Assembly (NCBI RefSeq): GCF_902150045.1
Contig: NZ_CABFVU010000001.1
Coordinates: 3,038,001 to 3,102,000 of the forward strand
DNA length: 64,000 nucleotides
From: Chitinophaga polysaccharea
GTDB lineage: Bacteria; Bacteroidota; Bacteroidia; Chitinophagales; Chitinophagaceae
Direction of reading: 5' to 3'
Part shown: one piece after another, positions 1 to 64,000 of the stretch
Layout of the letters: each line of letters starts with the position of its first letter
Numbering within the stretch: position 1 is the first letter of the stretch
Program-made: the position numbers and the translations under genes
Notes under the pieces: model-generated
Told to the model about the DNA's origin: nothing
Seen by the model: only the letters and a program-made list of their open reading frames with translations
The model's database searches: none

Positions 1-1457
1 TGCTGCAACGCTTTTTTCAGTGCGTTTTTCAGATAGCTGCCCCGGCCATTGCGCATCGAGCTAACTACTTTGTTGCTCAGAATCACGAGCGTACGGTTTT
101 TCGTAGTGGCGTCCCAGTTATCCAGGTTATCGTAGATGCGGATGCCAGCGGAGGCGAGCTGCCGGCCGAAGTCTTTATCCAGTTGTTCCCTGCCGCCGCC
201 CACTGCAAGATCCAGCTTGCTGCCCAGCAATTGCTTTTCCAGTGTGTAGGTGCTGTCGCGATCAGCAATATGGCCATAGAAAGAAGCCGGTGTGGCGCCG
301 GTAATTTCTTCCGTAACTATAACGCCGCTACGGATGCCTTTGGGGGCGAGTATTTCAGGGATTACGGGGATGGGCACATAGGTGTTATCCAGCCCGATGG
401 CGCGGTTATGTGTTTTGACACCGGTGCCCATGGCAGAGCCGCCTGCGGCAGAGTCGGTGTGGTAATTATCGGTCGACTGGGTTTTTGATAAGCCCAGTTG
501 TTTCATCTGGAAGATATTCAGCGCGCCCTTATTGGCGGTATAGCCTGAAAACATTTCCGCAAGACCGGTGCCATCACCTATCATCAGTATCACGTTCTTT
601 GAGCGTACCTGTGTGGCATCCGATGCAAAGGAGGGAGTATATATTTCATGCACCGGCATGTTGGAGGCGGTAGTGCGGCTGGTGTTGTGGAGCACATCAT
701 ACAATTCTTCCGGGTGGTCTGTACCGATCCAGTCGGCGCCCAGGTCCATCAATTTGTAGTAGGCAGACCTGGTAGAGGGTGCGCCCCAAAAGCGGAAGGG
801 GTGCCCCTGTCCGTGTACTTTGCTGATCACTGCCTTTACTTTTTCCAATTCATCCGGCACCAGTGTGCCCTTGCCGTTCCAGTGGCTGTAGGAGTGAAAA
901 TCCACGCTTACCATGGCAATGCGTTGTTGTAACGCTGCCGGGTATACGCTGTCGGGACGGCCATCAAAAAAGAAGATGGGATCATACTTTTGCCATTCTT
1001 CCATTGGCGGCACATTGCCGGATATCACCAGTTTTACGGCAGATGGATTGGTATTGCGGTCAAAATAATTCCGGTAAGGGAGCAATAGTTCCTGTAATGC
1101 CCCGAGGGTAGGAGTACCGGCTGTTTTCAGGTCGATGAGCAACTGCATGGGTGCATTGCCTTCGTAGGGTTTGCCGTTGTAAAGAGAAAACTGGCGGAGC
1201 ACCGGTTGCAGGTACATTTCCTTAAACGTGCGGAACGGTTGTATGGCAGTGGCATCGTGCGCTACGTATAAAACGCCGTTTTTAAGGTGCACATCCGCCT
1301 CGATAGATCCGAACTGCAGGGCCGCTGCTGCATAAAAAGGAGTGGCCCGCTCATAGTCGTTATGCGAGTGCGCCTGGGCCATGGTATACTGCTTTATTTG
1401 GGCAGCTGCCCCGGCGGCCATCATTACACCGGATAAAAAGAACAGTGCTTTTTTCAT
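1..1457 (-). CDS. Secreted PLC/GDPD-like domain fused to alkaline phosphatase (3' end outside window)
   Basis: The frame opens at the ATG at 1457 and runs off the left edge with no stop, giving 485 codons. An N-terminal signal peptide (about residues 1-20) points to export. Residues 30-36 read HSHNDYE, followed by EADVH and a late GTDHPEE, the pattern of Bacteroidota phosphatidylinositol phospholipase C/glycerophosphodiester phosphodiesterase-like domains. From about residue 286 an alkaline phosphatase domain begins: VILMIGDGTG (metal-binding D295) and TDSAAGGSAMGTG, whose S336 is the expected phosphoryl-accepting serine. Inferred role: release of phosphate from phosphodiesters and monoesters in the periplasm or at the surface. 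The remaining metal ligands lie outside the window. Family assignment is firm; the substrate is unknown. Confidence 0.88.
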   Translation of the reverse strand, partial: MKKALFFLSGVMMAAGAAAQIKQYTMAQAHSHNDYERATPFYAAAALQFGSIEADVHLKNGVLYVAHDATAIQPFRTFKEMYLQPVLRQFSLYNGKPYEGNAPMQLLIDLKTAGTPTLGALQELLLPYRNYFDRNTNPSAVKLVISGNVPPMEEWQKYDPIFFFDGRPDSVYPAALQQRIAMVSVDFHSYSHWNGKGTLVPDELEKVKAVISKVHGQGHPFRFWGAPSTRSAYYKLMDLGADWIGTDHPEELYDVLHNTSRTTASNMPVHEIYTPSFASDATQVRSKNVILMIGDGTGLAEMFSGYTANKGALNIFQMKQLGLSKTQSTDNYHTDSAAGGSAMGTGVKTHNRAIGLDNTYVPIPVIPEILAPKGIRSGVIVTEEITGATPASFYGHIADRDSTYTLEKQLLGSKLDLAVGGGREQLDKDFGRQLASAGIRIYDNLDNWDATTKNRTLVILSNKVVSSMRNGRGSYLKNALKKALQ

Positions 1458-1698
1458 TGTATGGTAAAAGATAGTTTTCAAAAGTTTCAGCGGGCAAAGG
1501 TGGTATAATCCTGTTAGCATGCAGTACCGCCTGAGTTTATCTTTATGTTAATTCCCGGCAGAAAAAATCGATTTAGTCAATACTTCCGGCGTTATATCTT
1601 ATTTGCGCGGTAAGAAAAAGTGGAATAAAGAAAAATGAAATAACAGGTTAAACGTTGCCGGCAGGCAATAAAATTTGATGAGATAAGCCCCTGTGGCA

Positions 1699-2244
1699 TC
1701 AGAGCGTTGGCCAGTTCTGCACCAGTTCTTTCAGCTGGTTCTGTCCTTCAGGCCAGTCACCCAGCCGGGATTCGCTGTTAATATGGCCTTTGGCGCCAGC
1801 GTTTACAAAGCGGCTTCCCCAGTACCGGGCAAAGAAAGCAGCCCTTTCCAGTGAACAGAAAGTATCATTGGTGCTGGCAACAATGATACTTTCAAAGGGC
1901 AGCTTAACCAAAGGGATCGGCGTAAAGCCGGTCGCTTCCGGTGGGAAGCCTGGTCTTTCTGCATCTGCAGGCGCTACCAGTAATGCGCCGCGGATCTTCC
2001 TGGTGGTTTGCCCTGCCCAGTGCGCCAGCGCAATACAAGCCAGGCTGTGTGCAGCTATTACTACCTGCGGCCCGGCTTCGGTTACCGCTTTCTCTATCTG
2101 CGCTACCCAGTTGGCACATACCGGTGCGTTCCAATCTGTTTGCTCAATCCGTTTTGTTCCTGGTATAGACTGTTCCCATAGTGTTTGCCAGTGTAATTCA
2201 CCGGAGCTCCCCAGCCCCGGCGCGGTCAGTACTTTAATTTCCAT
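1699..2244 (-). CDS. RBBP9/YdeN-type alpha/beta serine hydrolase
   Basis: The product is 181 residues if it starts at the ATG at 2244 (MEIKVLTAPGLGSSG), which is where the family's conserved N-terminal strand begins. An upstream in-frame ATG at 2370 is rejected because the extra 42 residues look unlike the family and would cross a terminator hairpin. The catalytic triad is visible: S67 in AAHSLA, D127 in STND and H154 in KGHIN. The length is typical for the family. These small cytoplasmic hydrolases have poorly known substrates. It lies downstream of locus 1, separated by two terminator-like hairpins, so it is probably transcribed independently. Confidence 0.85.
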   Translation of the reverse strand: MEIKVLTAPGLGSSGELHWQTLWEQSIPGTKRIEQTDWNAPVCANWVAQIEKAVTEAGPQVVIAAHSLACIALAHWAGQTTRKIRGALLVAPADAERPGFPPEATGFTPIPLVKLPFESIIVASTNDTFCSLERAAFFARYWGSRFVNAGAKGHINSESRLGDWPEGQNQLKELVQNWPTL

Positions 2245-2323
2245 GACATAGAGGCGTTGTGTCTTGAAAGGTAATAAAGAATCATCAAATAAGAAATTAA
2301 GTGAATGATGAAAGCCGGACAAC

Positions 2324-2353
2324 AAAAAAATAACCGGTGCTGAAAAGCACCGG
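2324..2353 (-). terminator. Second rho-independent terminator below locus 1
   Basis: A perfect 8-bp stem CCGGTGCT/AGCACCGG (2334-2341 with 2346-2353) has a GAAA-type loop and, read on the minus strand, is followed by TTATTTTTTTG. It would stop transcripts coming from the SusC/SusD operon before the hydrolase gene. Confidence 0.75.
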
Positions 2354-2451
2354 CAACAGGTAACAACCAAAACAGCATTGATTAATACTGAGTATCTTAA
2401 TTATTTATGATATATGTTATCGCTTTTATCATCTTCCAAAAAATAATTTTT

Positions 2452-2487
2452 AAAAGGCCCGGCAGGGAGATCCCCGCCGGGGGCCAT
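2452..2487 (-). terminator. Terminator directly after the locus 1 lipoprotein
   Basis: Just 3' of the stop codon at 2499, minus-strand reading gives a long GC-rich imperfect stem (GGCC/CCGGC arms, 2456-2463 with 2476-2485) followed by TTTTAAAAATT. It probably works together with the hairpin at 2334-2353. Confidence 0.65.
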
Positions 2488-2498
2488 AATGTGGATTT

Positions 2499-3257
2499 TT
2501 AAAATACAAACCCTTTGCGCTTGAACAGCCAGAGATTACGCCAGCCATCGCCCTGCTGTACCAGCGTCAGTTCATTGTTGTTCAGCTTAATAATATTGTA
2601 AGTAACGTTGTTGCCCCAGCTGATATCTGCTCCGTTGATCTTAATCGCCTTGTTCAGCGTGTCCAGTGCAAATGATCCTTTCGTAGTTACTCCTTTATGC
2701 AGGATAGTAAAATTTGCATTTTTGTTCAGATCAAATGTCATTTCATCATCCAGTACGCCCTGGTCTCTTAAGCCAGCTGTACCTACAGTCCACCATGCCG
2801 GTTTATCTGCATTACCGGGGCCGTTGCCAAAGCAGTAGCCACCGGGAACATCAGTTGCCCATACCCAGGTTTTTCCGTCGGCGCCATTGGTGAGCAGGTT
2901 ATATAATTCGCTGGCGAAAAATTTCGGATCGTTTTCACTCACGGTTACTTTTACGGAATCTGTTTTAGGGCCACCGGCGCCATAAGCAGAATATTTTATG
3001 AAGAAGTCGCCCGCAAAAGGAAGGATCACCACCGCTTTCGCGTTCTTAGTGGTACCAAAGCCATAATCCCAGAAGGGGATCACATCTTTGGTTTTGCTTT
3101 CCAGCGTTACCTGGTTATCATAACCAGGCGTTTGTGTAACAGAGAAATCGAGTTGAATGCCGGCAGGATCTGCGGGAGTGATCCTGTCTTCATAAGGACT
3201 GCATGCATAAAATAATGCAGCAGTTAATCCCAGGAAATATATATGCAGACGTTTCAT
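2499..3257 (-). CDS. Surface lipoprotein of the SusC/SusD operon
   Basis: The 252-residue product has a lipoprotein signal with the acceptor Cys at about C19 (ALFYAC). Roughly residues 30-110 resemble a PKD/Ig-like module and the C-terminal half is beta-rich with many aromatic residues (PAWWTVG, GDGWRNLWLFKR), as expected of a glycan-binding surface protein. It follows susD by 27 nt and is the last gene of the operon, the usual SusE/SusF position. No catalytic motif is visible. The ligand is unknown, and homology to SusE or SusF themselves is not shown by the sequence. Confidence 0.75.
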   Translation of the reverse strand: MKRLHIYFLGLTAALFYACSPYEDRITPADPAGIQLDFSVTQTPGYDNQVTLESKTKDVIPFWDYGFGTTKNAKAVVILPFAGDFFIKYSAYGAGGPKTDSVKVTVSENDPKFFASELYNLLTNGADGKTWVWATDVPGGYCFGNGPGNADKPAWWTVGTAGLRDQGVLDDEMTFDLNKNANFTILHKGVTTKGSFALDTLNKAIKINGADISWGNNVTYNIIKLNNNELTLVQQGDGWRNLWLFKRKGFVF

Positions 3258-3284
3258 TTTCTTGGTTTTTTAAAGTGAGCAATA

Positions 3285-4844
3285 TCACCAGCCGGTGTTT
3301 TGTTTGAGTGTACCGTTAGATAAATTGATCTGTGTTTCAGGGATAGAGAATAAACCATTTGTTTCTGTACGGAATACTACATTAAAGGCTGCCTGGGAAG
3401 ATGGGTTATCTATTGCCTGTTTGGCAACGGTCATGCCCTGCCTGAGCAGATCCCAGTAGCGGTGTCCTTCCAGTGCCAGTTCCCATTTACGTTCCTGCAT
3501 GATCTGCGTTTTACTGCTAAGGGTAACGCGGTGAGTCTGATCACCAAATGCGCGGTCGCGCACGCGATCCAGGTATTCCTGTGCTTTGGCAGCGTTGGCT
3601 GTAATGTTTAATTCAGCACCCATCAGCAGTACATCTGCAAAGCGGATCACCACGTAGTTATCAAAATTGTCCCATTGGAAATTACCACCAAGGTCATCAG
3701 GGTTCTTATCTTTCAGCGGTGTATATTTTTTTATAAAGAAGCCGGTGTATTGCGCCTGATCGCCCAGTGTATAGGTATCGGCAAATCCTTCCCCGTTAAT
3801 GGAAATGATAGAAGCGGTTTGCCTGGTGTCGCCGGGTGCATAGGAATGAAAGAGCGCTTCATTTACAGTGGCGGCGCCCCATCCTTTGTAGTAGGGGCCC
3901 AGTTCCTGGGAGCGGATACCGATCATTACCTGCATGCGGTTACCGTTCTGCTGGTTCTGATCGCCCAGGCCGAGGTAGGTGTACTGGATGGTGAATACGC
4001 CCTCTGCATTATTCTGACCCGCATATGCAGTAGTGTTTTCTGCGGAGGCACGGAACAGGTTCCGGTATTTTGGAATAAGACTGTGACCGCTGTTATTGAT
4101 CACATCGTCAACAGCGGCAATCGCATCTGCCTGTGAAAGCACGCCGGCAATATCAGGCTTGCTGTAATAGCCGGTGTAGTACAGGAACACACGGCCCAGC
4201 AGGGCTTCGGCGGCCCATTTGGTAGCCCTGCCATATTCGCTGGTGGGAATACTGGCAAAAGGAGTAGCAGGAAGATTACCTGCTGCGAGTTTCAGGTCGT
4301 TGGCAATGAGCATGTATACGCTGTCGGGACTTGCCTGCGGGATATTATAATTACCGGGTTCCAGTGGTGCTGTGAGTAATGGCACATGACCAAACATACG
4401 CACCAGGTCGAAATAGAAGTAGGCACGCAGGAAGTGTGCTTCGCCTACATAACGCTTTTTGGTAGCGTCATCTCCTTTGAAATCTACTGCATCTATTTTC
4501 TGGATCAGTTTATTGGCGCGGTAAATACCGGTATAATACTTCTTCCAGGCATTGCTGTTAAGGTCATTCATTTTAATGCTCTTATCCCATTGGTTCCAAC
4601 CGTTATCGGAGGTACCACCACCGCCAAAGCATTCATCAGATGCAATTTCTGAGGAGAGAGCAATATTCCCGTATCCATCCCAGTTTAACACACTGTATGC
4701 GGAAACCAATGCCTGGTAGGCATCTGCGGGTGTCTTATAAAAATCTTCTTCTGTTATAGTATTGATGGGCAATGTTTCCAGGAAACTTTTGGAACAGGAA
4801 GCCATTAACCCCGTTACGATGATAGCTGCAAATATTTTCTTCAT
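3285..4844 (-). CDS. SusD/RagB-family outer-membrane glycan-binding lipoprotein
   Basis: The 519-residue product has a lipoprotein signal with lipid-acceptor C17 (LMASC). SusD hallmarks follow: TITEEDFYKTPADAYQAL near the N-terminus, AEAHFLRAYFYFDLVRMFGHVPLL in the middle and the C-terminal QERKWELALEGHRYWDLLRQG block. SusD proteins cap the SusC barrel and deliver oligosaccharides to it. The gene begins 12 nt after the stop of susC, so the two are co-transcribed. Confidence 0.95.
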   Translation of the reverse strand: MKKIFAAIIVTGLMASCSKSFLETLPINTITEEDFYKTPADAYQALVSAYSVLNWDGYGNIALSSEIASDECFGGGGTSDNGWNQWDKSIKMNDLNSNAWKKYYTGIYRANKLIQKIDAVDFKGDDATKKRYVGEAHFLRAYFYFDLVRMFGHVPLLTAPLEPGNYNIPQASPDSVYMLIANDLKLAAGNLPATPFASIPTSEYGRATKWAAEALLGRVFLYYTGYYSKPDIAGVLSQADAIAAVDDVINNSGHSLIPKYRNLFRASAENTTAYAGQNNAEGVFTIQYTYLGLGDQNQQNGNRMQVMIGIRSQELGPYYKGWGAATVNEALFHSYAPGDTRQTASIISINGEGFADTYTLGDQAQYTGFFIKKYTPLKDKNPDDLGGNFQWDNFDNYVVIRFADVLLMGAELNITANAAKAQEYLDRVRDRAFGDQTHRVTLSSKTQIMQERKWELALEGHRYWDLLRQGMTVAKQAIDNPSSQAAFNVVFRTETNGLFSIPETQINLSNGTLKQNTGW

Positions 4845-4856
4845 GATTACCGGAGT

Positions 4857-7800
4857 TTAAAATTTAACGTTAAGGCCGAATAGAACAGTTCTGGGCTGCG
4901 GGAAGTAACCGAGGTCTGTGCCTGATGACCAGCTGTCGATACCATAACCCACTTCCGGATCCAGCCCACGGTAATGGGTAAACGTAAATACATTCAGCCC
5001 GGATACATATAGTCTGAATTGCTGAAGCGGCAGGCGTTTCAGTAATGTTTTCTTGAAATCATATCCGAAGTTGATGCTTTTGATGCGGAGAAAAGCGCCA
5101 TTGTGCACATACAGGTCTGAGAAGCGGGTGTAGTTCTGGTTGGCTTCATTATTCTGTGTTACACGGGGCATGCTGTTGGAAGTGCCCTCACCATGCCAGC
5201 GGCCAAATATAGCTGTGGTATAGTTGTTAGTGTAACGGTCGTAAGCCCTTGTTCCATCCACGATATCGTTGCCGCCTACACCGTTCATGAGCACACTCAG
5301 GTCAAATCCCTTCCAGCCGGCGGATAAAGAGATGCCATAGGTTTGTGTAGGATTAGGATCTCCCACTTTTGTTTTATCATCACCATTGATCACACCATCG
5401 CCGTTCATGTCTACAAAGCGTACATCGCCCGGTTGTGCGCCCGGCTGGATCCTTTGCCCGCTTTTGCTGGTGTAGGCATCTATTTCGGCCTGGTTCTGGA
5501 AAATACCGGCTGTTTTCAGGCCATAGAAAAAGCCGATAGGCATGCCGTTCTGCGCGCGGAAGTATTCATCCATATTGGACGACAGTACGCCATTGTAAGA
5601 AGGATGCAATACGCCTTCCTGGTTAGGAATATCTATTACGGTGTTTTTATTGAAGGCAATATTACCGCCGATACCAATGGTAACTTCTCCGAACTGGTGG
5701 TTGTAGTTAATGCCAAGTTCAATACCTTTGTTCCGGATATTACCGCCATTGATGGTAGGAGCGCCGGTGCCCACCAGGTCGGGGATAGGAGCCGTTACCA
5801 GCCAGTCGCGGGTATTTTTCTGATACCAGTCGAATGTTACGGTTACGTCTTTGAACAGTGTTGCATCAAACCCGATGTCAATCTGTTCAGATGCTTCCCA
5901 GTGCAGATCGGGGTTGGGTATCTTATCAGGAGAAGCGCCGATGGCTTTTTGCCCGTTGAAGTAGTAATCGCGGTAAGTAGAATTGATAGTGGCCAGGTAC
6001 CTGAAATCATCAATCCTGTCGCTACCGTTTTGTCCCCATCCACCGCGGATCTTCAGGAAGTTGATCCAGCTGCTGTTTTTAAGGAACGCTTCGTTGGTCA
6101 CAATCCATCCTGCAGAGAAGGAGGGGAAGTAGCCATAGCGGTTGTTGGCGCCAAACTTGGTGGAGCCGTCGCGGCGTAATGTTGCGGTAAGCAGGTATTT
6201 ATCGTCGTAGCTGTAAAACACCCTTCCGAAGTATGATTGCAGGGCATTCAAAGTTCTTGCTCCATATACTTTGCGGGTAGAATCATTTCTGCCATTATCG
6301 ATAATGGCATGATCAAAGTCGGCAATGATAAGATCTGTTTTGCTGCCGCTTACATTATACCCTTCAAATTTCTTTGCCGTGGTACCAACCATTACATTCA
6401 GGTTATGCTTGCCTGTTGTGAGCTGGTAGGTGAGGGTGTTATCCCAGTTCCAGGTAAGATTGCGGTACATTCCCTGGCTGGCAAAGGAGTGATCGTTCTT
6501 ATTATTGGTACCGAGGTTGTATACCGGAATAAACGAGTTATTGTAATTATAGGAGATGTCGGCGCCGAAGTCGGTACGCAGGGTCAGTCCTTTGATGAGG
6601 GTAGCTTCTGCGTAGATGTTACCAATGATCCTGTCGATGATGGTCTGGTTATTCTGCGTGTAATCGATCATACCGATAGGATTGGGCTCCTCTGCATAGG
6701 GCGATTTGCCATAGCTGCCGTCGGCATTATACACCGGGTAAATGGGTGAGGCGTTCAGTAACCCGCGGATAGAGTTATTATAGATGTTGCCTGTACCGAT
6801 ACCACGCTGGCGTGTATGCGCAAACGTTAAGTTCTCCCCGGTTTTGATCAGGTCCTTATATAGTTTGTGCTCTGAGTTGATACGGAAAGAAGTTCTTTCA
6901 AAGTTAGATCTGCCGGGAAGCCCCATTACGCCCTGCTGTCCCTGGTAAGAAAGGGAAGAGGAGAACACTGAGTGCTCGTTGCCACCGGAGAGGCTCAGGC
7001 TGTAGTTCTGTATAGGTGCATTTTTGATGGTAGCTGCTTTCTGCCAGTCGGGCCCTGTACCCAGTTTCGCAATGGAATCCGGTGTATAGATAGGTATCGA
7101 ACCGGAGTTGATAGCTGCTTCATTCATGATATGTGCATACTGTTGCGCATTCAGCAGGTCCAGTTTGCGGGCGGGATTCTGTAACCCGTAAGACGCATCA
7201 AAACTGACATTCATTTTACCCGCGCGGCCTTTCTTCGTGGTGATCATTACGATACCGTTGGCAGCGCGTGTTCCGTAGATAGCTGTAGAGGCAGCGTCTT
7301 TGAGCACGTCTACGCTGGCAATATCGTTTGGATTGAGGAAGCTGATATCGTCTGCCGGGAAGCCATCAATAATGAACAGCGGCCTGGAGTCGCCATTGGT
7401 GCCTATACCACGGATAGTGAATTTCAATGCATCACCGGGCTGGCCGGAGTTGGATGTTACCTGCACACCGGGGGCCTGTCCCTGTAAAGATTGTTCTACG
7501 CTGATGGCGTGATTTTTTATGAGATCATCGTTGTTGAGATGTACAGTGGCGCCGGTCACTACTTTTTTCTTTTGCGCGCCATACCCCACTACTACCAGTT
7601 CATCCAGACCGGTGGAAGCGGATTGGAGGCGTATTACCATGGGGCCGTCCACTTTTACCGGCAGTTCCTGTTTAGTATAGCCTACCAGAGATACCACGAG
7701 TATGTCACCAGGAGCTGCCTGCAGGGTGAAGATTCCGTCGACGTTGGTAACAGTGCCACGGGTGGTTCCTTTTATAACGATATTAACACCGGGCAGGGGA

Positions 7801-7985
7801 GCGCCGCCATTGGCATCAATTACCTTGCCCGTAACTGCTTGTTTTACAGGTTGCGTATATGCCTTCCCGTTATTAGCAGCTGCATGCAGCGCGGGAGGCG
7901 CAGCGGTGGTCAGGCTGCATACGGCGAGCGCCTTTATGACGGTTTGCCGCGGAAAATAGTTGCTGATTGTGTACCAGATTTTCAT
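4857..7985 (-). CDS. SusC/RagA-family TonB-dependent receptor (no STN domain)
   Basis: The 1042-residue product has a signal peptide (about 1-36), a carboxypeptidase-regulatory-like domain (about 50-130, GVNIVIKGTTRGTVTNVDG), a TonB-box-like stretch and plug starting at VVVGYGAQKKK, then a C-terminal beta-barrel ending in the aromatic residue of GLNVKF. It imports oligosaccharides across the outer membrane using TonB energy. There is no N-terminal STN signalling domain, consistent with control by the neighbouring hybrid sensor and not by a FecI/FecR pair. It lies 59 nt below the GH31 gene. Confidence 0.95.
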   Translation of the reverse strand: MKIWYTISNYFPRQTVIKALAVCSLTTAAPPALHAAANNGKAYTQPVKQAVTGKVIDANGGAPLPGVNIVIKGTTRGTVTNVDGIFTLQAAPGDILVVSLVGYTKQELPVKVDGPMVIRLQSASTGLDELVVVGYGAQKKKVVTGATVHLNNDDLIKNHAISVEQSLQGQAPGVQVTSNSGQPGDALKFTIRGIGTNGDSRPLFIIDGFPADDISFLNPNDIASVDVLKDAASTAIYGTRAANGIVMITTKKGRAGKMNVSFDASYGLQNPARKLDLLNAQQYAHIMNEAAINSGSIPIYTPDSIAKLGTGPDWQKAATIKNAPIQNYSLSLSGGNEHSVFSSSLSYQGQQGVMGLPGRSNFERTSFRINSEHKLYKDLIKTGENLTFAHTRQRGIGTGNIYNNSIRGLLNASPIYPVYNADGSYGKSPYAEEPNPIGMIDYTQNNQTIIDRIIGNIYAEATLIKGLTLRTDFGADISYNYNNSFIPVYNLGTNNKNDHSFASQGMYRNLTWNWDNTLTYQLTTGKHNLNVMVGTTAKKFEGYNVSGSKTDLIIADFDHAIIDNGRNDSTRKVYGARTLNALQSYFGRVFYSYDDKYLLTATLRRDGSTKFGANNRYGYFPSFSAGWIVTNEAFLKNSSWINFLKIRGGWGQNGSDRIDDFRYLATINSTYRDYYFNGQKAIGASPDKIPNPDLHWEASEQIDIGFDATLFKDVTVTFDWYQKNTRDWLVTAPIPDLVGTGAPTINGGNIRNKGIELGINYNHQFGEVTIGIGGNIAFNKNTVIDIPNQEGVLHPSYNGVLSSNMDEYFRAQNGMPIGFFYGLKTAGIFQNQAEIDAYTSKSGQRIQPGAQPGDVRFVDMNGDGVINGDDKTKVGDPNPTQTYGISLSAGWKGFDLSVLMNGVGGNDIVDGTRAYDRYTNNYTTAIFGRWHGEGTSNSMPRVTQNNEANQNYTRFSDLYVHNGAFLRIKSINFGYDFKKTLLKRLPLQQFRLYVSGLNVFTFTHYRGLDPEVGYGIDSWSSGTDLGYFPQPRTVLFGLNVKF

Positions 7986-8044
7986 GTTTAACGTGTTTTA
8001 TTTAGGCAAAGGAGTTTAATGATTTTAAGAGAAAATGGTCCAGG

Positions 8045-10894
8045 TCAGATGGCCCGGACCGTTTTTGCTATTCCATTATATGTTATCATTTTACCTGTCT
8101 TATTGCTGATGTCCGGTCCTGCCGCATTTTCCTTTCCCACGAATGTTACGAGGAAGTACCTCTGCTGCAGCATACCCGGAAATCTGCCTTCCCGTTGACC
8201 TATAGTGAGTGTTTGCGCAGCTTCATTCCATTGGAAGGAAATGTTGCTGAAAGCACCTTTCTCATATTGATAGTTATTATTTTCATCTTCATACAGCGTG
8301 AATTCACCGTCTTTACCTGTATACACATACAGCTGTATGGTATCTGCACGGCGCTCACTGGTATACTGGAGGTCAGGGCCTACCGGCAGAATGGCGCCTT
8401 CCTTTACATATAAAGGCATTCTTTGCAAAGGCGCTTCGGCGGTAATATGCCGGCCACCGGCTTCGTATTTCCCGGTGTAGAAATCGTACCAGCCATTACC
8501 TGCAGGCAGGTACAATTCGCGGCTGCGTGCATGGTACTCCGTTACGGGGTTTACCAGGAGAGAGGGACCAAACATGTACTGGTCGCTGATATTCAGTACC
8601 GCGGTATCCCCGCCATAATCCATTACCAGCCCGCGCATAATCGTATAGTCGTGGTGGTAAGTGCTGCCTGCAATGGAATAGATATAAGGCAGCAGGCGGT
8701 AACGCAGTTTGTCGTAGTACAGCATAGACTGGTACGCTACACTGCTGTCGGGAGCAATGTTGAACATCTCACGATAAGGGTATTGCCCGTGAGAGCGGAA
8801 CAGCGGGCAGAAAGCGCCATATTGGAACCACCTTGTATTGAGCTCTCTCCATTCTTCCAGTGCCGGCCCCTGCGGATCGGGACTGTCATATTTATCTTCC
8901 ACAAAAAAACCTCCTATATCTGTAGTCCAGTAGGGCAGGCCGGAGAGGCTGAAATTCAGTCCGCCGGGGATCTGCCTTTTAAACTCGGTAAAGGTGGCGC
9001 CTATATCGCCGCTCCAGGTGGCGGCGGCATAACGTTGCAGCCCTGCATAAGCGGAACGGGTAAGAATGAACACGCGCTGATCCGGTTTTGCAGCTCTTTG
9101 TCCTTCGTAAATGCCTTGCGCATTTACCAGTGCGTAGGTATTGAAGTATTGGGTAGAAGAGCCGAGCGCAGTGGGATCCATCAGTTTTTTGCGTTCTTCA
9201 ATAGACGCATTGGAAAGGATATCCGGCTCTGTGGCGTCCAGCCACCAGGCGTCCACACCTTTGCTGAGCAGGTTTTTCTGCAACAGGCTCCAGAACAGTT
9301 TGCGTGCCTCAGGATTAAAGGCATCATAGAACGTAGATACGTAACCGTTACCTATCCAGTCGCGCTGCCTGTTTTTGATATTCTGTTTGTATAACCAGCC
9401 TTTGCTGTCGAATAATTTATAGTTGCTGATGCCTTCATAGAATTTCGGCCATACGGAGATCATGAAGTTGGTATGGTACTGTTTGTGCAGGCGGCTGATC
9501 ATGCCTGCGGGATCCGGGAAACGTGCGGGATCAAACTGCTGGCTGCCCCACTCGTCCTGTTTCCAGTAGCTCCAGTCGAGTACGATATTATCCAGCGGGA
9601 TCTTTCTTTTGCGGAATTCTGCCACGGTGCTTTCAATCTCCTGCTGCGTTTTATACCGCTCCCTGCTTTGCCAGAAGCCCAGTGCCCAGCGTGGTATCAT
9701 GGTGGCTTTACCTGTTACCTTTCTATAACCGCTGATCACTTCGTCCATATTTTCTCCATACATAAAGTAATAGTCAAGTTTTTCACCTGCTTCGGAGGTT
9801 AGCTGCATTTTATCCGGTCCTTCTTCCGGGGTAGGAGGAAGGAATTTAAGGGAGATAAAAGACTGCGCGGTTTCCGGGATCCATTCTACTTTTACGGTAG
9901 CCGGTTCTCCTTTTTTAAGAAGGTGGCGGAATACAGAAGCGCCGGGATTCCAGCTTTCGCGCCATTTGTCCAGCTTCAGCTGGCCATTGATCCATACTTT
10001 GGTATAACCCGAAGTGGTCATGAAAAATTTATACTCGCCTGTTTCATCTGCATTCACGGAGCCTTCCCAGGTTACTTTTCCTTTTACCATTGGAAAGGAA
10101 GGAGGAAGCGACGATAAACGGTCCAGGAATTCGTAGTCGATCTTATCCTCTACCTTTTTTATATATACTGTATTATTATTACGGTCGCCATAGGTGGCAC
10201 TAAAACCGCCTGTTTGTCCGTCGGCTGAGGTTAAGTGTAATTCAGACATTTGTTTATAGGGACGGTTATCACCGAAACGTGTAATGGAATAGTTGTCCCA
10301 TAAAATACCGTAGTTCCGGCTGGACACTACAAAGGGAACCGCCGCTACAGAATTGTACTGAGTGAGGTCTACATCCTGGTTTTTGTAGTTCATTAAGCCG
10401 GTCTGGTGCTGTCCAAGTCCATAGAAAGCTTCACCGGCGGGGGATTCAAAAACCTGCTGGATCCGGTATAAGGATTTGTTGCCAATAGTAACCGGGGAAA
10501 AGCGTTTGCCTCCGCCGGCCTGTTCCTGTAATATTATATTGCCTGTTTTATCGCGAAATGTCACTTCCCCGGTATTCAGTGCTACTGTAGCGGTAATGCT
10601 GGTTGTTTTCAGTGTAACGCTTTCATTCCGTTCTTCTGAGTCCCATTTGATAGTATTACCGGTAGCATCTACGGCCATGAGACTTGGAGATCCCGTGAAA
10701 TGATCGTCCGGGGTGGCGGTTACATGGATCACTTTATCAGAAACCACCTGTAGTTTCACCTGCCTGGCGCCGTTCCGGGCGGTTTTTTTTAAATGGATCA
10801 ACAGCCCATCAGCCAATTTTTCCACCTGCCCGGCATAAGACCAGGAAGTGAGGAACGTCATTAATACGATCGGTATCGCCCTCTTTATCTGCAT
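8045..10894 (-). CDS. GH31 family glycosidase with PA14 insert (alpha-xylosidase or alpha-glucosidase)
   Basis: The 949-residue product has a signal peptide (about 1-21). It carries an N-terminal beta-sandwich, a PA14 domain inserted at about residues 235-360 (GKVTWEGSVNADETGEYKF), and the GH31 barrel. The expected nucleophile is D553 in WWLDATEPD, and the acid/base is probably D630 in TWSGDIG. PA14-inserted GH31 enzymes of Bacteroidota include xyloglucan alpha-xylosidases, so xylose-capped glucans are a plausible substrate, but alpha-glucosidase activity cannot be excluded. It is the first gene of the minus-strand operon with susC, susD and the lipoprotein. Confidence 0.9.
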   Translation of the reverse strand: MQIKRAIPIVLMTFLTSWSYAGQVEKLADGLLIHLKKTARNGARQVKLQVVSDKVIHVTATPDDHFTGSPSLMAVDATGNTIKWDSEERNESVTLKTTSITATVALNTGEVTFRDKTGNIILQEQAGGGKRFSPVTIGNKSLYRIQQVFESPAGEAFYGLGQHQTGLMNYKNQDVDLTQYNSVAAVPFVVSSRNYGILWDNYSITRFGDNRPYKQMSELHLTSADGQTGGFSATYGDRNNNTVYIKKVEDKIDYEFLDRLSSLPPSFPMVKGKVTWEGSVNADETGEYKFFMTTSGYTKVWINGQLKLDKWRESWNPGASVFRHLLKKGEPATVKVEWIPETAQSFISLKFLPPTPEEGPDKMQLTSEAGEKLDYYFMYGENMDEVISGYRKVTGKATMIPRWALGFWQSRERYKTQQEIESTVAEFRKRKIPLDNIVLDWSYWKQDEWGSQQFDPARFPDPAGMISRLHKQYHTNFMISVWPKFYEGISNYKLFDSKGWLYKQNIKNRQRDWIGNGYVSTFYDAFNPEARKLFWSLLQKNLLSKGVDAWWLDATEPDILSNASIEERKKLMDPTALGSSTQYFNTYALVNAQGIYEGQRAAKPDQRVFILTRSAYAGLQRYAAATWSGDIGATFTEFKRQIPGGLNFSLSGLPYWTTDIGGFFVEDKYDSPDPQGPALEEWRELNTRWFQYGAFCPLFRSHGQYPYREMFNIAPDSSVAYQSMLYYDKLRYRLLPYIYSIAGSTYHHDYTIMRGLVMDYGGDTAVLNISDQYMFGPSLLVNPVTEYHARSRELYLPAGNGWYDFYTGKYEAGGRHITAEAPLQRMPLYVKEGAILPVGPDLQYTSERRADTIQLYVYTGKDGEFTLYEDENNNYQYEKGAFSNISFQWNEAAQTLTIGQREGRFPGMLQQRYFLVTFVGKENAAGPDISNKTGKMITYNGIAKTVRAI

Positions 10895-10998
10895 ATTTGA
10901 ACGGATTTTTTCGTTGGTTGAACGTGGTTGTTACAAATACAGGTTGTGGTACCTGTGCTGCATTTTTCAAAAACGTGTTACTTCAAAACGTGTTGAAA

Positions 10999-11006
10999 CA
11001 AAAGTA
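10999..11006 (-). promoter_or_regulatory. Candidate -7 box (TACTTTTG) for the GH31-susC-susD operon
   Basis: Minus-strand TACTTTTG matches the Bacteroidota TAnnTTTG -7 consensus and lies about 105 nt upstream of the GH31 start. No good TTTG -33 element is seen at the usual distance, which would fit a promoter needing an activator such as the adjacent HTCS. Confidence 0.4.
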
Positions 11007-11153
11007 AAAGGAGGGCACGAATCCGAGGGTACGGGTATGTTTTTGATGTAGGGCGATTATGTTAACTCCTGGTATCCGCTGGGTAACAATTTGATTTCGG
11101 TAAGGGCATTAAATGTTAACGTATGGCAAATGAAAGGGCTGGTTATAAAGCTG

Positions 11154-11258
11154 TTATAATAAGAAGATGCCGATGAGAGAACCTGTGATCAGGCAGTACA
11201 GCAGGATTTCAATCAACAGATACAGGCGATTGCTTCGTTTAAAGTTTTGCTTGAACAT
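11154..11258 (-). CDS. Small single-pass membrane protein, 34 residues
   Basis: The frame has an ATG at 11258 and a TAA stop at 11154-11156. The peptide begins MFKQNFKRSNRLYLL and ends ITGSLIGIFLL: a basic N-terminus (four Lys/Arg in the first 11 residues) followed by about 22 hydrophobic residues, a positive-inside anchor. A TAATTTTG -7 box sits 24 nt upstream at 11282-11289. This is below the length used by most gene callers. The function is unknown; its place between a sensor and its target operon may be incidental. Confidence 0.5.
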   Translation of the reverse strand: MFKQNFKRSNRLYLLIEILLYCLITGSLIGIFLL

Positions 11259-11281
11259 AGTAGGTTTAATAATCGATCCAA

Positions 11282-11289
11282 CAAAATTA
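11282..11289 (-). promoter_or_regulatory. Candidate -7 box for the 34-residue protein
   Basis: Minus-strand TAATTTTG is a full match to TAnnTTTG, 23 nt upstream of the micro-protein ATG. The -33 region has no clear TTTG. Confidence 0.4.
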
Positions 11290-11295
11290 TCTATT

Positions 11296-11315
11296 GCCCC
11301 CCTGAAACAGGGGGC
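11296..11315 (-). terminator. GC hairpin after the HTCS gene
   Basis: The stem CCCCCTG/CAGGGGG has an AAA loop. On the minus strand it is followed by AATAGATAATTTTG, a weak U-tract, so termination may be partial. It separates the HTCS transcript from the promoter of the small frame. Confidence 0.45.
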
Positions 11316-11381
11316 GCATTTCGTTATTTCATAGGGCAGATTTGTTGTTTTGCAGGATGATGTACTTTTGAAGTAGGGGTA

Positions 11382-14300
11382 TTATTTCTTCTTTCCATAA
11401 ACAGACGGAAGCACATTGTATTCCATCTTGAAATATTTTGTAAAGTATTTGGGATTGTTGAAGCCCACTTCATAGGCCACCTCTGCTACGGTAAGCTGGC
11501 TTTTTTCCAGCAGTTGTGCAGCCCGCTTTAAACGGATGCTCCGGATAAATTCGATGGGCGATCGCCCGGTGAGGGCCAGGATCTTTTTATACACGGATAC
11601 CCGGCTCATGAAAAGCGCCCTGCTCAGTTCTTCTACCGAGAAGTCGGGATTGGCAATATTCTTCTCTACAATTTGCAAAGCCTGTTGTATGAATTGTTCA
11701 TCTGCCGATGAAATGGCTACTTCTCCCGGGTTGGCTTCTATATATTGCTGGAATGTTTTCCTGAGAGATGATTGCTGGGAGATAATGTTCCTGAGCCGTG
11801 AAAGCAGTACCTCGAAGTTAAAAGGCTTTGTAATGTAATCGGAAGCGCCGGTTTCCAGGGCTTCCAGCTGCTGGGCTTCTTCGGCCCTGGCGGTGAGCAA
11901 TACAAGGGGAAGGTGCGCGGTGCGTTGCAGGGCGCGTACTTTTTTACATAATTCCAGTCCATCCATTTCCGGCATGGAAATATCGCTTACTACCAGGTGC
12001 GGGAGCGTGTGCTGCAGCACTTTCCAGGCGGCAAGCCCGTTCTCTGCTTCAATAATCTGGAAGTACTGGCTGAGATTATCTTTCAGATAAAAACGGAAAT
12101 CCTCGTTATCCTCTACCAGTAAAACCACCGGTTTTTTAGAGTTGGTGTTCACCGCAGGAGGCGCTGTAACGGTAACGGCAGTACGTATTGTTTCCTGCAC
12201 ATCGCCGGGAACAACTGCAGCAGCTGTTTTAACCGGGAGGTATACCGTAAAGCAGCTACCCATTTCCGGGGCGCTGTCTACCGTAATACTGCCCCCATGC
12301 ATTTTCACAAATTCCTTTGTGATAGAGAGCCCGATCCCGCTGCCCTGGTTCACCATGGAGGCCGGTACTTCATGCTGGAAGAACCTTTCAAATATATGTT
12401 CCTGTTTTTCCGGGGGAATACCGATACCATTATCTTTTACGGCAATTTCCAGTTGCCCGGCAGTTTCCTGGTAACTAACCTGAACGGATATACTGCCATT
12501 TTCGGGGGTGAACTTAAATGCATTGGAGAGGAGATTAAAGATGATCTTCTCTATTTTATCGGCATCATACAACATTTTTAGCTCTTGTACATTGCTCTGA
12601 AAGCCGAGCTGTATATGTTTTTTATCAGACAGGTCGGAAAAAGAGCCGGTGAGGTCTTTTACAAAGCTGATGATGTCTCCTTCTGCGGGATGCAGTTTGA
12701 TTTCCTGGACTTCCATTTTACGGAAGTCGAGCAGCTGGTTCACGAGGTTGAGCAGGCGCCGTGCGTTGCGTTGCATCAGGTCCAGCTGTACTTTTAAGGG
12801 GCCTTCGGTTGTTTGGCGCACAATTTTTTCCAGTGGGGTAATGATAAGGCTCAGCGGTGTTCTGAATTCATGGCTTACGTTGGTAAAGAAGCGGATCTTC
12901 AGCGTATCCAGTTCGTGCATACGTGCAGCTTCCTGTGTTTGCTGTTCCATTCTGAACTTCAGTCTTTCCCGTTCCAGTATGATGCGGCGGGCCAGTAGCA
13001 GCGCCCCCAGTATGAGCAGTATATAACCGAGGAAGGCAGGCCAGGTTTTCCAGAAGGGTGGGAGTACTTTTATTTTCAGGGTAAGCCCTTTTTCATTCCA
13101 TACGCCATCGTTGTTGGAAGCCTTTACGCGGAAAGTATATTCGCCCGGGTCGAGGTTGGTGTAGGTGGCCTTTCTTTGCAGGCCGTCGGTGTACAGCCAG
13201 TCTTTATTAAACCCTTCCAGCATATAGGCGTACCTGTTCTTTTCCGGGTGGAAATAATTCAGGGATGCAAATTCAAGCGAAAATACATTTTCACCATGCT
13301 TCAGGGTGATGCTTTGTGTTTCCGGAATAGCGGCCTTCAGTAGTATGCGCCCGTTGATCTCCTCTCCCGGGAGCACGCTTTTGTTAAAGATCTGCAGATC
13401 AGTGAGCACCACTGGAGGGATATTATTATTGAGGGCAATGGCATCGGGGTAGAAGAGGTTGAAGCCGTTGCCGCCGCCGAAAATAAGCTCACCGCGACTG
13501 GTTTTCAGGGCGGCGTTTTCGTTGAAATCCTTTCCCTGCAAGCCGTCGGATTCGTCGTAATTTTTGAAAGTATAGGTATTACCCTCAATGGTCATATTAC
13601 ACAGGCCATTGGGAGTGCTCATCCAGAGGCGGTGGTCATTGGCTTCCAGGATGTTCAGGACAGAATTATCCGGGAGACCGTTCTCCTTGCGGAGGGTACG
13701 GAAACTGTTGGTTTTCGGATCAAAGAGATCCAGTCCCTCCCTGGTGCCTATCCATATGAGGCGGCGGCTGTCCTGGAAAATACATACCACGTTATTGTGA
13801 CTGAGGCTGGTGCTGTCGCCCGGGAGATTGTTATAATGTTTGAAAATGCCGGAGGCGGGATTGTATACATCGAGGCCATCTGAGGTGCCTATCCAGAGCT
13901 TTCCCTGGTGGTCTTCCATGAGAGCGGAAATGTACCTGGACTTCACTTCCCGCCTGTATTGCCGGAAACGGCCTGTGGCGGGGTCCATCCGGTTAAGACC
14001 GGCGCCGAGGGTGCCTACCCACAGCTGGTGGCGGCTGTCTTCCAGTATTTCCCATATACTGTTATCGCTGATGCTGGAACTGTCTGCCGGGTCATGTTTA
14101 TAATGGATAAAACGGCCGTTGTCGAAGCGGTCGAGCCCACTGAAATAGGTACCTACCCATAGTTGTTTGTTGTGATCAATGCATAGGCTTACAATCACAT
14201 TGCCGGAGATGCTGTTATTATTGGCGGGATCGTGCCGGTACTGGGTGAAGGTGTTGCGGGCACGGTCAAAGTAGATCAATCCGCCCCCATTGGTGCCTAT

Positions 14301-15446
14301 CCATAAGTTACCGGCTGCATCTTCCACAAACCGGTTCACATCGTTATACGGCAAACTGTTACGGCTATACGCCTGGTACTGGTAGAGCGGGAATTTCACC
14401 ATGTTTTCATGGTAAAAGTTCAGCCCTTTTTTGAAGGTGCCTATCCATATGATGCCGGTATTATCTTTATAAAGCGTGGTGATACTGTTCTGGCTCAGGC
14501 TTCGGTTATCTTCACTGATATTCTCAATGTAACGGATGCTTTGTGTTTTCTTATTAATAATATTGATACCGCCATGATCGGTACCTATCCATACCAGGCC
14601 GCTATTATCCGGAACGATGCCTCTTACAATATTGTTATTCAGCGCCAGCCCGGGAGTATTCTGGTCGATATGCCGGAAACGTTGTGTGTTTACGTCAAAA
14701 TAGTAAACGCCGTTGTCCTCATTTTTGCTGAACATCCACAGGTCGCCGTCGGCATCTGCCACCATTCCCCAGCCACCGGTGGGGATTTCAGCTCTTACGA
14801 GTGTATTATCACGGTAAACAACCTGGTGACTGCGGGCGTCCATTTTTTCCAGCAGGCCATTGCTATGCAGCAGCCAGTAGATACCTGCTTTACCGGGCAA
14901 CAGTACAGACACGCTGTTGGTACCGATGCTGCCTCCGGAACCAGTATGCGTAAACCGTTTTACCTTGTTGGCTGCACTTACCAGGAAAATGCCTGCGGAA
15001 GGGTGCAGGAACCAGTACCCGCCGGAAGGATCTTTCACGATATCTGTGACCGTGTTGCCGGGAAAGCCCCACTGGCCCAGGATCTTTTCAGGGCGCCGGT
15101 TAAAACGGGCGGTCACCGGGTCATAAATATTGATGCCGGCCCGGGTCTGGATCCAGAGATGCTGTCCTGGCCCAGCCATGATCCTGCTGATATTATTATC
15201 TGCTACAGAGGTAGTATCGCGCAGATCGTGCTGGTACACAGTGAAATGATAGCCGTCGAACCGGTTCAGACCTGATACAGTCCCTATCCACATAAATCCT
15301 GTGCTATCCCTGAAAATACAGTTTACCTGGTTGTTAGACAAGCCCTGGTTGATATCAATCCGGTTGAACTGATAGGGGAGTGTTTGTCCCCGCATTATTA
15401 TCGTAACGAGGAATAAAAAGATAAATATAAAGACCCGCTTCCGCAT
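11382..15446 (-). CDS. Hybrid two-component system sensor-regulator (HTCS) of locus 1
   Basis: The product is 1354 residues from the ATG at 15446 (MRKRVFIFIF, a signal peptide). An ATG 72 nt upstream would bury the signal and is rejected. Order of domains: periplasmic two-bladed-propeller repeats (about 30-640, many WIGT motifs), Y_Y_Y domain (about 715-795), transmembrane helix (about 803-820), HisKA with H859 in NVSHEFRTP, HATPase with DNGIGI and GSGIGL, receiver with phospho-acceptor D1155 in VSDISMPEMDG, and a C-terminal AraC DNA-binding domain. Such proteins bind a glycan fragment in the periplasm and switch on the adjacent PUL. No domain or catalytic residue is missing. Confidence 0.95.
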   Translation of the reverse strand: MRKRVFIFIFLFLVTIIMRGQTLPYQFNRIDINQGLSNNQVNCIFRDSTGFMWIGTVSGLNRFDGYHFTVYQHDLRDTTSVADNNISRIMAGPGQHLWIQTRAGINIYDPVTARFNRRPEKILGQWGFPGNTVTDIVKDPSGGYWFLHPSAGIFLVSAANKVKRFTHTGSGGSIGTNSVSVLLPGKAGIYWLLHSNGLLEKMDARSHQVVYRDNTLVRAEIPTGGWGMVADADGDLWMFSKNEDNGVYYFDVNTQRFRHIDQNTPGLALNNNIVRGIVPDNSGLVWIGTDHGGINIINKKTQSIRYIENISEDNRSLSQNSITTLYKDNTGIIWIGTFKKGLNFYHENMVKFPLYQYQAYSRNSLPYNDVNRFVEDAAGNLWIGTNGGGLIYFDRARNTFTQYRHDPANNNSISGNVIVSLCIDHNKQLWVGTYFSGLDRFDNGRFIHYKHDPADSSSISDNSIWEILEDSRHQLWVGTLGAGLNRMDPATGRFRQYRREVKSRYISALMEDHQGKLWIGTSDGLDVYNPASGIFKHYNNLPGDSTSLSHNNVVCIFQDSRRLIWIGTREGLDLFDPKTNSFRTLRKENGLPDNSVLNILEANDHRLWMSTPNGLCNMTIEGNTYTFKNYDESDGLQGKDFNENAALKTSRGELIFGGGNGFNLFYPDAIALNNNIPPVVLTDLQIFNKSVLPGEEINGRILLKAAIPETQSITLKHGENVFSLEFASLNYFHPEKNRYAYMLEGFNKDWLYTDGLQRKATYTNLDPGEYTFRVKASNNDGVWNEKGLTLKIKVLPPFWKTWPAFLGYILLILGALLLARRIILERERLKFRMEQQTQEAARMHELDTLKIRFFTNVSHEFRTPLSLIITPLEKIVRQTTEGPLKVQLDLMQRNARRLLNLVNQLLDFRKMEVQEIKLHPAEGDIISFVKDLTGSFSDLSDKKHIQLGFQSNVQELKMLYDADKIEKIIFNLLSNAFKFTPENGSISVQVSYQETAGQLEIAVKDNGIGIPPEKQEHIFERFFQHEVPASMVNQGSGIGLSITKEFVKMHGGSITVDSAPEMGSCFTVYLPVKTAAAVVPGDVQETIRTAVTVTAPPAVNTNSKKPVVLLVEDNEDFRFYLKDNLSQYFQIIEAENGLAAWKVLQHTLPHLVVSDISMPEMDGLELCKKVRALQRTAHLPLVLLTARAEEAQQLEALETGASDYITKPFNFEVLLSRLRNIISQQSSLRKTFQQYIEANPGEVAISSADEQFIQQALQIVEKNIANPDFSVEELSRALFMSRVSVYKKILALTGRSPIEFIRSIRLKRAAQLLEKSQLTVAEVAYEVGFNNPKYFTKYFKMEYNVLPSVYGKKK

Positions 15447-15537
15447 GTACACCTTACCTGGTTGAAAAATTGTTGGTCTGACAATTATAGTTATAATTAT
15501 TGCGCAACAATATACCATAAAATGGAAATAAAAAAAG

Positions 15538-15561
15538 AAAGGTCGAAAGAATTCGACCTTT
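15538..15561 (-). terminator. Terminator-like hairpin in the HTCS leader region
   Basis: The stem AAAGGTCGAA/TTCGACCTTT has a 4-nt loop and on the minus strand is followed by CTTTTTTTATTT. It lies between a candidate promoter (15685) and the HTCS start at 15446, with no minus-strand gene upstream that would need terminating, so it may act as an attenuator. Confidence 0.5.
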
Positions 15562-15684
15562 ATTGCTAAAATTCCACGTTATGGCACTCAGGTCCATAAA
15601 AAGTTAATCAGCTAAAAATCCGGCAAGCCGGTATATGATAAATGATATTTGCGGTTTTATGGGGATAGCCAGCTTCTTGCTATA

Positions 15685-15692
15685 CAAAAGTA
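15685..15692 (-). promoter_or_regulatory. Candidate promoter for the HTCS gene
   Basis: Minus-strand TACTTTTG (-7) is preceded after about 20 nt by TTCTTGAC, a partial -33 element. The start of transcription would be about 230 nt upstream of the HTCS start codon. Confidence 0.4.
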
Positions 15693-15850
15693 GGTGAAGG
15701 TAAAACGATTGTCAAGAAATTAGCAAACAATATTTAAAAAAAGATTAAAATCACCCCGAAACCTTATTTTTTTCTGCGGCTGGATAATTTCAGGATAATG
15801 GGTTATAATCTTTAAAGATTATTGAGTACTTTTTTGCCAATCTGAAAATC

Positions 15851-16651
15851 ATGAAACGTATTACTTTATGTATGATGCTGTTAGCAGGAACGGGATTGGC
15901 CGCCTTTGCGCAGCAACCGCCTGCAAAGGGGGGCACCGTTACGCTCGATTATTATTACAACAGCGAGTTCAGAAAGGATAAAGCCGGTAACCCGGAAAGA
16001 TGGCATTACATCTGGGGGGAAACGGATAACGGGGGCGTGTCGCTCTGGGGGCATATTTTCGACTCCCTGGGAGTAAAAAGGGATAGCCTGTTAACGGCGC
16101 CCACGGCTGCCAACCTGGAAAATACCGGTATCTATATCATCATTGACCCTGATACAGAAAAGGAATCGCCCCGGCCTAATTATATGAATGAGAAGGATGC
16201 CCGCACCATTTACGAATGGGTAAAGGCAGGCGGGGTGCTGGTATTGCTGGAAAACGACTCTGCCAATGCCGACTTTGCGCACTTTAACCGGCTGAGCGGG
16301 AAATTTGGTATCCATTTTAATGGCGACAGCCGCAACCGGGTGCAGGGCAGGAACTTTGAACAGGGCACTTTCCATATTCCTGCCGGGCATGAAATTTTTT
16401 CTCCGGGGCGGCAGGTGTATATCAAGGAACTGTCTACTTTAACACTGAAAGCGCCTGCACGGGCGGTTTATAAAGACGGTGACCATGTGATTATGGCGGT
16501 GGCTGAAGTAGGAAAAGGAAAGGTATTTGCTGTTGGCGATCCCTGGTTTTATAATGAATATGTGGATGGAAAGAAGCTACCGGCATCTTTCCAAAACTAT
16601 GAAGCCGCAACAGACCTGGCCCAATGGCTGATTAAGGCGGCCAACCGCTAA
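15851..16651 (+). CDS. Secreted DUF4350/GATase1-like protein
   Basis: The 266-residue product has a signal peptide cut near AFAQQ. The body ([54 protein letters not shown]) matches the glutamine-amidotransferase-like module that in other Bacteroidota is often the C-terminal part of GH105/GH88-type unsaturated-uronyl hydrolases. Here it stands alone, without the hydrolase domain. A likely role in handling pectin-type sugars is inferred only from those fusions. The stop overlaps the stop of queG by 4 nt (convergent). Confidence 0.7.
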
Positions 16652-17562
16652 CTGTTCAGGAAATTGATGTTTCTCCGGATACCTTCAAACTTACTGCGCT
16701 TAAGGGGGGAATGGCGGAAGATGTTTTTAAAGGCTTCTTCCGTCAGCTCTTCCCAGTCGCGGGTGGAAAAATTAAGGATGGCCGGCACAGGTGTGAATGC
16801 CGCTTCCCGGTTGGCTTTGGAGAACCGGTTCCATGGGCAGACATCCTGGCAGGTATCACAGCCAAACATCCAGTTATCAAATTGTCCCTTCATTTTATCA
16901 GGGATCAGCTGCTCTTTCAGTTCTATGGTAAAATAAGATATACACTTGCTGCCATCCACTACGCCTGGCGCCACCAGGGCCTCTGTAGGGCATGCGTCCA
17001 GGCAGCGGGTACAGGAGCCGCAGTAATCGGCCACGGGGCCATCATATTCCAGTTCAATATCGGTGATCAATGTGGCAATGAAGAAAAAGGAGCCGGCCTG
17101 TTTATGGATCAGGTTCCCGTTTTTACCTACCCAGCCTAACCCGCTGCGGCTGGCCCAGGCACGCTCGAGTACAGGAGCTGAGTCCACAAAGCCCCGGCCC
17201 TGGACAGGGCCGATGCGTTCCTGCATCCGCAGCAGCATCGTTTTCAGTCGAGCCCTGATCACCTCATGATAATCCTGGCCATAGGCATATTTGGAGATGC
17301 GGGGGGCATCGGCGCGTTGCTGTTCGGAAGGGAAGTAGTTAAACAGCAGCGTGATCACCGACCTGGCGCCGTCTACCAGCTTGCGCGGATCTATTCTTTT
17401 ATCGAAATGATTTTCCATATACTGCATGTTGCCATGCATGCCCTTATTCAGCCAGGCTTCCAGTCGCCGTGCATCGTCGTCCAGCTGCTCCGCTTTCGCA
17501 ATGCCGCAATGGTCAAATCCTAATTCTTTGGCCAGCTCTTTTATGAATAATGTATGGGTCAT
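16648..17562 (-). CDS. queG: Epoxyqueuosine reductase QueG
   Basis: The 304-residue cytoplasmic enzyme performs the last step of queuosine synthesis, reducing epoxyqueuosine in tRNA with a cobalamin cofactor. The two ferredoxin-type cluster motifs are clear: [12 protein letters not shown] (C181, C184, C187, C191) and [11 protein letters not shown] (C235, C238, C242), with C207 between them. The conserved acidic residue is D127 in GFVDSAP. Length is in the usual range for forms without the C-terminal HEAT extension. A TAATTTTG box lies only 5 nt before the ATG, so its transcript may be leaderless. Confidence 0.95.
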
Positions 17563-17567
17563 CCGGG

Positions 17568-17575
17568 CAAAATTA
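17568..17575 (-). promoter_or_regulatory. Candidate -7 box for queG
   Basis: Minus-strand TAATTTTG lies 5 nt upstream of the queG ATG, a spacing that would put the transcription start at or next to the start codon. Confidence 0.4.
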
Positions 17576-17629
17576 GCATATTATTTATATCTTCGCCAGG
17601 CATATATATCCCATATGCCCGTTAACAGT

Positions 17630-19645
17630 ATGCGCTATACTTTTGTTTTGCTGGCTCCCATTGCCAGCTGTTTGTTCGCCCTTTCCACCACGGCCCAGGA
17701 TGGAAGTAAAATGAAATTTGGTAAGGTTTCCAAAGAAGAATTTGCTGTAAAAAGATCGGAGAAGGATACCGGCGCGCATGCTATCATCCTGTCTGAGATC
17801 GGTTCTTCCATCTTTGAGTCGGATGGAAATGATCTTCGACTGGTGTATAAGGTACACCGCCGTATCAAAGTTATGGACAAGAATGGTTACAATGTAGCCA
17901 CCGTACTGGTACCCATTTACAAATCCAGTTCCTCGGAAGAAAAGCTGCTGAACCTGAAAGCTGCTGCTTATAACCTTGAAAATGGGGAAGTAGTGGAAAC
18001 GAAGATGGAGAGCAAAAATGTGTTCAATGATAAGCAGGATAAAAACCTGCTTGTCAAAAAGTTTACCCTGCCTGCGGTAAAGGAAGGCACCATCATTGAA
18101 TACGTTTACACGATTTCCTCCCCTTACTACCGGCATCTGCGCGCCTGGGATTTCCAGGGGCAATATCCGCGCCTGTGGAGTGAGTACAGTGTTGCTATAC
18201 CTGAGTATTTCGATTATATGCTGATCCCCCAGGGGTATGAGCCATACGTGGTGAAAACGAAAACATTTTCCCGTACAACCTTTACCTTCCGTAATGAATC
18301 GAGTGGATCCACCGGCCCTTCCAACCTGGTAACTGTTACGCCTTCTGTAACAACTTACAAATGGGCGTTGAAAGATGTACCGCCGATTAACGAAGAGAGT
18401 TATATCACTACGATCGATAACTATGTTAACCGGGTGGAATTCCAGTTATCCGCTTACAACTGGCCGGGAGAGCCCCGTAAGCCGGTACAGAGCACCTGGG
18501 AGGAGCTGATGAAAGACCTGATGAAGGATGAAGATCTGGGTGGCGTACTGAACGCCAACAATGGTTTCCTTTCCGACCAGGTGGCCGAACTGGTAAAAGA
18601 TGCCAAAACGGATAAGGAAAAAGTACAGAAGATATATACATGGGTACGCGATAACTATACCTGTACAGATCACAGCGCGTTATGGATGGACAAATCGCTC
18701 AAAACCGTTTTTAATTCAAAGAACGGGAACGTGTCCGACATCAACATGCTGCTGGTGGCTATGCTGAAGAAAGCCGGCCTGTTTGCCACGCCATTGTTGC
18801 TGAGTACCCGCAACAATGGATATGTATACCAGTTCTACCCGTTATATACCCACTTTAACTATGTGATCGCCGGTGTGAACCTGGGGGAAGAATACATTAA
18901 GCTGGATGCCTCAAGACCTCTTATGGGCTTCGGAAAATTGCCTGCGGAATGCTATAACGGTGCAGCAAGGGCCATGGACGATTTTGCATCGCCGGTGATA
19001 TTGGGAGCTGATTCCCTGAAAGAACAGCAATTTACCAGTGTGATGCTTGGGAAGATAGAAAATGGCATGATAAGCGGAACTTTCATGCAGCGGCCTACTT
19101 ACTTCGGTTCCTATAAAATAAGAACTAAAGTAAAAGAAGAAAGTGCCGATGAGTTTTTTAAGCAGATAACAAAATCATATACGGGGGATATAGAGCTGGA
19201 GAATAAATCGATAGAGGATCTGAAAGAACTGGAATCGCCCGTAATGGTGAAGTATGATTTCAAACTGCCGGTAGGCGAGGGAGATGTGATATACATCAAC
19301 CCCCTCCTGTCTGAAGCATACAAGAGCAATCCTTTCAAGGCGATGGAACGTAAGTTCCCGGTGGAGATGAACAGCGTATATGATGAAGTATATTCCTTTA
19401 ACCTGGATGTGCCGGAAGGATATGTGGTAGATGAATTACCTAAATCTGCCATGGCGAAGTATAATGAAAATGAGGGACAGTTCCAGTACCTTATCCAGCA
19501 AACAGAAAACCATATACAGCTGCGTTGTCGCGTAAAATTGAATAAAGCCAATTTTGATCCGGAAGAATATGCCACACTGCGCGATTTTTATGACCTGGTG
19601 GTAAAGAAGGAAGCAGAACAGATTGTCTTAAAAAAGAAAAAATAA
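17630..19645 (+). CDS. Secreted DUF3857/transglutaminase-like protein, catalytic Cys absent
   Basis: The product is 671 residues from the ATG at 17630 (MRYTFVLLAP, signal peptide ending near TTAQ). An in-frame ATG at 17615 is also possible. An N-terminal DUF3857 beta domain is followed by a transglutaminase-like core (about 325-420) and a C-terminal DUF2569/beta region. In active relatives the catalytic Cys lies in a GNC/GDC-S/K-D motif; here the site reads NGNVSDIN, with V368 in its place. The fold may therefore serve as a binding or scaffold module. It is followed after 3 nt by a paralogue, so the pair is one transcription unit. Confidence 0.8.
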   Translation: MRYTFVLLAPIASCLFALSTTAQDGSKMKFGKVSKEEFAVKRSEKDTGAHAIILSEIGSSIFESDGNDLRLVYKVHRRIKVMDKNGYNVATVLVPIYKSSSSEEKLLNLKAAAYNLENGEVVETKMESKNVFNDKQDKNLLVKKFTLPAVKEGTIIEYVYTISSPYYRHLRAWDFQGQYPRLWSEYSVAIPEYFDYMLIPQGYEPYVVKTKTFSRTTFTFRNESSGSTGPSNLVTVTPSVTTYKWALKDVPPINEESYITTIDNYVNRVEFQLSAYNWPGEPRKPVQSTWEELMKDLMKDEDLGGVLNANNGFLSDQVAELVKDAKTDKEKVQKIYTWVRDNYTCTDHSALWMDKSLKTVFNSKNGNVSDINMLLVAMLKKAGLFATPLLLSTRNNGYVYQFYPLYTHFNYVIAGVNLGEEYIKLDASRPLMGFGKLPAECYNGAARAMDDFASPVILGADSLKEQQFTSVMLGKIENGMISGTFMQRPTYFGSYKIRTKVKEESADEFFKQITKSYTGDIELENKSIEDLKELESPVMVKYDFKLPVGEGDVIYINPLLSEAYKSNPFKAMERKFPVEMNSVYDEVYSFNLDVPEGYVVDELPKSAMAKYNENEGQFQYLIQQTENHIQLRCRVKLNKANFDPEEYATLRDFYDLVVKKEAEQIVLKKKK

Positions 19646-19648
19646 GAT

Positions 19649-21559
19649 ATGCGCAAGCGGTTAATATTTAGTACCCTGTTGTTCCTGGTTGCAGTATCAT
19701 CAGTATGGGCCGGCGACCCGGTCTACCCCGCAGTGGCCATTCCCGATTCGTTGAAGAAAAACGCGCACCTGGTAAAAAGGATCGACGAGCAGATGGTGAA
19801 AGTAAACGATCTGACGGATATCCGCCTGGTATCACATACGGTAGTCACCGTGCTGGATGAATCGGGTGCGGAAGAAATGAGCCTTGAGGCCTACTATGAT
19901 AAGCTGCGGGAGATCCGTTCCATCAGTGGTGCATTGTATGACGCCGAGGGCCGGCTGCTGAAACGTTTGAAACAAAGCGAGATCCGCGATGTGAGCGCCG
20001 TAGGGGATGGCAACCTGATGTCTGATGCCCGTGCAAAACTGCACAATTTCTATTATAACGTATACCCCTATACGGTGGAGTACTCAATAGAAATGCGTTT
20101 CAACACAATGAACTGGATACCGGACTGGCAGCCACAGGATAATATTTCAACAGCTGTAGAAAAGGGCAGGCTTACCATCATTTTCCCTGAGAACTATGAA
20201 TTGCGCTACCGCAGTTATTGTTATGAAGGCAAACCGGTAATCACTACAGAGAAAGGCAGCAAAGCCATTACCTGGGAGGTTAACCAGCTGGCGCCCCTCA
20301 AACATGAAGATTACGCGGTGGAACTATACCAGCGTACCCCCAGCATTTTCCTGGCTCCAACTGATTTTGAGATGGGGCGTTATAAAGGCAAAATGACCAC
20401 CTGGAAGGATTTTGGGAACTTTGTATACCAGCTGAATGAAGGCCGGGATGTACTGCCTGATAACATCAAAGCAAAAGTACATGAACTGACAGATGGGATC
20501 AGCAGTCGCCGTGAAAAGATCAGGGTGCTGTATAAATTCCTGCAGCAAAATAACCGCTATATCAGTATCCAGCTGGGAATAGGAGGATGGCAAACCTTTG
20601 ATGCAACATCTGTGGCAGCAAATGGCTATGGCGATTGTAAGGCATTGTCGAATTACATGATGGCATTGCTGAAAGAGGCCGGGATCAGGTCAAATTGTGT
20701 GCTGGTAAAAGCAGGAAGGCATGAGCATACCTTGCCGGAAGACTTTCCATCTGCACAATTTAATCATGTTATTCTTTGTGTGCCGGATGCAAAAGACACC
20801 ACCTGGCTGGAATGTACCAGTAATACAGTGCCTACGGGTTACCTGGGCAGTTTTACCGACAACCGGCCGGTATTGCTGGTGGATGCGCAGGAAAGTAAAT
20901 TAATCCATACCCCGGTGTATGGAATGGACAGCAATGAACAGTTACGCCATGTAGACGCTGTGATTGACAGTGCAGGAAATATTGATATTAAAGCTACCAC
21001 CATTTACAGCGGGCTTCAGCAGGATGATTTGCATGACATGCTGCATTCGCTGAGCCGGGAAAAGCAGCTGCAGGAACTGCGTAAAGGATTAAACCTCTCC
21101 AGTTACGATGTCAATAATTATAACTGTACAGAACTGGAAACGCAAATACCTTCCATTGAAGAAAAACTGGGGATCAAAGGAAATAATTATGCAACGGTAA
21201 CGGGTAAACGAATGTTCCTGGTTCCCAATATACTTACACGGGGCGGCGTGAAACTGGAAGCAGACGCCAGCCGTAAGTCGGATATCCAGTTTGATTTTGC
21301 CTACCGGGATGTGGATAGCGTAACCATCACATTACCGGCGGGATATAAGCCGGAATCACTGCCCGCGCCGGTAGCTTTAACCGCTAAATTTGGCAGCTAC
21401 AGCGCTGCGGTGAGCATCAGAGGGAATACGCTAAAGTATATACGAAAAGTAGAACGTAAAGCAGGAACATTCCCGGCGGCAGATTACCCGGAGCTGGTAA
21501 AGTTTGATGCTACTATACTGAAGTCTGACAGGAGCCGGCTGGTGTTGGTGAAAGAGTAA
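19649..21559 (+). CDS. Secreted DUF3857/transglutaminase-like protein, catalytic Cys present
   Basis: The 636-residue product has a signal peptide (MRKRLIFSTLLFLVAVSSVWAG). It has the same architecture as its upstream neighbour but keeps a catalytic-looking site: C330 in YGDCKALSN and His in FNHVI. The third triad residue is less clear (WLECTS). The pair may act on proteins or peptides in the periplasm. Substrate and reaction are unknown; the family name only describes the fold. Confidence 0.82.
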   Translation: MRKRLIFSTLLFLVAVSSVWAGDPVYPAVAIPDSLKKNAHLVKRIDEQMVKVNDLTDIRLVSHTVVTVLDESGAEEMSLEAYYDKLREIRSISGALYDAEGRLLKRLKQSEIRDVSAVGDGNLMSDARAKLHNFYYNVYPYTVEYSIEMRFNTMNWIPDWQPQDNISTAVEKGRLTIIFPENYELRYRSYCYEGKPVITTEKGSKAITWEVNQLAPLKHEDYAVELYQRTPSIFLAPTDFEMGRYKGKMTTWKDFGNFVYQLNEGRDVLPDNIKAKVHELTDGISSRREKIRVLYKFLQQNNRYISIQLGIGGWQTFDATSVAANGYGDCKALSNYMMALLKEAGIRSNCVLVKAGRHEHTLPEDFPSAQFNHVILCVPDAKDTTWLECTSNTVPTGYLGSFTDNRPVLLVDAQESKLIHTPVYGMDSNEQLRHVDAVIDSAGNIDIKATTIYSGLQQDDLHDMLHSLSREKQLQELRKGLNLSSYDVNNYNCTELETQIPSIEEKLGIKGNNYATVTGKRMFLVPNILTRGGVKLEADASRKSDIQFDFAYRDVDSVTITLPAGYKPESLPAPVALTAKFGSYSAAVSIRGNTLKYIRKVERKAGTFPAADYPELVKFDATILKSDRSRLVLVKE

Positions 21560-21608
21560 AAAGCGAGATTGAGAAACGATAAACTCCTTCGGGTATTACA
21601 CAAATAAA

Positions 21609-21647
21609 GAGAGGCTGCTCAATAATGAGGCAGCCTCTCCGTATTTT
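21609..21647. terminator. Bidirectional terminator between convergent genes
   Basis: The 10-bp stem GAGAGGCTGC/GCAGCCTCTC (21609-21618 with 21630-21639) lies between the stop codons at 21559 and 21655. The T-rich side is better on the minus strand (TTTATTTG) but GTATTTT follows on the plus strand. Confidence 0.7.
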
Positions 21648-21654
21648 GCGGGTG

Positions 21655-22935
21655 TTATTTCTCGCGTACACTTACCGAAATATGCCGGTCCTTTTTCTTT
21701 TCTTCTTCAGGCGCATCGGCGGCAGCCTTTGCAAACTGTGAGCCATAACCTTCAGCGCCCAGTAACTGCGCGGCGTTGGTATTGCTCTTCTTCAATGCAG
21801 TAACTACAGACTCAGCGCGTTCTTTGGAAAGACGAAGATTAACAGTGCTGTCGCCGGTGCGGTCTGTATAGCCTCCAATTTTTATTTTGGCTTTGGGGAA
21901 GGCTTTCATGATAGCCGCAATGTTACCTACCTGTTTCATACTTTCTTCTGTAAGCTCTGCGCTGCCGGTTTTGAAGTTGAGATTATCAAAATCAAACCAT
22001 ACATCTTTACCTGCAGGGCGGCTGTCGTCTTTAAGGAATACTACCAGCTGGTCTTCTATACCGCCTTTGTATGCGTCCAGCACAACACCGTCGGGCAGCG
22101 TTACCTTGATGCTTTCACGCGTTATCACCGGACCGCCTTCTGTAACGGTCATAGTAGCTGAATCTGCCAGCTGGCTGGTAGTAACGCTGTCGGTAGCAGG
22201 TACGCTATCGCGTTTATTACCGCCGCAGCCGCGCATCAGGTACCATAGCAGGATGATAGCCACCAGGATGAGCAGCAATGACCATATCCATCTGCTGCCA
22301 CCGGATTTTGCCTCCGGCCGGATGTTTACAGCGCCGCCTGTAGTGGTAGCTGTGTCCATATGAAGCAGGCTGCCTAATTTTTTTCCCAGATCGCCAATAT
22401 TGGCCAGGCCCAGTATGCCGGCAATATTTAACCCGCCGGGTATGGCGCCCAGTATTTTATCTTTTTGTGAATCAAGCAGGGAAAGGAAGGAATTGGGTGA
22501 GAGGTTGTTTTGAGCTGCGTATTGTCCTACCGTGCCAAGTGTGGCCGGAGCGGCCGATTGCAGCAGTGTATTGGCGGATGATTCCTTGATACCGGCGAAA
22601 GAAGATAACATGCCGGTAATAGCACCCACCTTGTCGCCGAACAAACTGCGTAGCAGGTCGGCGCCTTTACTGAGCAATCCTCCCGCACCGCCTTGCAGCG
22701 CACCGGAAACGGCGGATGGATTGGCGTCGCCTGCTGCTCCTTTTACAAGGTCGAGCAGGCTGCCGGCGCTTCCCGAGGACCCGGCCTTGTTGAGAAGGCC
22801 GGTTAACACAACCGGTATGATACCACTGATGGCTTTCTGAATGCCGCCTTCACTTTCTCCAAGTTGTGAGGAAGCCTGACTAACGACATTGCTGTTGAAG
22901 ATACTTTTAGCGCTTTCCAGTAAATCGAAAGACAT
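21655..22935 (-). CDS. DUF937 - transmembrane - OmpA-family protein
   Basis: The product is 426 residues from the ATG at 22935 (MSFDLLESAKSIF); an ATG 54 nt further upstream adds a polar tail foreign to the family. Residues about 1-190 form a Gly/Ala/Ser-rich DUF937 (YidB-like) domain. Residues 216-234 are a strongly hydrophobic helix followed by MRGCGG. The C-terminal OmpA-like domain (about 320-420) keeps the peptidoglycan-binding signature IKIGGYTDRTGDSTVNLRLSKERA. It therefore looks like an inner-membrane protein whose OmpA domain reaches the peptidoglycan. The role of DUF937 is unknown. Confidence 0.85.
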   Translation of the reverse strand: MSFDLLESAKSIFNSNVVSQASSQLGESEGGIQKAISGIIPVVLTGLLNKAGSSGSAGSLLDLVKGAAGDANPSAVSGALQGGAGGLLSKGADLLRSLFGDKVGAITGMLSSFAGIKESSANTLLQSAAPATLGTVGQYAAQNNLSPNSFLSLLDSQKDKILGAIPGGLNIAGILGLANIGDLGKKLGSLLHMDTATTTGGAVNIRPEAKSGGSRWIWSLLLILVAIILLWYLMRGCGGNKRDSVPATDSVTTSQLADSATMTVTEGGPVITRESIKVTLPDGVVLDAYKGGIEDQLVVFLKDDSRPAGKDVWFDFDNLNFKTGSAELTEESMKQVGNIAAIMKAFPKAKIKIGGYTDRTGDSTVNLRLSKERAESVVTALKKSNTNAAQLLGAEGYGSQFAKAAADAPEEEKKKDRHISVSVREK

Positions 22936-23229
22936 AATTGTAGGGTTTAGTGATGAAGAATTGGTGACCAGTTTTTGACGCTGAATCATCCGGCCGTAAG
23001 CAGGAAATGTACAGTTTGTACTTCAGGGACTTTTATAACAACGGAGCCTGCCGGGTTGTTTGATTCCTGTAAGAATAAACAGGGGATGTAAGTTTAAACA
23101 CATAAATAGATATTGGTAAAATATTGATTTTAAAGAAGATGTAAATATTTTATTCATTTTTTCCTGGTCGCCCGGTCATTACTTCGTACCATCGATGAAA
23201 AGCAACCGGCTGGGCGCCGCATTGGATGT

Positions 23230-23508
23230 TTGCCCGCTATCAGTTACGTTTCCAGGAAGATCCGGAAAAGTTTTGGGGAAACAGAAAAAGTACAAACTAT
23301 TGCCAATACAGAAAAAATACAAACTATTACCAATAATGAATTCAGTGTATCCGATACCGTAGCCGTTAACTTTTTCCGGAAATTCCGGTTGAACAGCGGG
23401 CAATTAGGTTCCCTGATGGGAGCGCTGGCAGATACAGATGGTTGGGAAGATGCAGCCATAAATGAATGGATCAGCAGAAATGAGCAGCTGGTAAAAGAAT
23501 GGGAGTAA
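23230..23508 (+). pseudogene. C-terminal relic of a glycine-betaine ABC transporter binding protein (OpuAC/ProX-like)
   Basis: The frame lacks an ATG; the nearest initiator-like codon is TTG at 23230. Its last about 55 residues (FFRKFRLNSGQLGSLMG, then GWEDAAINEWISRN and LVKEWE) resemble the C-terminus of periplasmic glycine-betaine binding proteins: a helix with L-x-L, an acidic turn, A..W and a terminal LV..W. The first part contains a duplicated 27-nt unit and no recognisable domain. No permease or ATPase gene is near. Best read as a decayed 3' fragment, though a small intact protein is possible. Confidence 0.5.
23281..23334 (+). repeat. Tandem 27-nt direct repeat, two copies
   Basis: Units 23281-23307 and 23308-23334 differ at two positions only. 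In the overlapping frame they encode TEKVQTIAN and TEKIQTITN. Confidence 0.75.
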
Positions 23509-23676
23509 AACAGCGGTTTTAATGAAAAAATTGCAGTTAGCTAGCTAGTTTTCTGCTAAAAATGCAGTAATCCTTTCGCTTATATGTCATAATTTCCGGA
23601 GACACAACATTGGATCACGCTTTGTTGTTACCAGGGGACGTTTGATAACATCAAAAAAGGAGAAAAACAAGCAGAT

Positions 23677-26277
23677 ATGAACTTGAATAATTTCACTATA
23701 AAATCGCAGGAAATACTGCAACAGGCCCAGCAACTGGCCTTTAATAATCAGAATCAGTCTATTGAAACAGGGCACCTGCTCAAAGCTTTATTAAAAGATG
23801 AAGACAGCCCGATTGAATACCTGTTGAAGAAGAATGATGTAAATACTTCATTTGTAAACAACAAGTTAAATGAGCAGATCAATAAATACCCGCGTATGGC
23901 AGGCGGGGAAGGCGGTCAAACGTTGAGCCGTGATGCCAACAACGTGATCCTCCGGGCCGGAGCGGCCATCAAAGAATTTAAAGATGAATTTGTAAGCGTA
24001 GAGCACCTGCTCCTGGGCATCCTGGGTGGTAACGACGATACTGCTAAATTGCTTAAAGATGCAGGTCTTACGGAGAAAGGGCTGAAAACCGCTATCAGGG
24101 AACTGCGCAAGGGCGAAACTGTGAATTCCCAAACCGGTGGTACCCAGTACAATACGCTGCAGAAATACGCCAAGAACCTGAATGAAATGGCCCGGGAAGG
24201 AAAGCTCGACCCGGTGATAGGCCGCGATGAAGAGATCCGCAGAACACTGCATATCCTCTCCCGCAGGTCTAAAAACAATCCTATCCTGGTGGGTGAACCC
24301 GGTGTGGGTAAAACAGCCATTGTAGAAGGATTAGGCCACAGGATCATCAACGGCGACGTACCGGAGAACCTGAAATCAAAGATCATATACGCCCTTGATA
24401 TGGGTGCTTTAATGGCGGGCGCCAAATACCGCGGTGAGTTTGAAGAGAGATTGAAAGGCGTGGTAAAGGAAGTAGCGGAAAGCAATGGAGAGATCATACT
24501 TTTTATTGATGAGATCCATACGCTGATAGGCGCCGGTGCTATGGAAGGCGCCATGGATGCTGCCAACATCCTGAAACCAGCCCTGGCAAGAGGTGAGCTT
24601 CGTGCCATTGGTGCAACTACCCTCAACGAATACCAGAAATATTTTGAGAAAGATAAAGCCCTGGAGCGTCGTTTCCAGAAAGTACTGGTAGATGAGCCTT
24701 CCGTAGAAGATGCGATTTCCATCTTACGCGGACTGAAAGAGAAGTATGAAAGCCATCATCACGTACTCATCAAAGATGAAGCAATTATTGCTGCGGTAGA
24801 ATTATCGCATCGTTATATAACAGACCGTTTTTTACCGGACAAGGCCATTGACCTGATAGATGAAAGTGCAGCGAAACTGAGGCTGGAAATGAATTCCATG
24901 CCGGAAGAGCTGGATGAACTGGAAAGAAGGATCCGCCAGCTGGAAATTGAAAGAGAAGCGATCAAACGGGAAAATGATGAAGATAAGTTACGTGAGCTGG
25001 GAGAAGAAATAGCAAGACTGGGAGAAGAACGGAATACGTTCAAAGCAAAATGGCAGGCAGAGAAAGAAGTGGTGGACCAGATCCAGAATGCAAAATCGGC
25101 TATTGAAAACCTGCGGCTGGAAGCTGAACAGGCAGAGCGTAACGGTGATTTTGGCCGGGTAGCGGAAATACGCTACGGTAAAGTAAAGGAACAGGAAAAA
25201 CTGGTAACAGATCTGACAGAAGAACTGAATACAATATCAGCGAATCACAAACGTCTTCTTAAAGAAGAAGTAGATGCGGAAGATATTGCGGAAAACGTAG
25301 CCAAAGCAACAGGCATCCCCGTATCCAAAATGATGCAGAGTGAAAAAGACAAATTGCTGCATCTCGAAGAGGAACTGCATCAGCGCGTAGTAGGACAGGA
25401 CGAGGCCATCATAGCGGTATCCGATGCTATACGCCGCAGCCGCGCAGGATTACAGGATCCGCGCAGACCCATCGGTTCATTCATCTTCCTTGGAACTACA
25501 GGTGTTGGTAAAACCGAGCTGGCGAAAGCGCTTGCTGAATACCTGTTTGACGATGAAAACATGATGACACGTATAGACATGAGCGAATACCAGGAAAAGC
25601 ACTCCGTGAGCCGCCTGGTAGGAGCCCCTCCGGGATACGTTGGATATGATGAAGGCGGTCAGCTTACAGAAGCCGTACGCCGTAAGCCATATTCAGTAGT
25701 GCTGCTTGATGAAATTGAAAAAGCCCATCCGGATACGTTTAACATTTTGTTGCAGGTATTGGATGACGGCCGGTTAACCGATAACAAAGGCCGCGTGGTG
25801 AATTTCAAAAACACCATCATTATCATGACCAGTAACATGGGTAGCCATATTATCCAGGAAAATTTTGAAAGCATTGACGATACCAACAGAGAAGAGATAG
25901 TAGATAAAACGAAAGATGAAGTGATGTCCCTGCTGAAACAAACCATCCGTCCCGAGTTCCTGAACAGGGTAGATGAGGTGATCATGTTCCAGCCTTTAAT
26001 GAGAAATGAAATTAAGGGAATAATTAACATTCAGTTGCAGCAACTGAAGGATATGGTAGCTAAAAATGGCATGATATTGGAATTTTCAGACTATGCGCTT
26101 GAGTATCTTTCTGTACAGGGTTACGATCCGCAGTTTGGTGCAAGACCGCTGAAACGCCTCATACAAAAGGAAATCATTAACCTGTTAAGTAAGAAGATAC
26201 TTGCAGGGGATATTGATAAATCCAAACCAGTGCTGATCGATGTGTTTGATGGCGTAGTAGTAATCAGAAACAAGTAA
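23677..26277 (+). CDS. clpB: ATP-dependent disaggregase ClpB
   Basis: The 866-residue cytoplasmic chaperone, working with DnaK, pulls apart protein aggregates after stress. Domains: Clp N-domain (1-145), first AAA module with Walker A GEPGVGKT at 206-213, coiled-coil middle domain (about 400-530, very rich in Glu/Arg/Leu), second AAA module with GTTGVGKT at 606-613 and the arginine-finger region LDEIEKAHPD, and a C-terminal D2-small domain. Full length; no ClpP-binding loop is evident. A strong terminator follows. Confidence 0.97.
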   Translation: MNLNNFTIKSQEILQQAQQLAFNNQNQSIETGHLLKALLKDEDSPIEYLLKKNDVNTSFVNNKLNEQINKYPRMAGGEGGQTLSRDANNVILRAGAAIKEFKDEFVSVEHLLLGILGGNDDTAKLLKDAGLTEKGLKTAIRELRKGETVNSQTGGTQYNTLQKYAKNLNEMAREGKLDPVIGRDEEIRRTLHILSRRSKNNPILVGEPGVGKTAIVEGLGHRIINGDVPENLKSKIIYALDMGALMAGAKYRGEFEERLKGVVKEVAESNGEIILFIDEIHTLIGAGAMEGAMDAANILKPALARGELRAIGATTLNEYQKYFEKDKALERRFQKVLVDEPSVEDAISILRGLKEKYESHHHVLIKDEAIIAAVELSHRYITDRFLPDKAIDLIDESAAKLRLEMNSMPEELDELERRIRQLEIEREAIKRENDEDKLRELGEEIARLGEERNTFKAKWQAEKEVVDQIQNAKSAIENLRLEAEQAERNGDFGRVAEIRYGKVKEQEKLVTDLTEELNTISANHKRLLKEEVDAEDIAENVAKATGIPVSKMMQSEKDKLLHLEEELHQRVVGQDEAIIAVSDAIRRSRAGLQDPRRPIGSFIFLGTTGVGKTELAKALAEYLFDDENMMTRIDMSEYQEKHSVSRLVGAPPGYVGYDEGGQLTEAVRRKPYSVVLLDEIEKAHPDTFNILLQVLDDGRLTDNKGRVVNFKNTIIIMTSNMGSHIIQENFESIDDTNREEIVDKTKDEVMSLLKQTIRPEFLNRVDEVIMFQPLMRNEIKGIINIQLQQLKDMVAKNGMILEFSDYALEYLSVQGYDPQFGARPLKRLIQKEIINLLSKKILAGDIDKSKPVLIDVFDGVVVIRNK

Positions 26278-26307
26278 TTCTAAATACGACGATACATAGT
26301 TAACGAT

Positions 26308-26337
26308 AAGCCCCGCGATTCTTCGCGGGGCTTTTTT
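26308..26337 (+). terminator. Rho-independent terminator of clpB
   Basis: A perfect 10-bp stem AAGCCCCGCG/CGCGGGGCTT with a 6-nt loop is followed by a TTTTTT run, 30 nt after the clpB stop. Confidence 0.9.
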
Positions 26338-26356
26338 ATGTGTGGTCAGCTTTCGT

Positions 26357-26364
26357 TAAATTTG
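26357..26364 (+). promoter_or_regulatory. Candidate -7 box for guanine deaminase
   Basis: TAAATTTG matches TAnnTTTG and lies 22 nt upstream of the ATG at 26387, just after the clpB terminator. Confidence 0.4.
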
Positions 26365-26386
26365 AGCAGATCAAAAATCTTAAAGT

Positions 26387-26866
26387 ATGCCGGGAGAAAG
26401 AGAAAGAAGATTTATGCAGCATGCCATTGCCTTATCGCGTAAGGGAATGGACAACGGCGATGGCGGTCCTTTTGGCGCGGTGGTGGTACGGGGTGATGAA
26501 ATTGTGGGAGAGGGATGGAACCAGGTGCTTACAGATACAGACCCTACTGCCCACGCAGAAGTAGTGGCAATCCGGGAGGCCTGCAAAAAGCTGGGCACTT
26601 TCCAGTTACACGATTGTGAAATATTTACTTCCTGTGAGCCCTGCCCCATGTGCCTGGGTGCTATTTACTGGGCCAGGCCGCAGCGCGTATATTATGCCAA
26701 TACAAAAGAAGATGCTGCCGCTATAGATTTTGATGATTCGTTTATTTACCGGGAGATAGAAAAAGATCATGCAGATAAAAAGATTCCGCTGATCGCGTTG
26801 CCCGATCCTGAAGCTTTGAATGTTTTCCGGAGATGGAAAGAAAAGGGGGATAAGAAGTTGTATTAG
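26387..26866 (+). CDS. guaD: Guanine deaminase (cytidine-deaminase-fold nucleobase deaminase)
   Basis: The 159-residue protein closely follows the pattern of Bacillus-type guanine deaminase: GGPFGAVVV, the zinc ligand and proton shuttle pair in TAHAEV (H56, E58), the PCPMC motif (C86, C89) and the downstream AIYWARP and FDDSFIYREI blocks. It would convert guanine to xanthine in the cytoplasm for purine recycling. The tRNA adenosine deaminase TadA is related but lacks the FDDSFIY block, so guanine is the better guess. Confidence 0.88.
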   Translation: MPGERERRFMQHAIALSRKGMDNGDGGPFGAVVVRGDEIVGEGWNQVLTDTDPTAHAEVVAIREACKKLGTFQLHDCEIFTSCEPCPMCLGAIYWARPQRVYYANTKEDAAAIDFDDSFIYREIEKDHADKKIPLIALPDPEALNVFRRWKEKGDKKLY

Positions 26867-26873
26867 TTTTTAT

Positions 26874-26895
26874 GGAGGGGAACGCATTCCCCTCC
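26874..26895. other. Perfect hairpin between convergent genes
   Basis: The stem GGAGGGGAA/TTCCCCTCC (9 bp, CGCA loop) lies between the guanine deaminase and anti-sigma stop codons. Neither side carries a good U-tract, so it may be an mRNA end-protecting structure and not a classic terminator. Confidence 0.5.
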
Positions 26896-26896
26896 G

Positions 26897-27250
26897 CTAA
26901 TGTTTTACAGAGAAATGGTATGCCCAGAACAATGCGAGCAGTAAGAAGAGGATGCAGACAATAATAACGGCAAGGGATATATAATTTTCTGATTTTCTCC
27001 TGGCCCTGTAGCGTTTGTGTAATTTCTTCAGCAGGCTCCATTTCATTTCAATAATCCACCCGGGAATTTTGTCTTTATCTTTTATGGCAGCCAGCCCTTC
27101 CAATGCATCGCTGCAAAGCTCACAATCAGACAGGTGCATTTCCACTTCATGTTGCTCTTCAGCAGACAGCTTGCCCTGCACATAGTCCAGCAGCTGCTGT
27201 TGCGTAGGACAGCCAGTAGTTACAAAGATATCGTTGAAATGCTCGTTCAT
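26897..27250 (-). CDS. Zinc-finger anti-sigma factor, single-pass membrane
   Basis: The 117-residue product has an N-terminal anti-sigma zinc-finger (H39, C43 and C46 in VEMHLSDCELC), then a basic linker and a transmembrane helix at about 91-112, with almost no periplasmic part. It starts 17 nt after the upstream sigma-factor gene, the standard sigma/anti-sigma arrangement. It probably holds that sigma factor at the membrane. No sensory domain is visible, so the signal must enter through a partner. Confidence 0.8.
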   Translation of the reverse strand: MNEHFNDIFVTTGCPTQQQLLDYVQGKLSAEEQHEVEMHLSDCELCSDALEGLAAIKDKDKIPGWIIEMKWSLLKKLHKRYRARRKSENYISLAVIIVCILFLLLALFWAYHFSVKH

Positions 27251-27267
27251 ATCACTATTGATGCAAA

Positions 27268-27849
27268 TTAACTTTTGTTTGCGCGTTGTTGTTTTTCCAA
27301 TAAAAGTTTCAGGTTCCTTTTTCCATTCTGAATATAGCTTTTTACCTGGAGGAGGCTATACCCGGTTTGATCGGCAATTTCCTGATAGGATTTCTTTTGC
27401 AGGTAAAACAGTTCCACACAGATCTTTTGTTCTGGGCTCAGCTGGTTCATTGCCTGCCCCATATTTTCCAGCAAGATATCCTTTTCCTGGTATACCTGCT
27501 TATCTTCCTGATCAGCGGCCATGCCGCCTATATGTTTGTCGGAAATTTCTTCCTTGTATTTCATATGTTTTTGCCTGAGCTGCATCAGGCAATAATTTTT
27601 TGTTACCTGGTAAATCCAGGCCCTGAAATACTGGATCTCATGTTTGTTGATGTCGGATAACATCTTGAGAAAGATCTGTTGCACGGCGTCGCGTGCATCT
27701 TCTTCGTTCTTCAGGTATTTCATGCACATACCCAGCAAAAGCAGGGCATAGCGGTCAAACAGCACACCTATCCAATCACTGTTATTATCAGCTTTGAACC
27801 GTTGCAGTAGTTCCTGGTCTGTTAGTTGTTGTATATCTGGATTAGTCAC
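27268..27849 (-). CDS. ECF-type RNA polymerase sigma factor
   Basis: The 193-residue protein has sigma region 2 (IGVLFDRYALLLLGMCMKYLKNEEDARDAVQQIF style core, about 25-90) and region 4 (LSPEQKICVELFYLQKKSYQEIADQTG, about 140-185). A charged linker separates them. It lies directly upstream of a membrane zinc-finger anti-sigma gene and downstream of a second, more degenerate pair. Target promoters are unknown. Confidence 0.88.
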   Translation of the reverse strand: MTNPDIQQLTDQELLQRFKADNNSDWIGVLFDRYALLLLGMCMKYLKNEEDARDAVQQIFLKMLSDINKHEIQYFRAWIYQVTKNYCLMQLRQKHMKYKEEISDKHIGGMAADQEDKQVYQEKDILLENMGQAMNQLSPEQKICVELFYLQKKSYQEIADQTGYSLLQVKSYIQNGKRNLKLLLEKQQRANKS

Positions 27850-27863
27850 AGGCTAATAAATAG

Positions 27864-27888
27864 AATGCTGCATATGAGATGCAGCATT
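27864..27888 (-). terminator. Hairpin between the two sigma/anti-sigma pairs
   Basis: A perfect 10-bp stem AATGCTGCAT/ATGCAGCATT with a 5-nt loop sits between the 361-residue gene and the next sigma gene. The minus-strand tail CTATTTATTAG is only moderately U-rich. Confidence 0.5.
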
Positions 27889-27923
27889 TGCAAAAATCCA
27901 TAATTATATTGATATTTTATTTT

Positions 27924-29009
27924 TTACATACTATCCAATGCCTGCTGGGCGGCATTTTTCAGGGAGCCATTCATCCTGATCACTTCTCTGAACATGCGGC
28001 GGGCCTTGCCACCCTGGCCTTTGCTGCGATAGCAGATAGCGAGTTGATAGCGGGCCATTTCCACGTATTTGCCTGAGCTAACAGATTCGATTCTTTTGTA
28101 CCTGTCGATAGCCTCGTTAAGGTTGCCCTGTTGCTGGTATACCATTGCTGCTTTGTACAGATATTCGTCACTGTTTACCGCAGTTGGGGATGTTTCTTTT
28201 TTAACTGGTTCCGGTGGCGGGGCCTGTTCTTTTTCTTTAGGCTTCTGTTCAGGCTTCTGTTCAGGCTTGGGTTCCGGTTTTTTTTCCTCTTCTTTTGCTT
28301 GGGCAGCAGCTTTATCGGCGGCGTCCTTTTTAAGTGAGTCGGCTTGTTTTTGCAGGAGGGTTTGTTTCCTGATGCTGTCTGCCGCAGCTTTCTTTTGCTG
28401 GGCTTTTAGCGCTGCTGCTCTTTTCAGTGCGGCAGAGTCAACATGAGCCGGGGTTGCAACTGGTTTTGCAGCTGTTCCTGCAGCCGTAGTTGCGGGTGCT
28501 GGCGCTGGAACCGGATCATTCTGTGCGGCCGTAACCAGTGGAACACCGGTGGCTACTTGTTCCTCTACGGAGTCTTTCTTGGGTAGCGATGCCGCCATAA
28601 TCCGTACGGATGGCTGATTCCGCATATGCCCGCGCAATACATACACACTGCCTATACCCAAGCCAATAAAAGCAACGATCCAGAAATAGGTGAGCATATG
28701 CTCCTTGTTCTTTTCCTTGCGGGTATACTGCGCCACCTTTTGTACATGTGAAACGGGTTGTATACTGTTTTGTACGTAGCGTTGAAGCTTATTGGTGAAG
28801 TCCTGGTATCTCTCGGTACCTTCTTCTTTTTCCAATGCATTTAATGCGTCGTAGCACAGGTCGCAGTCGGTAAGATGCTGTTCCACCAGGTGTCTTTCCA
28901 CGTCGGTCAGTCTGCCTTCCATATAACGGGGCAGCTGATCCCTGCTGAGGCACCGGATAGCAGAAAAGATCTTCAGTACTTTGTCATTATTCGGTTTATT
29001 ACTTAACAT
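27924..29009 (-). CDS. Zinc-finger membrane protein with periplasmic Lys/Glu/Pro linker and TPR-like end
   Basis: The 361-residue product has an N-terminal zinc-finger anti-sigma domain (H45, C49, C52 in VEQHLTDCDLCYDAL), a transmembrane helix at about 106-126, a long low-complexity periplasmic segment rich in Ala/Lys then Pro/Glu/Lys (about 150-285, including an EQKP repeat), and a C-terminal tetratricopeptide-like region (about 285-361, YQQQGNLNEAIDRYKRI). The linker is long enough to reach the peptidoglycan or outer membrane. Its start overlaps the upstream sigma-like gene by 11 nt, so the two are translationally coupled. Confidence 0.75.
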   Translation of the reverse strand: MLSNKPNNDKVLKIFSAIRCLSRDQLPRYMEGRLTDVERHLVEQHLTDCDLCYDALNALEKEEGTERYQDFTNKLQRYVQNSIQPVSHVQKVAQYTRKEKNKEHMLTYFWIVAFIGLGIGSVYVLRGHMRNQPSVRIMAASLPKKDSVEEQVATGVPLVTAAQNDPVPAPAPATTAAGTAAKPVATPAHVDSAALKRAAALKAQQKKAAADSIRKQTLLQKQADSLKKDAADKAAAQAKEEEKKPEPKPEQKPEQKPKEKEQAPPPEPVKKETSPTAVNSDEYLYKAAMVYQQQGNLNEAIDRYKRIESVSSGKYVEMARYQLAICYRSKGQGGKARRMFREVIRMNGSLKNAAQQALDSM

Positions 29010-29574
29010 ATCCCTGGTTCATAAATAGCTTGGCAAGTTTTCCTTTGGCGGCTTTGAGTTGCGATCTTAACTTTTCGCGGGAAAGTCCGGTGGCAGCTGT
29101 AAGGTCGGCAAAGGATTTATTTTCGAGATAGAATTGCGTGATGAGTGCATTATCGTCGGCACTTAAGCGCTGGAGCGCCTGTTCCAGCCGTACAATGAGG
29201 TCCTGGCGGTCAATGATGTTGGTTGCGGCTTTGTCGACCATATTCTCGATATGCAGCAGGTCTCTTCCGTCGCGGGATGGATAGAAGGGGGTATTTTTTT
29301 CAGGTTTCCCTATGTAACCTTTTTGTATATGCAGCAGCCATTCATTGACTTTATAAATGGTTTGTGTTTTAAGGCTGGCGCTTAATCTTTGCAGCAGGGC
29401 AGGAAAAACAACATTGGGGTCAAGATTCGGTTGGCTGTTCAGATAAGGAATGGTAATAGCAACCAGTAAATGACTATACCTGTCCATCAATACCCCTTCT
29501 GCCTCGCGGTCAAGTTGTTTCCTGGCGCGTGATATTAGCTCCTTGTCTGATAAATTGGTTAACTGTTGTTGCAT
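28999..29574 (-). CDS. Divergent ECF-like sigma factor
   Basis: The 191-residue protein keeps a recognisable sigma region 4 (LERLSADDNALITQFYLENKSFADLTAATG-like helix-turn-helix, about 130-185) but region 2 is poorly conserved: the usual acidic FDRYY...DAEDLTQEVF pattern is replaced by VLMDRYSHLLVAITIPYLNSQPN. It partners the overlapping downstream zinc-finger gene. It may be a sigma factor of unusual promoter choice or a factor that no longer melts promoters. Confidence 0.7.
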   Translation of the reverse strand: MQQQLTNLSDKELISRARKQLDREAEGVLMDRYSHLLVAITIPYLNSQPNLDPNVVFPALLQRLSASLKTQTIYKVNEWLLHIQKGYIGKPEKNTPFYPSRDGRDLLHIENMVDKAATNIIDRQDLIVRLEQALQRLSADDNALITQFYLENKSFADLTAATGLSREKLRSQLKAAKGKLAKLFMNQGYVK

Positions 29575-29666
29575 AAACTTATTACTTTATATTTACGTAC
29601 AAAAGCAGAAAAAGTTCATTCAGCGCATAAGATTATTGAATAATAAAACGGATTTATACAATTAAT

Positions 29667-30440
29667 ATGCCATACGCTATTGTCATTGTGCCAGTTGCGC
29701 CATTAAGGAGTACTGCTTCACATAAAAGCGAGATGATCTCCCAGTTGCTGTGGGGAGCCGGGGTGGAAATTATTGAAACGGCTGCCGACGGTTGGGTGAA
29801 GGTAACAAATCAATACGACGGCTACTCTGGCTGGGCTACAGCCGCTCACCTGGAACCGGTGGAAGAGGCGCTGTACCTGGCGCCGGCAACGGGTTATTTT
29901 CCCGGCTGGGTAAACCGGGTTACTATGAACGGCAGGCTCATGCTGGTGCCATTTGGCTGCCTGGTGAAGGGCAACAACGATACTGCCACGCAATGGGGAA
30001 ATATTACGGTAAAATTTGAGGATAATCCGCTTTCGCTTACCCATGTTGTCAATAAGGATATGGAGGCATTAAAAGCCACCGCAATGCAGTTTTTGAATAC
30101 CGGGTATCTCTGGGGAGGCGTAAGTGTGTTTGGAGTGGATTGTTCCGGCTTTACCCAGCAGGTATTTAAATTGTCTGGTGTCCCGCTTTTGCGGGATGCG
30201 TATCAGCAGGCTACCCAGGGACATATTGTAGACTTCCTGCAGGAAGCGCGCCTGGGGGACCTGGCATTTTTTGATAACGAGGAAGGCAGGATTACGCATG
30301 TGGGCATTTTGCTGAACGATCATGAAATCATTCATTCCTCCGGTAAAGTGCGTATAGACCCGATAGACAATGAGGGGATCATCAATGCGGATTCTGGGCT
30401 GCGCACGCATCACCTGCGCATTATAAAGCGGTATTTTTAA
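29667..30440 (+). CDS. SH3-domain NlpC/P60 peptidoglycan hydrolase
   Basis: The 257-residue product has two SH3-like domains (about 1-65 and 70-120) and a C-terminal NlpC/P60 cysteine peptidase: C159 in GVDCSGFTQQVF, H211 in ITHVGILL and a third polar residue near H223. The layout matches gamma-D-glutamyl-L-diamino-acid endopeptidases such as YkfC that cut recycled murein peptides. There is no clear signal peptide, which suggests cytoplasmic muropeptide degradation. Its gene is followed by the repeat element at 30445. Confidence 0.85.
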   Translation: MPYAIVIVPVAPLRSTASHKSEMISQLLWGAGVEIIETAADGWVKVTNQYDGYSGWATAAHLEPVEEALYLAPATGYFPGWVNRVTMNGRLMLVPFGCLVKGNNDTATQWGNITVKFEDNPLSLTHVVNKDMEALKATAMQFLNTGYLWGGVSVFGVDCSGFTQQVFKLSGVPLLRDAYQQATQGHIVDFLQEARLGDLAFFDNEEGRITHVGILLNDHEIIHSSGKVRIDPIDNEGIINADSGLRTHHLRIIKRYF

Positions 30441-30444
30441 GGAT

Positions 30445-30702
30445 CGCCTCCGCGGATTTTGTCTTGGAACACTGATTACGCTGATTATATTGATTAGTTT
30501 GATTTTATTTTTTGGTTTATTAAAATAGGTAAGGGAGATAAAAATGGAATTTATCCTTTTTTATCTCCCTTATATAATTAAAAAAATGATCAGCAAAATC
30601 ATCATCCTGAGTCAGGCAAATCCGTGTATAACAACAAAATGCAGGATAAAGACTCCTGAAATCATTATATCATCATCATCCTGAGTTAGACAAAATCCGC
30701 GA
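30445..30702. repeat. Composite intergenic inverted-repeat element, diverged copy
   Basis: The left arm starts CGCCTCCGCGGATTTTGTC at 30445. A central hairpin AAGGGAGATAAAA/TTTTATCTCCCTT (30531-30543 with 30559-30571) follows. Two right-arm pieces then read ATCATCATCCTGAGTCAGG (ending near 30636) and ATCATCCTGAGTTAGAC plus AAAATCCGCG (ending near 30702). The same parts in the same order occur in the perfect element at 46609-46992. It directly follows a plus-strand stop codon. Confidence 0.7.
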
Positions 30703-30706
30703 TGAT

Positions 30707-31246
30707 CTAGCTTTGTTTGAAGATCTTGCGGTAGTCGTCAAAAGATTGGAGGATAATCTGTTTAGCTTTTTCCTTATTCTGGAATTCTTCCACCACAACT
30801 GTTTTCTTTTCCAGTTTTTTGTACTCTTCGAAGAAATGGCGCATTTCATCAATGAAGTGAGGAGGTAATTCGGTGATATCGTTGATGTGGTTTACGCTCA
30901 TGTCGTTGGCTGCTACTGCGATGATCTTGTCATCAGCTTCGCCGCCATCTATCATTTGCATTACACCGATTATTTTGGCGTCTATGATACACATGGGCAC
31001 GCATTCTATCTGGGAGATCACCAGGATATCCAGCGGATCATGGTCATCGCAGTAAGACTGCGGAATAAAGCCATAGTTGGCAGGATAATATACAGAAGAA
31101 TATAAGACCCGGTCCAGTTTCAGCAAACCGCTTTCTTTATCCAGTTCATATTTAGCTCGGCATCCCTTTGGAATTTCAATAATTGCATTTACAACATTTG
31201 GCACTTCAGAGCCGGGGCTTACACTGTGCCAGGGATTTGTCATCAT
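30707..31246 (-). CDS. ppa: Inorganic pyrophosphatase (family I)
   Basis: The 179-residue cytoplasmic enzyme hydrolyses pyrophosphate released in biosynthesis. The family I signature [10 protein letters not shown] carries the metal-binding aspartates; the N-terminal [18 protein letters not shown] substrate loop and the [14 protein letters not shown] block are also present. Two consecutive ATG codons give a one-residue uncertainty of the start. A candidate promoter box lies about 150 nt upstream. Confidence 0.96.
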
Positions 31247-31398
31247 AATAATCTACTTTACTTTAAGGTTTATTGTTCAATATTGGATTAATGTTGAAAA
31301 GTGAATAAAGTACTCACCTCACTTTTCATGAAGATATGGTCAGGTTTCCGGTAAGTAAAAACAGGAATAAGCCACACATCCGCATCATTAATGCGTGG

Positions 31399-31406
31399 CA
31401 AAATTA
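31399..31406 (-). promoter_or_regulatory. Candidate promoter for ppa
   Basis: Minus-strand TAATTTTG is preceded after 20 nt by TTAG, a one-mismatch -33 element. It lies between the DUF4878 gene stop and ppa. Confidence 0.4.
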
Positions 31407-31478
31407 AGGGAACTAGCCGTTAATAGCTAAAAATTATCCTTTCCTTTTTGTGTAAAATACAAAAGAACAGGTAATTAT

Positions 31479-31961
31479 TCAGCTCCCCGGCACCGTCAGG
31501 CCGTTGGCAGGTGCGCTATCGGCAGGTACGGTAGTAGAGTCCAGGGCTGCGTTACCACCGGTTTGAGGTGTGTAATTCGGGATGATGCTATCGAAGGTCA
31601 GGGAAATTTTCCATTGACCGTTTTCTTTCACCATCTGCAGGACCTCTTTCTGATGGGCGGAGGAATTGAGTATAGTAACCGCTGCTTTATCGCCGTTTTC
31701 TTCGATATTGACTACCTCGATATGGGCGTTTTTAATTTTTTCTCTTTCAGCACCGCTGCGGCGGCCGTCAAAGATGGCATAGATCTGTAGTACCTGTTGG
31801 GATTCTTTTGTGGCATAATCCCTGGCCTGGTCGTAGTTCGAATCCTGAATCGCATGCATAAACGCCAGCGCCACCTCTTCCGGGGAAGCCCTTTTCTTAC
31901 AACTGCCTAACAGCAAGGTTGTAATCAATGCCAGTGTCATGATTCGAAAAAAATTGGTCAT
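31479..31961 (-). CDS. DUF4878-like lipoprotein
   Basis: The 160-residue product has a lipoprotein signal with acceptor C21 (LLLGSCKK). The body (SPEEVALAFMHAIQDSNYDQARDYATKES, then VKENGQWKISLTFD) matches the NTF2-like DUF4878 fold found in many Bacteroidota lipoproteins. The C-terminal tail from about residue 130 is Thr/Pro/Ala-rich and probably disordered. No catalytic residues are expected; the function is unknown. Confidence 0.78.
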   Translation of the reverse strand: MTNFFRIMTLALITTLLLGSCKKRASPEEVALAFMHAIQDSNYDQARDYATKESQQVLQIYAIFDGRRSGAEREKIKNAHIEVVNIEENGDKAAVTILNSSAHQKEVLQMVKENGQWKISLTFDSIIPNYTPQTGGNAALDSTTVPADSAPANGLTVPGS

Positions 31962-32224
31962 GCGGTCGATAAATTATAATATATCACAACAAAAATAGGG
32001 GTAAACTTCAATACTGCAAAGTCGATCAACTATAGCTCAGCACATTCACAGGCTTCAGACTGAATGTTTCCCTTGGATAAAAACAGGTGAACTTACGGCA
32101 ATCGCCGTTAACAAAGAGTTAAATATTTAGATTATTGTTATTTTGATACCTGGTTGCCCGCCTGGTGGCTGTTTGCGGCCGGGCAGGTAACCGGATATCA
32201 AAAATAGCTGGATATCAAAATGCC

Positions 32225-33181
32225 TTATTTTTCTTTATTGGCTTCATAAGCCTTGATGATGGCTTTTACGAGGCGGTGTCTTACCACGTCTTCCTCATCA
32301 AGTTCTACATGTCCGATACCATCGATATTACGAAGGATACGGGTAGCCCTTTCCAGACCGGATTGCTGATTTTTTGGTAAATCTATCTGTGTAAGGTCAC
32401 CGGTGATGATGGCCTGCGCAGATGCGCCGATACGGGTTAGGAACATCTTGATCTGCAGGTCGGTGGCATTTTGCGCTTCATCGAGGATAATAAAGGAATT
32501 ATCCAGGGTACGTCCACGCATATACGCCAACGGCGCAATTTCAATGACGCGGTTGGTCATGTAGTAACTGAGCTTTTCCGCAGGGATCATATCATCCAGC
32601 GCATCGTACAATGGCCGCAGGTATGGATCGATCTTTTCTTTGAGATCTCCCGGGAGGAACCCCAGGCTTTCGCCGGCTTCCACCGCAGGACGGGTTAGAA
32701 TGATCTTTTTAACTGCCTTGTTTTTGAGCGCACGAACCGCCAGGGCTACGGCGGTATAGGTTTTACCGGTACCGGCAGGACCTATGGCGAAAATGATGTC
32801 GTTCTTTTCCGCCAGCGCCACCATTTTTTTCTGGTTGGCTGTACGGGCCCTTACGGTTCTGCCGTTGGGTCCAAACACCAATACTTCGTTAGGGTTACGC
32901 TCGCTGAAGTTGTCGATTTTGGTGCCTTCTTCATCTCCAAGAATCTGTTCAAAATAGTTCTCCGTCAGGTTCCCGTTCCGCTCCAGGTATTTAACGATCT
33001 GACCGATTTTTTCCTCCGCTGTAGCCACTTCTTCCGGTGCCCCACTCAATTTTAACTGGGTACCCCTGGACAGGATCTTAAGCAATGGGAATTTCTTTTT
33101 CAGCAGATCGAGCTTTCCGTTGTTAACACCGAAAAACTCAATGGGATTAATACTGTCTAAATTGATAATGGATTCAGTCAA
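32225..33181 (-). CDS. PhoH-family ATPase
   Basis: The 318-residue protein has an N-terminal KH-like segment and the PhoH ATPase domain with Walker A GPAGTGKT at 134-141 and Walker B-type FIILDEAQN, followed by ITGDLTQIDL. PhoH-like proteins are linked to RNA metabolism in stress and often sit beside ybeY or maturation genes; no such partner is visible here. Full length. Confidence 0.93.
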   Translation of the reverse strand: MTESIINLDSINPIEFFGVNNGKLDLLKKKFPLLKILSRGTQLKLSGAPEEVATAEEKIGQIVKYLERNGNLTENYFEQILGDEEGTKIDNFSERNPNEVLVFGPNGRTVRARTANQKKMVALAEKNDIIFAIGPAGTGKTYTAVALAVRALKNKAVKKIILTRPAVEAGESLGFLPGDLKEKIDPYLRPLYDALDDMIPAEKLSYYMTNRVIEIAPLAYMRGRTLDNSFIILDEAQNATDLQIKMFLTRIGASAQAIITGDLTQIDLPKNQQSGLERATRILRNIDGIGHVELDEEDVVRHRLVKAIIKAYEANKEK

Positions 33182-33237
33182 TGATTCTAAGGTTTAATTG
33201 TCCAGGAAATGATCGGTATTTTTCAATCCGAATATAT

Positions 33238-33630
33238 TTAAATCTTGTATAACCTGGAAGACGTAATTGTTAAGCTATCACTAAATTCTGTACCCGTTCT
33301 GTTTGAAGGTGCTGCTTTAGCGGCGATATCTTTATCAGCATTACCTGTTAAACCACCATCTAAAGAAACCCAAATAACAGGCAGCGAAGTGTAAGCTGAT
33401 ACAACTCCCGGTAAGGCTACTGCCATGTCCGCTGTGGCAGTAACTACGCCAAAACCCTTTCCCTGGGCGGTTATACACAACTCTCTTGCTTTACCAGGAT
33501 AGCGATGAGCAGAAGCCACGATCACTTCATTCTCAATACCGGAATATTGTAAATGCTTTACAGGCTTGTTACTCCCGAACCCATGATAATCGAAATTTCT
33601 ATCTATGATATTAAAAAACAATAATATCAT
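33238..33630 (-). pseudogene. Shortened PurE-like (AIR carboxylase) reading frame
   Basis: The open frame is 130 residues, against about 160-170 for PurE. The centre matches PurE: GIENEVIVASAHRYP, then GVVTATADMAVALPGVV and LPVIWVSLDG correspond to the SAHR substrate loop and the AGAGGAAHLPGMVA...LPVIGVP strand. Missing or broken are the N-terminal GSDSD phosphate motif (only GSN remains) and the C-terminal QMPGGVPVATV block. It is not with purine genes. A degenerate copy is most likely, but a diverged intact protein of new function cannot be ruled out because no stop or frameshift interrupts it. Confidence 0.5.
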
Positions 33631-33858
33631 AAGTTATCCCAAAGATATTGATCGTTTAACAATTTCAGAAAACTGAAAATCCACAACAGGTGGATAAATG
33701 ACCAGCCTGATTCACTGCTTCCCTTGTTAATACTACATTTATAGGGAATTGACCTTTACCCAACATTTTATTACTTTTACCCGTCCGATAGTGTTTTTTG
33801 TTATATAATGCCTACTTTAGGTGTTTCCTGACACAACGATTTTAGATTCTGCCATCAT

Positions 33859-36510
33859 ATGAATGTAGTTATGCTGGAACAGCATTACAGCCACTTACAG
33901 CATCTTGAAACCGCTATTAATGCCTTTGCACTCTCTGTTACCATAGATGCGGCAGGTGGGGTAACTGCGGTGAACACGCAGGTGGTAGCTGCATTGCAGC
34001 CGTTGGAAGGACCGTTTACCGGCCAACTGTTTACCGCGCTCTTCCGGCCCGCCAATACGGAACACTGGCAATACCTGTGGAAAACCCTGACGGAAGGAAA
34101 GCCGGTGCAGGATCAGCTTTGTTTTTTCATTGACGCCGAAGATACACCGTTGTGGCTGGAAGCAGGGATCACTCCATTCTTCAGTGAAGCGGGCGTTTTC
34201 ACACACTGCATGCTTATCGGCATCGATATCACTACCCGCAAACTCACAGAGATCAAACGTACCCGGAACGAAGCCTACTACGGCCAGGTGCTGGAAAACC
34301 TTCCCCTGGGGCTACAGCAGTTTTCACCGGAAGGCGATAACATGGATATGAACAGCCGGCAACGCGAGATTTGGGGCGACAACCACGCTTTCTTTACTGA
34401 TCCCGGTTATAAATGGCTGGAGGATCCGTTCTACCGGCTTAACGGGCTTGCAGGGATGTTTGAAGAAGCCCGCAAAACGGGGAAAACCATCAAACGCGAA
34501 ATACTGCTCAGCTACCGGGAGAAACACCACGAAAATATTACCAGGCTTTATCCCGTATACTTTGAAGCTACCATATTCCCGCTTACAGACCAACAGCGGA
34601 ATATGGACAATATCTTCCTGATACTGGATGATATCACAGAAAAAAAACTATCAGAGCTCAGTCTTCAGAAAAGCGAAAGGCTCCTCGACAATATCATTGA
34701 GAACCTGCCGATCGGTTATATTCAGTTTGATAATTTCGGCTTTATCCGCCGGATCAACCAAACACAACGCTTCTTCTTTAATTCGCCACACCCCGCCAGC
34801 CGCCAGCCTTTTAACGTAATGAACGATCAGCTGGCCACTATGTTTGAACTGGACAAACTGTTTGTGCAGGCGTTGGAACAGCATAAATCGCTGCGGGTGG
34901 AGAAGCGGATCGATTTTTCGCAGGACAAACGCTGGACTACCGTAGGGAGGGAAGTGTACCTGGATCTTACCGTATTTCCCGTGGTAGAGCCGGTTGACAA
35001 GGAGATGATAGTGGTGGCGCTGGTGAATGATATTACCGATAAGAAACTGCAGGAGCTGGAGATCAAGAAGAACCAGGAGTTCCTGCAGCAAACAGGCACC
35101 CTGGGTAAAATAGGCGGTTGGGAACTGGACATGGACAGCGGTAAAGTGCGGTGGACGGACCAGTCGTACCACATCCACGACTGCCCCCCGGATACTCCTG
35201 TTGATCTTGAAAAGGCAATGGGATACTACACTGCGGAAGCAAGGGCACAACTTGAAATGCTGATGCGGCAATGTATTGAAACAGGGAAGCCATTTGATGC
35301 GCAGCTCACTATCATTACTTCAGGCCAGCAAGTGAAAAGGGTACGGTCCATTGGTCAGCCTGGTTATGTAGACGGAAGATTGGTACGTATGTACGGCGTG
35401 ATACAGGATATTACCGAGCAACTGGAAATAAGGGATGCGCTCACCCGGAATACAGAGCTGATGCGGCTTTTCTTTGATACCATTGATATGGGTTATGCCG
35501 CCATGGAGAAAACAGGTAACCTGAACTTCCTGAACCGGAAGGCGGAGAAAATGATAGGGCACCCTATGGCAATAGGCAGCAATATTTTCGAAGTGTTTCC
35601 CCGGCTGAGCGGCACCGTGTTCTATGCACGACTGCAGGAATGTATCCAGCAGCAGGCTTCGCAGTCGTTCGGTATTTATTTCCCCGGGGTCGATAAATGG
35701 TACGACTTCCTGCTTACTCCTATGCAGGATGGGGGCATTTCCGTGTTTATGCGCGACATCACCGACAGCCGTAAGATGCAGAAGGAGCTGAGGAAAGCGA
35801 ATGAACAGCTGTCGAACCTGAACAAGAACCTGGTGAACCAGAACAAGCAACTCGAAGATTTTGCTCACATTACCTCCCATAATCTCCGGGCGCCTATTGC
35901 CAACCTGAAGGCTTTGATGCAGATGCATAATGAAGCTGCCGCCCAGCAGGAAAGGGATCTTTACCTGGGGATGGTACATGAGGTGATCAAGAAGATCGAT
36001 GAAACGCTGAATGACCTGGTAGAAGTAGTGCAGATCAGGAAGGATGTGAACGTGGAGAAAGAGAAGCTGTTGTTTGCCGACCGGCTGCAAAAGGTAAGGG
36101 ATATTTTACTGGTGGATATTGAAACCAGCAACATCAGGATCACCTATGATTTTGATGAGGAGCCGGTGATTGAATACCCGCGGGTATATCTCGACAGCAT
36201 CTTACAAAACTTTATTACCAACGCTATCCGTTACCGCTCGCCTGAACGTACGCCTGCATTACATCTGCGAAGCTGGAAGGAAAATGATAACATTATCCTG
36301 AGCGTGGAAGACAATGGGGTGGGGATAGATATGGAGCGTTTTGGCAACAAGCTTTTCGGCTTCCGTAAAACCTTTCATAAGAATAAGGATGCAAAGGGGA
36401 TTGGCCTGTTTATCACTAAAACGCAGGTAGAAGCGATGGGTGGTAGTATAAGGGCAGAAAGCCATCCCGGAGAGGGAACCAAATTTATTATTACTTTTAG
36501 GTCAGAATAA
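33859..36510 (+). CDS. Multi-PAS sensor histidine kinase
   Basis: The 883-residue cytoplasmic protein contains four to five PAS/PAC units (about 10-650, with repeated DITDKK/DITEQ ends) followed by a histidine kinase core. The phospho-acceptor is H674 in SHNLRAPIANL; ATP-binding motifs DNGVGID and KGIGLFI follow. No transmembrane helix is seen, so it senses an internal signal such as redox or a ligand. The next gene, 10 nt downstream, is a stand-alone receiver protein, its probable partner. Confidence 0.92.
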   Translation: MNVVMLEQHYSHLQHLETAINAFALSVTIDAAGGVTAVNTQVVAALQPLEGPFTGQLFTALFRPANTEHWQYLWKTLTEGKPVQDQLCFFIDAEDTPLWLEAGITPFFSEAGVFTHCMLIGIDITTRKLTEIKRTRNEAYYGQVLENLPLGLQQFSPEGDNMDMNSRQREIWGDNHAFFTDPGYKWLEDPFYRLNGLAGMFEEARKTGKTIKREILLSYREKHHENITRLYPVYFEATIFPLTDQQRNMDNIFLILDDITEKKLSELSLQKSERLLDNIIENLPIGYIQFDNFGFIRRINQTQRFFFNSPHPASRQPFNVMNDQLATMFELDKLFVQALEQHKSLRVEKRIDFSQDKRWTTVGREVYLDLTVFPVVEPVDKEMIVVALVNDITDKKLQELEIKKNQEFLQQTGTLGKIGGWELDMDSGKVRWTDQSYHIHDCPPDTPVDLEKAMGYYTAEARAQLEMLMRQCIETGKPFDAQLTIITSGQQVKRVRSIGQPGYVDGRLVRMYGVIQDITEQLEIRDALTRNTELMRLFFDTIDMGYAAMEKTGNLNFLNRKAEKMIGHPMAIGSNIFEVFPRLSGTVFYARLQECIQQQASQSFGIYFPGVDKWYDFLLTPMQDGGISVFMRDITDSRKMQKELRKANEQLSNLNKNLVNQNKQLEDFAHITSHNLRAPIANLKALMQMHNEAAAQQERDLYLGMVHEVIKKIDETLNDLVEVVQIRKDVNVEKEKLLFADRLQKVRDILLVDIETSNIRITYDFDEEPVIEYPRVYLDSILQNFITNAIRYRSPERTPALHLRSWKENDNIILSVEDNGVGIDMERFGNKLFGFRKTFHKNKDAKGIGLFITKTQVEAMGGSIRAESHPGEGTKFIITFRSE

Positions 36511-36519
36511 ACCCCCTTT

Positions 36520-36909
36520 ATGAAGTTAATCAATACGATTTTTATTGTAGATGATGACCCGATTCACCAGCAGATTGCGAAAATCATGATTGAACGTCAG
36601 GCTATCAGTAGTCATATCCGTGTATTTTCAGATGCACAGGATGTACTGGATTTTCTCCGCGAAAATGCAGTAGATGTACAGGCCTTACCGGATCTTATTT
36701 TGCTGGATCTCAATATGCCTGTGATGGATGGCTGGGAGTTCCTGGAAGAATATGCCGTGTTCCAGGATCAGTTACCGAAGCAGATCAGGATTTTTGTACT
36801 GACTTCGTCCATAGATGAAAAAGACAAGGAGCGTGTGAACGCTTACAGCTTTGTTACAGGGTATCTGACGAAGCCGCTGTCAAAAGAAATTATTGCGCAC
36901 CTGTCTTGA
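36520..36909 (+). CDS. CheY-like single-domain response regulator
   Basis: The 129-residue protein is a receiver domain only. The acidic pocket IVDDDP, the phospho-acceptor D63 in LLDLNMPVMDG and the conserved Lys in YLTKPLS are all present. Without an output domain it must act by protein contact or phospho-relay. It is coupled to the PAS kinase upstream and overlaps the 3' end of rpe by 20 nt on the opposite strand. Confidence 0.92.
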   Translation: MKLINTIFIVDDDPIHQQIAKIMIERQAISSHIRVFSDAQDVLDFLRENAVDVQALPDLILLDLNMPVMDGWEFLEEYAVFQDQLPKQIRIFVLTSSIDEKDKERVNAYSFVTGYLTKPLSKEIIAHLS

Positions 36910-37555
36910 GCAAATGAATGGTTTTTGCGGGATCGGCAGCCGAGAAGATAGCGCTGCCGGCTACCAATACGTTGGCGCCTGCCTGGATGAGCTGCCCGGC
37001 GTTATCCGTGCTGATGCCGCCATCCACTTCAATGAGCGCATGTGCATGATTGTCTGTGATCAGCTGGCGCAGCTGCAGGATCTTCTGATAGGTTTGTTCA
37101 ATAAACGTTTGCCCGCCGAACCCGGGGTTCACGCTCATAATCAGCACTACATCTATATCCCTGATCACGTTTTCCAGCAGGCCAACGGGTGTATGGGGGT
37201 TTAATGCAACGCCTGCCTTCATACCCAATCCTTTGATCTGTTGTATATTCCGGTGCAGGTGGATACATGCTTCAAAGTGCACGGTGAGTATATCAGCCCC
37301 CGCTTTTTTGAAATCAGCTGCGTATTTTTCCGGTTCTTCGATCATGAGGTGCACGTCGCATGGTTTCTGTGCCTTTTTCTTTATCTGTGCAATTACGGGC
37401 AGGCCGTAGCTGATATTGGGCACAAAACGCCCATCCATTACGTCGAGATGGAACCAGTCGGCTTCGCTGCGGTTCACCATATCCACTTCTTTTCCCAGTT
37501 CGAGGAAGTTCGCTGCCAGTAAAGATGGCGCCACTAAAACAGGTTGTTGTTCCAA
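36890..37555 (-). CDS. rpe: Ribulose-phosphate 3-epimerase
   Basis: The 221-residue cytoplasmic TIM-barrel enzyme interconverts ribulose 5-phosphate and xylulose 5-phosphate in the pentose phosphate pathway. Family motifs are intact: APSLLAANF, HLDVMDGRFVPN with metal-binding His and Asp, MSVNPGFGGQTF, and EVDGGI. It is the last gene of a minus-strand run from thrA, 35 nt after the TPR lipoprotein gene. Confidence 0.96.
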   Translation of the reverse strand: MEQQPVLVAPSLLAANFLELGKEVDMVNRSEADWFHLDVMDGRFVPNISYGLPVIAQIKKKAQKPCDVHLMIEEPEKYAADFKKAGADILTVHFEACIHLHRNIQQIKGLGMKAGVALNPHTPVGLLENVIRDIDVVLIMSVNPGFGGQTFIEQTYQKILQLRQLITDNHAHALIEVDGGISTDNAGQLIQAGANVLVAGSAIFSAADPAKTIHLLKTGAQ

Positions 37556-37589
37556 ATGCTCTATTTTTGAATGATGTAAATTTAAGTAA

Positions 37590-38600
37590 TTACGGGTTCA
37601 ATCTTTTAAGTGCTGCTTTTGCTTCGCTGAAATCTTTCTTAAAGGAAGCAGCTTTTGTATAATCTTCCACAGCCAGTTTTTTATTACCCAGTTGTTCCTG
37701 CGCGGTAGCGCGGTAATAATATGCCCATGCGTCCGTTGGGGCCGATTTGGCTGCCAGGTTGTAATAGGTATAGGCTGTTTTCCAGTCTTTTTTATTGCTG
37801 TATATTTTTCCCAGTGCGAGGTAGGCGGGCGCAAATCCGGGGTCTGCCACTATACATTTATGATAGGCGCTGAGTGCTGCCGGCTGGTTGCCCAGTTCTT
37901 CCTGGAACTGTGCGGCTTCATATAATGGGTAAGCGTTGGTAGTGTCCAGTTGCCATGCCTGCTGGTAATAATCGAGGGCTGCAGTAGCTTTCCTGGCCCG
38001 GAGCAGGTCGCCCAGTTCCATTACGGCTTCAAATTCGGGCTGGTTCCCGGCGGCCCGGATGGCAGCGGTCAGATGACGTATAGCCGTTGTAGTGTCCTGT
38101 TTGTCTTCCGCCATGCGGGCTTTCAGGTAGTATGCCTTATCGCGGGCATCCGCCGTTTCTGCCAGCACGTTGGCAAGGCTGTCTGCTTCTGTGTATTGTT
38201 TATTTTCCACGAGGGCGGTTGCCAGGCGGTATTGCAGGTACGTATAGCCGGGAGCGGTGGTCAGTGCTTTCCGGAAATTGGCGGCAGCCTTTTGAAAATC
38301 ATTCACGATCAGGGCGGCTTCGCCTGCGCCTGCCCAGTAGTCGGTGTTTCCCGGCATAAGTGAAGCCGCTTTTTCAAAGTCGGTCTGCGCCAGTGCAGGG
38401 TTGGTATTAAACAGCAGCAGTGCGCGGTGGTAGTACAGGTCGGGATGATTGGGAAACCGGGAAATGGAATCCGTTACCGGCCGGATAATATCGCTGTACA
38501 ACGCAGAGTCCGGGCGACTGGCAGCTTGCTGCTGCCGGGTGCCGGCATTGTTACATGCCTGCGCACCCGCAAATAACAGGAGGATAGGTAAATACTTCAT
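37590..38600 (-). CDS. TPR-repeat lipoprotein
   Basis: The 336-residue product has a lipoprotein signal with acceptor C16 (AGAQAC). Almost all the rest is tetratricopeptide repeats (for example DYYQQAWQLDTTNAYPLYEA and AYTYYNLAAKSAPTDAWAYY), a protein-docking solenoid. It starts 24 nt after the thrC stop, so it may be read through from the threonine operon without sharing its function. Role unknown. Confidence 0.85.
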   Translation of the reverse strand: MKYLPILLLFAGAQACNNAGTRQQQAASRPDSALYSDIIRPVTDSISRFPNHPDLYYHRALLLFNTNPALAQTDFEKAASLMPGNTDYWAGAGEAALIVNDFQKAAANFRKALTTAPGYTYLQYRLATALVENKQYTEADSLANVLAETADARDKAYYLKARMAEDKQDTTTAIRHLTAAIRAAGNQPEFEAVMELGDLLRARKATAALDYYQQAWQLDTTNAYPLYEAAQFQEELGNQPAALSAYHKCIVADPGFAPAYLALGKIYSNKKDWKTAYTYYNLAAKSAPTDAWAYYYRATAQEQLGNKKLAVEDYTKAASFKKDFSEAKAALKRLNP

Positions 38601-38624
38601 ACTGGCGCCAAAACTACAGAATCC

Positions 38625-39920
38625 TTATTGCATTAACCAGTTTTTGAAAGCGGGGTAGTCTGCCGCCAGCAGGGTGGCTTGTTTTTCTTTACCGTATAAA
38701 GACATCACTTTTGCGGGTGTATATATTTCTTCCCGTATAGACTTAGGAGCGGTATCTTCAAATTTTACCGGGTGGGCGGTTTCCAGGAAAACGCCTGTCA
38801 GTTCCGGTGAGCGTTCCAGGTAGCGTTGCAGTCCCATGAAGCCCACGGCGCCGTGTGGATCCAGCATATAATGGTTTTCTTTCCATACCTGTTCCATGGT
38901 TTGCGCGGTTTGTTTATCGTTAAAGCTGTAGGCGGTCAGCTTTTCCGAGAGAGAGGGAAGGTTGTTACCGAACAGTTCCAGGATCCGTACAAAGTTGCTG
39001 GGATCTGCCACATCCATGGCATTTGAAAGCGTAGGAAATGCTTTACCCGGTTCATATTTACCGCTTTCCATAAAGCGGGGCACGGTATCGTTGATATTGG
39101 TGGCTGCTACAAAATGCGCCACCGGCAATCCCATGGCAGCAGCCATCATACCTGCGCAGATGTTGCCGAAGTTGCCGCTGGGCACAGAGAACACCAGTTT
39201 CGGATGGGCTGCTTTCATTTGCTTATAGGCCAGGAAATAGTAGAACATCTGGGGCAGCCAGCGGGCCACGTTAATGGAGTTGGCGCTGGTAAGCGGGCGC
39301 CGGGCCTGGAGCTCGCTGTCAAGGAAGGCAGTTTTCACCAGTTGCTGACAGTCGTCGAAAGTACCTTGTATTTCCAGGGCATGGATATTATTGCCGAGCG
39401 TGGTAAGTTGTTTTTCCTGTAGCGTACTTACTTTATTGGAAGGGTAGAGGATCACGACTTCCACACCTGGTACGTTGTAAAATCCACTGGCCACTGCGCC
39501 GCCGGTATCGCCGGAAGTGGCTACCAGCACAGTTACCGGTGTGGTGCTGTTGCGCCGGAAATAACCGAGGCAGCCGGCCATAAAGCGTGCGCCTACATCT
39601 TTGAATGCAAGGGTAGGGCCATGGAATAATTCAAGTGCGTAGGTATGACCGGTTACTTTTTGTACCGGGAAGGGAAAGTGTAAAGTGTCTGTTACTATCT
39701 TCTTTAATGCTTCTTCGGGTATTTCGTCGCCTATGAACGGGCGGATTACTTTTAGTCCGATCTCGTGGTCCGTATATTGGTGCAGGTTAGTGATGAATTC
39801 TTTTTCCAGTACCGGTATCTGTTCCGGGAAGTACAATCCTTTGTCCGGTGCCAATCCCTGTACTACTGCTGTTTCGAAATTTACCTGGTGCTGCTTGTTC
39901 TGTAAGCTGAAATACTGCAT
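38625..39920 (-). CDS. thrC: Threonine synthase
   Basis: The 431-residue PLP enzyme converts O-phosphohomoserine to threonine. The lysine that binds PLP is K107 in PTLAFKDVGARF, and the phosphate-binding SGDTGGAVASGF loop follows. The N-terminal threonine-synthase domain is complete. It lies 21 nt below thrB in the order thrA-thrB-thrC. Confidence 0.96.
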   Translation of the reverse strand: MQYFSLQNKQHQVNFETAVVQGLAPDKGLYFPEQIPVLEKEFITNLHQYTDHEIGLKVIRPFIGDEIPEEALKKIVTDTLHFPFPVQKVTGHTYALELFHGPTLAFKDVGARFMAGCLGYFRRNSTTPVTVLVATSGDTGGAVASGFYNVPGVEVVILYPSNKVSTLQEKQLTTLGNNIHALEIQGTFDDCQQLVKTAFLDSELQARRPLTSANSINVARWLPQMFYYFLAYKQMKAAHPKLVFSVPSGNFGNICAGMMAAAMGLPVAHFVAATNINDTVPRFMESGKYEPGKAFPTLSNAMDVADPSNFVRILELFGNNLPSLSEKLTAYSFNDKQTAQTMEQVWKENHYMLDPHGAVGFMGLQRYLERSPELTGVFLETAHPVKFEDTAPKSIREEIYTPAKVMSLYGKEKQATLLAADYPAFKNWLMQ

Positions 39921-39941
39921 GAATAAAACGTTGTTAATAAG

Positions 39942-40868
39942 TTAGTCAATCACTTTTACACCGGCGGTGTTAATCTGGGAAACGTAGATCTTATAATCCA
40001 CGCCAAGCGGTGCGTAAACGCTATCCATTGTAGCCGCTACTTTGCGGGCATTTTCTTCTCCTTTGCTGAGCATAAAAACAGAGGGACCGGATCCGGATAT
40101 ACCGCCGCCGAGGGCGCCGGCTTCTTTGCATTTCAGTTTCAATTCGTGAAACGCCGGGATGAGGATGGAACGGATAGGTTCCACGATCACATCTTCGAGC
40201 GAGCGGCTGATCAGGTCATAATCATCCTGGTAAAGTGCCGCTACGAGCGCGCCTACGTTGCCCCACTGACGGATGGCATCTGTCATCAGCACCTTTTGTT
40301 TCAGTATTTCGCGCGCGTCGGAGGTTTTTACTTCTATCTGCGGATGTATAACGGTTACCCATAAATGCTCCGGCGTATGCAGGGTGGTGATGTCCAGCGG
40401 GCGATAGCTTCTTACCAGTGTAAAACCGCCGAGGATGGCGGGCGCCACGTTGTCGGCATGAGCGGAACCGCAGGCCAGTCTTTCTCCTTCCATGGCGAAC
40501 CTCACCAGTTGTTTTTTGGTAAACGGCTCTCCCAGCAGGTGGTTTACGCCCACCACTGCGCCGGCGCTGCTGGCGGCACTGGAGCCGATACCGCTGCCGG
40601 GGTGAATATTTTTGAAGATCTCTATTTCTATGCCGGTATCCGGATGATCGTATTTTTGGAGGAGGGCCTGAACGGCAACTCCGGCAACGTTACGGGATGT
40701 TTCCAGCGGGAGGTCTGCACCGTGGATGGCGGTGATGCGAACGCCTGGCTGGCTGCTTTTCCGGAGGATCATTTCATCTCCGGGCGCATTCAGCGCCAAT
40801 CCTATCACATCAAAGCCACAGGCTACATTGGCCACTGTTCCCGGCGCAAATACTTTTATACTGTCCAT
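39942..40868 (-). CDS. thrB: Homoserine kinase
   Basis: The 308-residue GHMP-family kinase phosphorylates homoserine. The ATP-binding motif is seen as HPGSGIGSSAASSAGAVV, with the N-terminal VFAPGTVANVACGFDVIG and the C-terminal GALGGGISGSGPSVF motifs typical of the family. It sits between thrA and thrC in the threonine operon, 65 nt after thrA. Confidence 0.96.
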   Translation of the reverse strand: MDSIKVFAPGTVANVACGFDVIGLALNAPGDEMILRKSSQPGVRITAIHGADLPLETSRNVAGVAVQALLQKYDHPDTGIEIEIFKNIHPGSGIGSSAASSAGAVVGVNHLLGEPFTKKQLVRFAMEGERLACGSAHADNVAPAILGGFTLVRSYRPLDITTLHTPEHLWVTVIHPQIEVKTSDAREILKQKVLMTDAIRQWGNVGALVAALYQDDYDLISRSLEDVIVEPIRSILIPAFHELKLKCKEAGALGGGISGSGPSVFMLSKGEENARKVAATMDSVYAPLGVDYKIYVSQINTAGVKVID

Positions 40869-40933
40869 ATCACCTTTAAGTTAGTTTAATTTAATAATTG
40901 ATTGTCAGGATTGCAACTGAATTCATGGAAAGT

Positions 40934-43378
40934 TTACAGCCTTGCGCTCCGGATGATGTCTGCAAATATGCCGGAAGCGGTAACGTCTGCACCGGCGCCG
41001 GCGCCTTTTACGATCAGTGGCTGATCTTTATACCGGCTGGTGGTATACAGCACGATATTATCCTTGCCTTCCAGTTTAAAGAACGGATGATCGGGAGCTA
41101 CGCTTTGCAGGCCTACAGAAGCTTTACCATCTACATAGCGGGCTACGAACTTCAGGCGTTTTCCTTCTGCATCTGCCGCTTTGCGTAATCCCTGGAAATG
41201 GCTGGCATGCACGTCCAGTTGCTCGTAGAAAGCAGGCACGGATGGTGCATTGAGGCATTCATCGGGGAGGAACGAGTAATTGGTGATTTCGTCCATTTCA
41301 ATGGCAGCGCCGCTTTCACGGGCAAGTATGAGGATCTTTCTCATTACATCTTTGCCACTGAGGTCGATACGCGGATCCGGTTCAGTGTAGCCTTCATCCT
41401 GCGCTGCTTTCACCACTTCGCGGAAACTGGTGCCATTCAGGAAATGGTTGAACACGAAGTTGAGGCTGCCGGATAATACGGCTTCTATGCTGTGTACTTT
41501 GTCGCCGCTGCGGATCAGGTCATTCAGTGTATTGATGACCGGTAGTCCTGCTCCAACATTGGTTTCAAACAGGAAGGAAGCATTGTATTTGCGGGCCAGG
41601 TCTTTCAGTTGTTTATAATAGGCGTAATCCGATGAGCAGGCAATTTTATTGCAGGTCACTACGGAGATGCCATGCTGGAGGAACTCGTGGTAAACCGCTG
41701 CAATGTCGCTGCTGGCGGTATTATCCACGAATACGCTGTTGCGGAGGTTCATGGCTTTGATCTGCTGTACAAAATCAGCGGTGCTGATATGTTTGGCCTG
41801 TTCCAGTTGTTCGCGCCAGGTACGCAGGTTGATACCGGTGTCGCTGATGAGGGTATGGCGGCTGTTGGCCAGCCCGGTTACCCTGATCTGAAGGCCCAGT
41901 TCGTGCTGAAGGTAGTGTTGCTGTTGTTCCAGTTGTTCCAGCAGTTTACTGCCCACGTTGCCGGCGCCGGCGATAAAGAGGTTCACCTGTTTGAGCGGTG
42001 TTTCAAAAAAGGTTTCGTGCATTACATTCAGCGCTTTTTTGATATCGGCTTTGTTGATCACAGCGGAGATATTTTTTTCGGTAGATCCCTGTGCGATAGC
42101 TCTTACGTTAACACCGTTCCTGCCCAGGGTGCCAAAGAGCTTACCGCTGGTGCCGTGATGGTTTTTCATTTTATCACCTACTACGGCCACTATGCAGAGG
42201 TCTTTTTCCACCAGGAGGGGCTCTATGCTTTTTTCACTTATTTCCTGCGAGAACTCACTGTCGACCGCTGTTTTGGCTTTCAGCATATCTGCTTCATGAA
42301 TGCCTACGGTGATAGAGTGCTCAGAAGAACTTTGAGTGATGAGAATAACGTTGATCCGTTCCCGTAGGAGGGATTCGAACAGGCGTTTAGAGAACCCGGG
42401 GATGCCCACCATGCCGCTTCCTTCGAGGGTAAGCAGTGCAATGTTTGGGATACCGGAGATGCCTGTTACCGGGAAGTTGCGGTCGGCACTATCCTGTATA
42501 AGGGTACCATGATCTTCCGGGGCAAAGGTATTTTTGATCCAGATGGGAATGCGTTTGCTCATTACCGGCTGGATGGTGGGGGGATAAATGACTTTAGCGC
42601 CGAAGTGCGATAGCTCCATTGCTTCCACATAGGAGATATGTGAGATGGGAATGGCCTGTGATACGATGCGCGGGTCGGCGGTCATCATGCCGCTTACGTC
42701 TGTCCATATATCGAGTACGGATGCGTTTACCGCAGCGGCAATAATGGCGGCGGTATAGTCGGAACCGCCGCGTCCGAGGGTAGTGGTTTCGCCATCGGGA
42801 GTAGCCGCTACGAAGCCGGGAAATACTACATAGTCGGCGGGCGACTGTGCAAAGAACTGTGTAATATGGTGATTGGTGGCAACAAAGTTAACGGCGGCGT
42901 GGCCGAAGTTGTTATCGGTAACGATCAGTTCGCGACTGTCTTTACAGGAAGCGGAGAACCCCTGCTGTTTTAATTTTTCGGCTACTATCACGCATGACAT
43001 GAGCTCGCCGTAGCTCATTATTTTATCGAGGGTACGGGGGCTCAGTTCCGCCACCTGGAAGATGCCATCGCACAGGTTTTCGAGTGCGTTGAGTTTTTTC
43101 TTCAGCTGGCTTATTTGCCCGCTTTGCGCGGTAATGGGGAATAGCTCGCGGATAGTATCCAGGTGCCGTGCTTCAATTTCCTGGATAACATTTTTATAGT
43201 CTTCGTTGCCTTGTTCTGCCAGTTGTCCGCAGCGTATAAGCTTATCCGTTATTCCGCCGAGTGCAGATACCACGATAGCATATTTACCGGCAGGTTTATA
43301 TTGCTGAAGGATTTTGCAAACCTGTTCTATTGCTTTGGCGCTTCCTACTGAAGTGCCGCCAAATTTTAATACTTGCAT
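40934..43378 (-). CDS. thrA: Bifunctional aspartokinase / homoserine dehydrogenase I
   Basis: The 814-residue enzyme catalyses the first and third steps of threonine synthesis. The N-terminal aspartokinase starts with LKFGGTSVGS (4-13); two ACT-like regulatory domains lie at about 310-460 (ITQSSSEHSITVG, VNVRAIAQGSTEKNISAV). The homoserine dehydrogenase begins near residue 465 with the nucleotide-binding GAGNVGS and ends with a full substrate domain. ACT domains suggest feedback inhibition by threonine, in addition to the attenuator upstream. Confidence 0.96.
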   Translation of the reverse strand: MQVLKFGGTSVGSAKAIEQVCKILQQYKPAGKYAIVVSALGGITDKLIRCGQLAEQGNEDYKNVIQEIEARHLDTIRELFPITAQSGQISQLKKKLNALENLCDGIFQVAELSPRTLDKIMSYGELMSCVIVAEKLKQQGFSASCKDSRELIVTDNNFGHAAVNFVATNHHITQFFAQSPADYVVFPGFVAATPDGETTTLGRGGSDYTAAIIAAAVNASVLDIWTDVSGMMTADPRIVSQAIPISHISYVEAMELSHFGAKVIYPPTIQPVMSKRIPIWIKNTFAPEDHGTLIQDSADRNFPVTGISGIPNIALLTLEGSGMVGIPGFSKRLFESLLRERINVILITQSSSEHSITVGIHEADMLKAKTAVDSEFSQEISEKSIEPLLVEKDLCIVAVVGDKMKNHHGTSGKLFGTLGRNGVNVRAIAQGSTEKNISAVINKADIKKALNVMHETFFETPLKQVNLFIAGAGNVGSKLLEQLEQQQHYLQHELGLQIRVTGLANSRHTLISDTGINLRTWREQLEQAKHISTADFVQQIKAMNLRNSVFVDNTASSDIAAVYHEFLQHGISVVTCNKIACSSDYAYYKQLKDLARKYNASFLFETNVGAGLPVINTLNDLIRSGDKVHSIEAVLSGSLNFVFNHFLNGTSFREVVKAAQDEGYTEPDPRIDLSGKDVMRKILILARESGAAIEMDEITNYSFLPDECLNAPSVPAFYEQLDVHASHFQGLRKAADAEGKRLKFVARYVDGKASVGLQSVAPDHPFFKLEGKDNIVLYTTSRYKDQPLIVKGAGAGADVTASGIFADIIRSARL

Positions 43379-43529
43379 ATGGAGAATTTATACGTAGATA
43401 AGTCCGGGTCCTCCCGGTTATGTACCACCCTTGTGGTCGTTGGATCATATGTGAAAACTAACCCCGCAGTGGGGTTGTAATAGTGGTGGTCGTGGTCGCC
43501 ATAGTGCCCGCTATCTGCCTGGAGGCAGA
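43379..43529 (-). promoter_or_regulatory. thr operon leader with putative attenuator
   Basis: Reading toward thrA (minus strand): a 6-bp hairpin TCTGCC/GGCAGA (43514-43529), then the Thr-rich leader frame (43458-43502), whose end forms AACCCC/GGGGTT followed by AGTTTTC, then ACCAC/GTGGT and CCGGG/CCCGG hairpins before the thrA ATG. ACCACC in the leader codons can also pair with GGTGGT downstream, giving rival structures as in amino-acid attenuators. Which hairpin terminates is not settled from inspection. Confidence 0.65.
43458..43502 (-). CDS. thrL: Threonine operon leader peptide, 14 residues
   Basis: ATG at 43502 and TAG at 43458-43460 encode MATTTTTITTPLRG: seven threonines and one isoleucine in 14 residues. 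It lies 79 nt upstream of thrA on the same strand. The composition parallels the enterobacterial thrL peptide, where ribosome stalling at scarce Thr/Ile codons relieves termination. The last codons form one side of a GC hairpin. The gene name is given by analogy; no homology is implied. Confidence 0.75.
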   Translation of the reverse strand: MATTTTTITTPLRG

Positions 43530-44183
43530 AACAGAAGAGAACTGGTATGTATAAAACGGTATCACTATTGAAATATGACGATTATGTAACAAAAGTCTAT
43601 AATTACGCTGGTAAATAAAAGTGCAGTGGCTATTTTTAGAAATGTTTTAAAATTATGCTTTTTTGTTGATTTTTCTTTGTAATTATAAAGATAATTTAAA
43701 AATATATTCAAAATTGCATGCCTGTATTTGCGATTTTGTGATTAGCTTTATTTTAAATAATAATGATTGAATGACAATATTTTGACTTATTAACTCCGTG
43801 AGCATGTAAAAAAGAGTGAGATTAAAAGGAGGCTTTCCGGTTATTTATCTCCGGAAAAAAGATGCTTTATTATTCCCGCTGATCATCACCCGGTATAAAA
43901 ATGTTTTGGAATCGCAGTTTTTCCTTACCTTAGTCACCTAAACAATTGCCACTTGTCCATTTCACTGAAATATACAAGCAATAGTCAGCTTAACTACTAC
44001 TTCCTCATGGCCACGCTTGCCATGGATTCGACTCTGGCATAACCTTTCCCAACGGCCGCTGCCGGCCATTCTTCATGTGTTATATACCGTAACTTTGTAA
44101 TAGTATTCAGTTGCTATTCCTGCGCATGTGTATTCAAGTTTTCAGCTGCCATCTGCAGGTTGCACTGTATGTAAAAATATAGA
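43503..44183. other. AT-rich intergenic region between thr leader and hmgA
   Basis: About 680 bases without a credible gene on either strand. GACTTTTG on the minus strand near 43590 is a one-mismatch -7 box that could serve the thr operon. A TTTCCGG/CCGGAAA hairpin lies near 43834-43858. The hmgA promoter candidate is at 44090. Confidence 0.45.
44090..44097 (+). promoter_or_regulatory. Candidate -7 box for hmgA-hppD
   Basis: TAACTTTG matches TAnnTTTG. The start would be near 44104, giving a leader of about 155 nt that contains the phased repeats. Confidence 0.45.
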
Positions 44184-44233
44184 TCATACACCGGTACAAG
44201 GAATCATACACCATTCAATTTTAATCATACACC
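44184..44233 (+). repeat. Three 20-bp-phased direct repeats before hmgA
   Basis: ATCATACACC occurs at 44184, 44204 and 44224, exactly 20 bp apart. The first and third are followed by GG. The last copy ends 26 nt before the hmgA ATG. Spacing of about two helical turns suggests cooperative protein binding on one face, or an RNA-level signal if the upstream promoter is correct. Confidence 0.8.
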
Positions 44234-44259
44234 GGAACAATTTTTTCAAACCACCCGTC

Positions 44260-45417
44260 ATGCCACATTATTATAAACTCGGACAGATACCGCATAAGCG
44301 CCATACCCAGTTCCGTAAACCGGACGGCCAGCTGTATTCGGAACAGTTGTTTTCAACGGAAGGCTTTTCTTCCCACTCCAGCCTGTTGTATCACTGTCAC
44401 CCGCCTACGGAGATCGTGAAAGTAGATGAACCTTATTCCGTTGCACCAAAAGTGGCGGAAGAGAAGATGCTGAAGCACCGTAGTTTCCTGGGCTTCAATA
44501 TTAAGCCGGAAGATGATTTTTTGGAAAGCCGCAAAGCCGTGCTGGTAAACAGTGATCTCCATATAGTACTGGCATCTCCCCGTAAAAGTATGGAAGGATA
44601 CTTTTACAAAAATGCCGATGCCGATGAAATGATCTTTGTACATGAAGGCAGCGGCGTGCTGAAAACGCAGTACGGGCAACTGGAGTTCGGCTATGGCGAT
44701 TACCTGGTGATTCCCCGCGGGACTATTTACCAGATCACTTTCAACAGCGATGGCAACCGCCTGTTTATCGTGGAATCGTTTAGCCCTATCCGTTATCCGA
44801 AAAGATACCTGAGCAAATATGGCCAGCTACTGGAAAATTCTCCTTACTGCGAACGGGATATCCGGCAGCCGCAGCAGCTGGAAACCATTGACGAGGAAGG
44901 CGATTTCCTGATCCGCATTAAAAAGAAAGGGGTAATTTATCCGATACATTATAAACACCATCCGTTTGATGTGATAGGATGGGATGGATGCGAATACCCG
45001 TTTGCCTTTTCCATCCACGATTTTGAACCGATCACCGGGCGGGTACATCAGCCGCCACCGGTACACCAGACCTTTGAAGGCAACAACTTTGTGGTATGCT
45101 CTTTTTGCCCCCGCTTGTTTGATTACCACCCCCTGTCTATACCAGCGCCTTATAACCATAGCAACATCGACAGCGATGAGGTGTTATATTATGTAGACGG
45201 CGATTTTATGAGCCGTAAACATGTGGAACGGGGAATGATCACCCTGCATCCCGCGGGTATTCCGCACGGGCCACACCCGGGTGCAGTGGAAAAAAGCATC
45301 GGTGCTAAGGAAACAAAAGAACTGGCTGTGATGGTAGATACTTTTCACCCGCTGCAGATCACGGAAGCTGCACTGGGCATTGAAGACGGCAGCTATGTAA
45401 TGAGCTGGGCAGAATAA
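44260..45417 (+). CDS. hmgA: Homogentisate 1,2-dioxygenase
   Basis: The product is 385 residues from the ATG at 44260 (MPHYYKLGQIPHKRHTQFR). An earlier in-frame ATG would add 44 residues that run through the repeat array and is rejected. This iron enzyme opens the ring of homogentisate in tyrosine breakdown. The cupin metal motifs PPPVHQTFEGNNF (His, Glu) and PAGIPHGPHPG (His) are intact. It is followed after 49 nt by hppD, which makes its substrate. Confidence 0.94.
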   Translation: MPHYYKLGQIPHKRHTQFRKPDGQLYSEQLFSTEGFSSHSSLLYHCHPPTEIVKVDEPYSVAPKVAEEKMLKHRSFLGFNIKPEDDFLESRKAVLVNSDLHIVLASPRKSMEGYFYKNADADEMIFVHEGSGVLKTQYGQLEFGYGDYLVIPRGTIYQITFNSDGNRLFIVESFSPIRYPKRYLSKYGQLLENSPYCERDIRQPQQLETIDEEGDFLIRIKKKGVIYPIHYKHHPFDVIGWDGCEYPFAFSIHDFEPITGRVHQPPPVHQTFEGNNFVVCSFCPRLFDYHPLSIPAPYNHSNIDSDEVLYYVDGDFMSRKHVERGMITLHPAGIPHGPHPGAVEKSIGAKETKELAVMVDTFHPLQITEAALGIEDGSYVMSWAE

Positions 45418-45466
45418 CGATTAAACAAAAACCAACCAACTTATAAAACCAAAACAATTGAATGTT

Positions 45467-46597
45467 ATGGAAACAGCATTAGTGAATGCAGACAACTTAA
45501 CCGGTCAGCAGGATTTCTTACCTCTCAATGGTACCGACTATGTAGAGTTTTACGTAGGCAATGCCAAACAGGCGGCACATTATTACAAAACTGCTTTTGG
45601 CTTTCAGCCGGTGGCTTATGCCGGTCCTGAAACCGGGGTGAAAGACAGGGTATCTTATGTACTGGTGCAGAATAAGCTGCGCTTTGTGCTTACCACTTCC
45701 CTGTTCCCTGATACGGAAATAGCCCGTCACGTAGCCAAACACGGAGATGGCGTGAAAGTGCTGGCACTATGGGTAGACGATGCCCGCTCCGCTTACGAAG
45801 AAACTGTAAAGCGCGGCGCTACGCCTTACCTGGAGCCTGTGGCGGAAAAAGATGAATCCGGTGAGGTAGTACGCAGTGGTATTCACACCTATGGCGATAC
45901 AGTGCACCTGTTTATAGAGCGAAAGAACTACAAAGGATTATTCATGCCAGGCTATAAGGAATGGAAAACAAATTACCGGCCAACTGAAACCGGCCTGTTA
46001 TATGTAGACCATTGTGTGGGCAACGTGGGCTGGAACGAGATGAATACCTGGGTAGAATTTTACGAACGGGTAATGGGTTTCAGAAACCTGATCTCTTTCG
46101 ACGACAGTGATATTTCCACGGAGTATTCTGCCCTGATGAGTAAAGTGATGAGTAACGGTAACGGCCGTGTGAAATTCCCGATCAATGAGCCGGCAGAAGG
46201 TAAGAAAAAGTCGCAGATCGAAGAATACCTCGACTTCTACGGCGGACCGGGCGTACAACATGTGGCCATTGCCACCAATGATATTGTGCACACGGTGACA
46301 GAGCTGCAGAACAGGGGCGTAGAGTTCCTTACCGTACCGCCGGTATACTATGAAACGCTGCTGGACCGTGTAGGCAAGATCGATGAAGACATAGCGCCGT
46401 TGCAAAAGTTAGGCATACTGGTAGACCGGGATGATGAGGGATATTTGCTGCAGATCTTCACCAAGCCTATCCAGGACCGGCCTACTGTCTTCTTTGAAAT
46501 TATTCAGCGTAAGGGCGCGCAGTCTTTTGGTAAGGGCAATTTCAAGGCGTTGTTTGAATCTATTGAAAGAGAACAGGCGCTGCGGGGGAATTTGTAA
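45467..46597 (+). CDS. hppD: 4-Hydroxyphenylpyruvate dioxygenase
   Basis: The product is 376 residues from the ATG at 45467 (METALVNADN); a TTG nine bases upstream is not needed. The enzyme converts 4-hydroxyphenylpyruvate to homogentisate. The three iron ligands are visible in their usual contexts: His in YVDHCVGNV, His in GVQHVAIAT and Glu in VFFEIIQRKG. The C-terminal FGKGNFKALFESIEREQ helix is complete. Co-transcribed with hmgA; downstream is the perfect inverted-repeat element. Confidence 0.96.
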   Translation: METALVNADNLTGQQDFLPLNGTDYVEFYVGNAKQAAHYYKTAFGFQPVAYAGPETGVKDRVSYVLVQNKLRFVLTTSLFPDTEIARHVAKHGDGVKVLALWVDDARSAYEETVKRGATPYLEPVAEKDESGEVVRSGIHTYGDTVHLFIERKNYKGLFMPGYKEWKTNYRPTETGLLYVDHCVGNVGWNEMNTWVEFYERVMGFRNLISFDDSDISTEYSALMSKVMSNGNGRVKFPINEPAEGKKKSQIEEYLDFYGGPGVQHVAIATNDIVHTVTELQNRGVEFLTVPPVYYETLLDRVGKIDEDIAPLQKLGILVDRDDEGYLLQIFTKPIQDRPTVFFEIIQRKGAQSFGKGNFKALFESIEREQALRGNL

Positions 46598-46608
46598 CTC
46601 TCCTTTGT

Positions 46609-46992
46609 CGCCTTCTGCGGATTTTGTCTGACTCAGGATTATGATGATTTCAATGATTTTTCTGAGTTTTTCTTTTGGATTTTTACGGGGAGATATGAGT
46701 AAGATCTTTTCGCTTATATCTCCCTTGAGCTTAAAAGCTGTGAATAGGGTACTGATATTTTGATTTGACCACCTTTTGATTTTAGAATGAGAGGGAGATA
46801 GAAGCGGGATCGCTTATATCTCCCTTTCTGTTTTTAGAAACGTTGTGTATGTTAATATCTGCATTTTGATCTTACAATTACAATAAGAGAAGCGGTATCA
46901 CCTCTCCCGGTTCTTTAAAAATCCAAAAGAAAAACTCAGAAAAATCATTGAAATCATCATAATCCTGAGTCAGACAAAATCCGCAGAAGGCG
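46609..46992. repeat. Composite inverted-repeat element with perfect 77-nt arms
   Basis: The arms at 46609-46685 and 46916-46992 are reverse complements at all 77 positions. The 230-nt core holds two hairpins of the same type: GGGAGATATGAG/CTTATATCTCCC (46688-46699 with 46713-46724, one mismatch) and AGGGAGATAGAAG/CTTATATCTCCCT (46792-46804 with 46813-46825, one mismatch). No open frame of note lies inside. It starts 11 nt after the hppD stop and so could also end that transcript. The related element is at 30445-30702. Confidence 0.92.
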
Positions 46993-47144
46993 GCCAAAAC
47001 ATATATGCGAATGTTAACAATATGTAAATGATTTGTTATTTAAAACCATTCTTTTAAAAAGCGCGTATATATTGCATCTTTTGCCATATTAGCCACACTT
47101 TATTGATTTTTATATAGTATATTTATATTTAATATTTATAACCT
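46993..47144 (+). other. AT-rich upstream region of the 277-residue gene
   Basis: About 150 very AT-rich bases between the repeat element and the ATG at 47145. They probably hold a promoter, but no full TAnnTTTG match was seen. Confidence 0.35.
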
Positions 47145-47978
47145 ATGCTCACAACTTCCATAGCCCGGGGGGCTATCTATGCCACTTTGGTGACATCGTT
47201 CACCATCCTTACTGCTTTCCGTAGCGAGGGCAACCATTCAGCACTCCGTAACGGGGGCGATCAGCAAACATACCTGCATAAGGTGATATCCCCGGCCGGG
47301 CAAACCCTGCTGGAATACAACGCAGATAAGTCTATCCGCAGGATTATACAGCTGCATAAGTCGGAAAATGGTACCTACAGCGACATACAGCTGCCGGTAT
47401 ATGAAAATGGCCGCCTGGTAAAGTGCCTGTCGGCTGCCGATGAAAAAGCCGTAACAGGCGATCCTTACCTGTCGTTTGAGTATAACAACGACAAGGTGTC
47501 GAAGATCAGCTACTTCCGGGATAATGCCATGTATGCCTATGATTCCCTGGCATATGACGAAGGCGGTAAAATAGCCCGGCGTTACCAGTTTGGCCGTAAT
47601 GCCGCCAAAGCTGCCTGGGAAAACAGCGGATACCTGCAGTACACATGGAACCAGGACGGTGACGTAGAAAGAATGGATACCTATGGCAGGCAGCCGGGGT
47701 ATAGCAAGTTCGTGTATACGTCTTCTGTCAGCTACACCTACGACCGTAAACAAAACCCCCAGCAACAACACCCTGAGCTGGCCATTTTAATGGAAGCAGG
47801 CGCCGGCGGCCTCTCAGCTCACAATGTGCTTACAGAAAACATCAGCAGTCCCAATACTTCCAGGGTGGTTACCAATACCTATACCTACGCCTATAGCGGG
47901 AAATACCCTGTGCGCGCCACTTTCAGCTCCGGTATGGATGAGGCAACCGTAAAACTGGAATGGATAAAGCTACAGTAA
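47145..47978 (+). CDS. Secreted protein with YD-like beta strands, unknown function
   Basis: The 277-residue product has a hydrophobic N-terminal export signal (about 1-25). The rest has recurring strand patterns such as LSFEYNNDKVSKISYF, DSLAYDEGGKIARRYQF and YTWNQDGDVERMDTYG, reminiscent of RHS/YD-like or DUF4595 beta-repeat proteins. No catalytic motif is recognised. It has no obvious operon partner, as the next gene has its own short gap of 48 nt. Confidence 0.65.
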   Translation: MLTTSIARGAIYATLVTSFTILTAFRSEGNHSALRNGGDQQTYLHKVISPAGQTLLEYNADKSIRRIIQLHKSENGTYSDIQLPVYENGRLVKCLSAADEKAVTGDPYLSFEYNNDKVSKISYFRDNAMYAYDSLAYDEGGKIARRYQFGRNAAKAAWENSGYLQYTWNQDGDVERMDTYGRQPGYSKFVYTSSVSYTYDRKQNPQQQHPELAILMEAGAGGLSAHNVLTENISSPNTSRVVTNTYTYAYSGKYPVRATFSSGMDEATVKLEWIKLQ

Positions 47979-48026
47979 AGCAATAAACGCTTAACTTTAC
48001 AATATTAAAATCAGAGTTCCGTTTTT

Positions 48027-48215
48027 ATGAGGATGCAAACGCTGTTCGGTGTATTGTTCCTGCTGGGTGGGATTTTCCAGGCCTTTACGGCTATATTGAT
48101 CTACCAGGGGCATACACACTATATATTGAAGGTAGCCAACAGGAAAGTGAGTATGATAATATATTTTATTATTGCCCTGTTATTGTTTTATCTTGCTTAT
48201 ATAAACCTGGTTTAA
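48027..48215 (+). CDS. Small two-helix membrane protein
   Basis: The 62-residue product has two hydrophobic segments (about 5-24 and 41-61) joined by a short basic loop (HYILKVANRKVS). It lies 25 nt upstream of an L,D-transpeptidase gene on the same strand and may be co-transcribed. No domain family was recognised. Confidence 0.6.
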   Translation: MRMQTLFGVLFLLGGIFQAFTAILIYQGHTHYILKVANRKVSMIIYFIIALLLFYLAYINLV

Positions 48216-48240
48216 ATATTAAAATTTTGTTGAATAGTTT

Positions 48241-48990
48241 ATGAAGCGACTTGTTGTAATCGTCCTGATGATGTTGGGTGCCGGTAAAGTTTTTGCCCAG
48301 CAATCTTTCCTCGACAACCAGAAAATGTTTCCCAAAGTAGGAGAGGCATACCGTGAAAAGGAAGAGTTGCTGAAAAAGGAGTTCGAAAAGAAAGGGCTTG
48401 TTTACCCAGCGAAGTATATGTTTGTCCGTTCCTTTAAACTGGACAGTGAAATGGAAATATGGGTGAAGAATAATCCCCAGGATACCTTCCGCTTGTTTAA
48501 GTCTTACCGGGTATGCACGCTTTCCGGTAAAATGGGGCCCAAACGCAAAGAAGGCGACCGGCAGGTACCGGAAGGCTTCTACTATATCAACGATTTTAAC
48601 CCGAACAGCAATTACCACCTGTCCCTGGGCATCAATTATCCCAATTTCTCCGACCGTATCCTGAGTGATCAGAAAAACCCGGGCGGCGATATCTATATCC
48701 ATGGTAACTGTATCACTGTTGGCTGTATTCCTTTAACCGATGAATTCATCGACGAGGTGTATATTTTAGCGGTGAATGCCAAGAATGCAGGACAAGATTT
48801 TATACCGGTACACGTATTCCCCGTTAAATTCGGTAACCCGGGCTCTATGAACTACCTGGGCACTTTTTCGCTGACCGACAGTTCTTCCAAACAATTCTGG
48901 GCGGAACTGAGAACAGCTTATGATTATTTCGAAAAACACCACCGTTTACCGGTAGTACTGGTAGACGATAAAGGAAAATACATCCTGTAA
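48241..48990 (+). CDS. L,D-transpeptidase (YkuD-like, YafK group)
   Basis: The 249-residue product has a signal peptide (cut near VFAQQ). The catalytic motif IHGNCITVGCIPL holds H154 and the nucleophile C162, preceded by GDIY; the fold matches the YafK-type murein L,D-transpeptidase domain. It would cross-link peptidoglycan or attach proteins to it in the periplasm. A strong terminator follows the gene. Confidence 0.88.
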   Translation: MKRLVVIVLMMLGAGKVFAQQSFLDNQKMFPKVGEAYREKEELLKKEFEKKGLVYPAKYMFVRSFKLDSEMEIWVKNNPQDTFRLFKSYRVCTLSGKMGPKRKEGDRQVPEGFYYINDFNPNSNYHLSLGINYPNFSDRILSDQKNPGGDIYIHGNCITVGCIPLTDEFIDEVYILAVNAKNAGQDFIPVHVFPVKFGNPGSMNYLGTFSLTDSSSKQFWAELRTAYDYFEKHHRLPVVLVDDKGKYIL

Positions 48991-49012
48991 CAGCCGTTAT
49001 GCTGTACAGGCC

Positions 49013-49063
49013 GATGGGTAGATGGAAGTCGCAGAACTGGCTTACATCTACCCATCTTTTTTT
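49013..49063 (+). terminator. Terminator after the L,D-transpeptidase gene
   Basis: A perfect 12-bp stem GATGGGTAGATG/CATCTACCCATC (49013-49024 with 49045-49056) is followed by a run of seven T. Confidence 0.9.
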
Positions 49064-49166
49064 ATTCCCTGTTATTTTCAGCGCCGGCTGATATTTCATC
49101 CTTCTTTATTTGGTTTTTAGAAGAATTTTTTCCAACTTGTTCGTAGGTCAAATCAATTTACTATTT

Positions 49167-49742
49167 ATGCACAGAAGAGACGCAATAAGGAATGTGGCTA
49201 TTTTGTTGGGTACCGCCATTTCCGCTTCCACGTTATCAGCCCTGGAAAGCTGTACAGGATCCGCTCCTAAGAATTACGATCTGCAAAAGCCGGAAACCAA
49301 AGCTTTGCTGGCGGAGATAGCGGAAACCATCATACCCAAAACCAGTACTCCTGGCGCGAAGGATGCCAAAGTAGAAGACTTTATCATTGTTATGATGAAC
49401 GATTGCTACAAGAAGGAAGACCAGCAGATATTCCTGGATGGATTGTCAAAAATTGATGAGGCAAGTAAGAAGCAATTCAAAAAAGGCTTCATGGATATTA
49501 CCCCCGAGCAGCGCACAGAGCTCCTCACAGGGATCGAAAAAGAGCGCGTAGACTACAACAAGCGCAAAGACAAAAAAGAAGGAGATCCAACTCACTACTT
49601 CCAGTACCTGAAAGAATTAACCCTGCTGGGGTATTTCACCTCCGAACCAGGCGCCACCAAAGCGTTGCGTTATGTTCCGGTTCCGGGTAAATACGAAGGC
49701 TGCACTCCTTATACCAAGGGAGAAAAGGCCTGGGCAGTGTAA
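49167..49742 (+). CDS. Gluconate 2-dehydrogenase subunit 3-family protein with Tat-like signal
   Basis: The product is 191 residues from the ATG at 49167 (MHRRDAIRNVAILLG); a TTG further upstream is not used. The N-terminus has a twin-arginine motif followed by a hydrophobic stretch and a possible lipobox ending in Cys near residue 29. The body matches the gamma/small subunit of membrane-bound sugar dehydrogenases. It precedes two GMC-family large subunits by 31 nt and probably guides them through the Tat pathway. Confidence 0.85.
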   Translation: MHRRDAIRNVAILLGTAISASTLSALESCTGSAPKNYDLQKPETKALLAEIAETIIPKTSTPGAKDAKVEDFIIVMMNDCYKKEDQQIFLDGLSKIDEASKKQFKKGFMDITPEQRTELLTGIEKERVDYNKRKDKKEGDPTHYFQYLKELTLLGYFTSEPGATKALRYVPVPGKYEGCTPYTKGEKAWAV

Positions 49743-49773
49743 TCTTCTTCTTACTTTTTAAATCCTCATTAAA

Positions 49774-51471
49774 ATGAACCTGAATATAAAAGCGCAGGCA
49801 GAAAACACCTATGATGCCATTGTTATCGGCTCTGGCGTGAGTGGTGGATGGGCTGCCAAAGAACTGACAGAAAAAGGCTTAAAAGTACTGATGCTGGATC
49901 GTGGCAAGCCGCTGGAACACGTGAAAGACTATGAAACAGCTACCAAAGATCCATGGGAATTTAAACACCGTGGCCGTATTACGGTAGACCAGCGGGAAAC
50001 ACATCCTAAACTGAGCCGCGACTATCCATACAGTGAGCACAACGAAAAATACTGGATCAACGATTCCGAAAGTCCATATAATGAAGTAAAACGTTTCGAC
50101 TGGTACCGCCCGGATATCGTGGGTGGTAAATCCATTATGTGGGGCCGGCAGTCGTACCGCCTGAGCGATATTGATTTTGAAGCCAACCTGAAAGACGGTA
50201 TTGCGGTTGACTGGCCTATCCGTTATAAAGACATTGCTCCCTGGTATGACTATGTTGAGAAATTTGCCGGTATCAGCGGTACCCGTGAAGGGCTACCTCA
50301 ACTGCCGGATGGCCAGTTTATGCCAGCCATGGAAATGAACTGCGTGGAAAAAGATGTAAAGGCTGCCGTTGAAGGAAAATTCAAAGGCCGTATCATCACC
50401 ATGGGACGCGTGGCCAACATCACGCAACCGCTTCCCGGCCGTGAGAAATGCCAGTACCGTAATCTCTGCAGCCGCGGATGCCCGTTTGGCGCTTACTTCA
50501 GCACCCAATCATCTACATTGCCTGCCGCGATGGCCACCGGTAACCTTACACTGCGCCCTGACTCCATTGTAAATTCTGTTATTTATGATGAGAAACAGGG
50601 AAAAGCCACCGGTGTAAAGGTGATCGACAAGCACAGCAAAGAAATGGTGGAATACTACGCGAAAATCATCTTCATCAATGGTTCTACCCTGGGCTCCACC
50701 TTTGTAATGATGAACTCCACTTCATCCCGCTTCCCCAACGGATTGGGTAACGACAGCGGCGTACTGGGAAAATACCTGATGGATCACCATTTCCGTACAG
50801 GCGCTTCCGGTACTGCAGAAGGATACGAGGATAAATACTATTTCGGCCGCCGCGCCAACGGCATCTACGTTCCCCGCTACCGTAACATCGGCAGTGATAA
50901 ACGCGATTACATCCGCGGATTCGGTTACCAGGGTGGCGCCAGCCGCAGCGGCTGGAGTCGCGGTATCGCTGAAATGGGTGTGGGTAAAGACTTTAAAGAA
51001 ATGCTCACCGAACCAGGTCAGTGGAGCATTGGTTTGGGCGGTTTCGGAGAATGCCTGCCATACGAAGCTAACCAGGTAACCCTGGATACTTCTGTGAAAG
51101 ATGCATGGGGCCAGCCGGTGCTGAAATTTGATGCAGAGTTCAAGGAGAACGAAAAGAAAATGCGCGTAGATATGATGAACGATGCTGCAGAAATGCTGGA
51201 AGCAGCCGGTATTAAAAACGTGAAAACATACGACAACGGATCCTATCCGGGTATGGCCATTCACGAAATGGGTACTGCACGTATGGGCCGCGATCCTAAA
51301 ACGTCCGTGCTCAATGGCTTTAACCAGATGCACGCTGTGAAGAATGTATTCGTAACAGATGGCGCCTGCATGACCTCTGCCTCCTGCGTAAACCCTTCTC
51401 TCACTTATATGGCCTTAACTGCACGCGCAGTAGATTATGCCGTAAAAGAGTTAAAGAAAGGCAATATTTAA
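49774..51471 (+). CDS. GMC-family oxidoreductase (large subunit), copy 1
   Basis: The 565-residue flavoprotein has the N-terminal FAD fold AIVIGSGVSGGWAAKEL, the substrate-site middle region and the C-terminal GMC block MGTARMGRDP...CVNPSLTYMALTARA. It has no signal peptide, so export would need the Tat-borne small subunit upstream. Substrate is probably a sugar or polyol, inferred from the subunit-3 partner; the exact one cannot be read. A cysteine-rich CQYRNLCSRGCPFGAYF segment at about 227-243 is notable and might hold a metal cluster or disulphides. Confidence 0.9.
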   Translation: MNLNIKAQAENTYDAIVIGSGVSGGWAAKELTEKGLKVLMLDRGKPLEHVKDYETATKDPWEFKHRGRITVDQRETHPKLSRDYPYSEHNEKYWINDSESPYNEVKRFDWYRPDIVGGKSIMWGRQSYRLSDIDFEANLKDGIAVDWPIRYKDIAPWYDYVEKFAGISGTREGLPQLPDGQFMPAMEMNCVEKDVKAAVEGKFKGRIITMGRVANITQPLPGREKCQYRNLCSRGCPFGAYFSTQSSTLPAAMATGNLTLRPDSIVNSVIYDEKQGKATGVKVIDKHSKEMVEYYAKIIFINGSTLGSTFVMMNSTSSRFPNGLGNDSGVLGKYLMDHHFRTGASGTAEGYEDKYYFGRRANGIYVPRYRNIGSDKRDYIRGFGYQGGASRSGWSRGIAEMGVGKDFKEMLTEPGQWSIGLGGFGECLPYEANQVTLDTSVKDAWGQPVLKFDAEFKENEKKMRVDMMNDAAEMLEAAGIKNVKTYDNGSYPGMAIHEMGTARMGRDPKTSVLNGFNQMHAVKNVFVTDGACMTSASCVNPSLTYMALTARAVDYAVKELKKGNI

Positions 51472-51488
51472 AGAAACAATAAGTACGT

Positions 51489-51533
51489 AGCGGTCAGGGA
51501 TAGCTTTTGAAAAGCTGATCCCTGGCCGCTTTT
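51489..51533 (+). terminator. Hairpin between the two GMC genes
   Basis: A long imperfect stem AGCGGTCAGGGAT.../...ATCCCTGGCCGCT is followed by TTTTAG. It may reduce, but probably does not abolish, read-through into the second copy. Confidence 0.6.
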
Positions 51534-51552
51534 AGCTTCAATACACAACAAC

Positions 51553-53250
51553 ATGAATCTTAATATCAGGGCAGAGAAGGAAAACACTTATGACGCCATC
51601 GTGGTAGGTTCCGGCATCAGCGGTGGATGGGCCGCCAAAGAGCTGAGCGAAAAAGGACTGAAAACGTTGGTGTTGGAAAGAGGGCGTAATATAGAGCATG
51701 TCAAGGACTACACTACCGCTATGAAAGCTCCCTGGGAGTTTCCACATCATCTTCATACTTCCAACGAAATGAGGGAAAATCATCCCATCCAGAGCCGCTG
51801 CTACGCTTTTGATGAAGCTACACAACAGTACTGGGTAAATGATAATGAAAATCCCTACAATGAAATAAAACCTTTCAACTGGCTGCGTGGCTACCATGTA
51901 GGTGGCCGCTCCCTCATGTGGGGCCGCCAGGTATACCGCTGGAGCGACCTGGATTTTGAAGCCAATGCAAAAGATGGCCATGGTGTTGACTGGCCCATCC
52001 GCTATAAAGATATTGCTCCCTGGTACAAATATGTGGAAGAATATATTGGCGTGAGCGGCCAGGCGGAAGGCCTGCCACAGCTGCCCGATGGCGTGTTCCT
52101 GCCACCCATGGAAATGAACTGCCTCGAAAAACATGTAGCGGCGCGTATCAAAGAAAAATACAACGACCGTATTATTACCATTGGCCGCGCTGCACATCTT
52201 ACCAAAGGATTAAAAGATCGCGGCCCCTGCCAGTTCCGTAACCTGTGCGCACGCGGATGCCCGTTCACCGGCTATTTCAGCAGCAACGGCGTTACCCTGC
52301 CGGCGGCAGCCAGAACCGGCAATATGACCCTGCGCCCGGATTCCATTGTACTGGAAGTATTATATGATAAAGATAAAAGCAAAGCTACCGGCGTAAGAGT
52401 AATGGATGCACATACCCTGCAAACGGTAGAATATTATGCGGATATTATTTTCCTGAACGGATCTACATTGGGCACCAGCTGGATCATGCTCAATTCAGTA
52501 TCCGACAGGTTCCCGAACGGGTTTGGCAACGACAGCGGTCAACTGGGACATAACCTCATGGATCACCATTACGGTGTAGGCGCCGGCGGCGATTATGACG
52601 GGTTTGAAGACCAATACTACAGCAGCGGCCGCAGGCCAAACGGTATCTATATTCCGCGTTTCCGCAACACCAACGCCAATACCATGCAAAAAGACTATGT
52701 GCGTGGATTTGGCTACCAGGGCGGCGCCGGAAGAGGCCGTGGCACAAGTATGGAAGGCATCGGCGTTCAGCTGAAAGAAGCCCAGGGCGAACCTGGTAAG
52801 TGGACAATGGGAATAGGCTCCTGGGGCGAGCACCTGCCGTACTTTGAGAATAAAGTAACGCTGAATAAAAATAAAAAAGACAAGTACGGGCTGCCCACGC
52901 TTGACATCGACTGTGAATTTAAAGAGAACGAGATGGCCATGCGCAAGGATATGCAGGCCAGTGCGATAGAAATGCTGGAAGCGGCAGGACTGAAAAATGT
53001 ACATGGCTACGACGGCGCCCCTCCGCCGGGACATTGTATTCATGAAATGGGTACTGCACGTATGGGCCGCGATCCTAAAACATCTGTGCTCAATGGTTTC
53101 AACCAGGTACATGCCGCCAAAAATGTGTTTGTAACAGACGGCGCCTGCATGACCTCTTCTTCCTGCGTGAATCCTTCTATCACTTATATGGCGCTTACTG
53201 CGCGGGCATGTGATTATGCCGTGAAGGAACTTAAAAAAGGAAATATTTAA
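51553..53250 (+). CDS. GMC-family oxidoreductase (large subunit), copy 2
   Basis: This 565-residue paralogue of the preceding gene has the same length and architecture: FAD motif AIVVGSGISGGWAAKEL, Cys-rich CQFRNLCARGCPFTGYF and C-terminal MGTARMGRDP...CVNPSITYMALTARA. Most divergence lies in the substrate cap (about 70-120 and 350-420), suggesting a different sugar or alcohol. It also lacks a signal peptide and ends in a near-identical VKELKKGNI tail. Confidence 0.9.
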   Translation: MNLNIRAEKENTYDAIVVGSGISGGWAAKELSEKGLKTLVLERGRNIEHVKDYTTAMKAPWEFPHHLHTSNEMRENHPIQSRCYAFDEATQQYWVNDNENPYNEIKPFNWLRGYHVGGRSLMWGRQVYRWSDLDFEANAKDGHGVDWPIRYKDIAPWYKYVEEYIGVSGQAEGLPQLPDGVFLPPMEMNCLEKHVAARIKEKYNDRIITIGRAAHLTKGLKDRGPCQFRNLCARGCPFTGYFSSNGVTLPAAARTGNMTLRPDSIVLEVLYDKDKSKATGVRVMDAHTLQTVEYYADIIFLNGSTLGTSWIMLNSVSDRFPNGFGNDSGQLGHNLMDHHYGVGAGGDYDGFEDQYYSSGRRPNGIYIPRFRNTNANTMQKDYVRGFGYQGGAGRGRGTSMEGIGVQLKEAQGEPGKWTMGIGSWGEHLPYFENKVTLNKNKKDKYGLPTLDIDCEFKENEMAMRKDMQASAIEMLEAAGLKNVHGYDGAPPPGHCIHEMGTARMGRDPKTSVLNGFNQVHAAKNVFVTDGACMTSSSCVNPSITYMALTARACDYAVKELKKGNI

Positions 53251-53258
53251 ATAACCCA

Positions 53259-53300
53259 AAAGGAAACCGGCACTGATCACCGGTTTCCTTTGTTTTTTTA
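53259..53300 (+). terminator. Terminator after the second GMC gene
   Basis: A perfect 12-bp stem AAAGGAAACCGG/CCGGTTTCCTTT (53259-53270 with 53280-53291) is followed by GTTTTTTT. Confidence 0.92.
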
Positions 53301-53489
53301 TCAGGCAGAAAAACCTGTTCCCCTCCAAAAAAATCCACATACTTTTCCCGGGGCTCCCGGCTGAAATTTCTTTCTTCCCAAGGATTATTTTTATTAATAT
53401 TGATGGACGAATTCCACCAGACGAACAATGAAAAGTAATCGACCACAGGCTGTTAATCATATCATAACCTTACGTTAACAATGGCTTAT

Positions 53490-53497
53490 TAATTTTG
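53490..53497 (+). promoter_or_regulatory. Candidate -7 box for the locus 2 sigma gene
   Basis: TAATTTTG lies 8 nt upstream of the ATG at 53506, so the transcript would start at or very near the first codon. Confidence 0.45.
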
Positions 53498-53505
53498 TCT
53501 CCTGC

Positions 53506-54090
53506 ATGGACAATTCTACTACTTCTATTTCACCATTCCTGTTGCGTCGCTTCCGTGAAGGCGATGAAGAAGCGCTCAGCTCCCTGCTGGAACTGCTGGG
53601 GCCAAAGGTATTGGGCTATTGCAGGAAAAAGGTGGGGATTGAGGAAGATGCAGAGGAATTATTGCTGGATATTTTCCTCAAGCTCTGGCACTTCCGCAGC
53701 AAACTGGATGAGACTGCTGATGTGCAGGTATTGCTATTCACTATTGCCAGGAATCATATCCTGAATTTTATCCGTAATAAAGTGAACCGCCGGCTGATGA
53801 CCACAGACCCGGAAAATGCATTGCTGCAACCGGCAGACGGAATTTTACAGCGGCTGGATTACAATGAGCTGTACCGGCAGTACCAGGATGTGCTGGATTC
53901 GCTGGGAGATAAGCAGCGCGCAGTTTTCAGGATGAGCCGGGAAGAAGGATTGTCGCACCGCGAAATCGCCGACAAACTGGGCATCTCCGTACGTACTGTA
54001 GAATCCCACATTCATAGCAGTCTCAAAGTAATAAAGGCTGAACTGAAAGATTCCTATATCATCTTACTGATCTTGTTCTTTCTGAAATAA
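53506..54090 (+). CDS. PUL-associated ECF sigma factor
   Basis: The 194-residue protein has region 2 (FREGDEEALSSLLELLGPKVLGYCRKK, about 15-85), region 4 (LGDKQRAVFRMSREEGLSHREIADKLG, about 130-180) and the hydrophobic tail IILLILFFLK typical of Bacteroidota sigma factors that work with FecR proteins. It heads the locus 2 operon, 67 nt before the FecR gene, and presumably drives susC/susD transcription when the outer-membrane receptor is occupied. Confidence 0.93.
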   Translation: MDNSTTSISPFLLRRFREGDEEALSSLLELLGPKVLGYCRKKVGIEEDAEELLLDIFLKLWHFRSKLDETADVQVLLFTIARNHILNFIRNKVNRRLMTTDPENALLQPADGILQRLDYNELYRQYQDVLDSLGDKQRAVFRMSREEGLSHREIADKLGISVRTVESHIHSSLKVIKAELKDSYIILLILFFLK

Positions 54091-54157
54091 TTTTTTTTCT
54101 TCCACTAAGTAGCCCCTCTTTTTTTAGTGTATATATAGACAGAAGTTAACTGTATAT

Positions 54158-55108
54158 ATGATAAAACGTGACGCCGGCCTGTTGCAGGAGCTGATAGATA
54201 AAGTACAACATAATACCGCCAGCCAAGAGGAGCTCCTGTTGCTTTTACAGTTACTTGAAGAGCAGGACCATCGTGTATTAATGCCGGCGGAAGAATGGCT
54301 GCAAAGTGAGTCACAGCCCTTGCCTGCCGGGTTAAAAAGTAAAGTGGTAAAAGCAGCGGTGCAAAAACGCACAACGGTGAAATACGGTTACTTCCGTCGC
54401 TGGTTGCCGTATGCCGCCATGCTGCTGCTTTTGCTTGGACTGGCATTTTTATGGCCACGCCATCAACCGGTGTATACCACCATTGCAGCAGCCGACGGCG
54501 AAATAAAACGTATAGCCCTGCCAGATAGTTCTGTGGTTGTGCTAAATGCCCGGTCCGTTATCCGTTACAGCGATGAATATGCAACAGCCTCCAGGGACAT
54601 AATGCTGGAAGGGGAAGCGTTTTTTGAAATACATCCCGACAGGCAAACACCTTTTATTGTACATACCGGTAACGTACAAACGAAAGTATTGGGCACCTCG
54701 TTTAATGTGAAGCGTTATCCCGGTGAAAAACTGGTAGTAAGCGTGGCCAGCGGAAAGGTAAAAGTAATAGCGACGGCAGGGAAGGAGATGGTGCTCGGTA
54801 AAGGAAGCAAAGCCAGCTACGACAGCGCCGCCAACCAGTTTGCCAGCTTCCGGGAAGAGCCGCATAATATGAATTCATGGCAGCAGGGAATTATCAATAT
54901 GAATAACCTTACGCTGGCAGAAGTAACTACTGTACTGGAAAGGTGGTACAGCGTCCGCATTATGCTGGATGCGCCGGAAACAGGGCGGCATGTGTTGTCC
55001 GGGCAACAGACCAATACATCGCTGGAATCAGTACTGGAGTCCATCTGTTTTATTTATCATTTGCAATATCATCGCCAGGGAAATATAATCCGTATCAATA
55101 AAAAGTAA
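54158..55108 (+). CDS. FecR-family anti-sigma factor
   Basis: The 316-residue product has a cytoplasmic N-terminal helix domain (1-80), a transmembrane helix at about 83-100, a periplasmic FecR domain (about 105-225, IALPDSSVVVLNARSVIRYS and GEAFFEI) and a C-terminal DUF4974 domain (about 235-316, MNNLTLAEVTTVLERWY). It holds the sigma factor until the STN domain of SusC signals through the periplasm. Standard arrangement sigma-FecR-SusC. Confidence 0.94.
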   Translation: MIKRDAGLLQELIDKVQHNTASQEELLLLLQLLEEQDHRVLMPAEEWLQSESQPLPAGLKSKVVKAAVQKRTTVKYGYFRRWLPYAAMLLLLLGLAFLWPRHQPVYTTIAAADGEIKRIALPDSSVVVLNARSVIRYSDEYATASRDIMLEGEAFFEIHPDRQTPFIVHTGNVQTKVLGTSFNVKRYPGEKLVVSVASGKVKVIATAGKEMVLGKGSKASYDSAANQFASFREEPHNMNSWQQGIINMNNLTLAEVTTVLERWYSVRIMLDAPETGRHVLSGQQTNTSLESVLESICFIYHLQYHRQGNIIRINKK

Positions 55109-55156
55109 ACCGCTTTAATCCTGTTTAATACATACTACGCTAACAAAACCTAACGT

Positions 55157-58100
55157 ATGATCCTAATTTTATTATCCGCTTCACGCGGCCTGCAAAAGGC
55201 CGTGAGGGTCATCCTGTGCTCATTCCTGGCGGCAGCCGTTTATATGTCGCCTTTACACGCGCAGGTGCAGGACCCGAAAACAAAAACTGTTACCATCCAG
55301 CTGAAAGATGCAACAGTGACAACCATTTTCCGTGCTGTTGAAAAACAAACCACTTTCCGTTTTCTGTACGACAAATCGCTCGAAGCTTTTGGAAAGAAGT
55401 TAACGGTAGACTACAAAAATGTAGCTGTAACAAGGTTGTTGCAGGACATAGAAAACCGTACCGGCCTGCAGTTCAGAACATCGGGCCAGAATATTTCAGT
55501 GGCTGCAAAAGAACAGCTGCCAGTTACCAACCAGTTGGCAGAAGGCCAAAGAGAGGTGACAGGTATCGTGATAGATTCCACCGGCCAGCCATTGGTAGGT
55601 GTAACTGTTGCTGTTAAAGGTACCCGCCTGGGCACAGGTACTGATGCCAACGGGAGATTTATTTTATCGGTAGATGATGATGCGGTACTGGTATTCAGTC
55701 TTATCGGGTTCCGCAAACAGGAGATCCCTGTGCATCAGCGGGAAAAAATGTACGTGGTATTGCAGGAAGCATCTTCAGCCCTGGAAGAAGTGGTAGTAGT
55801 AGGTTTTGGAGAACAGAAAAAGATCAGCCTGGTAGGAGCACAGGCTACTATTTCACCAAAGGAGCTGAAGCAGCCGGTATCCAATCTTACACAATCATTA
55901 GGCGGCCGTGTGGCCGGTATGGTATCTGTACAACGCAGCGGGGAATTAGGTTACAATGACGCCAATATTTATATCCGTGGCATCTCTACTTTTACACAGG
56001 GGTTCAGTGCTCCGCTTACCCTCGTAGACGGAGTGCCCAGGAGTATTTCCAATGTAGACCCCGAAGACATTGAAAGTTTTTCTGTGCTTAAAGACGCATC
56101 CGCTACAGCAGTGTATGGGGTACGTGGCGCCAATGGCGTTATCCTCATCACCACAAAAAGCGGTAAGCCGGGAAAGCCTGCATATAACCTGCGTTATACA
56201 GAAGGCATCACACAGTTTACCAAACTGCCTTCCTTTGCCGATGGACCTACCTATATGAAATTATCGAATGAAGCGCTGACCACACGTGGCAGCGCACCGG
56301 TATATTCCGACGAAGCCATACAGAAAACAGCCGATGGCAGCGATCCTTACCTGTATCCGAATGTTGACTGGTTTGCAGAGCTTTTTCGTAACAACGGAAA
56401 AGTGAGGAATGCAAATGCAAATATCAGCGGCGGTTCGGAAAAATCAGTGTACTATATTGGTCTTGGTTACTACGATGAGCTTGGAATGTATAAAACAGAT
56501 GAGCTCACGAAATATAACTCTTCTATCTTCCTGAAGCGTTATAATGTTACCTCCAACATTACGCTGAAACCATCTTCCACCACTACCGTTAAGCTGGGAA
56601 TACAGGGCTACCTGAGCAATGTGAACCTGCCTACTACCGGAGTGTCGGAAATTTTTACCGATGCATATTTTATGACGCCGGTACAGATCCCTACCCGCTA
56701 CCCCGACGGTAAGGTGGCAGACATACGCTCCGGCAGTTTATCCAATCCATGGGCAAGTCTTACCCAGGGCGGCTATGCCAACCAATGGAGAAGCCAGGTA
56801 TATTCCAACCTGCGGCTTACCCAGGAGCTGCCTTTTCTTACAAAAGGATTATCTGTAACCGGTATGTTTTCATTTGATGCCTATAACTATACCAGTAACC
56901 GCTATACGAAAATACCCGATACATGGCTGGCCAACGGCCGTGATGCCGATGGAAACCTTACCTACGACCAGGTGGCTATAGGCACCGAATTTCTACAGTA
57001 TACAAAAAGCAACCAGGGAGAGCGCACCTTTTATTCTGAGCTTGGCCTGAACTATAACAGGAGCTTCGGCAAACACGATGTATCCGGTATGTTGCTCTAC
57101 AACCGCAGTGATAAGGCCAATACTTATGCCGGCGACCTGGAAACATCTTTACCTTATCGCTTCCAGGGGCTGGCAGGGCGTTTCACCTATGGCTTCCGCA
57201 ACCGGTATTTTGCAGAAGTGAACTTTGGTTATAACGGGTCGGAAAACTTTTATCCCGATAGCCGTTATGGCTTTTTCCCTTCCGCCGGTTTAGGTTGGGT
57301 CGTATCTGAAGAAAATTTCTTCTCCGGTATAAAAAATACAGTATCACTTTTCAAGATCCGCTTCTCGCACGGTATTGTAGGTAACAGCAACATAGATGGC
57401 AGAAGGTTTGCCTACCTGGCTACGGTGGCCAATACCAGCGATTATTATTTTGGTAAGAGCATCAACCAGAAATTTACCGGTAAGGAAATTGGAGAATACG
57501 CCGTGGATGTACAATGGGAAACTTCCCGCAAAACCAACCTGGGCTTTGATATAGGGCTGCTGCACGACGACCTCACTTTGCAGGTAGATCTGTTCCGGGA
57601 ATACCGCAGCGGCATTTTCCTGCGCCGCAAATCCCTGCCCGGTTATATAGGTATGATCAACGCACCGTTTGGAAACGTAGGGGTGATCGATAATAAAGGG
57701 ATAGATGCTTCTGTGACCTATAACCGCCGCATCGGCGCCTTCTCCCTGCAACTGCTGGGCAATTTCACCTATAACAGGAACAAAGTGGTGGAGAACGATG
57801 ATCCCAGCTGGAAATACCCATGGCTTGACCGCAAAGGGCTCCGCGTAGGACAACGCTTCGGTTATATTGCGCTGGGTCTTTTTGAAAGCGACAAAGAAGT
57901 GCAGAACTCACCACGGCAGCCAGGCGATGTACGCGCCGGCGATATTAAATACAAAGACATTAACGGCGATGGTGTGATCGACTCTTACGACCAGGCGCCC
58001 ATCGGCTATGGCGATGTACCTGAAATTGTATACGGCTTCGGTTTTACACTCGGGTATAAAGCGTTTGCACTCTCAGCGCTTTTCCAGGGCGCAGCCCATG

Positions 58101-58504
58101 TAGACGTGCTGCTGAACGGCGAAGGCACCATGCCTTTCCAGCAGGGCCTCAGCAGGGGCAACCTGTTCAGTAATATCAACGACCGATGGACAGAAGAAAA
58201 TCCAAAGCAGGATGTTTTTTATCCCCGCCTGATGGCCGGTTCGCTGAACGACAACTATGCAGCCAGTACCTGGTGGATTAAGAACAGCGATTATATCCGT
58301 CTGAAAACACTGCAGCTGAGCTATAACCTGCCCGATGCCTGGATGAAACGTATCAAACTCAAATCCGCCAACATCTTCCTGCAGGGAGTTAACATCCTTA
58401 CCTTCTCGCCGTTCAAACTCTGGGACGTAGAAGTAGGAAACGGAAGGGGCGCGGCCTATTCAAGTACCAAATCATATTCTGCCGGGGTTGCTGTCAACTT
58501 CTGA
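55157..58504 (+). CDS. SusC-family TonB-dependent receptor with STN signalling domain
   Basis: The 1115-residue product has a signal peptide (about 1-36), an STN domain (about 45-120, VTIQLKDATVTTIFRAVEKQT), a carboxypeptidase-regulatory-like domain (about 130-215), a plug beginning at VVVVGFGEQKK, and a long beta-barrel ending in AVNF. The STN domain is the contact with the upstream FecR protein. It imports the glycan of locus 2 across the outer membrane. Confidence 0.95.
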   Translation: MILILLSASRGLQKAVRVILCSFLAAAVYMSPLHAQVQDPKTKTVTIQLKDATVTTIFRAVEKQTTFRFLYDKSLEAFGKKLTVDYKNVAVTRLLQDIENRTGLQFRTSGQNISVAAKEQLPVTNQLAEGQREVTGIVIDSTGQPLVGVTVAVKGTRLGTGTDANGRFILSVDDDAVLVFSLIGFRKQEIPVHQREKMYVVLQEASSALEEVVVVGFGEQKKISLVGAQATISPKELKQPVSNLTQSLGGRVAGMVSVQRSGELGYNDANIYIRGISTFTQGFSAPLTLVDGVPRSISNVDPEDIESFSVLKDASATAVYGVRGANGVILITTKSGKPGKPAYNLRYTEGITQFTKLPSFADGPTYMKLSNEALTTRGSAPVYSDEAIQKTADGSDPYLYPNVDWFAELFRNNGKVRNANANISGGSEKSVYYIGLGYYDELGMYKTDELTKYNSSIFLKRYNVTSNITLKPSSTTTVKLGIQGYLSNVNLPTTGVSEIFTDAYFMTPVQIPTRYPDGKVADIRSGSLSNPWASLTQGGYANQWRSQVYSNLRLTQELPFLTKGLSVTGMFSFDAYNYTSNRYTKIPDTWLANGRDADGNLTYDQVAIGTEFLQYTKSNQGERTFYSELGLNYNRSFGKHDVSGMLLYNRSDKANTYAGDLETSLPYRFQGLAGRFTYGFRNRYFAEVNFGYNGSENFYPDSRYGFFPSAGLGWVVSEENFFSGIKNTVSLFKIRFSHGIVGNSNIDGRRFAYLATVANTSDYYFGKSINQKFTGKEIGEYAVDVQWETSRKTNLGFDIGLLHDDLTLQVDLFREYRSGIFLRRKSLPGYIGMINAPFGNVGVIDNKGIDASVTYNRRIGAFSLQLLGNFTYNRNKVVENDDPSWKYPWLDRKGLRVGQRFGYIALGLFESDKEVQNSPRQPGDVRAGDIKYKDINGDGVIDSYDQAPIGYGDVPEIVYGFGFTLGYKAFALSALFQGAAHVDVLLNGEGTMPFQQGLSRGNLFSNINDRWTEENPKQDVFYPRLMAGSLNDNYAASTWWIKNSDYIRLKTLQLSYNLPDAWMKRIKLKSANIFLQGVNILTFSPFKLWDVEVGNGRGAAYSSTKSYSAGVAVNF

Positions 58505-58542
58505 TAAGAAACGATCATTCCAAAACTATTAATTCTCTCCCG

Positions 58543-60348
58543 ATGAAAATAAAAAAGATCGCACACGTTTTATTGGTGAGTGCGTCCATGCTAACGGTTT
58601 CCTGTAACAGTAAATTCCTTGACCAGGTACCCAGCGATCGTATTACCATTGAACAGGTATTTAACCGGAGAAGATATTCCGAAGAATACCTCGCTAATAT
58701 CTACATCACTATTCCCAATGAAGCTTACCGCAATACCTCCGCATGGGAAGGTTGCTCCGATGACGCAGATATCACCTACGACAGGCCAGGCTCCGGCTAC
58801 AACACCTATCCCATGAATCTGGGCAACTGGAGCGCCGCTTCAGACTATATGAATAACTGGACGAAGTTTTACCAGGGCATCCGTTCTGCTACTTACTTTA
58901 TGCAGCATATTGACGGTAACCAGGAAATACTGGCGCTTCCCAATGGGCAGGATCTTATTGATCAGTATAAAGCTGAAGCCCGTTTCCTGCGCGCATTCTT
59001 TTATTATGGCATCATACGCCAGTACGGACCTGCTATTATACTGGGCGATATTCCCATTGCAGGCGACCTGCTGCCTACGGATGAAGAAATGCAGAAACCG
59101 CGCAATTCATACGACGAATGCGTGAACTATATTGTTTCAGAGCTGGATCTTGCTGCGCAGAAATTACCCAAACACTTTACTGCACAGGGTGAAAACGATT
59201 ATGGCCGTGCTACACAAGCCGCCTGTAAAGCCATTAAAAGCCGCGTATTACTATTGGCGGCAAGCCCGCAATTCAATGGCAATGCAGACTATGCCGGCTT
59301 TCGCAACCTGGATGGTAAACAACTCATCAGCTCACAATACGACCGTGAAAAATGGAAGCGTGCTGCCGATGCCGCCCGCGATGTGATCACCGGTTTCAAC
59401 TTTGCCCTGTACCGTAAGAATGATACCAGCGGAACTTTTGATCCTTATTTGTCTACCCGCGATGTATTCCTGGACCCGTGGAATTCAGAAGTGATCTTTG
59501 CCAGGACTACGAACAACCTGAAAGACTGGGAACGTTCTGTAACACCGCGTTTAGCGAGTGGATACGCGGCAGTTGCCGTTACACAACAGCTGGTGGATGA
59601 ATTTGAAATGGAGAACGGGAAAGGCATTTATGAAGCAGGATCAGGCTATGTGGAAACAGGATTTTCTACTGCTGCGACCAAATACACTACTGCCGGGACT
59701 TACAACATGTATGTAAACAGGGAGCCCCGCTTTTATGTGAATGTTAGTTATAACGGAAGCCTCTGGATCAATAAAAGTGAAGGGGATAAAGTAATACAAA
59801 CGTATTTCACAGGTAACACCGGTAAAAAGGGTTCCTGGGATTTTCCCCGTACCGGCTATATAGCCAGGAAAAATGTGCACCCGGACAGCAACCCGAGGAT
59901 CTCCCAATACGTGGCGCGGCCGTTTGTACTGGTGCGTTACGCGGAAATATTGCTCAACTACATAGAAGCATTGAATGAGTATGAACCGGGTAACCCCGAC
60001 ATCCTGAAATACCTGAACGAGATCCGTAACAGGGCAGGATTACCGGATGTTGCTGCTGGTTTGGGACAAGCCACCATGCGCACAAAGATCAGGCATGAAA
60101 GAAGAGTGGAGCTGGCGCTGGAAAGCCTCCGGTATTTTGATACCCGCCGCTGGAAGATCGCCGAACAAACAGATGGCGGCAACTTCTACGGGATGAACGT
60201 TGATGCAGGTACCAAACTTACGGATCTCGTGTTTTACCAGAGAACTGTATTTGAAAGAAGGGTTTTCCTGAAGAATTATTACCTGTTCCCTATTCCTCAA
60301 TCGGAAATAGACCGCGACAGGAAGCTGGTACAGAATCCCGGATGGTAA
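58543..60348 (+). CDS. SusD-family glycan-binding lipoprotein
   Basis: The 601-residue product has a lipoprotein signal with acceptor C21 (LTVSCNS). SusD features: FLDQVPSDRITIEQVFNRRRYSEEYLANIY, YKAEARFLRAFFYYGIIRQYGPAII, and the C-terminal IRHERRVELALESLRYFDTRRWKIAEQ. It is the surface partner of the preceding SusC, 38 nt away. Confidence 0.95.
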   Translation: MKIKKIAHVLLVSASMLTVSCNSKFLDQVPSDRITIEQVFNRRRYSEEYLANIYITIPNEAYRNTSAWEGCSDDADITYDRPGSGYNTYPMNLGNWSAASDYMNNWTKFYQGIRSATYFMQHIDGNQEILALPNGQDLIDQYKAEARFLRAFFYYGIIRQYGPAIILGDIPIAGDLLPTDEEMQKPRNSYDECVNYIVSELDLAAQKLPKHFTAQGENDYGRATQAACKAIKSRVLLLAASPQFNGNADYAGFRNLDGKQLISSQYDREKWKRAADAARDVITGFNFALYRKNDTSGTFDPYLSTRDVFLDPWNSEVIFARTTNNLKDWERSVTPRLASGYAAVAVTQQLVDEFEMENGKGIYEAGSGYVETGFSTAATKYTTAGTYNMYVNREPRFYVNVSYNGSLWINKSEGDKVIQTYFTGNTGKKGSWDFPRTGYIARKNVHPDSNPRISQYVARPFVLVRYAEILLNYIEALNEYEPGNPDILKYLNEIRNRAGLPDVAAGLGQATMRTKIRHERRVELALESLRYFDTRRWKIAEQTDGGNFYGMNVDAGTKLTDLVFYQRTVFERRVFLKNYYLFPIPQSEIDRDRKLVQNPGW

Positions 60349-60371
60349 TTTATTTCCTGATGATCAATTTT

Positions 60372-61343
60372 ATGAAGATGAAAATAAAGTTATTGATATG
60401 CTCCCTTGCTGCGGCCACTTCCTGGAGTAGTTGCCGGAACAACAGTATGGAACTGAGAGATATTTCCGACAGCACTGCCGTGGTATACATGCCGCAGGCG
60501 GTTACTTCTCCCGCTGTATATTCATTTGAGATATCCGGAAAAGCAGACAGCATTGTGTATGGCGCCTGCTACGGAGGCCCGCATTCACCGGCATCAGATA
60601 TCCCGGTAAAGTTCAGTGTGGATGCCTCGCTCATAGATCACTTCAACAGTAACAACTTCACCAGTTATCCCATGTTGCCGGAAGGCAGCTATGAACTGGA
60701 GCAGTCCAGCGCAGTAATCCCTGCCGGCAGGTATAGTACGGCTCCTTTAAACCTGGTAGTGCATGTGGATAAACTGGATGGAGTAGGCAGTTACCTGCTG
60801 CCGGTAACCATTGAAACGAATATGAACGTAAACGAAAAGCTGCGCACCGCTTATTTCCTGATCAACGGGCATTATGCTTCCAATCCGTTTCCTGCTATAG
60901 ACCGCAGCAAATGGAAAGTGACCGGCTTCTCCTCTGAAGAGCCAACCGGAGAGGGCGCTACCAACGGTCATGCTATTCATGCATTTGATGGTGATGTAAA
61001 TACTTTCTGGTCCACACAATGGAAAGCTGCCAAGCCCGGACCACCGCATTATATTATGGTAGACATGCAGGAGAGCAGGAAGATCCATGGCATCAGCATC
61101 ACCGGAAGAACAGACAAAAATACCGGGGAAGTAAAGGCTACAGGTAATCCCAAAAACATTATCGTGGAGCTGAGCACAGATGGCAACAACTGGACCTATT
61201 CAGAAAGCTTTACCCTGGCCAATGATAAAGTGAGCACAGTTTACCTGGCGTATGCACACGAAGCCAGGTTTGTAAAATTAACGGTCGATGCCAGCCAGGG
61301 CGATAGTTACCTGACCAATATGGCGGAGATCAACGCATTCTGA
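60372..61343 (+). CDS. DUF1735 and F5/8 type C (discoidin) domain lipoprotein
   Basis: The product is 323 residues from the ATG at 60372; ATGs at 60360 and 60378 are alternatives. The acceptor Cys is at about C21 (SWSSCRNN). A DUF1735 domain (about 35-165) is followed by a discoidin/F5-F8 type C carbohydrate-binding domain (about 185-323, HAFDGDVNTFWSTQW, PHYIMVDM, EARFVKLTVDAS). It is probably a surface glycan-binding protein taking the SusE/F role of locus 2. Confidence 0.88.
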   Translation: MKMKIKLLICSLAAATSWSSCRNNSMELRDISDSTAVVYMPQAVTSPAVYSFEISGKADSIVYGACYGGPHSPASDIPVKFSVDASLIDHFNSNNFTSYPMLPEGSYELEQSSAVIPAGRYSTAPLNLVVHVDKLDGVGSYLLPVTIETNMNVNEKLRTAYFLINGHYASNPFPAIDRSKWKVTGFSSEEPTGEGATNGHAIHAFDGDVNTFWSTQWKAAKPGPPHYIMVDMQESRKIHGISITGRTDKNTGEVKATGNPKNIIVELSTDGNNWTYSESFTLANDKVSTVYLAYAHEARFVKLTVDASQGDSYLTNMAEINAF

Positions 61344-61359
61344 TCAACAGAGTAAGGCT

Positions 61360-62199
61360 ATGATAAAGAAATTTCTATGGTTCCTATGCCTGGCAGGCGT
61401 TATGCTTTCGTGTAGCAGGTCTGATAAAGACAGTGCCACACCGGGGGAGCCGGTGCGTCCCAAAACAATGGTAAGAGTGATGACTTACAACATTTACGGC
61501 GCCCGCGCTTCCACCGGGGCGTCTGCCAACCTGGAAGCCCTGGCCAGGATCATTAACCGGGAAAAACCGGACCTGGTGGCGTTGCAGGAGGTAGACGTGT
61601 ATACAAGACGTACCGGTGTTCATGTGCATCAGGCACAGGAACTGGCCCGGCTTACCGGTATGGAATGGTACTTTACAAAAGCCATTGATGTGGGAGGAGG
61701 GGAGTATGGAGACGCCGTGCTGTCGCGCTTCCCGATCCTCGAAAGCAAGCGATATGCCTTACCCGTAGCGGCAGACGTGGGCGGCGAGTTCCGGACCATA
61801 GCCATGATCCGCGTAAAGAAAGAGGATCATGAGTTTTACTTTGCGGCCACCCACCTGGATCACCTGGCACAGGAAGACAGTCGTTTACTGCAGGCTGCGG
61901 AGATTAAAAAGATAGTGGCGGGGCTTTCATTGCCGCTGATCCTTGGCGGTGATTTTAACGCCGTTCCCGGCTCCCGCACTATAGATATAATGCGCAGCTT
62001 TATGAGCCCAGGGTGCCTGCAGCAATGTGCCTTCACCTTTCCTTCCGATAATCCCGGCCGTACCATCGATTACATTATGACCACGCCGGTAAACCGTTTT
62101 TCTGTAACCCGATACAGTAGTATTACAGGGTATGATGAAGTGCTGAAAGCTTATGCTTCAGACCACCGGGCAGTTGTGGCCGACATCAGTGTTCAATAA
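61360..62199 (+). CDS. Endonuclease/exonuclease/phosphatase-family lipoprotein
   Basis: The 279-residue product has a lipoprotein signal with acceptor C18 (MLSCSR). The EEP-fold motifs are complete: MTYNIYG, ALQEVDVYTRR (metal-binding Glu), HLDHLAQ, GGDFNAVPGS (Asp-x-Asn) and ASDHRAVVADI (Asp-His). Such secreted members in uptake loci act on phosphodiesters of unknown kind. Its presence suggests a phosphorylated or lipid-linked substrate, but this is inference only. Confidence 0.85.
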   Translation: MIKKFLWFLCLAGVMLSCSRSDKDSATPGEPVRPKTMVRVMTYNIYGARASTGASANLEALARIINREKPDLVALQEVDVYTRRTGVHVHQAQELARLTGMEWYFTKAIDVGGGEYGDAVLSRFPILESKRYALPVAADVGGEFRTIAMIRVKKEDHEFYFAATHLDHLAQEDSRLLQAAEIKKIVAGLSLPLILGGDFNAVPGSRTIDIMRSFMSPGCLQQCAFTFPSDNPGRTIDYIMTTPVNRFSVTRYSSITGYDEVLKAYASDHRAVVADISVQ

Positions 62200-62281
62200 G
62201 AAAGCAGCAAGCATGCAAAAAGTACCCGGAATCAATTTTTTTTGGCGTACTTTGGACGCTTATCTGCAATTTATCTGAACA

Positions 62282-64000
62282 ATGAAGAAAGTAATCCTAA
62301 GCGGCATGCTGGCGTTATCCTGTTGGATGGGGCAGGCAGTGCAGGCGCAAAGCAAACATTCTTTTGCATTGAGTAAAACTGATTTTATGCTGGATGGAAA
62401 ACCATTCCAGATGATCAGCGGGGAAATGCACCCGGCCCGTATTCCGCATGAATACTGGCGTCATCGTATCCAGATGGCAAAGGCAATGGGTTGTAATACC
62501 ATTGCTGCATATGTTTTCTGGAATTATCATGAGCCCGTGAAAGGGCAGTTTGATTTCAGTACCGGTAATCACAACATCGCAGAATTTATTAAGATAGCGC
62601 AGGAAGAAGGCATGTGGGTACTGCTGCGGCCAGGCCCTTATGTGTGCGCTGAATGGGAATTTGGAGGCTTGCCACCGTATCTTCTGCAAACACCGGATAT
62701 AAAAGTGCGTTGCATGGACCCGCGTTATATAGCTGCGGTAACTACTTATGTAAACCATTTGGCTGCGGAAATAAAACCGCTGCTGGTAACCAATGGCGGA
62801 CCAATTGTAATGGTGCAGATTGAAAATGAATATGGCAGCTACGGCAACGACAAAGAATATTTAAATACGTTGAAAGAGATGTGGGTGAAGAATGGCATCA
62901 ATGTACCATTCTATACAGCAGATGGCGCCACCGCCTATATGCTGGAAGCCGGCGGCGTGGAAGGCGCAGCCATAGGGCTGGACTCCGGCGGCTCTGAAGC
63001 TGATTTTGCGGCTGCAAAAAAACAAAATCCCAATGTACCTGCCTTCAGCAGCGAATCTTACCCTGGTTGGTTAACCCACTGGGGCGAGCAATGGCAACGG
63101 CCGGGCATAGACGGTATTGCTAAGGAAGTGAAGTTCCTTATGGATACCAAACGCTCCTTTAACCTGTACGTAATTCACGGGGGGACCAATTTCGGGTATA
63201 CTGCCGGCGCCAATTCCGGCGGAAAGGGTTATGAGCCGGACGTAACCAGTTACGACTATGATGCGCCTATCAATGAACAGGGAAGTGCTACGCCTAAGTA
63301 TGAAGCGCTGCGTAAACTGATCGGTTCATATCTCCCGAAGGGCAAAAAATTACCAGCTATTCCCAAACCTGTTCCCGCAATTACCATCCCTGAATTTAAT
63401 CTCAGCCCTTTTACTTCCGTTTGGGACCATTTGCCTCAGCCGGTTAAATCCCCGCAGCCAAAGCCATTTGAGGCTTACGGGCAGGACTATGGTTTTATGG
63501 TGTATAAAACCACACTGATAGGGCATAAAAGCGGTAAGCTGACTATAAAGGACCTGCATGATTATGCTACTGTATTCCTCAATGGCAAATATATCGGGAA
63601 AATAGACCGCCGTCTTGGAGAAAGAACAATTGACCTGCCGGTAAGCGATGTGAAAAATCCTGTACTGGAGATCCTGGTAGAAGGAATGGGCCGCATTAAC
63701 TTTGCAGATGCGCTGATAGACCGTAAAGGCATCACGGATCGTGTGGTCCTTAATGGTATGACGCTAATGAACTGGGAGGTGTATGGTTTGCCTATGACAG
63801 AAAAGTTTGTGCAGGAACTGAGCGCATCTTCCAATAACGCCACCAGGCCCGGGCAGTTTTTTAAAGCCACTTTTAACCTCGATAAAACCGGCGATACCTA
63901 CATCGATATGTCTGGTTATAAGAAAGGGATTGTTTGGGTAAATGGCCACAACCTGGGCCGGTACTGGGAAATAGGACCACAGAAGAACCTGTACTGTCCT
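62282..64000 (+). CDS. GH35 beta-galactosidase (3' end outside window)
   Basis: The frame opens at the ATG at 62282 and is still open at the right edge (573 codons). A signal peptide (about 1-22) precedes the GH35 barrel: GEMHPARIPHEYWRHR, AYVFWNYHEP, RPGPYVCAEWEFGGLP, acid/base E183 in QIENEYGSYG and nucleophile E258 in SSESYPGW. A C-terminal beta-sandwich follows (WVNGHNLGRYW near the edge). It would remove terminal beta-linked galactose from the imported glycan. Confidence 0.95.
   Translation, partial: MKKVILSGMLALSCWMGQAVQAQSKHSFALSKTDFMLDGKPFQMISGEMHPARIPHEYWRHRIQMAKAMGCNTIAAYVFWNYHEPVKGQFDFSTGNHNIAEFIKIAQEEGMWVLLRPGPYVCAEWEFGGLPPYLLQTPDIKVRCMDPRYIAAVTTYVNHLAAEIKPLLVTNGGPIVMVQIENEYGSYGNDKEYLNTLKEMWVKNGINVPFYTADGATAYMLEAGGVEGAAIGLDSGGSEADFAAAKKQNPNVPAFSSESYPGWLTHWGEQWQRPGIDGIAKEVKFLMDTKRSFNLYVIHGGTNFGYTAGANSGGKGYEPDVTSYDYDAPINEQGSATPKYEALRKLIGSYLPKGKKLPAIPKPVPAITIPEFNLSPFTSVWDHLPQPVKSPQPKPFEAYGQDYGFMVYKTTLIGHKSGKLTIKDLHDYATVFLNGKYIGKIDRRLGERTIDLPVSDVKNPVLEILVEGMGRINFADALIDRKGITDRVVLNGMTLMNWEVYGLPMTEKFVQELSASSNNATRPGQFFKATFNLDKTGDTYIDMSGYKKGIVWVNGHNLGRYWEIGPQKNLYCP

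Follow-up and report, generated by a model that had tools for sequence, protein, structure and literature searches.

The window analysed here is a stretch of 64,000 nt from the 7.6-Mb genome of the soil bacterium Chitinophaga polysaccharea (RefSeq assembly GCF_902150045.1, contig NZ_CABFVU010000001.1, positions 3,038,001 to 3,102,000). Its minus strand carries thrA, followed by thrB and thrC, and a short leader region precedes the ATG of thrA at 43378 (Table 1). Among named relatives, Chitinophaga ginsengisegetis is the closest at thrA, with a protein 96% identical. Upstream of the thr operon and divergent from it, two genes on the plus strand (44128-46597) resemble a homogentisate 1,2-dioxygenase and a 4-hydroxyphenylpyruvate dioxygenase, as named by sequence reading.

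Table 1. Features of the thr locus in window coordinates, from upstream to downstream on the minus strand.
Feature	Position	Strand	Description	Basis
Promoter-like -7 octamer	43590..43597	minus	GACTTTTG; TTT another 20 nt upstream	position before leader GTG and Bacteroidetes consensus
Helix A, 5' arm	43563..43569	minus	AATAGTG, across leader start codon	helix statistics among Chitinophaga
Leader frame (probable extent)	43458..43565	minus	35 codons; GTG start 43565-43563; TAG stop 43460-43458; peptide MIPFYTYQFSSVSASRQIAGTMATTTTTITTPLRG	open frame and coding signature
Box copy 1	43545..43550	minus	ACATAC, early codons	ACATA conserved in 78/78
Helix A, 3' arm	43501..43506	minus	CACTAT, 6 bp, directly before Thr codons	helix statistics among Chitinophaga
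14-codon frame of the first-pass annotation	43502..43458	minus	MATTTTTITTPLRG*, Thr-rich 3' part of leader	translation of minus strand
Hairpin B	43460..43476	minus	AACCCC-ACTGC-GGGGTT, over last codons and stop	five of six pairs invariant in genus; both-side changes in other genera
Box copy 2	43442..43453	minus	CACATATGATCC (genus consensus CACATATCATCC), between hairpins B and C	conserved in genus
Hairpin C	43424..43437	minus	ACCAC-AAGG-GTGGT	covariation
Hairpin D	43404..43417	minus	CCGGG-AGGA-CCCGG; no U-tract; differs among clades	sequence comparison
thrA	40934..43378	minus	fused aspartokinase-homoserine dehydrogenase, 814 aa	named from sequence
thrB	39942..40868	minus	homoserine kinase	name from sequence and place
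thrC	38625..39920	minus	threonine synthase	name from sequence and place

The first-pass annotation had described a Thr-rich leader peptide of 14 codons ending 79 nt before thrA. Translation of the minus strand confirmed this peptide, which holds seven Thr and one Ile, while the plus strand over the same positions translates as LTPQWGC..., unlike MATTTTTITTPLRG*. The length assigned to it had to be revised. In all 78 Chitinophaga loci read, a Thr/Ile-rich frame terminates 79-90 nt before thrA and is open upstream to a GTG, which has the context AATAGTG in 69 of them, whereas only 21 offer an ATG at 10-16 codons upstream of the stop. None of the 78 frames contains an internal stop, whereas shuffling introduces one in frame into 56.4 of 78 leaders. 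Among 189 close pairs, 36, 15 and 49% of the leader mismatches fell on codon positions 1, 2 and 3, respectively, and the BLOSUM62 score per changed codon was +1.86 in the leader frame, compared with +0.08 and -0.65 in the two alternative frames. Since this coding signal runs past the annotated ATG towards the GTG, the leader most likely spans 35 codons and probably starts at the GTG at 43565. When the 300 nt upstream of thrA were shuffled, none of 2000 shuffles had at least seven Thr among the last 14 codons of a frame. Stronger evidence against chance comes from the conservation of the frame before thrA in relatives, and comparison across these relatives also supports its translation.

The promoter consensus in Bacteroidetes is TTG...TAnnTTTG. 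A TTTG lies 19-28 nt upstream of the leader GTG in all 78 Chitinophaga loci (exactly 24 nt in 40), with TTG or TTT a further 17-24 nt upstream in 66. Transcription is predicted to start about 15-20 nt before the GTG, a placement that depends on this consensus, and the leader frame would thus begin almost at the start of the transcript.

For the genus, 79 Chitinophaga genomes were searched. One of them (G050), in which the thrA match begins at residue 56, was left out, and the upstream regions of two others with broken thrA frames (G075 and G077) were still read. For the family, 60 new genomes were taken from 202 with a strong thrA match. Named loci (L148-L189, 42 of 80) were analysed as a further set, which contains a single Chitinophaga (L149) and overlaps with the family set in several genomes. 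A thrA match of some kind was present in all 148 genomes searched, our own included, many of those outside the family being matches to the aspartokinase half only. A Thr/Ile-rich frame precedes thrA in 62 of 66 loci from other Chitinophagaceae and in 33 of the 42 named loci (many Flavobacteriaceae), including Flavobacterium, Polaribacter, Hydrotalea and Flavihumibacter; these counts cover related genomes and hence are not independent. No Thr-rich frame was found at 22 thrA loci from other families of the order. The frame is therefore kept in Chitinophaga, in most of the other Chitinophagaceae loci read and in Flavobacterium and its relatives, the comparison that had been proposed as a check on the peptide, and this answers the objection that it might lack conservation.

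Three loci in these sets deserve a remark of their own. In G038, two thrA copies of equal score lie in opposite orientation on one contig (C7, 50376-52817 and 72000-74441), which is either a duplication or an assembly artefact. Locus L178, from a metagenome-assembled genome (MAG) titled 'Bifidobacterium breve', carries a thrA of the Bacteroidota type and a leader like those of Flavobacteriaceae, so that the title misfits the sequence. The same is true of L127, titled as a 'Flavihumibacter' MAG, the thrA of which is 79% identical to that of the window, as in Chitinophaga.

A covariance model of the leader region (R1) was built from 103 training sequences, of which 20 belong to the 78 genus loci and 83 to the 95 other loci, 12 loci being left out by hand as duplicates or for uncertain stop positions. 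With some training sequences coming from genomes later searched, R1 matched 38 of 296 genomes of the phylum, with a single match in each; ten of the 38 come from one family that lies outside the class of the window. Under strict filters there was no match in the remaining 258, many of which may lack a fused thrA. All 30 of the matching loci inspected lie 5' of thrA, and in 29 of them the distance from the start of the match to the start of thrA is 114-225 nt. At locus L301 (G670), a thr leader with box lies about 744 nt from thrA, with something in between. In 18 chosen genomes R1 gave one strong match each, plus five weak ones at E 0.19-0.96, and no second convincing match. At gathering score, Rfam matched nothing in the window. 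With the limit relaxed to E 10, the region 43330-43650 gave two weak matches only, one to a miRNA family and one to a snoRNA family.

Two hairpins are conserved at and after the end of the leader frame. Hairpin B contains the last Thr codon or codons and is directly followed by AGTTTTC. Five of its six pairs are invariant within Chitinophaga, and in other genera its stem takes forms such as AACCC/GGGTT, AATCCGC/GCGGATT and TACCC/GGGTA. In an alignment of 83 sequences, built without regard to pairing, 81.2% of the cells pair and 31 both-side changes were counted; for slid versions of the hairpin the figures were 26-50% and 3-18. A complementary stem at the position of hairpin C is present in all 78 Chitinophaga loci; in 76 distinct rows, 99.7% of its cells are paired and both-side changes occur at three of its five pairs. 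The covarying hairpins for which relatives were to be compared were thus seen, for C within the genus and for B in other genera. The segment after hairpin C is largely variable among clades.

In an all-pairs scan of leader segments, run with composition shuffles on every second genus member (39 of 78 species), helix A, hairpin C and hairpin B ranked first, with mean z of 3.65, 2.03 and 1.44. Helix A is formed by the start-codon segment AATAGTGC and by GCACTATT, which lies just 5' of the Thr codons. In Chitinophaga, 93.7% of its alignment cells are paired and it exceeds synonymous-codon shuffles in 68 of 78 species. Both arms are rewired in G076 (CAAAGTGC/GCACTTTG, p 0.000) and in G008 (CGCAGTG/CACTGTG, p 0.110 alone), and in both species the rewired 3' arm lies farther from the stop. 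The best helix A of the window species has 6-7 bp and a leader-shuffle p of 0.043, with an alternative 7-bp partner, CACTATT, inside the Thr codons at 43485-43479. Thirteen of the 78 Chitinophaga loci fall short of p 0.05 against leader shuffles, seven of them among the nearest relatives of the window species, most of which do not rise above shuffles. G001 is without the helix. Pairings of this kind are seen in the outgroups G080, G081 and G086 and were not found in G082 and G085. Helix A thus appears conserved in most Chitinophaga and weak in the clade of the window itself. In other genera only 13 of 87 loci reach z>1.64, with start codons that were set by rule and are possibly wrong, and a phylum-wide helix A was rejected. 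Being mostly absent from other genera, it cannot serve as the central part of a phylum-wide mechanism.

Both copies of the box are also conserved. For copy 1, ACATA occurs 14-17 nt after the G of the GTG in all 78 Chitinophaga loci, but the frame in which it would be read differs between 56 of them and the other 22, which indicates that it is kept as nucleotides. For copy 2, CATAT or CATAC lies within 40 nt past the leader stop in 77 of the 78 genus loci, as ACATATCRTCC in 55, and a CATATnRTCC-like box is also found in Flavobacterium, for instance TTTACATATAATCC in L173. Located with a permissive pattern, it lies 9 nt past the leader stop in 63 of the 78 genus loci and 17-18 nt past it in 50 of 93 others, a distance that varies by lineage. 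The distance from the end of hairpin B is steadier, 7-9 nt in 73 of 78 and 6-10 nt in 78 of 93. Scored with a matrix trained on Chitinophaga, the box reached p<0.01 in 25 of 62 Chitinophagaceae loci and 20 of 33 named loci with a leader above the Thr score, and also in six of nine named loci below it. Hairpin plus box was found in 93 of the 95 other loci by a short permissive pattern, the hairpins being picked by complementarity, a selection that the alignment of 83 sequences avoids. Hairpin-stabilised pausing of the polymerase is known from the his and trp leaders of E. coli, and the geometry of hairpin B plus box may, by analogy, be that of such a pause.

The box was also considered as a signal shared with other operons, and this was rejected. 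The pattern TTnnCACATATnRTCC has one further exact match in the same genome, apparently within or beside a coding frame, which was judged a chance occurrence. Upstream of ilvD, in 16 Chitinophaga loci (L279 at G000:C2:922653 and 15 others) delimited by a rough start-codon rule, neither an Ile/Leu/Val leader nor a CATAT box was found.

The comparisons support an element, made up of the leader frame, hairpins B and C and the box, with helix A in most Chitinophaga, that is conserved and found only before thrA. As in attenuators, a short frame rich in codons for the product of the operon lies 5' of it, with conserved RNA structure at and after these codons (B, C and A); mutually exclusive terminator and antiterminator hairpins were not found in the scan of 39 species. 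We consider attenuation the likely class of control and give a probability of about 0.7 to ribosome-mediated threonine attenuation of thrABC in a variant without a standard terminator. What survives of the attenuator described in the first-pass annotation is the conserved Thr-codon leader of thrABC. Its 14-codon extent is not supported, nor are a pairing between ACCACC in the Thr codons and GGTGGT downstream and a terminator.

The main rival explanation, which we regard as unlikely, is a control of translation or mRNA stability, in which leader ribosomes would open or protect the start of thrA and transcription would be full-length in every condition. It would account for the lack of a conserved standard terminator, and a ACGTATAAA-like stretch before thrA recurs in several clades. 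However, no leader segment pairs consistently with the 20 nt immediately upstream of thrA (the highest mean z being 0.47), and much of the sequence past hairpin C varies among clades. The 79-90 nt from the leader stop to thrA are also long for reinitiation, far above the peak distance of 11-14 bp given in a passage of PMC4833913 for reinitiation after leader genes in Bacteroidetes.

Attenuation of the classic E. coli type, with alternative hairpins, a helix between ACCACC and GGTGGT and an intrinsic terminator before thrA, is less probable still. The Thr-rich leader would suit it and both sequences are present, their pairing (Thr:C3) being fourth in the composition-shuffle scan with a mean z of 0.95. 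Under synonymous-codon shuffling, however, this pairing has a mean z of -0.55; a z above 1.64 is seen in only one of 78 species, the window species itself stands at 0.28, and the pairing was therefore rejected as a selected one. The scan of 39 of the 78 species showed no mutually exclusive pair of hairpins and no other prominent alternative helix: after Thr:C3, the best partner of B or C was B3:C5 (mean z 0.62), and none was consistent. A pairing of the 3' arm of hairpin B with AACC after hairpin C, which would be the classic 2:3 helix, can be seen by eye in some species and was discarded at a mean z of 0.48 in the scan (B3:postC).

The terminator of the classic scheme fares similarly. A strict rule (stem of at least 6, at least 4 GC, at least 6 T in 8) was satisfied by one of 78 Chitinophaga thr leaders and by three of the 95 others. 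The control was a set of Chitinophaga his leaders, 16 of 18 loci after L256 and L267, of other families, had been left out, and 15 of these 16 satisfied the rule. A lenient rule was passed by 54 of the 78 Chitinophaga leaders, against 0.8 in shuffles, and by 14 of the 95 other loci. The sequence that passes is mainly hairpin B, as only four of 78 remained when the sequence began after the stop codon. The hairpin with a short U-tract noted in the first-pass annotation is real, as are the AGTTTTC that follows it and its lenient score, but a standard terminator is not conserved. Weak termination at hairpin B could occur in Chitinophaga and is not common to most other loci (14/95). Because hairpin B overlaps the stop codon, a ribosome finishing the peptide would open this hairpin rather than form it, and a weak terminator at this place has the wrong polarity for induction by starvation.

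The his leaders used as control lie upstream of hisG in the same genome (L259, on C2) and at other loci of L250-L266. They encode a His-rich peptide such as MITNKHTHHHHHILPQG, which is followed by the terminator GGGGCTTACC-GGAAA-GGTAGGCCCC-TTTTTT. Judged by its sequence, the genome that carries the thr leader also has a classical his attenuator. At one locus upstream of hisG (L258, G002), an array of repeats of about 50 nt, GATGAGGCCGTAAGGCCCCAT...AATAAAAATG, follows an apparent his terminator.

It is improbable that the box and hairpins B and C bind a protein or a small molecule, the leader peptide being a mere part of the scaffold. The retention of the CATATnRTCC-like box as nucleotides across families, with copy 1 in two different reading frames, is what such a site would predict. 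Little elaborate structure is present, however, and the Thr run and the stop hairpin, which a plain aptamer would not need, are conserved alongside the box. As for a Thr-rich frame from chance or low-complexity sequence with no regulatory role, the isolated fold of the region is unremarkable (z -1.21; 22 of 200 shuffles fold equally well), but the shuffles of the upstream region and the conservation of frame, hairpins and box over many genera refute it and leave it practically no probability.

Threonine attenuation without a standard terminator could proceed as follows. A ribosome would translate the short frame, which ends in a run of Thr/Ile codons with hairpin B immediately after it, over the stop. 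When charged tRNA-Thr is scarce, this ribosome would stall on the Thr codons. In Chitinophaga, the stalled ribosome would cover the 3' arm of helix A and keep the leader start codon open, further ribosomes would queue on the C-rich, G-poor leader, and thrA would be transcribed. When threonine is plentiful, the ribosome would reach the stop and leave, helix A would close over the start codon and the leader would be bare. Hairpin B would perhaps hold the RNA polymerase at the CATAT box, and the polymerase would then be terminated before thrA.

As no standard intrinsic terminator is conserved, Rho would be the most likely terminating agent, and this is the least certain step of the scheme. Its support is the composition of the leader, in which the C minus G fraction is 0.207, against 0.030 in windows of thrA, 3.2% of which reach 0.207 (30 loci); the 24 nt after the leader stop are 32% C and 8% G. 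A bare RNA of this kind, rich in C and poor in G, would suit Rho, and the pause at hairpin B plus box would give it time. A pause plus Rho as the readout is perhaps what this composition and the geometry of the region point to. As a whole, we tentatively propose a widespread Bacteroidota threonine attenuator that has no intrinsic terminator: hairpin B and the CATATnRTCC box would make up a polymerase pause that the ribosome reads, Rho would decide, and Chitinophaga would add a one-ribosome gate whose start codon is closed again by the pre-Thr segment unless a starved ribosome holds it open.

In E. coli, a short leader peptide rich in Thr and Ile codons, thrL (Rfam Thr_leader, RF00506), stands immediately upstream of thrA in the thrABC operon. 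The Chitinophaga element is alike in its short Thr/Ile-rich peptide directly before thrA. It differs from thrL in the hairpin over the stop codon, the CATAT box, the start-codon helix A and the lack of a strict intrinsic terminator in 77 of 78 Chitinophaga loci. RF00506 was not matched in the window at gathering score, and relaxing the limit to E 10 within 43330-43650 gave no match to it either. The Chitinophaga his leader shares with the thr leader a short 5' region after a TAnnTTTG-like promoter and, by eye, a stop-codon hairpin after the run of amino-acid codons (His in that case), but it has a strong terminator and repeated complementary segments, and the thr leader has neither. tnaC and mgtL are Rho-dependent leader attenuators, in which the position of the ribosome on a short leader decides the access of Rho. 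The proposed likeness to them is this gating of Rho by ribosome position; the signal sensed here would be uncharged tRNA-Thr. A T-box riboswitch was also considered, as AGGGTGGTAC resembles the T-box sequence, and was rejected, since Rfam gave no T-box match and the leading G's of AGGGTGGTAC are not conserved in relatives.

Bacteroidetes/Chlorobi are reportedly among the groups with attenuators in the abstract of Vitreschak 2004, and the prediction of a Bacteroidetes thr attenuator may have been published already in older comparative work (Vitreschak 2004, Lopatovskaya 2010). In the open-licence literature, judged from titles, the starts of abstracts and some passages, no description of a Bacteroidota thrA leader was found. 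Passages of two reports propose attenuation in the phylum: by leader peptides for amino-acid biosynthesis operons of Flavobacterium psychrophilum (PMC9723704), and, in Bacteroides thetaiotaomicron, for some long 5' UTRs with leader-like sORFs (PMC7366714). The words 'threonine' and 'thrA' are absent from the main text of both. The Bacteroid-trp motif (RF01692), by its name a trp leader, is listed as cis-regulatory in Bacteroidetes in Table 1 of Weinberg 2010 (PMC2864571), and it has no match at the thr locus.

The class of control is a known one, and the element described here is a version without terminator and without Rfam match, found only before thrA. Leader-peptide attenuation is textbook knowledge in enterobacteria. 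For the Bacteroidota, a large phylum whose members live in soil, water and the gut, PMC9723704 and PMC7366714 do no more than suggest it. The present element spans two classes of this phylum without the standard terminator that defines the classical switch. The nucleotide box points to a partner, for which the polymerase, Rho or a protein are candidates. With their thr and his leaders, these bacteria would have two ways of building the same sensor in one organism, and hence offer a ready comparison.
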